This document shows positions 1 to 64,000 of a DNA stretch of 64,000 nucleotides, in pieces. The position numbers were made by a program, and so were the translations under genes. Within the stretch, counting starts at the first letter, position 1, and each line of letters starts with the position of its first letter. The notes below the pieces were generated by a model. It was not told where the DNA came from, did no database searches, and saw nothing but the letters and a program-made list of their open reading frames with translations. The stretch is from contig CP141140.1 in the NCBI GenBank assembly GCA_035235625.1, positions 11,242,685 to 11,306,684 of the forward strand, written 5' to 3'. The DNA comes from Saururus chinensis. Its lineage: Eukaryota; Streptophyta; Magnoliopsida; Piperales; Saururaceae.

Positions 1-573
1 CTAAAGAGCGGAGCTCCTCTTTGTTCCGGTAGAACCAGATCTGGGAGAGATCTGTGCGTCCTCTTTGTTCCTGTAAAACCAGATTTGGGAGAGATCTGTG
101 AATCATTTACTTGAAAATTCCTCAGGCTCGTGGTTGAAGCATGAATGCTCCCAAGCTTCAGAGTTGATTCCTTTCTTCGAGCTAAGTAAAGATCCATTTT
201 TAGCTCCTATTGTTCCGTTCTGCTCATTAGAAATCCATGTCTGTAATTGTTTGGGTTCTGTAAATCTGAGATGAAGATTTGTAATTACAAATCAAGTGTG
301 GCAGTTGTGACTACTCTGTAATCAAATACTCTGAGAATTCTTAACTGTTTCAGGCTGAATTGGTGAATTACTGAACTTTTAGATATTGGAAGTATTGGAA
401 TTCGTATTGAGCTGTAAATTTGAAGTAACTCTGTTTTGAATTCCGAAGTGGTTGTAATTGTTGCAAACTGCATTTATAGAATTCTGAACAACTGCTTCTC
501 AATTGTTGATATTCAGAATTAACACTTTGTTGTAATTGGTTTATTGCTGAGAATTGGGTTTCCGGTTGCATCA
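1..573 (+). mobile_element. 3' part of a Ty1/copia-type LTR
   Basis: The block ends at 573 and is followed after two bases by TGGTATCAGAGC, the classical initiator-Met tRNA primer site of plant copia retrotransposons, so this should be the right end of a 5' LTR whose start lies outside the window. It contains a tandem duplication (15-56 and 59-100, period 44) with core AACCAGATYTGGGAGAGATC. No gag or pol reading frame follows, so the element is truncated or non-autonomous. Confidence 0.7.
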
Positions 574-575
574 TT

Positions 576-588
576 TGGTATCAGAGCG
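576..588 (+). other. Retrotransposon primer binding site
   Basis: TGGTATCAGAGCG matches the complement of the 3' end of initiator methionine tRNA, used to prime reverse transcription in plant copia elements. It sits two bases after the presumed LTR end. Confidence 0.8.
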
Positions 589-590
589 GT

Positions 591-1788
591 AGTAAATTCT
601 GGGAATAGCTGAGAGTTAAGTAAAGTTGTTTCCCTAGCCTGGGAGGTAAATAAAATAGAGCATTAAAATATAACTAGTCATACGCAACTCAACATAACAT
701 AGGAGGTTTTGATGGTCATGAAAGTCGAGACTTCAACTACTTGGGTCCATGAACCCTTGTGGCCTTAGCTTCATGACATGGATGGAGTGGGTAGGCTTCA
801 AATACTTGATGTCAATGGTAAGTAGTTTATGATATAGTGAGGTGAGGTTGTACTTCTAAGCATGACTACCGTGTTATAAACAACTTTATGACTTACACTT
901 ATGAGATAAAAAGCTCGTAAATGAGGTCACATTATGATTGTGAAATCATGATAATTATATTTGTAAATGTAATACTTATTTCACTTATATATTGTGGCGT
1001 TATTGATGTTATGCCTAAATGTTCCAAATGTTCCTAGAAATTCTTGCTCCCTTTGGACCATTTGTGAACAAATCCAAATTTGCAGAGTGTGAATTCGGCA
1101 ATTGTAGCTTCTATTGGATTTCTTATAATTTGGATATGTTATTTCAGAGTCAATCTATTAGGAATAGGACTACATAGTTATGGTGCATGGGAATACTTGG
1201 GTACAAATCTGAAACCACTATTACATGTTTGCTCTAACTTTTGTTGTTTTTTATGTTGAAACGATCTTTCTTTATCCATGGGCAATGAATTTCAATGCTA
1301 CAACCCAAATAGAAACTATCACGATCTGGATTTTTAAAACCCTTTTTAAATAAAGGATATACAATAAAGCACGATAATTTTTTTTCTTAAACACAAAACA
1401 AATCAAGCTATTAATTATCTAGGACGTGATAACTGGGGTTCACAAATATAAATATCAAAGCATATGATATTATTACCCGTGTCAAAATTTGATAAATAGC
1501 AGGTTAACCCTTTAAGTACAAGTCTATCATTTGTCTGAAAAAATAACTAAGTAAAGTTGGCTCTCACATCAGTAATTATATTACTTATAAGATTGAAGAA
1601 GTAAGAAGCTAGATCTTACTAGTGCAATGTTGTCCTCAAACACCCACTAATATCCTAATCTCGCAATATTCTCATCTAAAGAACGACCAAATAACAACTA
1701 AGCATCTCCTACCATTTAGAAGAGCATTTCAAAAGTATAAAAATATTAATTATTAATATTTTTTAAATCGGGTAAAACATCACCCGAT
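591..1788. other. Spacer without recognised gene
   Basis: AT-rich DNA after the primer site. It may be non-coding interior of the truncated retroelement, then intergenic DNA. All frames are broken by stops and no domain or RNA gene was recognised. Confidence 0.6.
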
Positions 1789-1796
1789 GTGCCTAC

Positions 1797-2308
1797 TAGG
1801 GCTGCAAGAATTCGGGCTAGCCCGTAAGCCCGGCCCGGCCCGTAAATTTACTGGCTTGGGCCTTAAAATATAAGCTACGGGCTGGGCCGGTCTTGAAAAT
1901 TTAAAATATGTTGTTATTAGGGCCGGGCCTGGGCCTGGAAAAAAACACATAAAAGCCCGGCCCGGCCCATGACTATTAAGGCTTGCTACCCATTATCTAT
2001 ATGCCAAGCCCAGTACCTAGTTATTAACCCAGTTATCCGAAGCCCAAACCCTAAAATCTCAGCCCATCACTAAAATCTGAGTCCATTCCAAAAATTGAAA
2101 TTTCAGCCCAAAAATTAAAGTTAAAAAATTATTTTACATTAGGTAAGTTTAGGTCCAAAAGCCCATGGCCTGGCACGAACCCGTTCAAATTTAAAAACGG
2201 GCCAGAAGTTTGGCATTAACTCCGGGCCCAGGCCAGGCCTTGTAACTTTTTTTTATTTTTCGGGCCGGGCCTGGGCCTACCCTGGCCCGTCAGGGCTTTG
2301 CAGCCTTA
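1797..2308. mobile_element. Non-autonomous hAT element (MITE), 512 bp
   Basis: The ends are TAGGGCTGCAAG and, read inwards from the right, TAAGGCTGCAAAG. The element is flanked by a perfect 8-bp target duplication GTGCCTAC (1789-1796 and 2309-2316). Eight-bp duplications and short TAGGG-type inverted ends are hallmarks of the hAT superfamily. Subterminal DNA is crowded with GCCCGGCCC/GGGCCGGGC motifs, plausible transposase-binding repeats. There is no coding capacity. It lies about 130 bp upstream of the IPT2-type start codon, so it may sit in that promoter. Confidence 0.9.
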
Positions 2309-2439
2309 GTGCCTACGTACATGCGAGACAACATCTCCCGTGTTTATAGGAAAGTGCTGTATATTTTTTATTAAAAACGAAAAAGAATTTGTGCGGAATT
2401 TGGAGGCAAGGGCGAGGAAGAGAAGGCGAGTAAGAGAGC

Positions 2440-5400
2440 ATGGAATTGGAGCCGGCGGAGATGAACCCTAAACCCGGAAAGCCGAAAGTGGTAGTGATAA
2501 TGGGAGCTACTGGTTCTGGAAAGTCTCGCCTGGCCATCGACCTGGCCGCCTTTTTCCCTGCTGAGATTATCAACGCGGACTCCATGCAGGTTCTTTGATT
2601 TTGGCGTTGTTTGGCTATTGTTCCTAATTACTTATATTGATCGTCTTAATAATCTTTTCAATTCAGGTTTATGAAGGGCTGGATATTCTCACTAACAAAG
2701 TTCCCCTTGAAGATCGCAAAGGTGCTTATATCTTATCTTCATTGCTTCCTGCTTATTACATCTTTTAATATACTAAATATTGTTTCTCTCTTGTCGCGAT
2801 AAAAGTCTCGGTTCCCTTACTCCCACTATGATAGTTCCGATTTAAAGCAACTAAAGCATTTTGACCCATTAATGTCCATTTCGCCCTATAACCTGGACTA
2901 GTTTAAGAAAGATTGGCGAACATTTTCCGTTTGTAACCATCTTTTATTTTTTTCACAGTCATCGCTATTGCTTTGCTTAACCTTTTTTTGCGCGGATTGA
3001 GCTGACCGTTGTATCCTTTATTAAATCATGCAGGAGTTCCGCATCACATTCTGGGGACCATTCCAACAAATGCGGATTTCACGGCCAAGAATTTTCGTGA
3101 TTTGGCAATTCCTGTGAGTTAGATCATTATATCATACCGTTTTAAAATTCCTGCGCGCTTCTAAGAATGGAATGCTGGATAAACTTGATTAACAATTTAA
3201 GAGTAGAGACTGGATAAATTTGTTCAATGGTTGAAAAAAAAAGGGCAAATCTAATCTTTGTTGCTTTTAGTTCCACCATAATTTGTTGTTTACCTTTTCG
3301 TTGCTACCATTTCCACTTTGTGAATTATGATCATGTATTTCAGATAATAGATGATATATTGTCTAGAAATCACTTACCCATCATTGTTGGAGGTACTAAT
3401 TATTATATCCAGGTAGGAACCTGTATCGCTGTGCTATTGTTCTGCTTGTGTTTTCTTTTGAAGGCATTACATAGAATAGTTGACGTGCTGCTAATTGTCT
3501 TTAGGCCCTCCTGTCCCCTTTCCTGCTTGATGAGTTGACAAAGGAAATGCAAGAACTTGGGCATGATGCCCCCTTCGGTAATTATTCATTGCTTAAGAAG
3601 TTGGATTATATTACTTGGAGTTTTTGTCCTTTCATGTTTACTGATATTATTGCAGGGTCCCCGCAAGAAGATTTTAGCTTTGATGAGCGTGGTAATCATT
3701 TGCATTCCAGTTACGACATTCTTAGAGAACTTGATCCAATGGCTGCAAAAAGGATTCATCCAAATGACCATAGAAAAGTATGAGATGATAGATAATTTCC
3801 TTTAATTGCTCATTAAATATAAGTATATTTGTACATGGTATAATATATAGTGATAAAAGAAGCAGAGCTTTCTGATTGAATAGCAATATATTTGGTGAAA
3901 TAGAGTAAATTTTTTTTAATGGTAATAACTTGGAAGCCAAATGTTAAAACTTCAACTATTACAAGAGTATGTGCAATGACTTGTCAGTACATAAGAAGAG
4001 TAAGCAATTTTTTTTTTCTTTTATATGAGTTGCAATTGTGTTTATATTTAAAAAAATCATTATTGCAGGCAGCAGGCTTTTTTATAAAATTATGTATGAG
4101 ATGTAATGGTTATATGATGTATTTGATAGAGGACGTCTTGCTTGCAGATGAACAATTACCTAAGATTGTATGCGAGCTCTGGTGTACTCCCTAGCAATCT
4201 TCTTCAAGGAAAAGCATCAGAGGTTGAGCTCCTTAACTGTGTTAATTGGATAATAGATTGCTTCCTAAATATGAAAATTCATATACTACATCTACGTCCT
4301 AGTTATAAATCTGAAATGGCTTGTCTTTTTTGAAAAAAATCATGGTAAGCTTTTGCATCCACTGACATTAGGAAAAAACACAGATGCATATGCTTGATGA
4401 AGATTTAGTTGATTATTAAATAGTTGTCTGTTACAAATCTAAGTTACCTGTTCTACTCATGTAGTTGAGGCTGTGGTATTTTGTGTGGCAGGGCAGAAAT
4501 GGGGCCGGACCTGTAATCTTCGGTATGATTGCTGCTTTGTATGGGTCGATGCATCTCTCTCCGTGCTCGATCAATTTGTTAATCAAAGGGTAGATAATAT
4601 GGTGAAGGCTGGTCTTCTAGAAGAAGTCTATGAGATCTACAGTCCCAAAGCAGACTATACTCATGGTTTGCTACAGGCTATTGGTGTTCGTGAATTTCAA
4701 GACTTCTTAAAATTTTATCTCTTGGAGAACAGTTCTTCTAAATCTGCCGATAAGAATGATAAGCTCAAGCTGAAAACAGATCTAGATATTAATGACTCAG
4801 AAATCAAGGATTTGTTGATTGAAGCAACTGAAAAGATGAAATTAAATACTCGCAGACTTGTCCGTCGCCAAGTAAATAAGCTTTCCTCAATATGTCTCTT
4901 GCTCTCATGCACATGCTCGTCCATGAACAGGCACACACCACAAAGTACGACATAAATATTAGCATACACTTGCATGAAGATAGGGACTTCATGAGAGTGA
5001 TGCATTTTGTTTTTCGTGGGTCCATCTGGCTGTCTGAAGGCAATGTAGAATGCTAGCATGTGTGATTTTTTCTAAAATGTACAGTCAGAAATATGTAAAT
5101 GCATGGATTCATTTTGACCCATCAATTTTACTTCATTGTTTTGGCAGAAGAGGAGACTTAATCGCTTAATGACATTTTTTGGGTGGGATCTGCAATATAT
5201 TGACGCAACAGAAGCATTCTTGTGTAAGCTCGCGTTTCTTATATTCACGTTTGTAACACCCAGTTATGTATTTCTCGAATTTGGCTGAAACCGGACTGCT
5301 GTCTTTTTTTAATAGGTAAGTTGGAAGAAGATGCATGGGGTGAAAAGGTGGTTAGACCCTGCATATCCATTATCAAGTCATTTTTGCATAGACAGGCACC

Positions 5401-5869
5401 ATTGGACAGGGACTCAAAGCAGGCTGACTTCAACCAACAGTCAAACCAAAGGGATTTGTGGACGCAGTACATATGTGAGGTATATAGTCATTTTCAGTCA
5501 TTTTTTCCAAGCTGTAAGTGTATTTTTTTTCATTTTGAAGTAAGGAAGGCAATCCTTGCGGATAATTCCAGTGTTCCTGCTAATTTTGGTGTATTGAAGT
5601 TTGCCATCGTGATTCATTTAATCATTACTCTTGATGGGCACTTCTTTTATATGTTCTCCTCTAATAAAGAGAGCTAAGTGAGTAGTTGTGATTTCCTTCC
5701 GTAGTTCTGTGGTAATCGGATTCTTCGTGGAGCACATGAATGGGAGCAGCACAAAAATGGGCGTAGTCATAGAAAACGGTTGCTTAGTGTACGGAAGAAG
5801 ATGTCTCAATGCGGCTTGTCGGTAGATGAGCTTAGATCTGCAGATACCAGTCAGCTTAACCCCAAATAG
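2440..5869 (+). CDS. IPT2: tRNA dimethylallyltransferase, IPT2-type, 11 exons
   Basis: The enzyme transfers a dimethylallyl group from DMAPP to the N6 of A37 in tRNAs that read codons starting with U; turnover of such tRNA yields cis-zeatin-type cytokinin. Exons by GT-AG sites and frame: 2440-2589, 2667-2721, 3034-3113, 3344-3412, 3505-3577, 3656-3777, 4148-4222, 4497-4871, 5148-5223, 5316-5479, 5705-5869. They join without a break into 467 residues, close to the length I recall for Arabidopsis IPT2. Visible motifs are the P-loop GATGSGKS (residues 22-29), DSMQVY (about 47-52), [11 protein letters not shown], and IGVREF. The C-terminus has a C2H2 finger (C412, C415, H429, H435) within the [12 protein letters not shown] region, which the bacterial MiaA type lacks. 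Exon 8 is set at 4497 because only that acceptor gives the family frame KWGR. I see no disabling change; a hAT MITE ends about 130 bp upstream. Confidence 0.95.
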
Positions 5870-6404
5870 GAGAGCTGTATGATGCTGTGTAGCTGTACTT
5901 TATGATGCTTTCAGAGTTAATTGTATAGACGATTGCAGGAGCCTACGCTTCTATGAATATGTGGGGACGTGTTTTTTTTTAAATGAGATATAGGAGCTTA
6001 GAATTTACATATTGCAAGTAACGAAGCTTTATTTTGATTTCTATGACTGAAATTTATTGTGCTACGATGAACTGACCGTAATTTCGGTCGTCTGCCATCA
6101 TCAATGATAATGTGTGAATTTCTGTGAGTAGTTCCATCGTATTTGACAACGGAGGTGCTCACACTTAAGGAATTGATCCATTTTTCAATGGCCTCGTCTA
6201 GATCTCCTTTGTTCTATCGTCGTCAGGTGAAAATTGATAGAATAGGGTGGAAATGCTAATTCTTTAAGAATAGGCCTGCATTATTGGCCCACCAATTTTC
6301 AATGGCCTTGCTTACATCTCTTTTGTTCTGACGTCATTCGACGCGTATGTAGCCCATCGTCATTAATTGACGATTGAAAACATTTTCACCATGAAAAATG
6401 TTTA

Positions 6405-6527
6405 TGCTGTATATTTTTTAATTAAAAACGAAAAAGAATTTGTGCGGAGTTTGGAGGAGGCAGGGGCGAGGAAGAGAAGGTGAGTCAGAGAGCATGGAAT
6501 TGGAGCAGGCGGAGATGAACCCTAAAC
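6405..6527 (+). pseudogene. Displaced copy of the IPT2 promoter edge and first codons
   Basis: This stretch repeats 2355-2473 (5' leader, start codon and about 11 codons of the IPT2-type gene) with a few substitutions and small indels. The copied start codon is at 6494-6496 and the match stops abruptly at 6527. The same near-identical 24-bp sequence (TTTTCACYATGAAAAATGTT plus four bases) stands at both edges (about 6383 and 6529). It is too short to encode anything. Confidence 0.85.
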
Positions 6528-6688
6528 TTTTTCACTATGAAAAATGTTTGTGACGTTAAAAAATATATTTAAAAAGTCTACTTTATTTTCGGATCACCAT
6601 TGATAGAGTGGCTACTCATTAATAGTGATGGGAAGATGAAGTAGATTTTTCATGTGCGTTTTTTAGCGTAACATGTTAGCATTACTCT

Positions 6689-6772
6689 AACACAAAACAG
6701 AAAGCAAAGTCTGCATTACTCTAACGTCACGTGCGTTTTTTTTATAGCAGACTTTGTTTTCTGTTTTGTGTT
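6689..6772. repeat. 26-bp inverted repeat, possible hairpin
   Basis: The arms at 6689-6714 and 6747-6772 are reverse complements with one mismatch (core CAAAACAGAAAG / CTTTCTGTTTTG) around a 32-bp spacer. It could be the remnant of a small foldback element. No target duplication was found. Confidence 0.7.
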
Positions 6773-6879
6773 AACGTGATTTAATATTCGAGAAGTCGTT
6801 TTTTTGTATTAAAATTCAAGAATAATGCATTATTCATGTAACATGTTTCCTACTTGCGCACTGTCAAAGCGAAATAGGA

Positions 6880-7680
6880 AAAACGCTTCCGTGATGCGAA
6901 GGGACGGTCACAGCCGATGACCTTTTAAATGGCGTTAGATGCAACAAAGGTTATTAGGGTCAAATTAGAAATAAATGCAGCCAGAAGAAAAAAGAAGAAG
7001 TAACACAAGCCAGAGGAGCTGAATTTGAAGCCAGGTCAACAACACCACGATGTGAGGTGGGGTTCAAGTATGTGATGTAGACAGAGTTGATAGTGGCATT
7101 GTAGGAGGGAGAAAATTTTTAATTAAAATAGAGTTAAAAGAAGAAAAAAATTATTTATTATAAAATATCTATGAGAAATGTTTTAGACTTATTTATATAA
7201 GCACGAGCTAATGGGCAGATTGAATTTTTTTCCCTCTTGTACTGTTAAATCTCAATCCAATAACTTATTATGTTTAGGCTTATGCATAAACTTTTATATT
7301 TTAAAAGGTTTTAATTAAAATAAATAAAAAAAAGAGTAATGAGAACATTATTAAAGCGCGTTCTTCCGTATGTCTCTGGTTTCCATCTCCATACAAGGAG
7401 TATCGTCGCTGTTTCCCTATAAGCGGAATGAACGTGACGAAACAAAAAAACACAAAGAGGGGGACCAGCCAGGGACCCTTGTCATCGGCGACACTACGGT
7501 CTACGCCCCGCGCCGACTTCGAATTGGAAGCTTCCAATTTCGATTGTTTAATGAACAGGAGAACACGGAAACCACCCGGACCCATTAATTATCCGGGTCT
7601 GTCTCGCGTACCCGCGGGCCTCTCCCCAGCCCAGCCATCTTGCGGTCGCGCCTCCCCTCCATTCTGATTTTCGCGCACTC
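6880..7680. other. Spacer and likely promoter of the first CBF gene
   Basis: There is no gene-like frame. The stretch from about 7370 becomes GC-richer towards the CBF gene and probably holds its promoter. CACGTG occurs upstream near 6728. Confidence 0.45.
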
Positions 7681-7692
7681 TATATATATAAA
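7681..7692 (+). promoter_or_regulatory. TATA box of the first CBF gene
   Basis: TATATATATAAA lies about 215 bp before the CBF start codon, in the right orientation and at a spacing that fits the long leader seen here. Confidence 0.6.
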
Positions 7693-7739
7693 CCTCGTGC
7701 ACCCCCGACAGGCCCAGTCCAGTAGGCCTTGTCTGCTGC

Positions 7740-7823
7740 AGCAGGACCAGAACAGAACCAGACGTCTTTTGTTCTTCATTCAGCAGGACCAGAGTAGAAC
7801 CAGACGTCTTTTGTCCTTCATTC
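7740..7823 (+). repeat. 42-bp tandem duplication in the CBF 5' leader
   Basis: Two adjacent copies (7740-7781, 7782-7823) of a unit with the core AGAACCAGACGTCTTTTG differ at only a few bases. They lie between the TATA box and the start codon, so they should be in the 5' UTR. Confidence 0.85.
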
Positions 7824-7907
7824 TTCTTCGTCATCTTTGTTCGACCACTCGATCGGTCGGTGGCTTTCTTTTCACGTAATACGTATAATTTTTTACGTCG
7901 ACAAAGT

Positions 7908-8567
7908 ATGGACGCTGATCAAGACGACCTCTCAGCCGTGTCAGGCTCATCCGACGAGCTCTCCCCTCCCCCTTCCCAGCCGACCTCCTCCTCCTCTGTG
8001 CCGCCCCCCAAGCGCAAGGCCGGCCGCAAGAAGTTCCGAGAAACCCGCCACCCTGTCTACCGCGGTGTTCGGGAGCGCAAAGGCGGCAAGTGGGTCTGCG
8101 AAGTCCGGCAGCCCCACAAGCAGACCCGCATATGGCTCGGCACGTTCCCCACCCCGGAGATGGCCGCACGCGCCCACGATGTCGCCGCCCTTGCCCTCAG
8201 GGGGGACTCCGCCGCCTCCCTCAACTTCCCCGACTCGGCCACGCTTCTACCCCGTGCCCTCTCCTCCTCCCCGGCCGACATCCAGGCCGCCGCCCTAGAG
8301 GCCGCTGAGCTCTTCCGCCCTCCCAGCTCTCTCTCCTCGCCCCCGTTTCCGACATCCCGTTCCGCTTCTGCCACCGAGTGTGGGATTGTGGTTGATGAAG
8401 ATGAGGTGTTCAACATGCCAGCTGTGCTCGCTGACATGGCGCAAGGGTTGCTTATAGGGCTGCACGAAACATGGGCAGGCCTGAAGCCCGGCCCGACCCG
8501 GCCCGAAATTTTATACAATTCGGCTTTAAAATTTGTTGAATCAAACGGGCCGGGCTTGAAAATTTAA
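7908..8567 (+). CDS. Truncated DREB1/CBF-type factor fused to transposon sequence
   Basis: This is the frame readable today: 219 residues. Residues 1-182 are native; the last 37 come from the hAT element that starts at 8455. The protein would bind DRE/CRT promoter elements in cold or drought response. A CBF signature [12 protein letters not shown] (about 38-49) precedes the AP2 domain (about 50-108; [24 protein letters not shown]). DREB position V14 is kept (V63), but position 19 is Gln (Q68) where Glu is usual. The start at 7908 is chosen over upstream in-frame codons because it is the first ATG and gives a normal CBF N-terminus. The acidic C-terminal activation tail is replaced, so DNA binding may remain without normal activation. 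Confidence 0.85.
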
Positions 8568-9007
8568 AGTTTATAAAATTTCGGGCCGGGCTCGGGCCTG
8601 GGCCAAAAATTCTTAAAAGCCCGGCCCGGCCCGGCCCTTTCCAGCCCGTTTAAGCCATATCGATTTTAATTGTGCGGTCCTGCGTCTGCGTGGTTTGGTA
8701 CCATAGGATAAATGCCCATTTCCAGTTTCAGCCAGCAGAGAAGCCCATCGTCTCCGCTGCTCTGCAGCCCTAATTCCTCGCCACTCTCCTGCTTCTGTTT
8801 AGAAGCATATGACTGTAAATGGATGGACACAGAAATGTAAACGTAAATTTGTTATTTTGCAGGTAATCTCTGCAGTTCATGTTTTTTTAACAAAGTTTAT
8901 TTACATGAATAAGTGGTCAATCTTTTGCAACTAGAGTAGTCTTTTGTATGTAAATTATAGTATAAACTTTTCTTGATGACAGTTTTTAATTGGCTATTTG
9001 ACTACAG

Positions 9008-10051
9008 GTTGGGGAAAGTGAACCATTTGTTTCTGAACTTTTAACCGGTCTTCCAGTCACAATAGCCAACCTTGAGCCGCATCAGATTCATATATTCTAT
9101 GAGTCGGTATGCTACCTGGTTCCTACTCCGATGAAACATTTTTTGCTACTTTTAAAGTTCGTTAGAAAGCCTTGAGTGTAATAATGATATTTTTCTTTCG
9201 TCTACAGGTTGGCCAGATGATACAAGCAGAAACTGATCCACAGAAGAGAGATGAGTACCTTCAGAGGCTAATGCAACTCCCAAATCAGGTTTTTGGATTA
9301 ATCTGGAATCAGTTTTTGCTTATTTTTTACTTTCTATTCTTGCTTTTGTATAAAAATGCAGTTACTCTCATTGTTCGTTTTCCCGTTTAACTATTTTTTT
9401 GCCGTTCACATTTCATACCTAGTGGCTTAGTAGGTTAATTCATGATGCAGAAATGGGCAGAAATTATTGGTCAAGCACGGCAAAGTGTTGATTTCCTTAA
9501 GGATCAAGGTGTTATCGAATCGTATTGAATATACTTCAGGTAATGAACCAGGGAAGTTTATACATATATTTGGTGTTATAAAAGAGGCGTGGGGAGGGGG
9601 GTTAGTTTTATCTCGTAAAGGGAAAGAAAAGGATGAAGTTGAGAAAAAAAAGAAATGATAGTCTGCTTGAGATTTTAAACCAAACGAGGGTTTGTCTAAG
9701 AAGAAAATGGCTCTCTTTGGGATGTAGTACTGCGTCCCTATAAAATTGCGTTCCAGAGATGATCTTTCATCTTTCAAAGATCGCATCCGGGATTACCTTG
9801 TCCAGTCAAAGGAATTCTCTGCTCAGGTGAAATAGCTTCACTTAAAACCTGCAGATCTTATCGAATCATTGGATTGTGACTATTTTCTCATAATAAATGC
9901 CAGTAAAATCTTTTGGTATTTTCTACAGGATAATAGAGACCTTTACGCAGAGGAAGCTGCTGCTCAAAGAGAAAGAGAGCGTCAGAGAATGCTTTCCATT
10001 CCAGGGCTTATTGCACCTAGCGAGTTGCAAGATGAGATGGTGGATTCATGA
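9008..10051 (+). pseudogene. Captured fragment of exportin 1 (XPO1/CRM1)
   Basis: Exportin 1 carries proteins with nuclear export signals out of the nucleus. Recognisable exons: 9008-9106 (VGESEPFVSELLTGL), 9208-9288 (DPQKRDEYLQRLM), 9451-9539 (KWAEIIGQARQSV), part of a penultimate exon about 9750-9826 (RDYLVQSKEFSAQ), and the last exon 9929-10051 ending QDEMVDS and stop. Splice sites look normal. The exon 9451-9539 is one base short, shifting frame near 9516. About 470 codons between the third and fourth pieces are missing, with the junction in a non-coding stretch. The 3' flank of the last exon probably includes original 3' UTR. It is a genomic, intron-containing copy and cannot encode a working exportin. 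Confidence 0.92.
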
Positions 10052-10738
10052 GCTTCAGTTACCTAATTAAATTTGTCTTACACACAGGATGGCTGATGTG
10101 GACTGCCAAATTTTCAACAGAGGTGTCCACCAAAACTGCCGCACTTAAGTTTTGTCTCTAGAGGCTGACGACTCATGATCTGATTCTGGTACAAGAGTTT
10201 TTTTTAACTGCTGATGATACTTGCGGAACATTGTAATGCCAGTTGAAGCAGTTTATAGTGGGTTTTGTCAAATTGAAACTTTCTACAAGTATACAAGTAT
10301 CGGCTTCCTTTTTGTCATTGGAACTCTGGCATGGTTTGTGCTATTAGCAGTGGATGCCGGCTTAATTGGAATAGCACAGGACACTTGGGGCGATTAGTGT
10401 TTGTATAAAGTTGTTTAACCTGCAGTTTGTCTAAATGCAGCAGATTGTACTTGCATGAGGCGTGAATGAAACGTACTCAGGGCTGGCAGGTTGTTTTTCA
10501 GTGATAAACTATGATGAGGCGTGTGAGCGAATGGAATTCTAATGTATTTAGTAAACCAATTATTTTAAGGTAAGGACTGGACACTGTTCTTTATGGAAGG
10601 TCGTTTCTTTTCAATACTTTGGCCATTTCTATTTCTTGCTTCTTTGATATATGCTAAATTGCTAATTGCTACTTACTTAGAGTTTCCATTTTCATGGTGG
10701 TGAGTAGTTTGAAATTATGTGTGATACTGTTTTTGCAG

Positions 10739-11910
10739 GAGGAGCTAAGCTGGACTGAAATGTTAATAAAACTCAACATCGGAAGGGAGGTTAGAAATTT
10801 TGGTCTTTCATTAACAAGTGAAAATGATGATAAATTAGTGCTGAAAGTTTATTAATAATTACAAATAAAAAATGCCTAGTACAAAAGGGAAGTTTGAATT
10901 TTGTTGCATTGTTTAAGTTCGGGGGTAATAATTTCATTTAGTTACGGGCTGATGTAGAGTTGGTTGTTGATGAGGTGTGGAGAATTGCCATATTATTCTA
11001 AACAGAGCATGCAATATTAGGATTGAACTTTGCCTATTGGAAAATTGGACTCTGATGAGAGACCAATCTACGGGGTTATTTACGCATCCTTGACATTGCC
11101 TAAAAGGAAAGTAAGCAAACATCTCTATTTCCTGTGAGGACAATTTCAAAGAGGCCTTGCATTCCTGATTTGTTCTTGGCATTTAGTAAAAGTGAAATGA
11201 TTTAGAAAGTGATTCCATGTGCTAAAAGCTGAGATGAACAATCTGTATGAAATGGTAATCAAAGGTTGGAATTACTTGACACCTTCTCTCTTGATGCCTA
11301 AATCTTATGCAGGATTTGTCTTGTTAGTAAATTAGTAATGCCAAAGATGTTTGCTAAAATTTGGTTTGACTAGTTTCATGGATCCTTTGTGGTCAAAGAA
11401 TGTTGCCTGAGAGTATTTGTGCTATCTCTTGCAGGCTGTATGGGTTCACTGCTGCTTCCTTTTTCAGTTCATGATTAAAAATATTATGAGTGACCGTTGT
11501 GCTTGTTGCAGCCATGCGGAGAATAATTTGAGCAGCTTTTTGGATGTTGAGTTGCAGTTTTTTCATTCGTGTTTGAAATTGCTAAGTAGTGATTTTGAGG
11601 ATGGCCAATCACAATCAACTAATGACCTCTCAACTCTTCCCGGTACTTGTTTTATAATTGACTTTTATTTTATGTGTAGCTAGCTGGTCTATTATTTTGT
11701 TCATTGTTCTTTGAATGCTTCTTTTTCTTCATATTCTTTCTCCTCTGTTTGCAGGGCATGCCACCACCTAAAATTGGGTTTAAATCAGTCCACCAACCCC
11801 ATGACTGTCTATCCCAGAAAGCCCCAGCACCAGATGATCATCACATAGTTCCACGCTTGCCCAACAAAGTAAAGTTAGAATACATGAAGAAGAAAGGAGA
11901 CAGTCAATAG
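10739..11910 (+). pseudogene. Captured exons of an unidentified gene
   Basis: Three exon-like blocks have AG/GT borders: 10739-10789 (17 codons, contains SWTEMLIKLNIG), 11512-11642 (open in one frame only; FLDVELQFFHSCLKLLSSDF), and 11755 onward (KIGFKSVHQPHD and PAPDDHHIVP, ending at 11910). The last block recurs at 51531-51730 in the related element. The phase of block two does not join cleanly to the open frame of block three, so either the splice assignment or the copy is faulty. I do not recognise the family, and whether all blocks come from one donor is unknown. Confidence 0.55.
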
Positions 11911-12414
11911 GGCAAAGTTATGTTGGGCAGTAAGAACTGGATTCTACTTTCCCATAGACCAATATGTGTCTCTCCTCAAAATGAGAACGGAAAAGCCCCT
12001 AGACAGGAATTATAGCTCCTTGTAATCCTTAATTGCTCTAGAGTAAAAATTATTCTACTATAGAAATTATTGCACTATCAATGATGTATATTGACAGGAA
12101 TTATAGCTCTAAGATATAGATTTATCATTTGTAAGAAAAATTTTATATTACTTTGATTTCGGCCCGAAAGCCCGTGGCCCGGCCCGGCCCGTTGAAATTT
12201 TGGGCCGGGCCGAAAATTTGAACTTAGTTACGGGCTTTGGGCCCAATTTTGAAAAACAAAAATTTTATGGGCCGGGCTTGGGCTTGCCCCAGCTCGTCAG
12301 GGCCTGGCCCATTTGCAGCCCTAGTTGCTTATGCTGCCGCCACATCTGCAAAAGGAGTTCGACACCAATACTGACAACAACGACCACGTCCACGTCTCCT
12401 TGTGGAGTGACTAA

Positions 12415-13487
12415 TGACGGCTGCCCCTACGTGTATTTATAAGAAAATTATAATTTTATAACAAAATTATGCAATAAAAACTTACACATGAATTTTAATT
12501 AATCTTAAAAAATAATTATAAATTTTGTATAGTGCTTATTTATTAAATTTTATGTATAAATTTTTTGAGTATTTTTATTGTGAGAATATCACTATCTAGA
12601 TAGGAAAATAAGAAATTTTTAAATAATACTTTTACTTTACTTCTTTCATCTTATATTAGTAGCTTTATTTCATATTAATAATTTTATTTTGTTCAATTTA
12701 AATAGCGAGAAGTTCAAAAAATATATCATAAGTTTAATTTCCCTTCTCTTATATATATGCGACTTTCACTATTTAATAAAAATTATTATTTTTAAATATA
12801 TTTATTAATAATAAATAATAAAAATACTTCATCAGGTAAGGCAAATATGCAATTTTTCATTAAAAAATGGGCAATGAAGAATCCATCATTTTTCTTAATG
12901 AGGTAGAAAGTTTTGTCACATACAAATTAATTATTAATTTTCAGTTTTTTTATTTATGAACAATTAGTAAGTTTTGATTTTTTATTTTGTTTTACACTAG
13001 CTCTTTGATTTGAGACATTAGGTTTCCTTTCGAAAATATAATCACGTGTTCAACGGAAATAGCCTAGTGAATTAGCACAAGCTGAACACATTGCCTTCCA
13101 CGTGATGACGAAATGGGGTGGTCTTGGAACTATCATGTAATTTCTACTCTTATTTAATAATTGCCATCAATCCTTACAATCTACTGTCCAAGAGCTAGTG
13201 CACGTTAACATAAGTGAGAAACTCTCCTATTTGAGTTAATGTGTGTACCATTTGATCTTCAAAATGAACGGTATATATTAAATGAGAGTAAATTTCAAAG
13301 GGTACTCAAGAGTATTCAATAATTTCTCCACATGATAACAATAAAACAAAAGAAGCTCTTGTCATCATGGAACCTACAAATCATATATCTTCCAAGTTCA
13401 ACCTTGATCTTATGCACTTGATTTATTTTTATTTTTTTTTATAGAAAATGCAAGTGGTTTTTTACACTAGTATATATTGCATATAGT
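12415..13487. other. AT-rich spacer
   Basis: 3' flank of the split CBF gene and AT-rich intergenic DNA. A stretch about 12640-12830 resembles, in inverted orientation, 33575-33745, so it may be an old MITE. No gene is seen. Confidence 0.5.
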
Positions 13488-13989
13488 TATGGGTATTAAT
13501 GAGCCGAGCCAAATATTGGGCTTACTTGGCTTGAACTTTAGCTGTTCAAGCTAGACTTAAGCTCAACTCAAAGTGTAAACCCATAGCTTGGTGAGGTCGA
13601 ATCTCAATAAGTGAACCATGAGCCAAAACTTGAATTGGACTCAAACATAAAAAAAAAAAAAAAGTAAAATATATTCATCTCCAAAAAATATTAAAATTAG
13701 TCAATATAAATATAATAATAAAGAGAATAAATAACACTAGGTCTTTTATGATGGCTACAAATATCATGGATGGAATGAATCCGAATTGCCCATACAAAAA
13801 TAAGGTGTTATTGTTGACATGTTTTTAAAATAATAAAAAAAAAGTTAAAAAAGACTTAGTCTAAAATTTTGGAGCTTAACTAGCTCCAAAGTAGACAAAG
13901 TCCTTCAAGCTGACTAAGTCAAAAAGAAATAAAAAAGAAGAAATTATTATATTTTGCACATGTAGAAATAAGACAAAACTTATAAAACA

Positions 13990-14770
13990 TTTAATTAAGT
14001 AAACCCCTACAGGTTTCATATTAAATCAAAATAATAAAAGGCTAAGTGAAACCCCATAGGTCCTACATTAAATTAGCCATCAAATCAAGGTTATAAAAGG
14101 CTAAGTGAGATCTACGCCAAATTAGCCGTTAAATTAAAATCATCAGAGGCTAAGTAAAACCCCATGGGCCCCACATTAAATTAACCATCAAATCAAGGTT
14201 ACAAAAGGCTAAATGAGATCCACATGAGTCCCATGTCAAATTAGCCGTTAAATTAAAATAACAAAAGGCTAAGTGAGACCTCATGGGTCCCACATCAAAT
14301 TAGCCATTAAATCAAAATTACAAAAGGCTAAGTGAGATCCACATGAGTCTCATGCCAAATTAGCCGTTAAATTAAAATCACAAGAGGCTAAGTGAGATCC
14401 CTATGAGTCCCACATTAAATTAGTTATCAAATCAAAGATACAAAAGGCTAAGTAAGACCCACATAAGTCCCACGCCAAATTAGCCGTTAAATTAAAATCA
14501 GAAGAGGCTAAGTGAGACCCCCTTGGGTCCCACATTAAATTAGCCATTAAATCAAAGTTCTAAAAGGCTAAGTGAAATCCACATGAGTCCCACGCCAAAT
14601 TAGCCATTAAATTAAAATCACAAGAGGCAAAGTGAGACCCTAATGAGTCCAACATCAAATTAGTCATCAAATCAAGGTTACAAAAGGCTAAGTGAGACCC
14701 ATATGGGTCCCACATCAAAGTATCCATCAAATAAAAAATCAAAAGTCTGAATAAAACTCACGTGAGTCCC
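13990..14770. repeat. Tandem repeat array with GGCTAAGTGAGACC units
   Basis: About 60-bp half-units alternate. Each contains a GCTAAGTGAGAYCC core, then a YCCCACRTCAAATTAGCC stretch and AAATCAAAATCACAAAAGG-like filler, in more than ten diverged copies. A shorter version stands at 53820-54340 in the sister element. Confidence 0.85.
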
Positions 14771-15290
14771 ATATCAAATTAGCCAAATTAAAATATGAGA
14801 CCTCATATAAGTCTCATACAAAGAATAGACTTCAAAATAAATCCTAAAGTCTAAAAGATGATTTTAAGACCCACCTCCTAAAGGCTAGTTATGTAATTGA
14901 GAAAAGATAAAAGAAAATAATAACAAAAAATACATGATGCACTAGAGAAACTAAGGAAGGAAATTAGTTAAATCCCCATGTATAGTGGGCCCCTACACTT
15001 TTAAAGAATGTACACTTGACTATCAAAATTAATATTTGAGAAGACTAAGTCAAAACTTTTTTGAGTGGTTACTTACGCGAAAAGAAATGAATGAATGAAA
15101 TGGAAGAGTAGGGCAAAGACCAAGTCAAACCACTACCACATGCCAAGTGGTCTTCCCCATTACCCCACTAATTCACTAACTCACTCCCACTTTCCACAAA
15201 CTACCCCACTAACTCTCCCCACTTCCCACAACTACACCACTAACTCACCACATTCTCCTACTACTTTACCCCATGACACAACTCCAACAC

Positions 15291-15299
15291 TATAAATAC
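15291..15299 (+). promoter_or_regulatory. TATAAATAC box inside the hAT-like element
   Basis: A TATAAATACC motif followed by a leader-like stretch is kept in the same place in the sister copy (about 54896). This suggests a captured or internal promoter. No frame follows it. Confidence 0.4.
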
Positions 15300-15940
15300 C
15301 CATTTATTTTCATAGAGAGGGGCTTTGCACAGTCAAGTTTAAGAAGCCTTTATAAACTTTAAAGCTCTCCACCCCAAAGGAAAACATTCCACAAAGAAGA
15401 GAAGAAGACTTCAAGAAGAAAGCTCATCCACCAAGTCCTTCAAAAGTCTCTTTCTCAAAGCATCCTTTCAATTCCAAGGATTCAATCCAAAGGAGTTTGA
15501 AGTAAGAGAAATTACATAAAGCAAAGGAAAAAAGATTCTTAAGCTTCAAGACAAGAAGACATAGAAATGATGAGTTCTTACATGTGATATTCTTCATTTT
15601 TGTTGTGTTCTTTCTTTTTTAATACTTGTAATCATCTTTTGATAACTTCAATATTCTCATCCTTTCTCTACTTCTAAATTGTCTTTATTTTTCACCATTT
15701 AATTGAAGGGTTTGAAAATTAGTTAATTACTACTACTCTATCCAAAATTTTAAAGAGTAGTAGCAATTGACCAAGAGAGGGTTGTTCTATAAAAAAAAAG
15801 GTTTCTTCTCTATCTCTTGCAAAGAAGGGATTATTCTATCTCTTCTCTTGTCTTGTGTATAGGGAACCAACCGAAATCCCCCAACAGTTATGATTATAAT
15901 TTATTGAATAAACAAGCTAGATAATGAAAGCACCATATAA

Positions 15941-16148
15941 GGGAAATATTTTTAATACTCCACTCTAACAATGAGCCTAGTATAAAGATTGCATGGGAGC
16001 CCTTCATCCATGAGATCGATTGCGCACACTCTAGTGCACATTAGTGCTAACGTGCACTAGAATGTGTGCTGTCGATCTCAAATATCAAGGGTTTTCATGT
16101 GTTCCTTACATTAGGCTCATTGTGAGAAGGGAACATGAAAACTTTTCC
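15941..16148. mobile_element. 208-bp MITE nested in the hAT-like element
   Basis: Nearly palindromic: GGGAAATATTTTTAATACTC on the left and an inverted CAATGAGCCTA half on the right. The flanks CCATATAA (15933-15940) and CCATACAA (16149-16156) match at 7 of 8 bases. Relatives occur at 34300-34475 and 60555-61313. A 25-bp direct repeat (15901-15925, 16161-16185; core ATAAACAAGCTAGATAAT) brackets it. Confidence 0.7.
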
Positions 16149-16826
16149 CCATACAAGGTGTTATGGAATAAACAAGCTAGATAATCATCACACTATACAA
16201 AAGTTTTGCGAGTAATTTTAACATGATAATTCAAATAGAGAGTCAATACTTATAGCATAGAAATAAGCAAGAGAAGAAACACTTTCTCACAACATTGACG
16301 ATAGTTGAGTCCGCACTTGTATATATTTTACATTATTGGCTATTGTCTACTGTTACAAATTCTCAAACATAAGTCATTATCATCAAATATAAATCTAATT
16401 TGTTAAGTTCATTTTGCAATGCCATTTCCAGATTTCTTTAGTTAATTTTTTGTTATTTTACATATATTTATCATGATTAAATTGATGTAGTCATAGATTT
16501 CTCTATATTTTGTTCTAAATTTTTTGAATTATTTTAAATTATACGAGAAATATAAGAGTCTAATATTTATGTGCCTGACACATTTGAGAATGTGTACACC
16601 TAACACTTTTTGGATGTTGGATCACAAGTATGTAAGATGAGCGTTAAATAGGGGGTTTAGCCCAAAATGAGTTGAGTCCAAGCTTTGTTCGAGTCAAGCC
16701 GAGTCGAGCATGTAATGTTTCAACTCAACATGAGTATATTCAAGTTTGTGCCAAGCCTGATTCGAGTTGAGCCTGATTCGAGCCAAGCCTAGCCGAGCAA
16801 CTAGTTCGACTCGTTAGTTGCTTCTA

Positions 16827-17238
16827 AACCAAACTTATAAGTAAAGTAAGTATATAAAAAACATGCTATAAAAAATATATTAAAAAAATAAATTGACATA
16901 AATGAAAGAAGGAACTATAGACACCTCCTTTGTTCTAAAATATCTCTTTTTGAAAAAGTAAAACATTTAAGTCATGATATATCACTTAAAAGCCAAGATA
17001 ATATTTCTAAAAGTATCATTTCTTTATTAATACTAAAAAAGTTGAAATAAAAATATATTTAAAATTTTATGGGATTAGAGAAAGTAATCAACAGGTAAAC
17101 CAATAGGTAATACAACAATCAAATGAGTCTCTTATTTCAATTTTTTCCCAATAAGATACTCAGGTAACCTTTTTCACCCTAGGAGTTAAAACTATAAGGT
17201 ACAAACCAACAGTTTAACATACAGTTATATATCATGAA
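16827..17238. other. AT-rich spacer
   Basis: AT-rich sequence between two elements; nothing recognised. Confidence 0.6.
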
Positions 17239-17567
17239 ATTATATAAGAACACGTCTATTTCCCCCCCAACATATACTTAATACCCCCCAAAAAGTAAAA
17301 TATTTATATTATTTTATCACTCAGCCCCGCCATGCCCCCCCTGTTGTTTTATTAATAACCACCCCAGCACCCAAATTCCTGTTCTTCTCCTTCTTCAACA
17401 GCGACAGTGATGACGGTTGGCCTGCGACAATTTTTCTTCTTCTCAGTTGTCGGCAAATACCATAAGATAATATGATGCTAACAATAAGTAGTAAAAGAAT
17501 AGCACTTACATGACAATTTTCTGCCCTCCGCGCTCCTTACATTTTGGTGGTGACGAAGAACCCCGCC

Positions 17568-20500
17568 TGTAAGATCTCTAACTTTAACCCAGTTTGATTT
17601 CAAATTAATTATGTGATATTGTGTGGTTTTGCTTAAATTGCCGATTTGATTTGATTGTGGGGTTAAGTGTTAGTAGTTACGGCTTTAACAAGGTTTAATT
17701 TCAATTTTCATATGTTTTAATATTAAATTTGATTTATTTAATTTTTAAGAATTTTATGGGATTTTTTGGTAATTTTTTTTTAATTAAGGGTGTGGAACCC
17801 ATATCCACGTTGGACGGCGTGTGACCCACATGACCCTTAAACTTCAATTATTTTATATCAGTGAGTTTTGAAATTATTAAACTCATTTTTAACCCTAAAA
17901 TAACCCTAATTAATAACTTAGAGCGTTTTTAACTTATTTTACAGCCCAATATTTTGTAAACATAGCACAAACACTTACTATTTAAGAAAAAACCCTAGCA
18001 ACTTAATTAACCATTTGGGGAAGGGCTATACAAGGGATAAAGAGGTACTCTACCCCCATTTCCCAAAGAGAAAAACCACATTGAGGTGTGTTTTCTAGCC
18101 CTAATAACTCATAATCCTTCGATTTTGGTCTTAATCCTTCTTATTTTCATTTTCTCTAAGTGTATTCTTGATTTCTTTTATTAAAAATCTTATTTTTAAT
18201 TTTGATTTCAAACTGTAAATGGGCGATTTTCGTTTTTAACTATAGGAAATCATAGATCTATCTATTTTCAAGTTGATTTAAGCCTATTAGTTGATTTTAA
18301 TTAAGTTTTAACGAAAACCTTATTTTTTGGGTAGGAGTTCTTGAGGAGTGAAGCTTCTTTATAGGTCCAAGGACTTCATATAGGTAAGGGAATTCATCTT
18401 GTGTGGTTTTATATATTGGATTGCATGTTTGAAGGTTTATGTGGGTTTTTGCTTTATTTTGTGCTTTAATGGTGATTTATTAAATATAAGTTATTTTTTA
18501 TTATTTTCTTGTGTTTAAACATGAAAATGATTTGATTTATTATGTTCTAGGGTTACATTATGATATTATGAAGTTCTATGGTGATTTAAAGGTTTATCTT
18601 AAATTTTTGGATGTTTTTTGTTTGAATTTCGGAAGGTTGAAGACAAATGAGGAAATAGGCAAAAAGGCCTAGCATTCGAACGGCCCGACAAGGCATTCGA
18701 ACGACAGAATGATAGATTTTGTGATTTTAAACATTTATGTGTGTTTTGGCTATTTCTTGTTCTTTTTTCATAAATCCAATTCATTATGATTAAAATGAGT
18801 TATTATTACTTATAAATATTATTGTGATTACATGAAAACCATCTTGAAATTTATGATTTAGCTCAAGTTTGATTTAGGCTATGTTTGTTTAATTTTAGCA
18901 TGATATTATACTTATCTTAAATTCATGTTTGATGACTACTTCATGATTACTTGATGATTCAAGTAGGTTTAACCATGATAATGCATGTACATGCTTTCTC
19001 ATGTTTTATTAATTTTAGGTAATTCATGTTTTCTATGTTATAGCTTAAGTATGACTATGTTTATACTTGTCTAGGTCTAACATGATGTTATACTTGTCTT
19101 GAACTAGTATTTCGATGTTTTCATCACATTACTCTATAATTTCAGTAGGGTATGACTATGATAAAATTATAGATGTGTGCACATATAACATTGATTATAG
19201 TTTGTTTATGTTTCACATGTCTTACCTTAGGTTTGCACACTACCAATTATGTACACTTTTGTGTAGATATTTTGGTTTTATTTGACACCAATGGACCATG
19301 TTTCATGTACATGTGGACTGATTTGAGCATACTTACTTATACTTAGACTCATTTATTATTTGCTTATGTATGTATCATGTGACATACATCATGAAAATAA
19401 TTTATAAATGAGATCAATCTTGATTAGTCATGGTTAATCGATTGGATGACATTGAATGTCGGATTAATCATTTGGAAGCATATCGATTCAGTTTCGGGTC
19501 CGAAAGGACATGATTTCGTTTTGTGTTCCCTCGTGAAAATGGTGCCTCTTCGGGTTGAGATGAAGGAGTTAGCTTATGTGAGTTTATTTTGATAAGTTAT
19601 CTGGGCCCTGAGAATCTAGGACGGTATGTCCATGTGCAGTGACTTACCAGTTCATTTGGGGCTTCGGCCTTGATGAATAGTTTGCTCGGGATTTTGGCCT
19701 TGATGAGCATGATTTTTTTTTCTCATTGTGAAATATTCACCATTGATTGTTGCATGTGTATGAGAGATAATGCTCATTGACACAAGTTGTGTAGGAACAA
19801 TGAAGTTTATGTTACATATGTGATTATGATATGATTTGCATGAATATGTAGGATGGTGTCTGTGGTTGATGCACTTGATGTTGCAAGGTGAATGTTTTAT
19901 TAAGAAATGAATATGCATGGGTTTATGTTGTGAATTGATTTATGCAAGTTGTGATTATGATAATGAGTTTCATATGCTTACACGTGAGGTGTATATGTGT
20001 TATGAGCTATGGTTGAGCCCATGATGTACATGTTGTATGATATGTGCTTATGGAATGTGAGTTATAACATGATATGCAGGTGACATAACTATGAGTTGAT
20101 GAGATATGTTATATAAAGCATGATATGCAGGTTGCATGAGTATGTGATGATGATATATGTCATATATAGCATGTTATATATATGACATGATTAATTATGT
20201 ATTGATGAGATATGTTATAGATAAAATGACATACAGGTGGCATGAGTATATGCTTATGGAATATAAATGATGACATGATGCACAGGTGGCACAAATTTAT
20301 GTAATTATTCCATGATGAATGGGCATAGTATTTGATTATGTGATGGTTGTTATGTTGGTTATGTCTGCGTTGTCATTATGAATTTACTTTCCGTATTAAA
20401 ATAGTTGTTGAGCTTTGGCTCACCCCACTTTTTTTGTATTTTATTTTGGGGTTACATATCATGCCATGCAGGTTGTTCGGTGAGCTCTATGTGGAGCATG

Positions 20501-20877
20501 CGGATGGCGTAGATCATTAAGAGGGGATGCATAGAGACGTTGAGTTTTATGATAGCTTTGATATTATGTTATGTTGAGATCTTTATACACTTGACTATAC
20601 TTCACACTTCTATTTAGCCATTGTTGGCTTAGACATATCTTAGCCATGTGTGGGCTTATTTATGAATAAGTATGTGGGTATGTGTAGACTAACGTTTTAA
20701 TTAGTAGTCCTTTCCTTGCCATTTTGCTTTTGTACAAAGTATACGTGAGCAACTCCGTAGTGTTCTACCCAAGGATGGGTTAAGTCTTCTGCAATCTAAC
20801 TATACTTCATCACGCCGCGTGCCGCTTCCTCTTTAGACTGGGTTCGGCTCAGAGGTGGCGTGTGCTGGGGCATGACA
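17568..20877 (+). mobile_element. Solo LTR, 3310 bp
   Basis: It starts TGTAAGATCTC and ends GGGGCATGACA (TG...CA form). The flanks CCGCC (17563-17567) and CTGCC (20878-20882) differ by one transition, consistent with an aged 5-bp target duplication. There is no primer site, polypurine tract or coding frame inside, so it is a lone LTR. Its length and the TTGAGCTTTGGCTCACCCC motif near 20408 suggest a Ty3-type (Tekay-like) source; that part is inference. Confidence 0.75.
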
Positions 20878-21600
20878 CTGCCGGCTTCCATGAGAGCTTC
20901 TGCTCATTCCATAGCCATCTCATTGAATCAAAGAATGTCTTCATCTACAACGTTGTACACCCAAACCTCATGGGGAACTTGAACAACACCTGGTATGTCG
21001 TCTGCCTCCACGAGCTCGGCGGAGGACACCATAGGATGCTTCGTCCTTGGGCGAGACCGTCATCTACACAAGAACATTGGTGGGGAAAGTCTCGGGCACC
21101 TGATAAAGCACCCCCTTGACCCCATCAATGTAGTCAATGCATGTTATCATCCTCTTCACTAGGCACTTTACATGCCCATACATGGAGTAGAAAATGATGA
21201 AAATCCCTAACCGCCATAGGAAACACACCACCACTAGCACCAACGACATCAGTTGGCTTGCTATCACTCCCGGTGTGGCTCTTCTTCTTGAAAACAAGAG
21301 CCATAGGATCAGTGGTGGAGGTTTGACCTAGTCTCGGTTGTGGCCATTTTTTGCTAGAAACACAGCCTCCCCCTTCCCCATTAAGGCCTAGAACAACCCG
21401 AAATTGACAGTATCCACCACATATGAGAAGAGACAAATTCGATTACGACTATTTGAACTAAAAATAGATGTCAAGCTCGATGTCAATGTGATGGAAGATT
21501 ACTGTTGACGAGATTTCAAAAGAAACATGCTACCAGAGTCACTTCGAGCCGCCCTACCACTGCCCAGAGCGAAAGAAGAAAGATGAAAAAAAAGATGGGT
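20878..21600. other. Possible captured gene DNA in the Mutator-like element
   Basis: Balanced base composition and longer open stretches than the surroundings, on both strands (for example 21134-21436 on the minus strand). I recognise no family and no splice structure. The open frame that begins at 20862 straddles the LTR border and is not real. Confidence 0.35.
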
Positions 21601-21733
21601 GTCCTAAGTAACTTTATATTTTTTATTGGGGTGTTTAAGTAGTGGGGGCCTAAAAGGAAATAGTGGTTGGGGGGCGGGGGCGTGGGGGCGTGGGGGGGGG
21701 GGGGGGCGGGGGGTAGATGCGTTCATTATATAA

Positions 21734-22136
21734 ACATGTTTATACGATAAGCTTGTCTATTGGAATCCTCATCATGCATGATTGAAGTTAATAAATAACT
21801 GAAATATGTATGACTTGGATGTTTTTGGCATAAATTGCTAGAAGGCATAAGCATTTCAATAAATTTTCATAATTTTGAAAGTCGCGCAGGGAGCCAGTGG
21901 ATTTTGTCAATGCAAAAATAAGAAACAGGTCACATAGATATTGTTATTATAAAAAAATTTTGATAATAACCCAATAAATCTACCAAAAAATCTCTCTCAG
22001 CTATGTTTTGGTTGGATAGCATACATGAGCTTTGTGTGGGGACCATATTTGGGCAATAAAGCACCAATATTTTTTTCTTATTGGTGCAACAAGGTGCCCC
22101 CGCCCCCTACTGGTCTTTTCCTATCTTTGTCCCTAT
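21734..22136. other. Spacer
   Basis: AT-rich DNA between the Mutator-like and hAT-like elements. Nothing is recognised. Confidence 0.5.
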
Positions 22137-22144
22137 GCCATACT

Positions 22145-23808
22145 TAGGGTTTCTAATTGAATGATAGAGTATAGTATAAGTTTCCATTACCATAACAATT
22201 TTTCAAATCTTTATCCATATCCATTCTATTAAGTAAATGGTCTAGATACTTCCATAACTAGTCCATCCAATAATAATTTACCGGTTAATCGAATAACCAT
22301 TATCCACTACACTGTTTTAAATGTGCTAAAAAATACCACAATAAATATTTGTTATTCCCTAATCAGATATTACTGAGGTTAAAGACTAACATCATTACTA
22401 TCGTTGTTTATAGTTATTAAAAATAAATTGTGAGGATTAAACAAGAAACATAAATAGACACATATATTAGGAAAATACCTAATAAAACTCCTTGTTTTGT
22501 AATAATTATGAGTCCAACCCCAAAGCATCCCTCCACTGCCTATTTTATAAGAATCCTAAGTATTTTGAAGGTGTCTTGTAGGCAACAATGAGACCACATG
22601 CACTGATGCACATTATCCATTAATGTCTCTTTAAGCAATGTTTTAAAACCCGCCCTGGACCCCGACCCAGATTAGTGGTTGGGCTAGGTCAACTAGGGTT
22701 TTCAGATGATGACATCATAACCTAAAAAATTTAAAATAGTCCCCCCATATTTGAGAAAAAATTTCACTTAAACTAGTTCAAAGTTTTACTTAAAACTTTT
22801 TTTACCATTCAAAGATTGTTCATTCCAACCAATTTCAATAACAAAATCGCCATTCTAAATTTACAATCTAATATATACAAACATGATTTAACATAATCAT
22901 GATTCCAATCAATAGATATAAAATCTTAAATAAACCACTCATTTAAAGTTAAACAAGCTAACACTCTAACCAAGTTAGTTCGAGATGGGCAAAGTAAGAG
23001 TTTAATTGGTTCTATTATCCTAAGTTTAAGTTTTGATTTGAGCTAACTTGAATCTAGCCTAGAGCAGAATAGAGTTGGGTCAGCAATCCTACTCTAAACC
23101 TACAAATCATTTCCTTTTACAAACAAGCACTCCATAAGTTTAATTATCAAAATTTAAAAAATATTTATGGGTTTGAGTTATCAAAACAGAATTTAAACTA
23201 ATATGAAAGCAGCAAAAGTATTTTGCACAAAATGTCTATGTACCCAGTTAAGATTTTAGACATATAATTAAAAATAAAATGACCTAATGAGACCAGAGAA
23301 ATTATACAAAGCAATCAAATAAAAAACATTGAAGCAAAGTTAGTTTAAGAGAATATACAATATAAATTATATATGTATTTTTTAATCAAAAAATTTTCAG
23401 ATAGATATGAAATACTACAAAGAGCTAATCATCTTCCAAGTAATAGCTTGTAACAACTATAATGAGCGGTTGTAAGTAGTTAAATACATTCAGTAAATAT
23501 TTTGAGATTTGAATGACATCCTTAATGGAGAAAATCACCATGGTGAATCATGGCATAAAAATTATTGTCAAAGACCACAAATCAATCTATTTTGAAATTA
23601 AACCATTTAAGACTAATGACTAGTATAATATATTCACAATTTTTAAATATAACAAATGGGTAATGGATAAACAGGTATGGAAGAACTTTTTTCACTACCT
23701 TCCATTTAGATAATAGTCCGATAAAATTATCCTCTTATGTACTATATAACTTCTTAGCAGTATGGTACAAATGGGAAAACGGTAAAACAGATACTATTGA
23801 CAGCCCTA
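22145..23808 (-). mobile_element. hAT-like element, copy A (1664 bp)
   Basis: The ends are TAGGGTTTC and, from the right inward, TAGGGCTGTCAATAG. The flanks GCCATACT (22137-22144) and GCCTTACT (23809-23816) match at 7 of 8 bases. Large parts match 29815-32119 in inverted orientation, including ATGTGGTCTCAT, AATGGATAATGTGCATCA and TTTAAAACATTGCTT stretches. There is no coding frame. Confidence 0.75.
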
Positions 23809-23889
23809 GCCTTACTATGATCCATTCATGTTGGCGATGGTCTAAATCTTGATGTGTGTAAGATTTCCTCTAGAAAAATCATCTCCAAC

Positions 23890-24171
23890 AGTTCATTTTG
23901 TTCAAGCTTGTTGTGTTAGGGATTTCTTATTGATTGCACTTTGCAATGGCAAGCCCTAGGCAAATCACAAATACCTTTACAGTGGAGGCCCACCGCAGCA
24001 AGACGAGTCGTGAGTTACTCTTCTTTTGGAATGTACTTCTTGATTGCAAGCACCACCAATTCACAAATGCCTTCATGGTGGATGCACACTACGGCGAGGC
24101 TGGTCGAGAATTTTGACTTATACTTCTTCTCGAATGTACTTGGAAGTGGCAAGCCCTGCCAATTCACAAAC
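23890..24171. repeat. Tandem repeat of about 100-bp units (left part)
   Basis: Units share AATTCACAAA...TTTACAGTGGA.GCCCAC and TTGGAATGTACTTCTTGATT-like segments. The array is split by the solo LTR at 24172-29417 and continues to about 29570, so it is the older host sequence here. Confidence 0.7.
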
Positions 24172-26459
24172 TGTAATATCCCTGAATTTTTTACGATTTT
24201 CTGTGATTTTCCTGCTATTTTTCCGGTCATTTTCGGCGGGAAAATGTGACGCTTCGGCGTATTCGTCTCTGTATATTTTCCCCGTATTTATACCCATAGA
24301 GTCGGGTGTGGGGATTAGTCGTAGGCCACGGGCCTCGCTGCGCGCTTACGGTACGAGTTTTGGACTTATAACACGTAAACAAGAGGTACGCGTGTGTTGG
24401 GGGTATGTTTGGGAAAAAAAAGAGAAAACAGACAAAAGATTGGGCTCGGCCCGATCCAAACATTTTGGAACAGTTCCCCCCCTTCTCTCCGGCTTCTCTC
24501 TGTCCCAACCGCCGCCAGCAGGCCACAGGACGCCGGCATAGGCTCAGCCCAGGCCATGCGACGGCAGGGGGCCACCGTCCCGGCCACCCATGGCCGCTCC
24601 GCCCTTCGCCCCATCTCTCCCGGTTAGCCCCTTTTCGCACTCTGTTTTGTGGTTTCGCCACCTCCGTGGGCCGGCAAGGGCCAGCTGGCCGCCCATGGTT
24701 CCGCCCTAGGCCGGCGACGATAGGAGGCCACCCCTCCCGGCCCAGTGGGCCTCCGCTCCACCGCTCCAGTGATTTCCCCCCTCTGCCCCTGTTTTCCGCC
24801 CCCTTCTATCGATCTTGCCGGACGGCTTCGGCCGCCGTTGGACGGCCTAGCGGTGCTCAGTCGGAGTCGCCTTGGTTCGGCGATGATGATGGGCTACCCC
24901 TCTCGGCCCCGGGGGCCTCCGTTCCGCCGCTCCACTCACCTTTCCCTCTGCCCTATTTTCCGCCGGCGATCTATTTCGTTGAAATGGAAGCCGCCGCCGG
25001 CGATCCGTGGCTGTTTTGACCTCCCTCTAGCCTTGCCTTGCTCCGGCGAAGGCAGTGGACCACACCTCCATGCCCGGTTCCGCCTCCGCCCTCCCTCTTT
25101 CCTCCGGCCAGTACGTTTTACCGTACAATTTTTCGGTAGGTTGCCACTGCCACCGTTGGCTTGTGGAGGCAGCTAGGCTGTTGTGGGCTCCGCCTTGGCC
25201 TGGCGATGGACCAGGGACAGCCCCACCTGGACCAGTTCAGCCTCCGTCTCTCCCTTGCTCAGTCCGGGCGTCCCCTATTTTTGGTATACGTCCGTTTTGG
25301 ATGTGGTGACTGCCGCCATCAGTCGGACGCCAGACTTGACCTAGCAGACCTTAGTTCGGCTCCGCCCTGGCCCGGTGATGCCAGTGGGTCACCCCTTTGG
25401 GCCTTGTTCAGCATTGCGGCCCGTAGCTGCAGCTAGTTCCGCCTCACCGGCATATTTGTCGTTGACCTCTCTTGCCCTTTTACGCCGTCAGTACCGGACG
25501 GTCTTCGGCAAGAATTAGTATGACTTACCGTGAACGAAGGTGGATGAGTTCACCTGCTCAGGCCTTGGCCAATGACAGCCTCATGGCCTTTGCTCGACCC
25601 TGAACCTTCCTCTTGCCCTATGTCGTGTGTGATGCACAACTGCCCGCACCAAATGTGTTGGTTGTGAGTGGCAATCGGCGATGTTACCACTTCAATCGGC
25701 CACCATGTCCTTGCCATAGCCCAGATGCCCTTTTGTGGGCCTTGGGCCACCTCTGTTCAGCCCTCTCCCCTGCCCCTTTGGGCCGCGGGTGTATGTAGTA
25801 GCGTGTGCTTGTGGCCACACGTGTGTTTCAAGGCTTAGGCGCCGCTTTTGAGCCGCCTGACTATCGGTTGGCTTTGTCATCGAGTGGAGTTGACCACCAT
25901 AGCCCTCCTCCACCTCTCCTTTGTCCTCGAGCGTTGCCCCACGCTCTCCGCCCTTATGTTGGCCTTTATTGACCGAAATCGTCGCCGTTGGGTGCTGTCC
26001 ACGGCCGATTTTGACGTTTTGTGGCTGGCTGAGGACTTCTCAACTGTCGGCCGACTTTCAGTGAGTACACCATCTACTTCTAGTCGCACCGCCACATGCG
26101 TTGGCTTGACTTTTCTCCCGGCCACCCTAGTGTGCCGCCGTGGATCGCGGGTTTTGCCGCATTGATTCTGACACCTTGTTTGGCCGTGATTGTTTCCGGC
26201 ACTTCTTAAAATCCTCGGGACAACAACTCTCTCCACTTGGCAAAGCTATTGGCCGCCAACTCCGCCACCGACGCCGCCACCGTCATGTGCTCGCCATCAA
26301 ACGTCATGATTACGAGGTAGGGGAGCTTTGAACTCGTAATTTCATGATAGCATGCTTGAATGAGTAGTAGCATGCTAGGATTGCACGATGTGCATGTAAG
26401 CATGATGATATGGTATGTTGAAATGCATATGACATGCATGTTGGCTGTAAGTATGTTGG

Positions 26460-26760
26460 ATGTAAGTATGTGCTAGTGATGACTAGCGTGTTTGTTGGTA
26501 AGTTTCGTATGTATGCATGTTTGGAGTATGTTTGGATTATGCATGTGCTAGTGATGGCTAGCGTGCATGTTTAGAGTATGTATAGATTATGCATGTGCTA
26601 GTGATGGCTAGCGTGTATGTCTGACGTATGTATACATGTGCTAGTGATGACTAGCGTGTATGTCTGACGTATGTATGCATGTGCTAGTGATGGTTAGCGT
26701 GTATGTTTGACGTATGTATAAATGTGTATGTATGCACTAGTGATGGCTAGTGAGCATGGT
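26460..26760. repeat. Minisatellite with GTGCTAGTGATGGCTAGCG core
   Basis: About seven units of about 45 bp with GTGCTAGTGATGRCTAGCGT followed by variable GTATGT-rich filler. Confidence 0.85.
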
Positions 26761-27533
26761 TGTAAGTTACGTATGTATGACAGTATGTATATGTTATACG
26801 TATGTGTGATACACATACGTATGTATGATGGCTATTGGCCGATGCTATGGATATGTGTAAGTGTATGCGGGCAGAGGTATGGGCGATGGACAGTAAGTGG
26901 TGACAAAGCTTTCGTATGGATTTGGATATGGATGTGTAGCGTATGATGGAGGACAGAGGATATGAGTATGACGGGCAAGGATTTGGAGCGGTTTGTTTGG
27001 TTTGTATCAGAGCATATGTTTGGGGGAGTGGTCAGACAGTAAGAGTGTGCATAATTGCACAAGCATAACGTACAAGTTATGAAGTGAAAAGTAAGCTCAA
27101 TAAGTGAGGTATAAGTAAGAGGGGGACAACTGGGTTTGGCTCTGAGGAGCTTCTTTTGATGATGTTAGTGTAAGATGATTTGGCCATAAGGGGATGGCGG
27201 AGTACGTAAGACTGTAAGATTTTGATGTATGATGAGTTTGATCCTGATATGGACGAGTTAAGGAAGTCTGCTGCCCTGATGAACTAGGGTTTCGGATCAG
27301 GCTCAGCTTCGATTTGATCAGTCGAGCACTGTGAGTTTGTGTGGCATAATTGTACCACATAATGTACTTAATTCAAACTTGAATTATAAGCACAGCTAAT
27401 AATAGCGTTGTGAGTTTGAGACCTGAGGGTTTGGCGGATTAAGTTCCGTGTTTGAGCTAGCCGATAATGAGTCGGCTGAGCATTTATCATGTCTTGCCAT
27501 GGTGTTTATCCTGCGGGATGTTGTATGTGTGCT

Positions 27534-27850
27534 GTGTAGAGCACCAGACGTCTTTTGCTCTGTTGAGAGCGACGTATGTTTCCGATTTGGTCTACGTGCT
27601 GTATAAGCCCAGACATTTGATGCTCTGTTGAGAGCGATGTACGTTTCTGACTTTGTCTGTGTGCTATATGAAGCCCAGACGTCTGATGCTCTGTTGAGAG
27701 CGATGTATGTTTCCGACTTTGTCTGTGTACTGTATGAAGCCCAGACGTTTGATGCTCTGTTGAGAGCGATATATGCTTTCGATTTGGTCTGTGTGCTGTA
27801 TAAGCCCAGACGTTTGATGCTCTATTGAGAGCGTTGTATGTTTCCGCCCA
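27534..27850. repeat. Minisatellite, about 66-bp units
   Basis: Five units with the core GATGCTCTGTTGAGAGCGA and a following TTTCYGAYTTKGTCTGTGTRCT segment. Translated frames across it are just periodic. Confidence 0.9.
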
Positions 27851-27868
27851 AGAGTGGCACTGTACGAT

Positions 27869-28062
27869 TTCTGCCCAAGAGTGGCACTGGCACTATAAGA
27901 CCCATTATGGTGGGCAATTCTCTGGCACTATAAGACCCATTATGGTGGGCAATTCTCTGGCACTATAAGACCCATTATGGTGGGCAATTCTCTGGCACTA
28001 TAAGACCCATTATGTTGGGCAATTCTATGGCACTATAAGACCCATTATTGTGGGCAACTGTA
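27869..28062. repeat. Minisatellite, about 39-bp units
   Basis: Five near-identical units with GGCACTATAAGACCCATTAT followed by GTGGGCAATTCT. Confidence 0.9.
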
Positions 28063-28294
28063 TGACCCCTTATGTGTGGGTGTTTATGTTTGCGCGCTCA
28101 GGTAAGTAGTATCATGGACCTACTCTTACCTGTTTGATCCAGTGCCCCATGAGGATTGGTGTGCCTTACCTTCGGAAAAGTCCATGGCGTCTAGTCACTC
28201 CCCGGAGGTTAAGGTGTTGCCCCAGTGACATTCTTTTCCATTTCGACGCTGGAGCTTATTAGTTGTAATGAGCTTCAGTGGTCGTTAATATGTG

Positions 28295-28625
28295 TATGAG
28301 AACGACTGTAAGTGTATGAGTATGAGTATGACTGTAAGCGTATGAGTATGAGTATGACTGTAAGCGTATGAGTATGAGCACAACTGTAAGAGTATGAGTA
28401 CAATTGTAAGAGTAAGACTGTAAGCGTATGAATCTGAGCAAGACAGTAAGTGTAAGATATGCGAGTAAGGTCGCACGAGTAAGTGTAAGATGTGCGAGTA
28501 AGGTCGCATGAGTAAGTGTAAGATGTACGAGTAAGGTCGTACGAGTAAGTATATGATTGTATGAGTAAGGTCGTACAGGTATGCGTATGTTGTATGAGTA
28601 TGCGTACGATGGTACGAGTAAGTTT
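28295..28625. repeat. Degenerate GTAAGYGTATGAGTATGA repeat array
   Basis: Short units of 12-30 bp (GTAAGCGTATGAGTATGAGT and GCGAGTAAGGTCGCA variants) run without interruption. Confidence 0.85.
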
Positions 28626-29422
28626 GTAAGACCCTGGATAAGGGTGTTTGTGTAAGTTTTGTTTGATGGTATGATTTTGGCACTATGGTGCATTTAGTAT
28701 GTTTTTGGCACGATGGTGCATTTAGTATAACTTTGGCACGATGGTGCATTTGGTATGTTTGTATGTGCATGAGCATGATATTGATATGCCTATCTGCTTC
28801 ATATTTGAGTTGCATGAACGCATGTATTTATGAACTTATTGAGTTCACCGTTTGGGATTTCCCCTACTGGGTATTTTCCTACTGAGTATGAAAATACTCA
28901 CCCTACCATTTTTAGCCCCGTGGTTAGGGAGGCTTTTGCGGGTTTGTGATGGAGAGCTCCTGGAGATGGATGCTCATTTCAGCGGTGGATTGATTCCCGT
29001 TGACTTAGGTATATGCTTGACTCACTGCGAGTTTATTTGTGCCACGATCCGATGTATTGGGTGAGACGAGACGTTAAGATGTTTATATTCTGGACTTTCA
29101 TTTGGATTAGTCTGTGGACTGTTATGGGACTTGCACTCAGGGATGCCTGGGAGGGATTTGTATTTAAAAGTCTATGATCATAGCAATTTAGTCGTACGTG
29201 TGTTTTCGAGTAGCGCCTGATGATATTTGCTTTGGCCGTACGATGTTTGACCGTGTGATGAAAATATTTGGATGGAAAGTGGATGTTTAGTGTTTTAAAT
29301 TATAAACTGTTTTATCAGGTTTTGATTTCGTCATTTTCCCTCTGATTTACAGACGTTATATTGCAAAAATTTTCCGTGAATTTTGAGGAAAACGTATGAA
29401 AAATCTCGGGCGTTATACAAAC

Positions 29423-29814
29423 CCCTTTACAATTTACAGTGGAAGCCCACTGCCTCAATGTTGGCCGACTCCATGGGATGCACTTTTTATGGATTACACT
29501 TTGTAGTGACAAACCCCCAATTCACAAACTCTTTTACAGTGGACACCCACCACAACTAAGCTGAGCAGGAAGATTGGCTGTGGATGGAAGATTTGTTAGG
29601 CCAACGCAGTTGAGCTAAAGGAAGACGAACCAACAAGGAGATGGAAAAGGGGGAAGGGAGGCTGGGGTGGAGTATATGTGAATGGCATTTAATTGAGAGG
29701 GGCGATTTTGTTGGTCGATGGAGTTGAGATGCTACATGTAGAAAGAAAGAGGAAAGGGAGGCTAGGGTGGAGCAAATGGGGCTGGTGTTTGAGGGAGAGG
29801 ATATTGGGCTTGGT
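29423..29814. repeat. Right part of the 100-bp tandem repeat and purine-rich duplication
   Basis: 29423-29570 continues the array of 23890-24171. From 29640 two purine-rich copies follow, with the core GGGAGGCTRGGGTGGAG (about 29655 and 29757). No gene is seen. Confidence 0.65.
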
Positions 29815-30021
29815 TGGGGCTGCCAACGGTATCCGTTTTACTGTTCTACCGTCTGTACCATACCGTTAAGAAGTTAAATAGTATGAATAATTTATTCGAT
29901 GGGTAAGTAAGAGGATAATTTTATCCGACTGTTATCTTAATGGAAGGTAATGAAAAAAGTTCTTCCATGCCCGTTTATCTGTTACCCGTTTATCCATTAC
30001 CCGTTTGTCATATTTAAAAAT

Positions 30022-30024
<3 letters not shown>

Positions 30025-30076
<52 letters not shown>
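30025..30076. repeat. (AT)n microsatellite
   Basis: 26 uninterrupted AT units inside copy B. Confidence 0.98.
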
Positions 30077-30079
<3 letters not shown>

Positions 30080-31000
30080 TTAGTCTTAAGTGATTTAATT
30101 TCAAAAGAGATTGGCTTATGATCTTTTACAATAATCTTCATGTCATGATTCACCACGATGATTCACTCAATGAAAGATATCATTCAAATTCAAATATTTA
30201 TTGTATTTATTTAACTACTTACAACCATTGACTATAGTTGTTACAAGCTACTACTTGGAAGATAATTTACTTTTTCTAGCATTTCATATTTAACTTTATT
30301 TTTTAATAAAAAATATATATTTATAATTTATATTTTATATTCTCTTAAACTCACTTCGCTTTGATGTTTCTCATTTGGTTGCTTTGTTTAATTTTTATGG
30401 TCTCGTTAGGTCACAATTCATCTTTAATAATATGTGATAAAATCTTAACTAGCTACATAAACACTTTATACAAAATATTTTTACAATTCTTAGGTTAATT
30501 TAGATTCTATTTTGATAATTCAAACACATGAGTCTTTTTTATGTTTTTGATAATTAAACTTGTAGAATGTTTGTTTGTGCAAGGAAATAATTGGTGGGTT
30601 TGGAGTATGATTGTTGAGTTAGCTCTATTCTACTCGAGGCTAGACTCAAATTAGCTCAAATCAAAGCTTGAACTTGGGCTAATAGAATAAAACTCTTGTT
30701 TGGCTCATCTCATTTAGCTTGGTTTGAGTGTTTGTTAGTTTAACTTTGAATGAGTGGTATAAGTGGTTTATTTTGAGATTTGGTATATGTTGGATGGATT
30801 CATGATTATGTTACAAATCATGTTTATATATGAGATTAAAAAATTTAGAATGATTTAGTTATTGAAATAGGTTGAAATTAATAAGTTTTGAATGACGAAA
30901 CAAGTTTAAGTGAACCTTTATCTAAAATATGGGGAACTATTTTAAATTTTTTTGGTGATGATGTCATCCTCCGATCAACCCGAGTTGACTTAACCCAACC

Positions 31001-31545
31001 CAATATTTTAAAAACCGGCTCGGCCATTGACCCGAATTGGTCATCGGGTCGGGTTAATTGGGTTCAATCACTAGTCAACCTCGGTTGACCCGATTTTCCC
31101 ATATATTAGATTAAATAGAAAGTTAGGCAATATTCACACAAAATCATTGTAACTCAGTTGGTAGAGTGTAAATGCTATTTTTATCAAGACCTATGTTCGA
31201 ATCTCGCCGTGGAGAAAAAAAAAATTTGGCCTACTGTAAAATAGATAAATATTAAATAAAATAAAAATATGTATAAACAAAGTTGTTGTAGCATGGTGGG
31301 TTAGGCTTGCTGATGGGCTTTCATAGATTGTGAGTTGGAAATCCGTCTCCAACATAAAATTTTTTCATGACAAGTATTAAACTGGTCTGACCCGGGTAGC
31401 GGTTCGGTTGTTCAACCGGCCAGGTTGTGTTGACCTGGTCTGGTTAGTTTAACCAGTTAAAGTAGATGAACCTGTTAGATTTATCAACTGGGTCCGATTG
31501 AGCCTGGTCCAACTGGCTGGGTTGGGCCGATTTTTAAAACATTGG
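31001..31545. mobile_element. Nested MITE in copy B
   Basis: Absent from copy A at the matching place. The ends are CAATATTTTAAAAACCGGCT and, from the right inward, CCAATGTTTTAAAAATCGGC. The flanks CCCAACC (30994-31000) and CCCGACC (31546-31552) look like a target duplication with one transition. The interior holds many GGTCGGGTT/CCGGTTCAA-like subterminal motifs and a tRNA-like stretch. Confidence 0.7.
31145..31214 (+). repeat. tRNA-like sequence, probable SINE head or tRNA relic
   Basis: TAACTCAGTTGGTAGAGTG (A-box-like) is followed 25 bp later by TGTTCGAATCTC (B-box-like), the layout of an internal RNA polymerase III promoter. A run of A follows at 31213. No acceptor stem pairs well, so it is not a working tRNA gene. 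Confidence 0.6.
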
Positions 31546-32119
31546 CCCGACCACTAATCTGGGTCAGGGTTCTGGCTGGGTTTTAAAACATTGCTTGAAA
31601 AAGACACTAATGGATAATGTGCATCACTATATGTGGTCTCATTCTTGCTTTTAATACATATTTAAAAATAGTTGGTTGTGAGAAGACAATTATTATTCTC
31701 ACATTGAGATTCTTCTCAAATAGGCAGTAAATAGATGTCTTGAAACTGGACTCATATAATAGGAAAAAATTATTGAAACATAAGTAATTTATATATATGC
31801 CTAATATATGTATCCATTTTTAATCTTTACAATTTATTTGCAACAACTATAAATAAGAGTAGTAATGATGTTAGATTTTTTACCTTAGTAATATTTAATT
31901 ATGTGAATAAAAAATATTTATTTTAGTATTTTTAGCATATTTTAAAAAATATAATGGATAATAATTATCTGATTAACTGGCTGATTATTGGTGGAAGACA
32001 CAGTTATAGAAGTACCTACACCATTTACTTAATGGAACAGTTATGGATAAAGATTTAGGGAATGGTTATAATAATAGAATAGGTTGTACCGTAACCGTAT
32101 CTTTTCATTGGCAGCCCTA

Positions 32120-35100
32120 AGTTTGATGTATATAACGGGAAAAATGTAGGGGTACTACAATAAAAAAAATTTAAACCTCGGGTTACATTTTAATATTTTT
32201 TAAAAGAATAGGTTTATATGCACCCCAATAATCCCTTTAATACCCTATTTTATTAAGGTACCAATGGGATTATTAAGGTGCATATAGACCCATTCTTATA
32301 TAGTGCATAAAGATGCATTTTAAATAAACCACGCATTAGTTTAAAATTAAAAATAAAAAATGAACCAAAGCGGGGTGAAGGGAAAAAAGTTTTCTTTCAC
32401 CAACGACTAGCATGCGGCTCGCGGGCTGTACCAAGCCAATTCCTTTGGCAATGTGGTGCCGCCATTAACCCGTCAGATTAATCGTGCGAACCGCGCCCCA
32501 CCGCACAAAGTGACAAAGACACTGGAAAAGGATGTGACTTGTTTCTGTACATCCTCTTCCTGGCACATTTTTGTTGCCGTTGTAGAAAATTCAGCAATCC
32601 GACGAAATTGCATGTTCTACTTCTACCAAACCTTATATGATTCACACGCCTATATATTGGGCGGTGGAATTAAGCTGCTACAAGGAGTGAGTGGGATTCA
32701 GGGGAAGCCAATTGACACTGACCTTTTCATGATTAAGTTCAAATTAATTTGACGAGTTGTCAATGCATCATTGCCCAGTAGGTGAAACCCCTACGTGAGC
32801 ATCACAATTTTTTCTTTCTCCGACTCACCGTTCTCTTATTACCTGCGATGCGTCGTTTACTATATATAAAGCTTACTAGGTTTCCAGCCGACAATTTTTT
32901 TGCCTTTTTCGTGATATAAAGCTTTCAGCCAACTATTTTTGTAACTGACAATGACATTAATAATGCTTGGGCCAAACAATTCCTTCTCCATCCATAATGA
33001 TAATCTTCAAATCACATCGTCCTCGGCCGGTCTTTGTGGCAATTGTTTCACTTTGAAAACACGTGTCCTAGGTTCTTAGACCCTGCCCACTTGGACTCTC
33101 GACGCATGTTTCACGCCTTCCCAACTAAAGCCAAAGTCTGTTGGCATTCAGTGTCGTAGAATATATATGCATGAATAATGCTGCCATCTACACCACCTTA
33201 TCAGTACTTCCTCACGTGGAAGTTCATTTATCGCTCTCTATCTCCCTCATTGTGCATATTTATATAATTAACATATCACACGAAACTCATAGCCAAGCTT
33301 AATTGTCAAAAGTTGTGGAACAAGCTGTGATATGTCTCTAGCTAGACTCGGACGCCCCTCGTTATTAAAACAAAAAACAAAACAAATTGTGAAACAGGTA
33401 TTGTATATTGTCTTTGTAATGTTGGTTATCATTTCAATGTAGAAACTGAGAGCCGCCACAGCGCAGCACTTGTACTAGTTAGGGGAGAAACGGCACAGGG
33501 AAGAAAACTTACGCCATTATATGTACATACATAGTCATAGTCAAGTACGATATAATCTAAATACCCGCAAATATTCTTTCAGTCTCATATTAATAACAAT
33601 ATTTTAAAAAATAATAGTTTTTATTAAATAGTAAAATTTACTTACTAAGAGAAGGGAAAATAAGTTTAAGAATTTGAATAAAATAAAACTATTAACATGA
33701 AATAAACTTTTGTATCAAATGAAGCTATTAATTTAAAACAAAGAAAATAATTAAAAACTCATTAATTACAAAAGAGAGCGTATAGTTCGTTGAGTATCCT
33801 AAAATCATTTGTAAAGACAGTGCGCGCAGTTTATGATGGCCCGTGTCATTCTGCGCCATCACATCCATTTGAACAAATTAACCTACAAGAAGAAAGACAG
33901 ACGGAACTCTAGACTGGAACCCGTTGCCAGCAAGGGAGGACGTAACGCTGTTTTTGTTTTGACGTAACAGCTGCATCACTTTGCAGAGACCAAAATAGTT
34001 CCAAGAGATTATCTATTTGTGACGGAAACAGTTGACGCAATCATGCGTAGTCCAGAAAGTCGCATGGACCTGTAAGAAAACGTTCGCGACTTGGTTGTTC
34101 CCGTTTATTCTTCATCTTTAGCTGCTGGATGTCTTTTTGGTAAAGTTCTTAAGCTACTGTTTAGTAGCGACGTTGTCTTGCTTGCTTTCCATGGTCGGTA
34201 GTTTATCGAATCACTCCGTAGAAGGAATCAAATCGCCCATAGTTTTGCTTTGAGTGCAGCCCGTCTAAAGAGTTTTTGATGTTCTCCTCATAATAGGTCC
34301 AACGTTAAGGAGAATTATTAATATTTAAAATTAATGGCGTATATATTATACACATTAGTATCAGAATCATTGACGTTAATGTGTGCTAAAGTGTAAGTTA
34401 TTCATTTCACAGATAAAAGTTTTCATGCATTATTTACGCTAGCCTCACTGTTAGAGTATTAAAAATGTTTTCTAGACCGTGGCCCCCAATTGATACATGA
34501 CCTGTGCACACAGTGTGAATTTTCACTTTTTCTTCCTGCAACCATCGATGTTGCAAAGATAAATCCATTTGGACGGAGAAAAAAGAAAGATTAGATTGTA
34601 CATTACTATAGCCCGGTTCGCCATTTTTATCAAGTGTCTCTCACGAGCACAACTCAAAACCTATGTTTGCTCAATTGAGTGGATTACTTTGTCATCCACT
34701 TCAAAGTGGCATCACGTTTCTTGCGTCTGAGCCGACACACACCGTCCACAAAATAAGAGAAGACATAGCCATTACAGGGAGGGTGGAGAAATAACGATTT
34801 AACACGACTCCCAGTTTTCCCACCGAAATTATCAGTGTAGATGGCAATAATGCTCATCACTAATGTATGATGGACATATAAAATAATAGAGAAATATTTT
34901 CCAAACCATATTGCATGATCAGATTTTTATGACAAGAGGACATGTGGAGCGAGGGAACAATGGAACTATATTGGATTCAGTTCTCAAAGTTTTTCTCTTT
35001 CTATTTCTTCGTGATGTGGTAGTCTCCCATGGTTGGTCACCTAACATTGGTCACGAAAATAATGAGTTAAAATAGACAATAATAAAAATAACACGTACGT

Positions 35101-36149
35101 GATGAACAATATTTTTATGTATTCATATGTATACTTAATAATAATTCTTTTTCTCGTGTCTCATGAACAAGGGTTGGCACCTAACTAACAAAATACGAGT
35201 AGAAAATCAAATAGGTCAGCACTTAGCTAGTGGTGGACCAATGTTATGGCAGTTGGTGGCCATGGCCCCCTCAACTTTAGGGAAAATTTTGTATACCATT
35301 AATATTAATATTTTTGTGTTATATAAAAAAAATAAGGGGTAAATTTAATGGCTGCCCTTATCTATTTCCTTTGTCCATTCAAAATAGTGAAGACTTGCAT
35401 GTAAGAGTGTTAATGAGCCGAATATTATTGAGTTTTAGATTATTGCCGCTTGAGCTTAAAATTTCAATTTTAAGTTTAACTTGAGTCGAGTTATTTTAGC
35501 TTGTAATCAATACTTAGTTTTGTTATTGGCAACGTATAGGTACTTAGAGAAAATTACTAATACGAATATGGTCATAAAGTGGTCAAATATATTAGGATTA
35601 AAAAATTAAATGAACTAATTTTAGTTTATTTTTATTTCACAATCTAGACTATTAATACATATTAGAGGGAATAAAGTTTAGTTCTCACAAGATATATTAT
35701 CTATTTCCTCTAACAAAAAACTTGAAGTAGTTGTATTTTAAAAAAAAAAGTAAAAATAATATATTAAATGAGTTAGAAAATTAGGAGATATAAAATCTAT
35801 ATATATATCTGAACAAGTCGAGCTAAATATATGTTTGAATTTGACCTAACAAATTTTAAGTCAAATACAAGTCAAGCCTTAACTTAATTTAACACCCTGA
35901 TATATGCCTTCAATTCGAATTCCGTCCATTGTCAAGCCTTCGTTTCGAATTCCGTCACTTGTCGAGCCGAAAACCTGACTCCAAAGACCAGTCCGGGCCG
36001 CTCTGGTTCCTCATGTGCGTGGCCACATTTTTTATTCCCACGCACTAAAAGGAAAAAGAATATTATACAGCACGAGAACCTTGTGTAACACGTGCGTATT
36101 TCCAGATCTTTCTTATTCCCACCCGCACTGACGTTCGAGATGACTCCCT
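32120..36149. other. Spacer upstream of the second CBF gene, with small repeats
   Basis: No host gene is recognised in 4 kb. Possible repeats: 33575-33745 (inverted relative of 12640-12830), 34300-34475 (relative of the 15941 MITE) and 35402-35901 (see below). 32400-34280 looks like unique sequence. CACGTG at 36089-36094 lies 55 bp before the CBF start codon. Confidence 0.5.
35402..35901. mobile_element. Probable hAT-like MITE with GAGCCGA ends
   Basis: It starts TAAGAGTGTTAATGAGCCGA and ends TTAATTTAACACCCTGA, an imperfect inverted pair of the same type as the elements at 13488 and 53185. No clear target duplication was found. Confidence 0.45.
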
Positions 36150-36659
36150 ATGGCGAGTGAGGAAGAAGCACTTCAACCCTCCTCCTTCTCTACCACCCAC
36201 ATCCTCTCCTCCTCCTCTCACAAGCGCAGGGCCGGCCGTAAGAAATTTCGGGAGACTCGCCATCCGGTCTTCCGTGGCGTCCGCCAGAGGAGGAGCGGTA
36301 AGTGGGTCTGCGAGGTGCGGGAGCCCCGGAAGAAATCTAGAATATGGCTGGGCACCTTCCCAAATCCGGAGATGGCCGCCAGGGCTTACGACGTCGCCGC
36401 CCTGGCCCTCCGTGGCAGCTCCACCCCTCTCAACTTCCCCGACTCGTCGTGGACCCTCCCACGACCGGAGTCATCCTCGGTCAGGGACATCCAGGCGGCA
36501 GCCGCACAGGCTGCCAGAGAATCTTCGGGTTCAGCGCTTCCATCTCCTCCTGCCACTATCGAGTTTGTTGACGAAGAGGCCGAGTTCAACATGCCCTCCT
36601 TGCTCACTAGCATGCATGGCGGAGGGGCTGTTGCTTGCCCCTCCCCGTGTCGGGTTTGA
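36150..36659 (+). CDS. DREB1/CBF-type factor with frameshifted C-terminus
   Basis: Single-exon AP2/ERF factor of the CBF group, expected to bind DRE/CRT (CCGAC) elements. The signature [12 protein letters not shown] (about 28-39) precedes an intact AP2 domain (about 40-98; [24 protein letters not shown]), with V53 and E58 at the DREB-diagnostic positions 14 and 19. Acidic [17 protein letters not shown] follows at about 136-152. After Met155 a 4-bp tandem duplication (CATGCATG, 36611-36618) shifts frame, so the ORF ends after 169 residues with a non-homologous tail. Reading through without the extra 4 bp would give 186 residues with the family's LW-type end. A sequencing or assembly error cannot be excluded. 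Confidence 0.9.
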
Positions 36660-36714
36660 CGACTTGGAAGATCATGGCAACCTCGACTTCTCCCTCTGGG
36701 CCTATCTTTGCTAA
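36612..36714 (+). pseudogene. Out-of-frame native C-terminus of the second CBF gene
   Basis: In the +1 frame the sequence reads [13 protein letters not shown], then an acidic stretch and SLWAYLC before a stop at 36712-36714. MAEGLL and SLW.Y are conserved features of CBF C-termini, so this is the original end, now disconnected by the 4-bp duplication just before it. Confidence 0.9.
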
Positions 36715-38444
36715 TAAGCCTCCAGCTCCATCACTCGTGTTTCTTCTTTCTTAATCTGAACATCTATTTATACATTTCTCCAGAAAACTCATTCTTTCAT
36801 ACAGTCTTACTCCTATTACGTTACGCTGTCGAAGCTTGTAAGTCTCTCTAAGTATAAAGTCAACACTTGCTGTGTATGATTCTTGAAATTTGATTAGAGA
36901 CGGAACCAAGATCTCACCGCCTTTGCTGTCACAAACAAATGTACACGGCTGGCTCAATATAATGAGAGGCCCGATCGTGAAGAAAATTATATGCTATAGG
37001 ATATTTTTATTATAATAAAATTGCATTGAAATTTAGAAATTATTAGGTATTCTTATGCGTAGAGAAAATAAGTACTCATCATATATGTATGAGGACCCGC
37101 CTGTCGGACTGGATTCAACCGGCCCTGAAAAAAATCCAGGCCAATCCTGGTTGCCGGGCATGGTCAACCCGGCCGGGTCAATATTGCCCTGCTCGTACCA
37201 CCGAGCCGATCCGGCAATGTTAAAAAAGAAACTATCCAACCATCCCCGCCCCCTCTTTCTTGGCCCCGCCTTCTTTGGCCACCACCTTGGGCCCCTCCAT
37301 CACCGGCCTCAGGCTCCCTGATCTCGCCACCATCGGCTTCTAATGCTCTGGCGCCGAATGCCTCCTACGACGGAGGAGGAGGGAGGACATCGGGGAGGCT
37401 CTCCTCGCCAACAGCTTGGCATGCGTCCTCGCCGGGGACAGCCCATGCATCACTCCTCTTTCAGCACCGAGAAGAACCCATGGTTCCTCTCCATTCCCAA
37501 AACTACAACCCCCAAACGGGCCAAACAAAAACTCAGGTTCTAGAAACCCGTTTGGAGAAGAATCATCTTGTCACATAGGAATCGAGGTAGAAGAAGATGA
37601 CGACAACAAACGTCTTATGGGTACTGAGCCTGGGAGGGGAATTAAGGAAGAGCTAGAAAGGTGGCTGGTGGCGTTGGTAGAGGAGGAGAGGGACGAAGTA
37701 AAGCAGTTAATTGCTTCTCATGGGTATTGAGCCTGAGAAAAGGGGAAGGAAGAGGCAGAGAGGTGGCTAGTGGCACTGGCACTGGTTGAAGGGGAGAGAG
37801 AGGAAGTAAGGCAGGGGAGGAAGAGGGGAACTTGCGGTTCTGTTAGAGGAAAGTGGGGAAGAGTTAGGGTTAGGGTTAGGGTTGTTAGCGTAGGTTTTAT
37901 ATAAAATGTGGTTAACCTAGGCCAAGCCGTTGATAACCGGACCGAGTTTTAACTTTTAAGACATCCCTCGCCATGGGCATATACAAATTATGAACTTGTC
38001 TATTTGCACCCCAAAAAAACCCCTGAGTACCCCTTAAAAAGAAAAATTCCGGAATTTTTTTTTCTCCTGTACCCCACCTTCCCCCACAAAATTTCCCAAC
38101 TAAGTACCCCACCTGCTACGGGGGATCTCCCCACTGAGTTTGTTCTTGTCAAGGTTAACGTTGGTCAATTTTTTACAGGAAGACAAGCTATCTAAGATTC
38201 TGCCATGAAAATAATTGGAAGCAAGATGAAGGGAAGCTAAGAGAAGAGGGTCGACAATAGAAGGAGACCATGGACTCCTTATACGAACTTGAAGAAGGAG
38301 ACTATGGATGAGGAAATAATTGAAAAGGAGCTACCACAAACTCTGAATAACTACATATCAACAGGTGAAAAAAGATAATCTCTCTACATGCCAAGTCCAA
38401 CTGGGACAACCTCTAAGTAGGACCATCTTCATTGTTGTAGTTAC
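36715..38444. other. Spacer with repeat remnants and an unexplained ORF
   Basis: 37090-37215 holds CCGGCC/GGGTCAA-rich DNA like the subterminal zones of the MITE at 31001. A 104-residue open frame at 37416-37730 (+), with acidic EVEEDDDN and ERWLVALVEEERDEV stretches, may be a captured gene fragment; I do not recognise it. Purine-rich copies follow (37660, 37770). 37980-38125 is C-rich with ACCCC runs. Confidence 0.4.
37863..37886. repeat. Short GTTAGG repeat
   Basis: Three and a half GTTAGG units. The usual plant telomere unit is TTTAGGG, so this is more likely a chance simple repeat than a telomere relic. Confidence 0.7.
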
Positions 38445-38638
38445 TGTTGGGCTTTGCTTTGTATTAAAACAAAAGGTAGCCTAAGTGTCTCAATTGGCAC
38501 TATTTTGGGCTTTTATAAAACTGTATGGGTAATGGGCCTAAGTCAGAATGCTCATGAAGTTGTGGTTTTAAGTGGCGAATCTAAACCATTGGATGACCTA
38601 TAGATAGACGGTCAGGATTCTAGGGTTCTTAACAATTG
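38445..38638 (+). mobile_element. Start of a copia LTR
   Basis: It begins TGTTGGGCTTTG and includes TTTTATAAAACTGT (TATA region). The same start recurs at 40063 and 40264, each time just after a purine tract, which identifies it as an LTR left edge. Confidence 0.75.
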
Positions 38639-39244
38639 TGAGGAGGTGGCGGTGGCTAGCGCCATGCAGGATCAGAAGTGGGGCGAAATCAAAATTTTTG
38701 AGCCACCGCCGGACTGTGCAATCGAAACCAAATGGCCGGCACAGTGGCAGCGCCGGCCAGAGCCCAACTCTTGACGGCGGCTGTTCTGGCCAGCGCATCT
38801 TCTCCAGCATACAGTCCGGCGGCTGTCCGACAGCCTCCCGGTTGCGACAGTAAACAGACAGAAAAAATCTTACTACAGTAAACATAAAGTTTAAAATTTC
38901 TGTCCTCAACGTGCAATTCATAAACTGGCTCGATACCAATTGCACATTGAGGACATAAATTTTAAACTTTATGTTTACTGTAGTAATATTTTTTCTGTCT
39001 ATTTACTGTTGCAACTGGGCGGCTGCCGGATAGCCACTGGACTGTATGCCAGAGAAGACGCACCGGCTAGAACCACCGCCATCAGGCATTGGGCTCTGGT
39101 CGACGCCGCCACTGCGCTGGCCATTCGGTTCCGATCACACAGTTCGGCAGCAGCTCAAAAATTTTGATTTGTTCTTTGAGCGTGCCGGTTTTAATTTTTT
39201 CGGCTGTCTCCCCGCTTCCGATCCTGCATGGCGCTGGCCACCGC
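38638..39244. repeat. Large palindrome made of inverted LTR segments
   Basis: 38638-38917 and 38940-39244 are diverged reverse complements (AGGTGGCGGTGG...GTGCAATT versus AATTGCAC...GCCACCG). The loop contains, on the minus strand, TTGGTATCGAGCCAG, which resembles a copia primer binding site. So two LTR 3' parts face each other around a primer site. Confidence 0.85.
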
Positions 39245-39261
39245 TGCCTTCAATTGGCACG

Positions 39262-39573
39262 TCACATGCTACTTGGCTGATGAACTTTGTCATAAGACTT
39301 ACTATTATGGATTCTATATCTAGGCCGTTAAAGATGTTCTGTGATAATAGTGTTGTTGTGTTCTTCACGAAGAATAACAAGAGTGGAAGTCGGAGTAAGC
39401 ACATCGACATCAAGTATCTTGTTGTTCGGGATCGTATTAAAGCAGGGACAGTTGTTATTGAGCATATAGGTATTGAGCTTATGGTTGTTGATCCAATGAC
39501 TAAGGGCTTACCCCCTTCTCTGTTTAAGAGTCATGTGGATCGTATGAGTCTTATAAGCTTATTGTGCATTTGA
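39262..39573 (+). pseudogene. Copia reverse transcriptase/RNase H C-terminal fragment
   Basis: The frame contains CDNSVVVFFTKNNKS, SRSKHIDIKYLVVRDRI and DPMTKGLPP, the conserved end of plant Ty1/copia polyproteins. Only this end survives; upstream the frame runs into the palindrome. It is followed by copia 3' non-coding DNA and the polypurine tract at 40051. Confidence 0.92.
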
Positions 39574-40050
39574 TTTTGCTTATGTACTTCTGGACTTTAC
39601 TCATTTATCATAGCAATTACAATTTCTTTTCTCGTAGTGTCTCATTTTTCAGTGCACTTAAGTATGAGACAATATTTGCAAAATGAGTAGGAGCATATGA
39701 GACAATATTTGCAAAATGAGTAGGAGCATGTCATCACTCATAAATATATTTGGCCACATATAGCACTCAAACAGAATGAATTAGTTGCATTGTGATACGT
39801 GGAAGAGAGTGTTCTCCTTTGAGGACATAACCGCCTTGATTCATGCGATTATGATATTTTGTAAGAGTATAAAGTTACCACATATAGTTCGAATGATATT
39901 ATTTTTTCAAACATTGTATGTGCATACGAAAGTCATTTTAAAGTTTCCCATCTTGGTTATTTTTTAACTAAAATATTTTTTCTCAAATTTAGTTTAATTG
40001 AGCCAAGTGGGAGATTTTAGTCTTTGTATGGCTCAATTAAGAAGTTGTGC

Positions 40051-40062
40051 CAAGTGGGAGAA
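40051..40062 (+). other. Copia polypurine tract
   Basis: CAAGTGGGAGAA stands immediately before the LTR start at 40063. This is the usual primer for plus-strand synthesis in copia elements. A second, diverged copy (CAAGTGGAAGAA) ends at 40263. Confidence 0.8.
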
Positions 40063-40520
40063 TGCTGGGCTTTGTTTTGTATTAAAACATAAAGTGGCCC
40101 AACTGTCTCAATTGGCACTGTTTTGGGCTTTTATAAAACTGTCTGGGTAATGGGTCTGAGTCAGAATGCCCATTAAGCTGTGGTTTTAAGTAGCGAATCT
40201 GAACCATTGGATGACCTATGGATGGACGGTCAGGATTCTAAGAAGTTGTGCCAAGTGGAAGAATGTTGAGCTTTGTTTGTATTAAAACATAAAGTGGTCC
40301 AACTGTCTCAATTGGCACTATTTTGGGCTTTTATAAAACTGTCTGGGTAATGGGCCTGAGTCAGAATACCTATTAAGCTATGGTTTTTAAGAGGCGAATA
40401 TGAACCATTGGATGACCTATGGATGGACGGTAAGGATTCTAGGGTTCTTAACAATGGTGAGGAGGTGGCGGTGGCCAACGCCATGCAGGATCGGAAGCGG
40501 GGCGAAATTCAGACTTTTCA
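40063..40520 (+). mobile_element. Two overlapping copia 3' LTR starts
   Basis: An LTR start at 40063 runs about 175 bp, then a polypurine tract and a second LTR start at 40264 continue to about 40520 (matching 38445-38690). This is a partial tandem duplication or nested insertion of the same family. Confidence 0.75.
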
Positions 40521-42045
40521 TTTAAGAGATAAAGATACATGTATCGTGTATGATCATTTATAAAGGTAATAAAATACCTTTGACCATTAAGATAGGGAGT
40601 ACTAAATGGTCCACAAATATCAGTGTGTATGGTGCCTAATTTCTCATCATGCCTCTCAATACTCTTAGAAGACTTGTTAGTCTGCTTTCCTTTAATGCAG
40701 TCTATACATGTCTCAAGATTAGTAAATTCAAGAGTTTTTAAAACTCCTTCTCTTACTAATCACTTTAAGCGATCAATAGAGATATGCCCCAACCGCTTGT
40801 ACCATAAAATAGAGGAGTTCTTTTTAATAACACTTCCTTCCACATACATCATAGATTGTTCAAAGGAAACATGCAAAGAGAGACAATACAATCTATCAAT
40901 CAAAGAACCAGAACCAATGGTGACTGAATCTTTAATAATCAGAAATGAGGAATTCATAAACTAAAAATTAAAGCCATGAGGCACTAGTCTTGATATAGAA
41001 ACTAAGTTTTTTAGAAAAAACTTGGAATATAGAAAGCTCTCTCTAAATCTAAGGTGTATCCTGTATGAAAAACAAGTCTATATGTCCCCACACATTCAAC
41101 CTTTGAATACATCTGATTTCCAGAATAGATGTTGTGCTCCCCATCATTTGGTTTCTTAGACTGAGAAACTCCTACATGACAGAAAAAATATGGATTATAG
41201 AACTAGAGTCAATCCACCATGTGTTATTATGATAAGAATCAACATAATTAGATTCATAACACACTAAAGACATGAAATTACCTCCTTTCTTAGCAAGCCA
41301 CTTCTGATACTTAGGGCAATCTTTCTTTATGTGTCCTTTCTTTTTGCAGAAAAAACATTTGGTTTCCTTGGTGATACAAGTAGACTTCATTAACACACCT
41401 TTACCAGTTTTCTTCTTTGGAACACCATGATTACCCTTCTTTTGTCCTTTATGAGAAACTATATGGGCACTTTCTAGCTTCTCTTACTTAAGTCTCCCAT
41501 CTTCCTGTACACATATGCTCAGAAGGTCATTAATTGACCACTGAGTGTTATGTGTGTTATAAGAGATCTTAAATGACCCATATTGTGCAAGTAGGGAGTT
41601 TAGAATGAAGTGGACCAAAAAGATGTCATAAATTTATGTTGTTTAACTGATTAGCAATATCACGCATCTGCATGATATGCTCTCTCACCCCTTTGTCATC
41701 TATTAGCCTAATAGATGACAACTTGGACATTAAGGTGTTGGCTAAGGCTTTATTAGAACTCTTGAATTGAGCTTCAATAGTTTTCAAAAGTTCTTGGACT
41801 GTAGCACATTCTGGGATAGATCCCCAAATACTTTTATTTATGTGAGACCTCATGAGCATCATGCTTAAGTGGTTAGACCGCTCCAACTTTTCAAAAGATG
41901 CTACCTCACTTAGCGTACTTTTTTCCATAGGAGTGGTGGGTGCATCCATACGAAATGTCAAATCTAAGTCCTTGCACCCTTACAGTAAAAGAACATTTTC
42001 CTTCCAACCAGTAAAATTGTCCCTAGACAATAATGGAATGTGCTG
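40521..42045 (-). pseudogene. Copia gag-protease-integrase fragment, opposite strand
   Basis: Read on the minus strand: gag (about 42045-41626; SIWGSIPECATVQELLKTIE and NTLMSKLSSIRL), a CCHC zinc knuckle (CFFCKKKGHIKKDC, about 41360), a protease start (WWIDSSS, about 41210), a pre-integrase motif (LWYKRLGHIS, about 40790) and the integrase start (TDICGPF, about 40625). Several frames are needed and stops interrupt. It ends abruptly against the + strand LTR at 40520. This is a separate insertion from the RNase H fragment. Confidence 0.88.
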
Positions 42046-42764
42046 ATTTGGGTCAGAAATGAAAGACGGATAAGCTGCAATAAAAGAATAAATCCATGCA
42101 AACATTTTAGCACTGGCTATTTCATACTTATTTCATACACTGTTTGCACCGCGCGGGGCAGTAGTGACCCGCGGCTCAGGTCAGTAGTGACCCGCTAGAG
42201 CGGGTCTGGGCCGACCCTCGACAGGCGGGTCTAAAGACGATTAGCTGAAGATCAAGCTTTGTTGAAGAGGTTCTAATGGCAATGGCTACAGGTATGCCTA
42301 ATCTCCTGTATTAAGTTCTTACAATTACCTCTATACTGCAAAAGCTAGTAAAAGCAAATGATTGTGATCAAGGCTTATGTAGAGGATGACTAAGATATTT
42401 TTGGGTGTGATAGGTGCTAGAGTTGGTTCTCTTGTACTAATTTTTTGACAAGAATATATTAGTTGAAATTGGATTGCTTGTATCAGTCATGGGATATGGA
42501 TAGGTAAAATGTTTATGATATATCTATTGGACTAAATTGTGCAAGTTATTTGTGCCTTTTGCTATGATGGAAAATATTCATATACTTGATATTAGTTATA
42601 ACCTCTAATTCTCAGTCCTTGGAGTTGTTTTTATTTCTTGATATGTATGAAGTAATGCATGAGCTTCAACTAGAGGTATGACAATTATTATGTTTGTTTC
42701 AGCTATTTATGGCCTGTGTGATGCAACATGGGAAGCTAACAATTCAATCCTTACCGTTCTACAG
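42046..42764. other. Spacer with CG-rich palindromic stretch
   Basis: 42145-42235 is locally CG-rich with repeated AGTAGTGACCCGC and a GCGGGTC/GACCCGC inverted pair. The rest is AT-rich with no gene. Confidence 0.5.
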
Positions 42765-42985
42765 GTCCATGAAGTCTATGATGAAGCTGGATTTTGGGGC
42801 TTCTTGAAGGGTGTGTTTCCAATGCTTATCATGGTAAGACTGCATTTTTGTAGGTTATAAAGCTGATGCCCTTTGATCATTAAGACTTGTGCTCCCTATA
42901 GGTTAGCATTCATTCCATACAGTTCTTCTTGGTGCTGTTGCTAAACTTGGAGTTACTATATTTACTTACCTCTTCTTGATGTGAG
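42765..42985 (+). pseudogene. Fragment of a peroxisomal mitochondrial-carrier-family transporter (PXN/PMP38-like)
   Basis: Exon 42765-42833 reads VHEVYDEAGFWGFLKGVFPM plus three residues, preceded by ACAG and followed by GTAAG. The next exon starts at 42902 (VSIHSIQF) and then jumps, out of frame, to LGAVAKLGVTIFTY. These match the plant peroxisomal NAD/adenine nucleotide carrier group, where roughly 30-40 residues normally separate the two parts, so there is an internal deletion plus frameshift. It cannot make a carrier with six membrane spans. Confidence 0.8.
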
Positions 42986-44336
42986 GAAGTTTATCCTACT
43001 ATTTTGTGCTGCCACCAGGATATCCAAAGCACTAGCATTTTCCTCTTCATTTTACTCTACACTTTTTGAAATTTTATCATATCTTTTTGTTACATTTTTT
43101 CCCTGCTTCCACTGAAAGACATTGAAGCCACTCATTTGAATTGGATGCCTTACACTACAGAATTGAGAGTATGGCCTTTTTATTATTGCATTTAAGTTAA
43201 CATTAGAAAGCTTAGTGTGTTGTTGTAGGCCTTATGCAGGTATTATTGCAATTGTAAAATAATTTTCCTTTTGCAATTGCCATTTGTGCTTTTTATGGCA
43301 ACAAAATGTAGATATTCTTTCACTAAAAAATTTATTTGTACTTATTTATGTGAGCTACAAATTCAGTCTTGCATTGGATATGGTATCTCATTGCTATAAT
43401 GGCATGAATTAATTTGTTATATCAATAATTTCTTGTTGTAATCAGGTTCTTTAAATTTTGAACAGTCATTAAAAGGTCATGTAGCTTATTCTTTTCAAGG
43501 AAGTGAAAGTCAAACCGAGAACTAAGTGCAACAACTTATTGTTTGATTAGTCGCTCTTAGAGCAGGGATAAATACATTAGTAAATGTTAAATGATTATCC
43601 CCTTCAATTACTTGTGCCTTTAAGCATTTTTATTTCAGAGTAATGGCATTGTTATTGTCAAGTATAATTGGTTGTCTTTTTTATATGATTTCGCTGTCAA
43701 AAAACTAAAAAAGAAAATAAAATGTCATTTGCTTGTGACCTGGTTTTCTTTTCTAGTTTCGTTGAGATGTATCTTAGGCCACCCATCTGTACGATGAGAA
43801 GAAGCTAAGATTAATGATAGGATAAAGATAAGGCAATCTTGGTCTTAGACTTGATCTTTTTGTTTCCCTTGTGATTGGTGCTTGGTGGGTTCTGTTTGTG
43901 ATACAACTTGGCAAGCGATGATCAAATTCTAAGAAGCAAGCCATCTTTCTCCATTTGCTATGGTGGGGCTGTAGAAGTTTCTATTAATACAGTTGAAAAA
44001 AAGCAAGAGTTATTCCCTTTCTTTCCCTCCTTGTCCAACTCTTTGTTCACTGAAATGTTTTGTCCGTACGTGCCAGATAGTTTCACTTGTGTGTTTTCAT
44101 TTTTCTTCCAACATTTTAGTTTTTTGCAACCCATACCAACTCACGAAAACACTATTCTTCCCGCACTTTTTCATGTTTGATGACTCCGAACAACTTTCCT
44201 ATTGAAATTGTCAAGCTCACTTTTATCAATGTAGTATGTTCGTTCACATCAATAGTTTGAATATGTGATTCATGCCAGCAAAATTTGATTGAACTTATTC
44301 ACATCATTTATACTATATAATGTTTGGGTTTTTTAG
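42986..44336. other. Non-coding stretch between the carrier and TOUGH fragments
   Basis: AT-rich, intron-like sequence. A 90-residue open frame at 43908-44180 has no recognised domain and is probably chance. Confidence 0.5.
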
Positions 44337-45278
44337 GTTACAGATGAGGAGCGGCAGAGACACTTCCATGGAGCATTTACAGGAGGTTTTTCTATTAGAT
44401 ATTACAACACTGTTGAATCAAAAGAAGGTACATTTTCATTTAATTTTATACTTCGCTAGTTTGTGGTGCCTAAGATGCAGGGACTTATTTATATTATGAT
44501 GATAGATCTGCAAGATGGACCCCCCAATCATTTACATCATCGTGAAAAAAGAGAGCGGAAGTAAAAGAATAGAGTGTATATAATTTTTTGGATGATGATG
44601 AAAAATCTGTACGTGTTATTGGCAATTCCTTTTGCAAATTTGAAGTAGATGAAACTCTGTTTAGAAAAATCTCTAATGTTGACATTTCTACTGATACTTG
44701 GCAACAATAAATTCTACTGCCATAATTTTTTATGATGTAACAATCATAAAAATTTGTACGAGACATGGGAGAAGAGATCATCAGAATATTGCTTTTGCTC
44801 TTTTTTGTCATTTTATTAATATTTTTGCTTTGATCTCCCCTTTCTTCACCATATATTTGTCTCAAATAATCCAATTTCTTTGTTTAGGAACTAGAGGACC
44901 GTGGTTGGGGAACATCTTCACTTTTTGATACGTTTGGATTTACTGGTGCAGAAGTTGCCCACAGACACGCTGAGAAGGAAGTAAATAAAAGGTTGTCCCA
45001 AACTCTATTGCTTTCAATTATCTTTCTTGTATAAGGCCAGTGTGCAAACTATTATATTTCTACCAAGTGGCACATGGTTGATGGTAAATTCTACAATTTG
45101 ACTTATGAAGATTTATGTGTTATCCTGACTACTTCTTTAACTACAATTTTGACCTTCTATTTTGGAATGACCGTATTGTTTAAAGAACAAGTAGCATTTT
45201 GTCACTATAAAGCTCTTTTTTTTCTTTTTTAATTCTATAATTAATCCTGAACTTATGCCTTCATTCCACTGATAAATA

Positions 45279-45326
<48 letters not shown>

Positions 45327-45430
45327 GGTGATGTAACTTATTTTTTGGATTGCAGACATCAGCTATACCTGGACCTGTCCTTGATGAATTAATCACCCCA
45401 TCTGCAGATTTTTTGAAATTTTACTAATTA
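44337..45430 (+). pseudogene. Fragment of TOUGH (G-patch RNA-processing protein)
   Basis: TOUGH (TGH) is a plant G-patch protein with a role in microRNA processing. Exons seen: 44337-44427 ([17 protein letters not shown]), about 44513-44600 (WTPQSFTSS then KKRAEVKE, and NFLDDDEK), 44888-44991 (DRGWGTSSLFDTFGFTGAE), about 45356-45410 (SAIPGPVLDEL). The second exon has two stop codons (TGA where Arg, TAG where Gln is expected), and the acceptor before it is mutated. The last join needs a one-base shift. All are consistent with an old, intron-containing pseudogene, in the same direction as the carrier fragment. Confidence 0.88.
45283..45325. repeat. (TG)n microsatellite
   Basis: About 21 TG units in an intron of the TOUGH fragment. 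Confidence 0.98.
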
Positions 45431-45800
45431 ACTGAGATTATGGACTCAGTATTGAAAATAAATTCTTCATTGTATGACACTTCAGAAAGGAAGCCCAGAT
45501 GCTGCTCCTGCACTAATTGTCTTTTTTCATTAGTTAGACATTGATAAACTTGAACCGTCTACGTGGAAAATAATGAGATATGCAGGAACTTGTAATTCAA
45601 GCGAGGCAGTGGAACACAACACAAGTGATGGCCAGTTTCGATCATCCTCTCCTACTAAACCTGTGTTCATGTGAAATGATTATGAAACCTGTCCTGCTGA
45701 TGAAATTACAAAAAGAACCATTCATGAGAGTGTTCAAGCAGCTAATTTTTCTTCACGAATTTCTGGTGTTAGCTTTGAGATTCTTGTGTGGTTTTTAGTG
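45431..45800 (+). pseudogene. Possible further exon of the TOUGH fragment
   Basis: One frame at about 45594-45798 is open except for one TGA and reads SSEAVEHNTSDGQFRSSS, then ADEITKRTIHESVQAANFSS. The low-complexity, serine-rich style fits the TOUGH middle region, but I cannot confirm it. Confidence 0.4.
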
Positions 45801-46544
45801 TGAAGTGTCCGATTATTTGTTTTGATTAGATTTTATAACTACCTAACCCATAGTATGTACCTATGGCTAGCACAGACACTATTAATAGTCATTCTAGTAT
45901 AGATGCTATCCACATCAGCCTTGACAATGCAAGTGGCACTACGCATCTGTCATCCTCAACAAGGAATGGTATTAGAACTGTCCCCTTTATCTGTTTCAGA
46001 TTTTTTTATCAAAATTCTGTAGCAACTGCATAGGCACTATTAATGGTTGAGTTTCTTGATATGAGCACATTTTGTTGCTAAAGCTTCTATCATATAATAG
46101 TTTTGGCTTCAATTTCTAGTTTTTTTAAACTGGCTTGATGCAAATTCTGCTTCAGATTGACTCTGATTGAGAAAAACATATCTCTTATCCTTGACATGTT
46201 TTAATTTTTGGTCATCGATTTGTTGAGTACAACGGGTCTTATGAATGAGGTGGTCTTGGCATTTCGAGAGGTAGACCTGATCCTCATGTGCAATTGTGAA
46301 TTTGAACTCATATATTGCAGCTCATTTCTATATGTTCTTATGCATTGTTTTTTCCGTGGTTAAATTATATGCAAACAAAATTTATCTTTTTTATAATTTT
46401 AAAAAAGTTATGCTCTTGAGCTGTTGTATCTTAGTTAAGTTTAATTTGAAATTTTATTAATTTTTTTAATATATTTTTTCTATAAAAAAATAATTTTTTT
46501 TTCAATTTTTTAATGTTTTTGCAATGAAATTTTTTCGTCCCAAA

Positions 46545-47027
46545 TAGTCTTCTATATACCTTTTGCGACGGAATTATTTGTCACAAATTCTAAAGACAAT
46601 AAATCCAAAGTTGTTTTTTGCAACGTGATGCATTTGTGGCAAATATATTTTTTCTATTTTGGGATGATTAATTATTATCACAAATGCTACATGTTTATAA
46701 TTCTTAAAAAATGTTTTTTGCAACAAGGTTATTTTTGTCGCAGAAACAATTTTTTTTTAAATTTTTTTGTGACAATTTTTTGGGATTTATCCAAATATAA
46801 TTATTGTATTTTTGCGACAAAAAACTTGATCTTTTGTAATGGATAAAGTTGTCGCAAATACATACTTTTTAGGACGAAATTAATTTTGTTGCAAAAAACC
46901 TTTTGAGACGAGCCTTTTGTGACAACGTTGGGACGAGCAAATTGTCGTCGCAAAAAACCTTTGGGGATGATATTGTTATATTTTGCAACAAAAAAATTTG
47001 TTGCAAAAGAGCAAATTTGTTGTAGTG
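46545..47027 (-). mobile_element. Terminal region of a CACTA (En/Spm-type) element
   Basis: It ends ...CAAATTTGTTGTAGTG; read from the right this is CACTACAACAAATTTGC, a classic CACTA terminus. Inward of it are many copies of TTTGCGACRAAA / TTGTCGCAAA in both directions, the usual subterminal repeats. The partner end was not found; it could lie anywhere to the left, so the carrier and TOUGH fragments may or may not be inside this element. Confidence 0.75.
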
Positions 47028-48974
47028 GGAGTTCGCATAACTCGTGTGGAACTTAAAGAAGCCTTCCAACATTTTCAACAAAACCAATACATCGTTAATG
47101 GGTTTTGATCCATAAAACAGTGCACCGTATTTATTCTTTTGCAACTTTGCTGCGTCCTATGCAAAACTCATTTGTGAGCTGGGTCTCGGATGAGGTCGAG
47201 TCCAGCAGCATTTGAGTCAATAACCTTTTATCCTCCAACATCGAATCCTTATGGCACCCAATATCGAATTCTAGGGCAACCAACCAGTGAAGAGGAAGCC
47301 AATGGGGAAAGCTAGGGCAGAAGTTAATGGGGTACACATTGAGCAATCTTGAGGGGTAATAAAGTAAAATTAAATTAAAATTTTAGTTCAGGGTATGTTG
47401 AGAAATTGTTTTAAATTAACACAGGGTAAAGAAACAACAGGGGTATTTGGGGGTGTAGATAACCGTGTTCTAAGTTTTAATTATATACCTTTTGATATGT
47501 GCCCATCACTCAACGATGATGAGCACTACCAAATAATTTCTCCTTGGAATTGGCCATATCTTAATAAAGTGCTAGAAATAGCACATGGGAACTTCCACAT
47601 GGACGAGAAGTTAACAAAATATGAGTGAACCTTTTCCCTTTATTTTCACTCATTCATTGAACTTAAAAATAGTCATGCCCAGTTTTACCTCCTATGCCCT
47701 GTCACTTATCACCTTCATCCCCACGACCAGCTCCTCCCCTCTTACTGCCGTTGTTGACACATCCTCCTCCACCTTCTTCGGCTCCTCTTTCCCTTTCTCT
47801 TTGTTTTCTTCCTCCTCCTCATCCTACTCCACGCTTATTCCTTCTCCATCTCACTCACTCTGCCTTCTCCTCCCCTACTCCTCCACTGCCTCTTCCATCT
47901 CCACATCTTTAGTTACCTTAAATCGATGCACTTACATTCAACTACGGGAATTGCTCTTGAAGCATTTGGCCGTAGGCTATCACTCCAAATTATACTATGG
48001 ATTATTTTGGATCAAAGAGCTTCCATGATTTTATGAACTTTGCCCCTTAATTTTATGGAGCATAACTAAATCTTCAAATTCATAAATGTGTATTTATCCA
48101 GAATTTTAGTGTAACTAACAATATTGGTATCACCGATGCACTCACCAATACATTGGTGTTTTACCGATGGTTTAAATTTTTCATAATTTTCATTATTAAA
48201 ATTTGGGTGTTATATATGGTGTTGGAAAAAGTTTGGAATCAAGTAAAAATGAAACCCATTGGAAAAAGCTGAACATAATTGTAGGTTCATTTTTAGAAAT
48301 CATAGGTTCTAAAGAAAATAAAATAAAAATTTTAAATAACTTAATGATTGGTTTGGCGCCTATCCCCAGTTGATTCTGGAAAGGAGGACTAGGAGGGGAG
48401 GAGGAGCCTAAGAAGGTGAAGAAGGAGGAGGCTCGAGTGTGGTAGAGGAGAGGAGGAGGAAAATGAAGGTAGAGGAGAAGCTAGCGGTGATGGAGGGGGA
48501 GCTGACTATGGTAGCGGCGGAGGAGGTGGCAGGGGGGTTAGGAGGCGGAGCTGAGTAAGGCTGAGTTTAGGTTCAATGAGTTAGTGGAGATGGATCATAA
48601 AAGAGTTTATGGATAATATTTGGGTATATTTCAGCTAGGTGTGTAAGGCTATTTTAAATATTTTGATGAAGTTGAAAACATTTTTAAGGTTGTAGCCTTT
48701 TTAGGGCCATTTCCAAACAATTCTCTAAAATTAATATTATTAGTTGATTATTTTATTTAAAATTTGATATTTTTTAAAATGTAAAATTATTAATTAAATT
48801 TTATATAGAGCACAAATTCAACTTAAAATGGTGTCTCTTCTTAAATTTGCTCAAACCCCCCAAGTTTCAGAAAGCTTGACGAGATATTGATCCTCGGGAG
48901 CTTTAATTTTTGCCAATTGTGCTTGATATATGTATAGTTTACTTAAAAGATTCAAATGGTTTAGCTTGACTACC
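47028..48974. other. Spacer with low-complexity pyrimidine and purine blocks
   Basis: 47680-47930 is TCC-rich and encodes only Ser/Pro-rich frames. 48370-48560 is GGA-rich, partly complementary to the first, so an inverted-repeat element is possible. No gene is recognised. Confidence 0.45.
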
Positions 48975-51900
48975 TAGAAAATACGGGCAGGCCCAAAGCC
49001 CAGCCCGAAATTTTATATTATTGGGTTTTCGAATTTAGTGAATTAATCGAGCCGAGCTTAAAATTTTACGATTTATGAAATTTTGGGCCGGGCTCGGGCC
49101 TGGGCCAAAAATTCTTAAAAGCCCGGCCTGGGCCGTTCCAGCCCGTTCATGTTTTAAGCCATCGTCATTCTGCATTTGCCATTTTAATTGTGCAGTTGTC
49201 CCTTTAGGTTTGCAGCTCGTCGTCTCCTGCTTATTTTGTCGCTCTGCAGCCCTAAAATTTTAGCCCCCGCTCTGCCGCCCTAAAATTTTAGCCCGTTGTC
49301 TCCTGCTTCTTCTGCCACACTGCACCCCTAAACTTTCCCCGCCGCTCTGCAATCTACATTCCATTTCGCCTTCAGGCCTTCAACATTAGGAAATGCGCTC
49401 TCCCTGCAGACATGGGATGTTCATGTTTCCAGTGTGATAGAATGGTTGGAGTTGGCAACTGTGGCTTGTACTAAAATTTCTGGCTTCGTTTAGTTTTTGT
49501 ATGCACTGAATAATTCATGCTTTTATGTTGTTTGGTCGAAGGATTACGGCCATGGCTTTAGTTTGGCAGTACGGGGAAAGGTCTAGATATGAGTCTTGGA
49601 AGGGGCTCTCCTGGGGCATGGTATGCTTCTTGCTTCACATTCTTTCCATTTGAGTTTGAAGTGTCACATTTTTGCTAAATTAACACATATAAGATCTGTA
49701 TAGATGTCTGCAACCAATATCTTGTTCTTCGTTGTGTGCTCTGCTTAATAGTTAGCCAGGAGACTTTAGAAACAAACCAGCTCAAAAGTGACTCACCTGT
49801 GCATTTATCCTTTTTTCCAATTAAGGAAAATTTAATTATTTCTTAAATAAAATTGTGCTAAGAAAAAAAAATCAAATGATAATAATCATTTGTTCCTTGT
49901 TTTGGGAGATTACACTCTCACTAGTTTTTGGAGAAGAGATAAAAAAAGTCGGCAACATATCTCAGTTGAGCATCAAAGATTATACGAGGATTCTATTAAT
50001 AAATTGTTGTACCTAATATTGATTCTATCAAGTAAATTGTGTCGCATTAATTTCTCTAGCTTCATGCTTCTATTTATATGTTAAATTTGCCGATGCTTCT
50101 CACAATCTTCATTCAGTAACTATAAATATTATCCAACTATTGATTATAACACTGAAGATTTTCTGGATATGGACGTATGGTACCCCTTCATCAGCCCTGA
50201 TACTAGTTCATTCATTGTGCGTACATAACTCAACCTTGAATTATGTTTATAATACCTACAACATCATATTTCAATTCCTTGACGTGCATCAAGGGGTCAC
50301 CCTTTACAGATAGTACATTCTAAGACATAACTATACTGCTATATCACTAAATGTAACTCAACCTTGACTTATGTTTATCGTATTTCCAGAATCAGATTTT
50401 AATACCTTGACATGCAACGAGGGGTCACCCTTTACAAATAGTACTTTCTAACATCAACGATTCTTTGTGTTTATTGTTTTATATATCTTGTACCTTAACG
50501 TAATAATTGTCACAGGTACCCTTACTTGGTGGAGGCCTTTGTGCATGCACGTGGCATTTTTTTTATAATGCGGATCGAATCTCTTGATGTAAGTCAGGCC
50601 TACCTGCTATCTTCATGAAATTTTTTATCTTGCTGTATCTTAAGTTTCATGATTATGTTTGGTTCTATATAAGCGGTAAATGCTAAATTTTAACAGCCTA
50701 CCCATCCTTATTTATGACAGAGTCATAGAGCAAAATCATATATAGTTCTTAAGAAAGGTGATGTTTTATGGGTCACCTTACTATTCACTCTGCAGAGCAT
50801 GGTAAAAAATTTCATTTTCAAATGGAAGCTTTTGCATTTAGAGCATGGTAAAAAATTCCATTTTCAAATGGAAGCTTTTGCATTTACTAAAATTTTTAAA
50901 AGTTTCAACTAGTGCCAATTGGAAATATCTTGATTGACAGAATTGGGAAAAAATCTAGGCCAATGCAAAGACAGCTGAACTGAGTCAAGTTGATTTGGGA
51001 ATTTTGTATTAAAAAGATTTATTTTGAGTGTAATGGCGCATATGGTTATCACAATATTACTTAGCATGACTGTAATGGCCAATCAGGACAATGAAACTTG
51101 CCCTTGATGTCGAAATTTTTGTTGATTGCCTACAAGGGTGCTGCTCGTTGCAGCTCTTATCTAACAATAAGTTCAGAAATGTATTAAAAGAGAATATGAT
51201 TGAAAAATAGTAGGTAAGTTGAAATGATTGAGGAGACGTTGAGAGAGAGGTGACAAGCGACAAGAAGAAGCTAAGCTGATACTTCAGTAACTCCTTTAAG
51301 CGAGGGAGTTTTTTATTTTTTATTTTGGTAATACCTTTAAAGCTAGTTAATGGGCTTTATATGCCTCCTTATAGATTTGAACTGACAGTACTTAATTAAG
51401 TTAGGACTATTGTTTATAGCTTATGGCTTCAAAAAGCTTGTTTACAATACGGCTAAAATACATTCCATTATTTGTTCGGGCTATGATGCTTGTTTTATTC
51501 TCTTCATATTCTTTCTCCTTTATTTGCAGGGCATGCTACCACCTAAAATTGGGTTTAAATCCGTCCACCAACCCCATGACCGTCTATCCCAAAAAGCCCC
51601 AGCACCAGATGATCATCACATAGTTCCACATTTGCCCAGCAAAGTAAAGTTAGAACACCTGAACAAGAAAGGAGACAGTCAACAGGGCAAAGTTATGTTG
51701 GGCAGTAAGAACCGCATTCTACTTTCTTAGCGACCGATATGTGTCTCAGCCTTCGTTTCCCAACTAGATCAGTCAAAATGAGAACGGAAAAGCCCCCTAG
51801 ACAGGAATTATAGCTCCTTGTTATCCCTAATAGATCTATGTAATCAAGAGTAAAAATTATTCTATATTGGAGGGTGTGGTACTTATAGAAATTCTTGCAC

Positions 51901-52160
51901 TATCAATGATGATATAACATTTTATAGGTATATATAATTGTATTTTTAGAGGAATTATAGCTCAAGATATAGATTTATCATCTGTAAGAAAAAATTTATA
52001 TCACATTGATTTTGGATCGAAAGCCTGTGGCCCGGCTTGAGCCCGTTGAAATTTTAGGCCGGGCTGAAATTTTGATTTTGGTAATGGGCTTTGGGCCCAG
52101 TTTTTTAAAAAAAAATTTATAGGCCGGGCCTGGGCTTGCCACAGCCTGTTTGCAGCCCTA
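48975..52160 (+). mobile_element. Second member of the gene-capturing hAT family (about 3.2 kb)
   Basis: The left subterminal zone (GGGCAGGCCC...GGGCCGGGCTCGGGCCTGGG) matches 8466-8700, and the right 700 bp matches 11690-12323, ending GCAGCCCTA. About nine bases of the left terminus are missing compared with the copy at 8455, and no target duplication is seen, so it is probably no longer mobile. The middle (49400-51000) differs from the other copy, with exon-like blocks at about 49549-49620 and 50515-50590 that I cannot name. Internal tandem duplications: 50227-50455 (about 120-bp period) and 50795-50886 (46 bp). Confidence 0.8.
51531..51730 (+). pseudogene. Second copy of the unidentified captured exon
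   Basis: After TTTGCAG the frame reads KIGFKSVHQPHDRLSQKAP, PDDHHIVPHLPSKVKLEHL and ends NRILLS at a stop (51728-51730). It matches 11755-11910 at most positions, but this copy stays open 20 codons longer. The donor gene is unknown. Confidence 0.55.
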
Positions 52161-53819
52161 TATGGATGTCATGAGGCCTAATATGTCAATGGAGCAGTAG
52201 CCACGGGTCCCGCACCTCAATAATACTTTTGAACATGCTATTCAGATTTACAATTGAGTGGTGAGATTTGGAACTTGGAATATAAACAGGGTGGAGAGAG
52301 GTTGATGATAGAATCATGGACCTCATAGGAATGAGGATGGTACAAGATGTATGTAATCCTTTAAAAAGTGAGAGCTAGTTTAACGGTGGTAAGAGTAGAT
52401 CTGTTGATATACAAAAAAAATATAGTGTAAATAGACAAAACTTGAGGAGTTAAACATGCAGATACTACAAAAAAATTGACTTTCAAATATGGTATCTAAC
52501 CATTGCTGAAAACCACATTGATCATAGCTAAAGGTATTAGTAACAATCAATGCTCTGTCGCTATTGATGGCATCACAAACACTATTAGTGATGACCAATT
52601 TTTTATTTTCACTGATGGTCATAACCGATGCTGAAAATCCTTACTGTTTGTCATTGTTGTATCTTTAGAGACGTTTTTTTGTGTATTTAGCAACGACTGC
52701 ATCAATTTTCAGCGACTGCTATGAAAGTCATTGCTAAAACTCCACCTTTAGCAACGGCCTTGGGAGATCGTCGCTGAAACTCTAGGCATTAGTGATGACC
52801 CAAGTACAATAACGACGGTTTAAGCTATCGCTATTTCTATAAAAAAATTAAAATATACAACAATGATTAAATGGATCATTGCTGAATGTAATTTAGTAAA
52901 AAAATTCTTAAGCCAATATATAACAATACAATAATAATATAAAGAGAAGTAAAACCTATCAAATCATACCTCTTGTATGGATGTAACCCCCCCTAAGCAT
53001 AAAAGATGCTTGGTTTGGTTTCAACAAAATACATATACTCCAAAAACAGTAATTCAAACTCACAATTTTCCACAGCCTACAACAAGTTTTAAATAGTCAT
53101 CCAGAGAATAAAATCTTGTTATGATGCATATTACTAACATGCTTAAGTTAATATTAAAAAAAAAGTTTCAAGTGAGTTTCTTACTAAGGGTGCTAACATG
53201 CTGAGTCGAACCGATTTTTACAATTTTTTGACTCGAGCTCAATTTTTGAAAACATGGCTCGAGCTCAATCAAACACTTATACTCCCAGCTTATGCTCGGT
53301 TCGGCTAAGGAACACATAACAAGACCTAAGCTCGAACTCGAAAATATAGTATAGGAGTCCGAACCTACATTCGAATTGGGCTCAAATCCCCTTTACAACC
53401 CAAACATAATTTCTCATAAAAAACCATATTAATTTGGGAATCACATCAACATTAAAAAAAATAAAAGGATTATAAGAACCATGATTCCACTCTATTAAAG
53501 TTGAAACATCACTTTAAAATCTAAGGTTAGAGTAAGATCAATCTAGACTTGGTTCATTCGATATTTTAATAGGCAAAAAAGATATAAAAATTTTAAAAAA
53601 ATAGGTAGAAATCTAGACTTGGTTCATGTTGACTAAATTTTCCTTTTTGAATAAGAAAATGTCAAAATATACAGTCTAATATTTTAGAGGTTGACTCACT
53701 TCAAAGTGGACAAAGTCTCCAAATGGGCTAAGTCTCTAAAGTAGACCAAAGAGAGAAAAAAAAAGAAGAGGAAGTCCAGCCTTATCCTACATATGTATGA
53801 ATAAGATGAGACTTACCAA

Positions 53820-54345
53820 ATAAAAATTGAGGCTTTCATAAGCCCCACATTGAATGTAACACAAATAATCAAATTGGCTAAGTGAGACCCCATAAGCCTC
53901 ACATGAAAATTAGTCAATAAAATAAAAAAGGCTAAGTAGATACCTCAAGGGCCCACACTGAAATTGACCACAAATAAATAAATTAAAAATATAAAAAAAT
54001 GGCTAAGTGAGACCTTTTGAGTCTCATATCAAATTAGTCATCAAATAAAAATTATAAAAGGGTAAGTGAGACCCCATGGGCTCCACATTTAATTAGTCAT
54101 TAAATCAAAATAACAAAAGGCTAAGTGAGATCCCAATGAGTCTCACATCATATTAGCCATCAAATTAAAATCACAAATGGTTAAGTGAGACCTGCATTGG
54201 TTTCATATCAAATTATTAACTAAATTAAAATTATTAAAGGCTAAGTAAGACCCCTATGTGTGGTCCTACATCAAATTAGCTATCAAGTAAAATTTAAAAT
54301 GCTAAGTGAGACTTTATGTGGGTCTCACATCATATTAATCAAATT
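53820..54345. repeat. Tandem array with GGCTAAGTGAGACC units
   Basis: About eight diverged units; same family as 13990-14770. Confidence 0.8.
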
Positions 54346-55932
54346 CAAACATGAGACCCCTTGTAAGTCTTTCACAAATAATGGACTTTGAAATAAATCA
54401 TAATGTCCAAATAATAATTTTTGGACCTATTTCCTAATGGATAATCATGAAATTGAGAAAAAATAAAATAAAATAATAACAAAAAAAAATATACATAGAG
54501 ATTTGGAGAAATTAAGGAAGAAGAATTAGTCAAAGTCCCCATGTATATTGGGCTCCTCACTTTCAAAGAATTAAAAAAGAGAAGACTAAGTTAAGACTTC
54601 TTTAGCTAGGCAATGGTGTAAAAAAAAAATAAAAAATTAAAGACTATGGAGAAGACCAAGTCAAACCACTATTATATGCCAAATGGCCTCCCAACTTCCC
54701 ACAAACTACCCACAACTCCTCATATCACCTCACGTCCAATATAACTATCTCATTACTCTTAAAAACCCACCATTGAACTACTCACTACCATTACTCAATT
54801 ATACCTTCTACCACTAATTCACCCTACACTTTTTACACACTACCATCACTCCACACTTTTCACCACTAATTTAGCATTAATCACCTTCTAAATGTTATAA
54901 ATACCCCTTATTCATTTGTAAAAAGGGGTTGACTTCAAAATCCGAAAAGCCACTATCAAGGGGCTGACCTTTAAGTCCCCCAAACCCCCTCCACCACCCT
55001 CCACCCCCACCCACCACAAAAACCTAAAACTTCATAAACTCTATACCAAATTTAAAAAGTTCTTCACAAAAATTAAAGTCTTTATCCAAAGTTCAAAAAG
55101 AAACTTTCAAGTCCAAAAAGCTTTTTGTAACGACCCGTTTTCTAGTTACGCTTAACCCGAGTGGGTTAAGGGTAATTCGGTAATTTTTTATTAAGTGTCA
55201 GGGGGTTTTAAGGGATAAAACCCCTGTAGATGGGTAGAGCTCGGAGTAACAAGCATAACGATTCGAAGAACACGCAAAATCGAGGCCAGGAGCGAAAGCT
55301 ATGGCCTCAAGAAGTGTGTCGCATGGGCGGGACCTATATGAAAGTGCGGGAGAACCTACCCATGTGTGGTCTTGTTTCGAAGGGCTCGTTGACATGAGTC
55401 CATCGGTAACAAGAACGTGTGATTCCAATGTTGAGGTTGGAAGTTATCGCCTTTTAAGTTCAGGATATTATTTTAATAAAATAATATAATTCTGGATAGG
55501 ATCGATGACGCAGTAGATAAGACTGACGATGAAGTGGATAGGATCGACGACGAAGCAGATAAGATTGCTGACAAAGCGGATAAGATCACAGACGCAGCGG
55601 ATAGGACTGAAACGTGTCAATCCTATTTGCCATGTGTCAGCCTCATGTCTTTCTAGTTTTTCTATAAATAGCGTCAAGAGTCTTCAGTTTAGAGGTTCGG
55701 ATATTCTCCCATGGTTCTGAATTCTCTCTCACGTTTCCGTGTTCTCTCCCACATTCAGAAACTTTTGTTCTTCGTTTCTCACTCATTTTAAGTCTGATTC
55801 AAGTCGTTCTTGAGGCATTCCTAGCTAATTCAAGGGTGATCTACGCAATGGCATAGTCCACTCCTCGAGTTGGCACTCCTAGAAGGGGGAACGTCCTAGG
55901 GCGAGAGGAGGCATGTCCGCCACCCTCCTGCC

Positions 55933-55934
<2 letters not shown>

Positions 55935-56004
<70 letters not shown>
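55935..56004. repeat. (GA)n microsatellite
   Basis: 35 uninterrupted GA units. Long Ser/Leu or Arg/Glu frames across it are artefacts. Confidence 0.98.
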
Positions 56005-56008
<4 letters not shown>

Positions 56009-56379
56009 CCGGGAAAGAGAGGAGGCTCTGTCCTCCACCACCGGGCCGCATCGGGAGTCATGGCCTCGAGTAGGGGAGGCTCTGTCTCCACCGAAGGGCC
56101 ACGATGTGTGAGAAACATCCCCGAGTAGGGGAGGTTCTGTCCGCAACCCACGGGCGCAGAAAACAAGAAGTCTCCGAAAAAAGGAAGAGTTGGTTGAGTC
56201 GTCTTTCAATGCAAGGAAATGAATGTATGGAGGCTAGAGGAGGCTCTGTCCGCTGTCTCTGGATCTAAAGGGGAGGACGCCCAGAAACGAACATCCCGAA
56301 TACGCTACCTCGTGAGACATCAGGGGCGTAAGCATTTCCTAACCTCCTATTTTAATTATAGAATGGTATGTGCTAGTGA

Positions 56380-56560
56380 TGATGTGTGCTATGCTATAAT
56401 CTATATGCTTTCTATGCTTATATGCCATGATGTGTGCTTATATGCCATGGTATGCTATGATCCATATGCTTGCTATGCTTATATGTCATGATGTGTGCTT
56501 ATATGCCATCATATGTGCTTATATGCCAAGATGTGTGCTTTTATGTCATGTTGTGTGTTG
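56380..56560. repeat. Minisatellite with TTATATGCCATGATGTGTGC units
   Basis: About six to seven short, imperfect units. Confidence 0.8.
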
Positions 56561-58236
56561 TCTCGCTCTACGGTAGAGCGAGACGTGTGGTGTGTACTCG
56601 GTCTCGGCTCAGTGATGGAGCAAGCCATGTGAATGTGATGTATCTGCTCTGGAATAGAGCGAGGTATGTTGTGGTGGTCGTGTGGTGCTCGTCTCTATGA
56701 TAGAGCGAGATGTGTGTTGCTGGGGTTTTATTGAGTTTTTGTATAACTCCGATTAAATATTCGGAGATACGTACTTTATACGTATGTGTTTTTGGTGTGC
56801 ATGTTGTATGTAGTAGCCAATAGGCAGAACTACATCCGGATCTGATCGTATCGGAGTAACATCGTGGATGTTATCCGATATATACGTAGGCAACCAACGG
56901 CAAGACAACGTTGGCCCGGTCTAAATTAGCTATATAATTAGGTCAGTTCTTGCCTACGTGCAACGAAGCACTAAAGTTTTGAAGCGCGTAGAGGAACGAG
57001 AAGACTCTCGCACTCAGAGACAGATGTTCCCAGATCTGGGTTTGGGTTTCATCATTTTCAGACCCCTGGCCCGGGTCGGTTCTTGGGTCGGGGTTTGACA
57101 CTTTTATCTTCAAAGCCTTCACCAAATCAAGATGTTTAAAGACTTTGAAGATCAAAGGAAACTACTTTCAAAAGTAAGAGGAGAAAAATAATTTCATTTG
57201 AAAACAAAGGAAGATGTTGCATCAATCAATAAAAGAAATGACTTTTGACCACTAAGTCTAAGAATCCTTTACAAAATCCAGAACTCTTCAGTACAAATTA
57301 GCAACAAAAGCAAAATCTTCCACCAAAGAAAGAAAAAAAGTCTAAGAAAAAATCTCATTCACCAAGTCCTCCAAAGATCTTTTTTTCAAAACAACCTTTC
57401 AATTCAAAGGAGTTAACAATAAAACATTCTTTCAATCCTAAGGAGTTTTCAAGAAGTTCTAAGTAGGATAAGTTACATATATTAGGCTAGAGAAAGCAAT
57501 ATTATCAAGCTTGAAGATAATAAAACATGGAAAAGATAAGTCCTTACATGTGATATTTTTATTTTCATTATGTTCTTTATTTTTAATATTTGTAGTCATC
57601 TTTTAATAATTTTAATATTCTTATCATTTCTCTACTTTAAATTTATCTTTATTTTTTGCTATTTAATTAAAAGGTTTGAGAATTTAATTAATCACCAGTA
57701 CTCTATCCTAACTTTCAAGGAGTGATTGGCCAAAAGAGGGTCATAAAAAAATTTATTCTCTATATCAGTCAAGGAATGGATCATCCTGTCCTTTTTCTTG
57801 ACTTGTGTGTTGGGAACAAACTAAAATCCCCCTAGAGTTCATTAGATATATTTGTAGGCAAAATCTAGATATGGTTCACTATATTTCCAATTCTAAACCA
57901 ATATGATTGGTTAAATTAAGAATTTTTATTATGCAAGTAAAATTATATATATATATATATTAAGTTAGGATAATTAAGATGATTATAGGTAGTATTTAAA
58001 AATTAAATAATATTATATAGATAAATAAGGGTAGAATAGAATAAAAAAATTATCGTACATACATTCTCAATTTTATTAGTAATAGGATTTATATTTGTTT
58101 AAAATATAATGACATAATATAGGTATTATATACCATATTATACAATATGTTATATACCATGCATTAATGTATATATAGTATATATTTTTATAAAATAACA
58201 TAGAATATTAGGGGCAGATGAAAGGTGAAAGTTAAG

Positions 58237-58366
<130 letters not shown>

Positions 58367-60530
58367 AATATGTAAGAAGTGATGTATAACAAATTGAGCC
58401 GAGCTTTGAGTCGAAACAATCGGGTTTCGAGTCGAGTCTATTCAATTTGGTCCTTGTTAGAGCTTGGCTCGCTTATTTTCAAGTCTGAATTGAACCCAAT
58501 ATGAGCCTCCTTCGAGCCAAGCTAAATTCGAGTAAAATATGTTCAACTCGTCAAGCTGGCTCGACTAGTTAGCAACCTTATTTCTTACCCTCAAAAGCCT
58601 ATAATAATCTTTCAGATCCCAAAAGTTTTAAGGCAATTGGTTGGTCTGGCCTGAAAACGATATAAATTACACAAAATTTTCTTAAATTCTTGCTCAGTAA
58701 TTCCTGACTATTATCGAAAAGCCATAATGCATCAATTGAAAGCCAAGGATTATAGAACGTTGAGAGCTAGTTCAGATAAAATATGAAGCAGGGAACTAAG
58801 TGAAACCAGACATAAAAAGTTGTTACTAAATAAAGCAAAAACATTCCAGATATTATATCCACTTCATTTTGTAGAAGTGCATCATACTTCTATCTCCATT
58901 TCAATTTCACAAATAGAATTCAATACAAAGCATAAAGCCTGACATTTACAGCTAATATTAAGGCCACGAAGAAGATGCTAGGTTCACGTAAAAAATGTAG
59001 GAACTCCTTACTTTGAATAGAGATGATTGGATATCATTCCAGCAGTACCAGAAACAACTATGTAGATCAAGCTTTTTTATACTTTGTCTTTTCTTCTTTA
59101 ACAAGTATAAAGAACAAAGTCAACTTACCAGGAAAATGTTAAACATTACTCATATATTCTTCTACAAATAAATAAGGGATGTGTGTTTGAGAACAAGTAT
59201 ACATACTGGTAATTAACCTTTCTGTAGTCCACATTACTAAACACATTCTATTGTAAGAAAGTCATCAGCTATATCAATTTAGTCCTTCACGATCAAGTGC
59301 CATCGAGCACAAAATAAGTTTACTGCAATACATATTTACTGTTTGAATGCTAGATAAAGAAGAAGTAATACAGTTTGAATGCTAGTTTTATCAATCTGCA
59401 AAAAAATTGAAAAGAAATTTGCAACATATTTTCTGCAATCTCACTTAAATAACCACTATAGGTATATGCTATATAGAAGGATTTTATATTTCTTCATTTC
59501 TCACTTAGAAGGTTAACATTACATCAAAGGGTGTTGATAGACAGCGATTTAAAGTAATAAAAACTGACGTAATAAGTAATACTTGTCAGTGCATATATGA
59601 CAGTTACTCTTGGCAACATAGAAATTAAGGTGCACCCACCTTCTCCTCAAGCTCTTTATTTTCATCTACAACTACAATACTGTATTTGTATTGAGTGATA
59701 AATCTTTCCACCACTATCCTTACTTGTTGGTTCATATTTCTGACTAAGTTGATCCCTGAGCTTGATGCTTTCGGATATCGTACCTCACTCACTGCACTAC
59801 TCAATGAAGAATCGATTTGGAGATACACAGAAAATCAATTTAACTAAGAGAAAACTGTAAAGAAGAATATATATACATTCTTGGCTGCAATGCTGAAGGC
59901 CTCACGGTACGTGAGGGATTTCTGGCTTTGCAGCTTTGATTCATTGTATCTCCTCCCTGCATCATGTCACTTCCTGTCAAGTGCTTCTACTTATATTTAT
60001 CAAAAGAAATAGGTTTCCCTATTGAGTTGTGGTCCTTGTGGAGATCATCAGCGACGGCTCAGTGTAACCGTCGCTATTGACGCATCATTATTGACAGTTT
60101 TTTGTAGTGAGATATCCTTTAATTAATGCTCTTTCTCTCACTCATGCATATAGGAGGCCTATTTTTGTTGTGGAGCCTCAGGCAGCAGTGCACAAAATTT
60201 ACATGAGTCTTAAGACAGGCCTGTAAAAGAGTTTTAATCTCCTATGATTTTTGGGGATAGCTTTTCCCATTTATGTTTTCTACAACTACGTAGTATACTC
60301 CTTGCCTGGTTACTCTTCGATACCTCTTTTTCGGGTAGGATTGTCTGGTTTTGATGTTTTAAGACCTGTATAAAATGGCCTGCAGCTTGAGTTGTCCAGG
60401 TTGATAAAACAGAAAATTGAAGAACAGGAAGAAGAAGTAAGGGAAAAAGAGGTGGAGAAGGTGGCGTCGGATCCTTTGTGAAACACTTACATGTGAGTGG
60501 TCTTACAATAGCTCTATGTGCTATAAAAAT

Positions 60531-60878
60531 TTGTGAAGTATTCTTGAGGGGTTGTTGTGGGAAATATTTTTTATACTCCCACTGATAATGAGCCTATCAT
60601 ACATTGCACATGGGAGTTCTTTATCGATGAGATTGACGGTGTTCACGTGCACTAGAGTGTGCGCCATCAATCTAAAATATCAAGGGCTCCTATGCTTTAA
60701 AAATTTGCGAAGTATTCTTGAGGGGTTGTTGTGGGAAATATTTTTTATACTCCCACTGATAATGAGCCTATCATACATTGCACATGGGAGTTCTTCATCG
60801 ATGAGATCGACGGTGTTCACGTACACTAGAGTGTGCGCCATCAATCTAAAATATCAAGGGCTCCCATGCTCGACTTGT
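60531..60878. repeat. 174-bp tandem duplication
   Basis: Two copies in a row (AAGTATTCTTGAGGGGTTGT...ATATCAAGGGCTCC). The 176-residue frame over it just repeats itself and is not a gene. Confidence 0.92.
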
Positions 60879-61313
60879 ACTAGACTCATTGTCAATGGAG
60901 GGCATAAAAAGCGCATCTACTGTTGTGAGACTCACACTCACTTCAAAACTGGAGATCGCATAGTAGGAAAAGTGGTTTTTATGCTGAAAATCATTTTCCA
61001 TACAATTTTTTATGACCAGCCGCTTTGTAGATGGTACATAACCATGTCTCCAGTCTCATGTGGGCTAATCACGTGGCTTTAGTCATGGAAACCGGTCATG
61101 CATCTCCCTTTTATGTTCACCACTAATAATGAGCATAGTATAAGTTGCACATGAGAGCTTTTGAAATTTAAGATCGATAACACATGCACTAATACACGTT
61201 ATCGGTATTAATGTAAGCTAACATATGCACCATCTATCTGACGATCTTGTAGATGAAGAACTCTCATGTGTGATTCTTGGTGGGCTCATTATCCGCCGGG
61301 AGTATAAAAAATT
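60555..61313. mobile_element. MITE with GATAATGAGCC ends
   Basis: The left end GGGAAATATTTTTTATACTC and the right end, read inward, GGAAGAATTTTTTATACTCC form an inverted pair, each followed by a TAATGAGCC core. It is of the same family as 15941-16148 and includes the 174-bp duplication. Confidence 0.65.
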
Positions 61314-62415
61314 CTTCCTTAAAAAGGAAGAAAAAGAAAAAAGAGAAGAGGACTCTCATGCCCATTTTGAATGCAATAATACCTTCTTTTGGACCTTTTG
61401 AAATTTCATCTATTGAAATAACATCTAAATCAATGACTCATGTGTTCAGGCACCAAATACCGCTTGCAGCCTAATACTCCTATTGGAGGCAGGGAGGAAT
61501 GGTACTGGCAGTTGCCGGGGGGCATATATGGACAGATCCCCTAAATGGCTTATCCACAAGTATCTCATAAACGCTGCCACACTGACAGATTTAACTTCAA
61601 ACAACAGCATTATTCCAGTGGCGACTATAAAGTTTGTTGGGTTCATTTCATTGACAACGATATATTAACCACCGATTTTTTTTATTTTAAAATATAAATA
61701 TATATAAACCACTTTGACCTCCATTTCCCTTAGCAATTAATATACCTAAAACGAGCCTCCACCATTCTGACTTTCAGTATAAAATATGTTAAGGTAAAAT
61801 AGGAAGTCGCAAAAACTGAGAGCATTTAAGTGATTCTTATTGCTTAAGTGGTTGCCTCCAACTGTTCTTTCACTACCTTGGGAATTCGCTTTTCCGGGCC
61901 GAATAAGGATTGACTAGGTGAACATGTTTGCAGGTGCGGGGAAGGGATGGAAGTGGCTAATCTAATGCGGTTGTCGTTCTTCATCATTTTTTATCAGGTT
62001 TGAAACATTTCCTGCTTCTGAATCCAAATTAGATATTCGAAGTTTACCTTGAACCCGCATGTATTCCGAGGCAAGGTTGATAACATTTAGTATCACTAGT
62101 CGTCGGTGTTCAAAAGTTTCTGTCCTCAGTTTTCAGTTTTAAAGTCATTCATATACCGAAGATATATTTAATTTACATCCCAGTCTTCTTGCTTTTATAA
62201 GAGTAAAACTGTTCGAGTGAAAATGGCAACAAAAATGCAACCTGGCAAACTTTTATGTATCATCGACGTTGTAACCTGACGAACTTACTGAAATACTTTT
62301 AAAAGATCTTGATCCTGTTGGAGTACCAGGATACGGGAAGCTTGACAAAGTAGTCGCAGCTTCAAATCCTACTCAAGTACTGACTGGGGCTAGTTCTTCG
62401 TTCATCCCATACCGG
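61314..62415. other. Spacer and 3' flank of the ERF gene
   Basis: Unremarkable AT-rich DNA. 61440-61670 has short open stretches on both strands but no recognised domain. Confidence 0.5.
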
Positions 62416-62994
62416 TTAATTATAGTTCCACAACTTTAGAGCGTCCGTGCCAGACACATCTGCCTCATCCTCGTCCTCACTCATAAGAGGAGGGCTAATA
62501 AGCATTCCTTCCGCCATTTTAATAAGAAGGTTGGGCATGTCAAAGATGGCCTCTTCATCTATGAATTCAACTGTCAATTCTTGGTGAAATTCCAAAGTGT
62601 TACCCTCGGCACAAATTGGCAAAGACACTGGAATTGCTGTGGCATTGGCGGCGGCGGCTGCAGCAGCTTCAGCGGCTGATCGGATGTCTGCTGGCGCGGT
62701 GGAAGCAGGGACAGGAAGCTTGGAGGCGGAAGCAGGGAAGTTAAGCTCCGTTCCTTGGCCTTTGAGGGCCAATGAAGCTACGTCGTAAGCCACTGCGGCC
62801 ATTTCCGGCAGGATGTAGGTGCCAAGCCATATGCGGTTCGGCGTCCTGGGCTCGCGGATCTCGGCCACCCATTTACCGTTGCTCCGCTGCCTGACTCCTC
62901 GGTAAACAGGGTGCGGCCCCGGCCCAGTTCTTGCGCCCGTGCCTTGTCTACTTGTCGAAGAAAGATCGTAGGCAGGCCGAGAGGGATGCATCAT
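62416..62994 (-). CDS. DREB subgroup A-4 transcription factor, ERF025/026/027-like
   Basis: Intact single-exon AP2/ERF factor of 192 residues. AP2 domain about 29-86 ([33 protein letters not shown]); V43 and E48 keep the DREB-type residues 14 and 19, pointing to DRE/CRT binding. There is no CBF signature before the domain. After an alanine run (about 105-120), the C-terminus has [26 protein letters not shown] and ends LKLWNYN, typical of the ERF025/026/027 branch. The first of two adjacent Met codons was taken as start; either works. It is about 26 kb from the nearest CBF gene and on the opposite strand. The specific member is uncertain. Confidence 0.93.
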
Positions 62995-63064
62995 GAGCTA
63001 CCAAAATGTATGGCGGGAAGTTTGAGTTTGAAGTTGGAGGTGGGAGTTATTTACGTTTGGTCAA

Positions 63065-63081
63065 TGTATATATATATATGT
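63065..63081 (-). promoter_or_regulatory. Probable TATA box of the ERF gene
   Basis: On the minus strand ACATATATATATATACA lies about 75 bp before the start codon, a plausible TATA region, though it could also be a chance AT run. Confidence 0.45.
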
Positions 63082-64000
63082 CGACATGTAACGATTGGTA
63101 ATTGGTTTGATGTGTAATGGAAGAAGCAGTAAGTGCGAACCAGTTATTGCCTGACTGTTCTCTGTGGAACTGGAAATTAACAAACAAGAGTGGACGGACA
63201 GCTCGTTGTGGATGTTTTGGTGTACTCGAGTTGGATAGCCGAGTTTTACAGCAGATACACTAGTTCTTTGATGGAGACAAGGGCTTTTCAGATAAAACAT
63301 CATCCAAGTACAGATATGAGACTTTTTCTGACACTTGGATTACTTTGTTTCTCTGAAAGTCGATCTTAGTGGCAAAGGTGCAAGTCACTGCTTTATTCCC
63401 TTGTTTTTCATACAGTTATAATACGTCCATGCATTTGATCCCTACAATTCTTTGACAGCCCCTGTCTCACAGTTTAGAAAGGACCAACTTCGTACATAAA
63501 CAACAAAAGCAGAAGTCCTATTGTGAAAAGCCATGGGATCTCAATTCAGATTAGTCTTAGGCTTCAGTACTTTTCTAATCACTCATTTCTTCATTATACT
63601 TGTAGAGTGAGTGAGTCCTGAACCAGACATGTCTTAGTTATCCACTTATTTCCGTCAACCACCAAATATTTTGATTTATTGGCAACAAAGAAAACGGTAT
63701 TGAAAACACATTATGATGCAATCACAGGATTGATCTCTTTAATTCAAGACAGTCATATAGCTAAAATATGGCAAATTATGTTGTTAAAAAAACGATTAGG
63801 ATAAGATATCCAGGGACAGGCCTTCTTAAGAGGCCTAATCAACTTTATCATCATTGACAACTGCACTAAATTAGCTCATGAAAATAAATAGGAAGCTTAC
63901 GCCAGCCTGTTCTTTTACGCGAAATATGAGCATCAAACTGCTTACTCCATTATAAATAGGTGAGTTGGCAAATCCATCCCTTCAAACTGAAAAGAAACGA
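63082..64000. other. ERF upstream region
   Basis: Intergenic DNA up to the window end. No second gene or repeat is recognised. Confidence 0.5.

Follow-up and report, generated by a model that had tools for sequence, protein, structure and literature searches.

A gene-carrying hAT element with fragments of exportin 1 and a PTAR1-like gene interrupts a CBF/DREB1 coding region in Saururus chinensis

Analysis of a 64-kb stretch of the Saururus chinensis genome (hereafter the window; G000:C1:11242685-11306684) revealed a 3,869-bp element at 8455-12323 on the plus strand that carries pieces of two host genes and has inserted into codon 183 of a 209-codon CBF/DREB1 frame. With high confidence in the account as a whole, we identify it as a Pack-type hAT transposon that is non-autonomous. 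It is a well-resolved new example of the known gene-carrying hAT elements, not a new kind. The ends, duplications, donors, further copies, related transposase frames and truncation on which this account draws can all be read from the assembled sequence.

Results

Structure of the element

The limits of the element were set by its ends, its target duplication and its other copies. The terminal inverted repeats are exact, with TAGGGCTGCA at 8455-8464 on the plus strand and the right repeat, oriented on the minus strand, at 12314-12323, where the element ends TGCAGCCCTA, and they are bordered by a perfect 8-bp target site duplication (TSD), GTTGCTTA, at 8447-8454 and 12324-12331. The first-pass annotation had reported these identical ends and this duplication together with exons of exportin 1 and of a second gene inside the element and a CBF frame that closes when the element is removed, and all of these observations held on closer analysis.

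From left to right, all on the plus strand, the element consists of a left end common to transposase-bearing elements (8455-8795, about 81% by sequence comparison), a 34-bp stretch similar to one in the copies L019 and L020 (8796-8829), exportin-1 piece A with mid-gene exons and introns (8830-9749), exportin-1 piece B with the last exons and 3' flank (9752-10634), a fragment of a PTAR1-like (prenyltransferase alpha repeat) gene (about 10632-11613), and a right end (11609-12323) whose last 532 bp are 81% identical to the transposase-bearing relative L045. Piece A is 95.8% identical to positions 4908-5825, and piece B 95.1% identical to positions 8920-9814, of the donor locus L022 on C5, and the PTAR1-like fragment is 94% identical to the locus L044 on C1. 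As in Pack-TYPE elements, fragments of host genes thus lie between the ends with their donors elsewhere, and a functional transposase is absent: the three forward frames contained no long transposase frame, no ORF of at least 150 aa lies wholly within the element on either strand, and the L045 transposase gave no DNA alignment to it. A peptide-like stretch at 11757-11908 in the right end had no Pfam match.

The interrupted CBF/DREB1 gene

Upstream of the element, the CBF/DREB1-type gene (7908-8454, plus strand) retains its first 182 codons plus 1 nt as an open reading frame, including a complete AP2 domain at residues 49-99 (Pfam PF00847, E 9.7e-15); downstream, at 12332-12414 on the same strand, lie the last 80 nt of coding sequence and the stop codon, assigned from the joined frame and from a tblastn match of residues 189-209 at 12349-12411. 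When the element and one copy of the duplication were removed, the joined flanks formed a 209-codon frame ending at a stop at 12412. The AP2 domain, its CBF-type flanks and the tail identify the gene as CBF/DREB1. We aligned it with nine relatives, namely eight chosen among 120 listed homologues and a paralogue frame at window 62416-62994; the alignment was gap-free at the insertion point, with small gaps further on. The listed relatives came from many angiosperms, and identity reached at most 68% among the nine aligned. A stop-free paralogue at C2:48.88 Mb matched residues 29-208 at 67%, spanning the insertion point. Both flanking parts match one gene, and their origin from two different loci was ruled out by the gap-free alignment and the C2 paralogue.

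As it stands, the frame (7908-8567, plus strand) encodes 182 CBF residues followed by 37 residues read over the junction and then a stop. Its product would retain the AP2 DNA-binding domain and would lack the last 27 residues, including conserved positions: the invariant Pro-Pro and Leu-Trp columns of the alignment lie beyond the insertion point. The disruption of a cold-response regulator proposed in the first-pass annotation stands in the sense that one CBF, which has several paralogues, is truncated at its C-terminus; reduced CBF activity or loss of activation would be a putative consequence. The effect may be buffered because the genome contains other CBF-like frames, ten of them at 10.745-10.894 Mb on C7 and two in the window besides the interrupted one. 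Among the papers listed on this subject, titles and opening abstracts mentioned no hAT insertion in a CBF coding region.

Donor loci

A search of the 516-Mb assembly (11 contigs) placed the exportin donor at C5:1,887,408-1,892,313 (L022/L023), where the matches to pieces A and B lie 3.1 kb apart with exons between them; these 3.1 kb, absent from the element, are still present at the donor. The exons at this locus matched solved structures of exportin 1 (E 7.2e-27). The name is taken from this comparison and not from Pfam, which assigned no family name to the exportin exons (0 families in one run and one weak unrelated match in another). For the second donor, L044 at C1:59.447 Mb, the stitched exons contained the prenyltransferase alpha repeat PPTA above the Pfam cut-off (E 3.6e-10). 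A single exon scored only 0.97 for PPTA, and its comparison with solved structures yielded nothing useful (best E 2.4). We refer to this gene as PTAR1-like. The fetched donor stretches, 18 kb on C5 and 7 kb on C1, contained no family ends.

Within the element, a premature stop is present in one of the piece-A exons, and those that separate A from B in the donor are absent, so that no whole exportin is encoded, and the last exon of piece B is still open. This last feature, the AP2 domain kept in the truncated frame and the orientation of the exportin and PTAR1 pieces in line with CBF would suit a functional exon shuffling in which a chimera, either CBF-exportin or CBF-transposon, is expressed from the CBF promoter. 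However, the unspliced frame ends at 8567, ahead of any exportin exon, and together with the piece-A stop and the missing exons this makes such a product highly improbable.

Family members and transposase

Relatives were sought with two composite queries, the left end plus exportin (174 first-look candidates) and PTAR1 plus the right end (203 candidates); the best 40 of each were scored, so that counts of members are lower bounds. The ends were inspected in 11 family members, two of which (window 48978-52160 and L028) had an unrecognisable left end. A perfect 8-bp TSD was found in seven of the nine both-ended members (the window element, the element at window 1797, L020, L021, L024, L043 and L045); that of L019 matched at 7 of 8 positions, and L026 had none. 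The lack of a matching TSD in L026 counts against the best explanation.

Two of these relatives lie in the window itself. The first is a small element of 512 bp at 1797-2308 on the plus strand, with one right-end mismatch and the TSD GTGCCTAC at 1789-1796 and 2309-2316. The other, at 48978-52160 on the plus strand (left limit approximate), is decayed, with an intact right end and no recognisable left terminal repeat. Chance resemblance of the inverted ends was ruled out because same-ended relatives have distinct TSDs.

The family shows the characters of the hAT superfamily. Besides the 8-bp TSDs (seven perfect, one 7 of 8 and one absent; n=9), short terminal inverted repeats of the TAGGGCTGCA type were present in the window element, L024, L026 and L045, some with one mismatch, and Pfam detected a BED finger, an RNase-H fold and a hAT dimerisation region in the frames of L045 and L047, outside the window element. 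The hAT identity assumed on first reading was thereby borne out by same-ended relatives with hAT transposase domains. L045 (C2:40.28 Mb; TSD GTTTCACA) is free of stops over 631 codons, a stretch that encodes zf-BED, hAT-like RNase-H and Dimer_Tnp_hAT domains. A coding-looking stretch following this transposase was considered as a Suc_Fer-like sequence, and Pfam and protein searches gave no match.

In the transposase search, the best 70 of 1,740 candidates were scored. Besides L045, three loci were 95-99% identical to the transposase query and stop-free over nearly the full length of that query, at C6:11.28 Mb (714 codons), C2:54.63 Mb (715 codons) and C9:6.10 Mb (707 codons); the other stop-free matches among the 70 were below 45% identity or partial. 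The C6:11.28 Mb locus has an ATG-started 703-aa frame with the same three domains as L045 and is flanked by matches to both family ends. A transposase source for the family plausibly exists, given these stop-free frames with hAT domains and the family ends flanking the C6 frame.

Copies of the chimera and insertion age

The join between exportin pieces A and B was found at four places, each inside family ends (all 20 candidates were scored). The three copies outside the window are L021 (C2:47.58 Mb; TSD GTATTGTG), L019 (C1:15.96 Mb; TSD ATGCCATA/GTGCCATA, 7 of 8 matching) and L020 (C8:5.49 Mb; TSD TCCTCAGG). Since the join recurs in three other family-ended copies, two with perfect TSDs and one with 7 of 8, the arrangement is not due to chance. 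L019 and L020 are without most of the sequence corresponding to window 9843-10886. Exportin pieces at C6:26.79 Mb and at two places on C9 were considered as Pack copies; the fetched stretches had no family ends, and we treat these pieces as other exportin duplicates. The end check of other exportin matches took in these three places, two further matches on C9 and one on C10 lying outside it.

Over the 2,776 alignment columns filled in all four copies, private changes numbered 24 in the window copy, 65 in L021, 24 in L020 and 15 in L019, and of the sites dividing the copies two against two, 21 united the window copy with L021 and three supported other pairings. Plant sequences accumulate 1-1.5e-8 substitutions per site per year, and the 24 changes in 2,776 columns would place the window insertion at roughly 0.6-0.9 million years as an upper limit.

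Order of assembly and number of exportin captures

L043 (C4:30.64 Mb; TSD CGTAGGCC) has family ends, a longer PTAR1 piece and no exportin match, and its junction between PTAR1 and the right end is the same as in the window element. Because this member has the PTAR1 piece alone, joined to the right end in this shared way, capture of PTAR1 probably preceded that of exportin, which replaced the left interior; L043 is the one intermediate behind this order.

A second lineage comprises L024 (C6:41.34 Mb; TSD CTCTTCAT) and L026 (C7:40.00 Mb; no matching TSD), both of which have transposase frames broken by stops and exportin sequence corresponding to donor positions 8130-9774. L028 contains donor positions 8322-9774 and a right end, with no intact left end. 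The limits in the lineage of the window element are 4908-5825 and 8920-9814 in the same coordinates. In L024 and L026, a 48-bp right-subterminal hAT stretch occurs on either side of the exportin sequence. Its two copies are 87.5% identical to each other in L024 and 85.4% in L026, and the exportin junctions share the bases CA on the left and TTTAT on the right, as read by eye. An apparent common start base had suggested that piece B derived from an L024-like element; comparison with the donor showed that the L024 sequence starts upstream of piece B and stops 40 bp short of its end, and this derivation was rejected.

We compared piece B in seven rows: the window copy, L021, L024, L026, L028, the donor and the outgroup L029. 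L019 and L020, which have only 91 bp of B, and other matches from the exportin search were excluded. At two-state sites, four changes separate all five element copies from the donor and L029, 12 separate the donor from all others, two unite the window copy with L021 and two unite L024, L026 and L028; the remaining sites are mostly private, with a few in conflict. The maximum-likelihood tree likewise united the five element copies to the exclusion of the C5 donor with 89/86 support, and no branch in it reached the 95 and 80 mark.

Two readings stand on this sequence comparison: exportin may have been captured once and later trimmed, or captured twice from a lost allele or paralogue. A single event in which a transposase-bearing ancestor took up a larger piece, with the two lineages as differently trimmed descendants, is given a little under an even chance. 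It fits the grouping of the five copies and the four changes common to them; against it, the limits differ between the lineages so that several trims would be needed, no branch reaches the mark, and the same tree would result if a donor allele or paralogue had been lost.

Discussion

Proposed assembly and mobilisation of the element

It is known that hAT elements capture genes, and how they do so is not settled. We propose that a TAGGGCTGCA-ended hAT family took up part of a PTAR1-like gene and that its left interior was then swapped for exportin-1 DNA. The chimeric element, present in at least four copies, would have been moved in trans by the family transposase; one copy inserted in codon 183 of the CBF gene on C1 and duplicated GTTGCTTA.

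By a slight preference, we suggest that the host DNA was copied by template switching during repair of an excision break or a stalled fork. In this view, synthesis would have jumped from the transposon template to the exportin gene and resumed on the transposon slightly upstream. The few bases shared at the junctions and the repeat in L024 and L026 are consistent with template switching, and the fetched donor stretches, being without family ends, weakly favour it. The 48-bp repeat is also compatible with fusion of two neighbouring elements.

Such a fusion, in which two family elements flanked host DNA, lost their inner ends and moved as a single element, has been proposed for Pack-TYPE elements including hAT (PMC8903248). 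The direct repeat around exportin in L024 and L026 would fit it, and in the window itself two family elements are separated by 6.1 kb (2308 to 8455) that include most of the CBF gene. However, the C5 and C1 donor stretches have no family ends, although excision could have erased them, and exportin seems to have entered an element that already carried PTAR1 and that lost part of its interior; on balance, we consider fusion unlikely. Returning to template switching, we advance only tentatively the wider proposal that exportin 1 is captured again and again by a single hAT family whose transposase frames are open, including into transposase-bearing copies, and that the junctions record template switching during repair.

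Relation to known gene-carrying elements

In the literature consulted (PMC8903248, PMC8277862, PMC13317346, PMC2528002 and PMC3260210), hAT elements are already known to capture genes. Gene-carrying hAT elements are published for maize, rice and grapevine (PMC8903248, PMC3260210, PMC2528002), and a figure legend in PMC8903248 names a Pack-hAT within a maize locus. The suggestion in the first-pass annotation that a hAT version with two donors that also disrupts a cold-response regulator is unusual is qualified by these reports, although PMC3260210 describes two Ds2 and nine Ds-l4 elements with gene fragments in maize and regards such elements as rare within hAT.

The window element resembles the maize and rice Pack-hAT/Pack-TYPE elements (PMC8903248) in being non-autonomous, with hAT ends, an 8-nt TSD and captured gene fragments, in acquiring further fragments internally and in inserting into genes; it differs in its ends and species and in having two large intron-containing donors and a one-donor intermediate. 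Members of the grapevine hAT family Hatvine-6 likewise share a transposase and ends and have a variable region that is often genic, whereas exportin/PTAR1 capture and CBF insertion do not appear in the excerpted description of that family (PMC2528002). Ds2 and Ds-l4 also belong to the hAT superfamily and have 8-bp TSDs and genomic, intron-containing fragments, but their ends are of the Ac/Ds type (PMC3260210). The Pack-TIRs of PMC8277862 are similarly chimeric TIR elements with donor genes, per-copy TSDs and junction microhomology, but are animal elements; according to that paper, single-copy ones arise mostly via gap filling and multicopy ones via fork switching followed by transposition.

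In S. chinensis, one assembly holds the donors, a one-gene intermediate, four chimera copies, transposase-bearing relatives and an insertion in a regulatory gene. If exportin has indeed been captured repeatedly by template switching, hAT gene capture would be traceable stepwise within one genome. Should CBF activity prove to be reduced, the insertion would represent natural variation in a cold-response gene, for which other CBF-like genes may compensate.

Exportin-derived sequences

In the comparison of the four copies that carry the exportin A-B join, the copy at C2:47.58 Mb (L021) had 65 private changes, versus 15–24 in each of the other three. This indicates an uneven rate in L021, and C-to-T and G-to-A changes alone do not account for the excess.

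Partial exportin duplicates were also present at L029/L030, L050, and L051 (C6:26.79 Mb, C9), and no hAT ends were found in the stretches fetched for these loci. Homology to the 3' flank of the exportin donor extended to L029/L030 and L050.

Family elements and CBF-like frames

The transposase-bearing family element at C2:40.28 Mb (L045) contains a coding-looking stretch between the transposase and the right end (L045:5966-6561), for which Pfam and protein searches returned no match. Within the window, a third family relative (48978-52160) retains an intact right end, its left terminal repeat is not recognisable, and its right part is 79% alike to that of the Pack element. The inverted terminal repeat TGCAGCCCTA also occurs inside the Pack element's left end (8763-8772), where it belongs to a subterminal stretch of which relatives seem to have repeated copies; this internal copy could serve as an alternative end.

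Two further CBF/DREB1-like frames lie in the window, at 36150-36659 and 62416-62994, the alignment of the latter spanning the insertion point of the interrupted CBF. Ten CBF-like open frames occur inside 150 kb of contig C7 of the same assembly (10745487-10894274).

Another element, 512 bp long, has ends of the family type and is bordered by a perfect target site duplication, GTGCCTAC; together with the duplication it occupies window positions 1789-2316. The Pack element follows 6.1 kb downstream, which leaves the CBF promoter and AP2 region flanked by two family elements whose ends are compatible.
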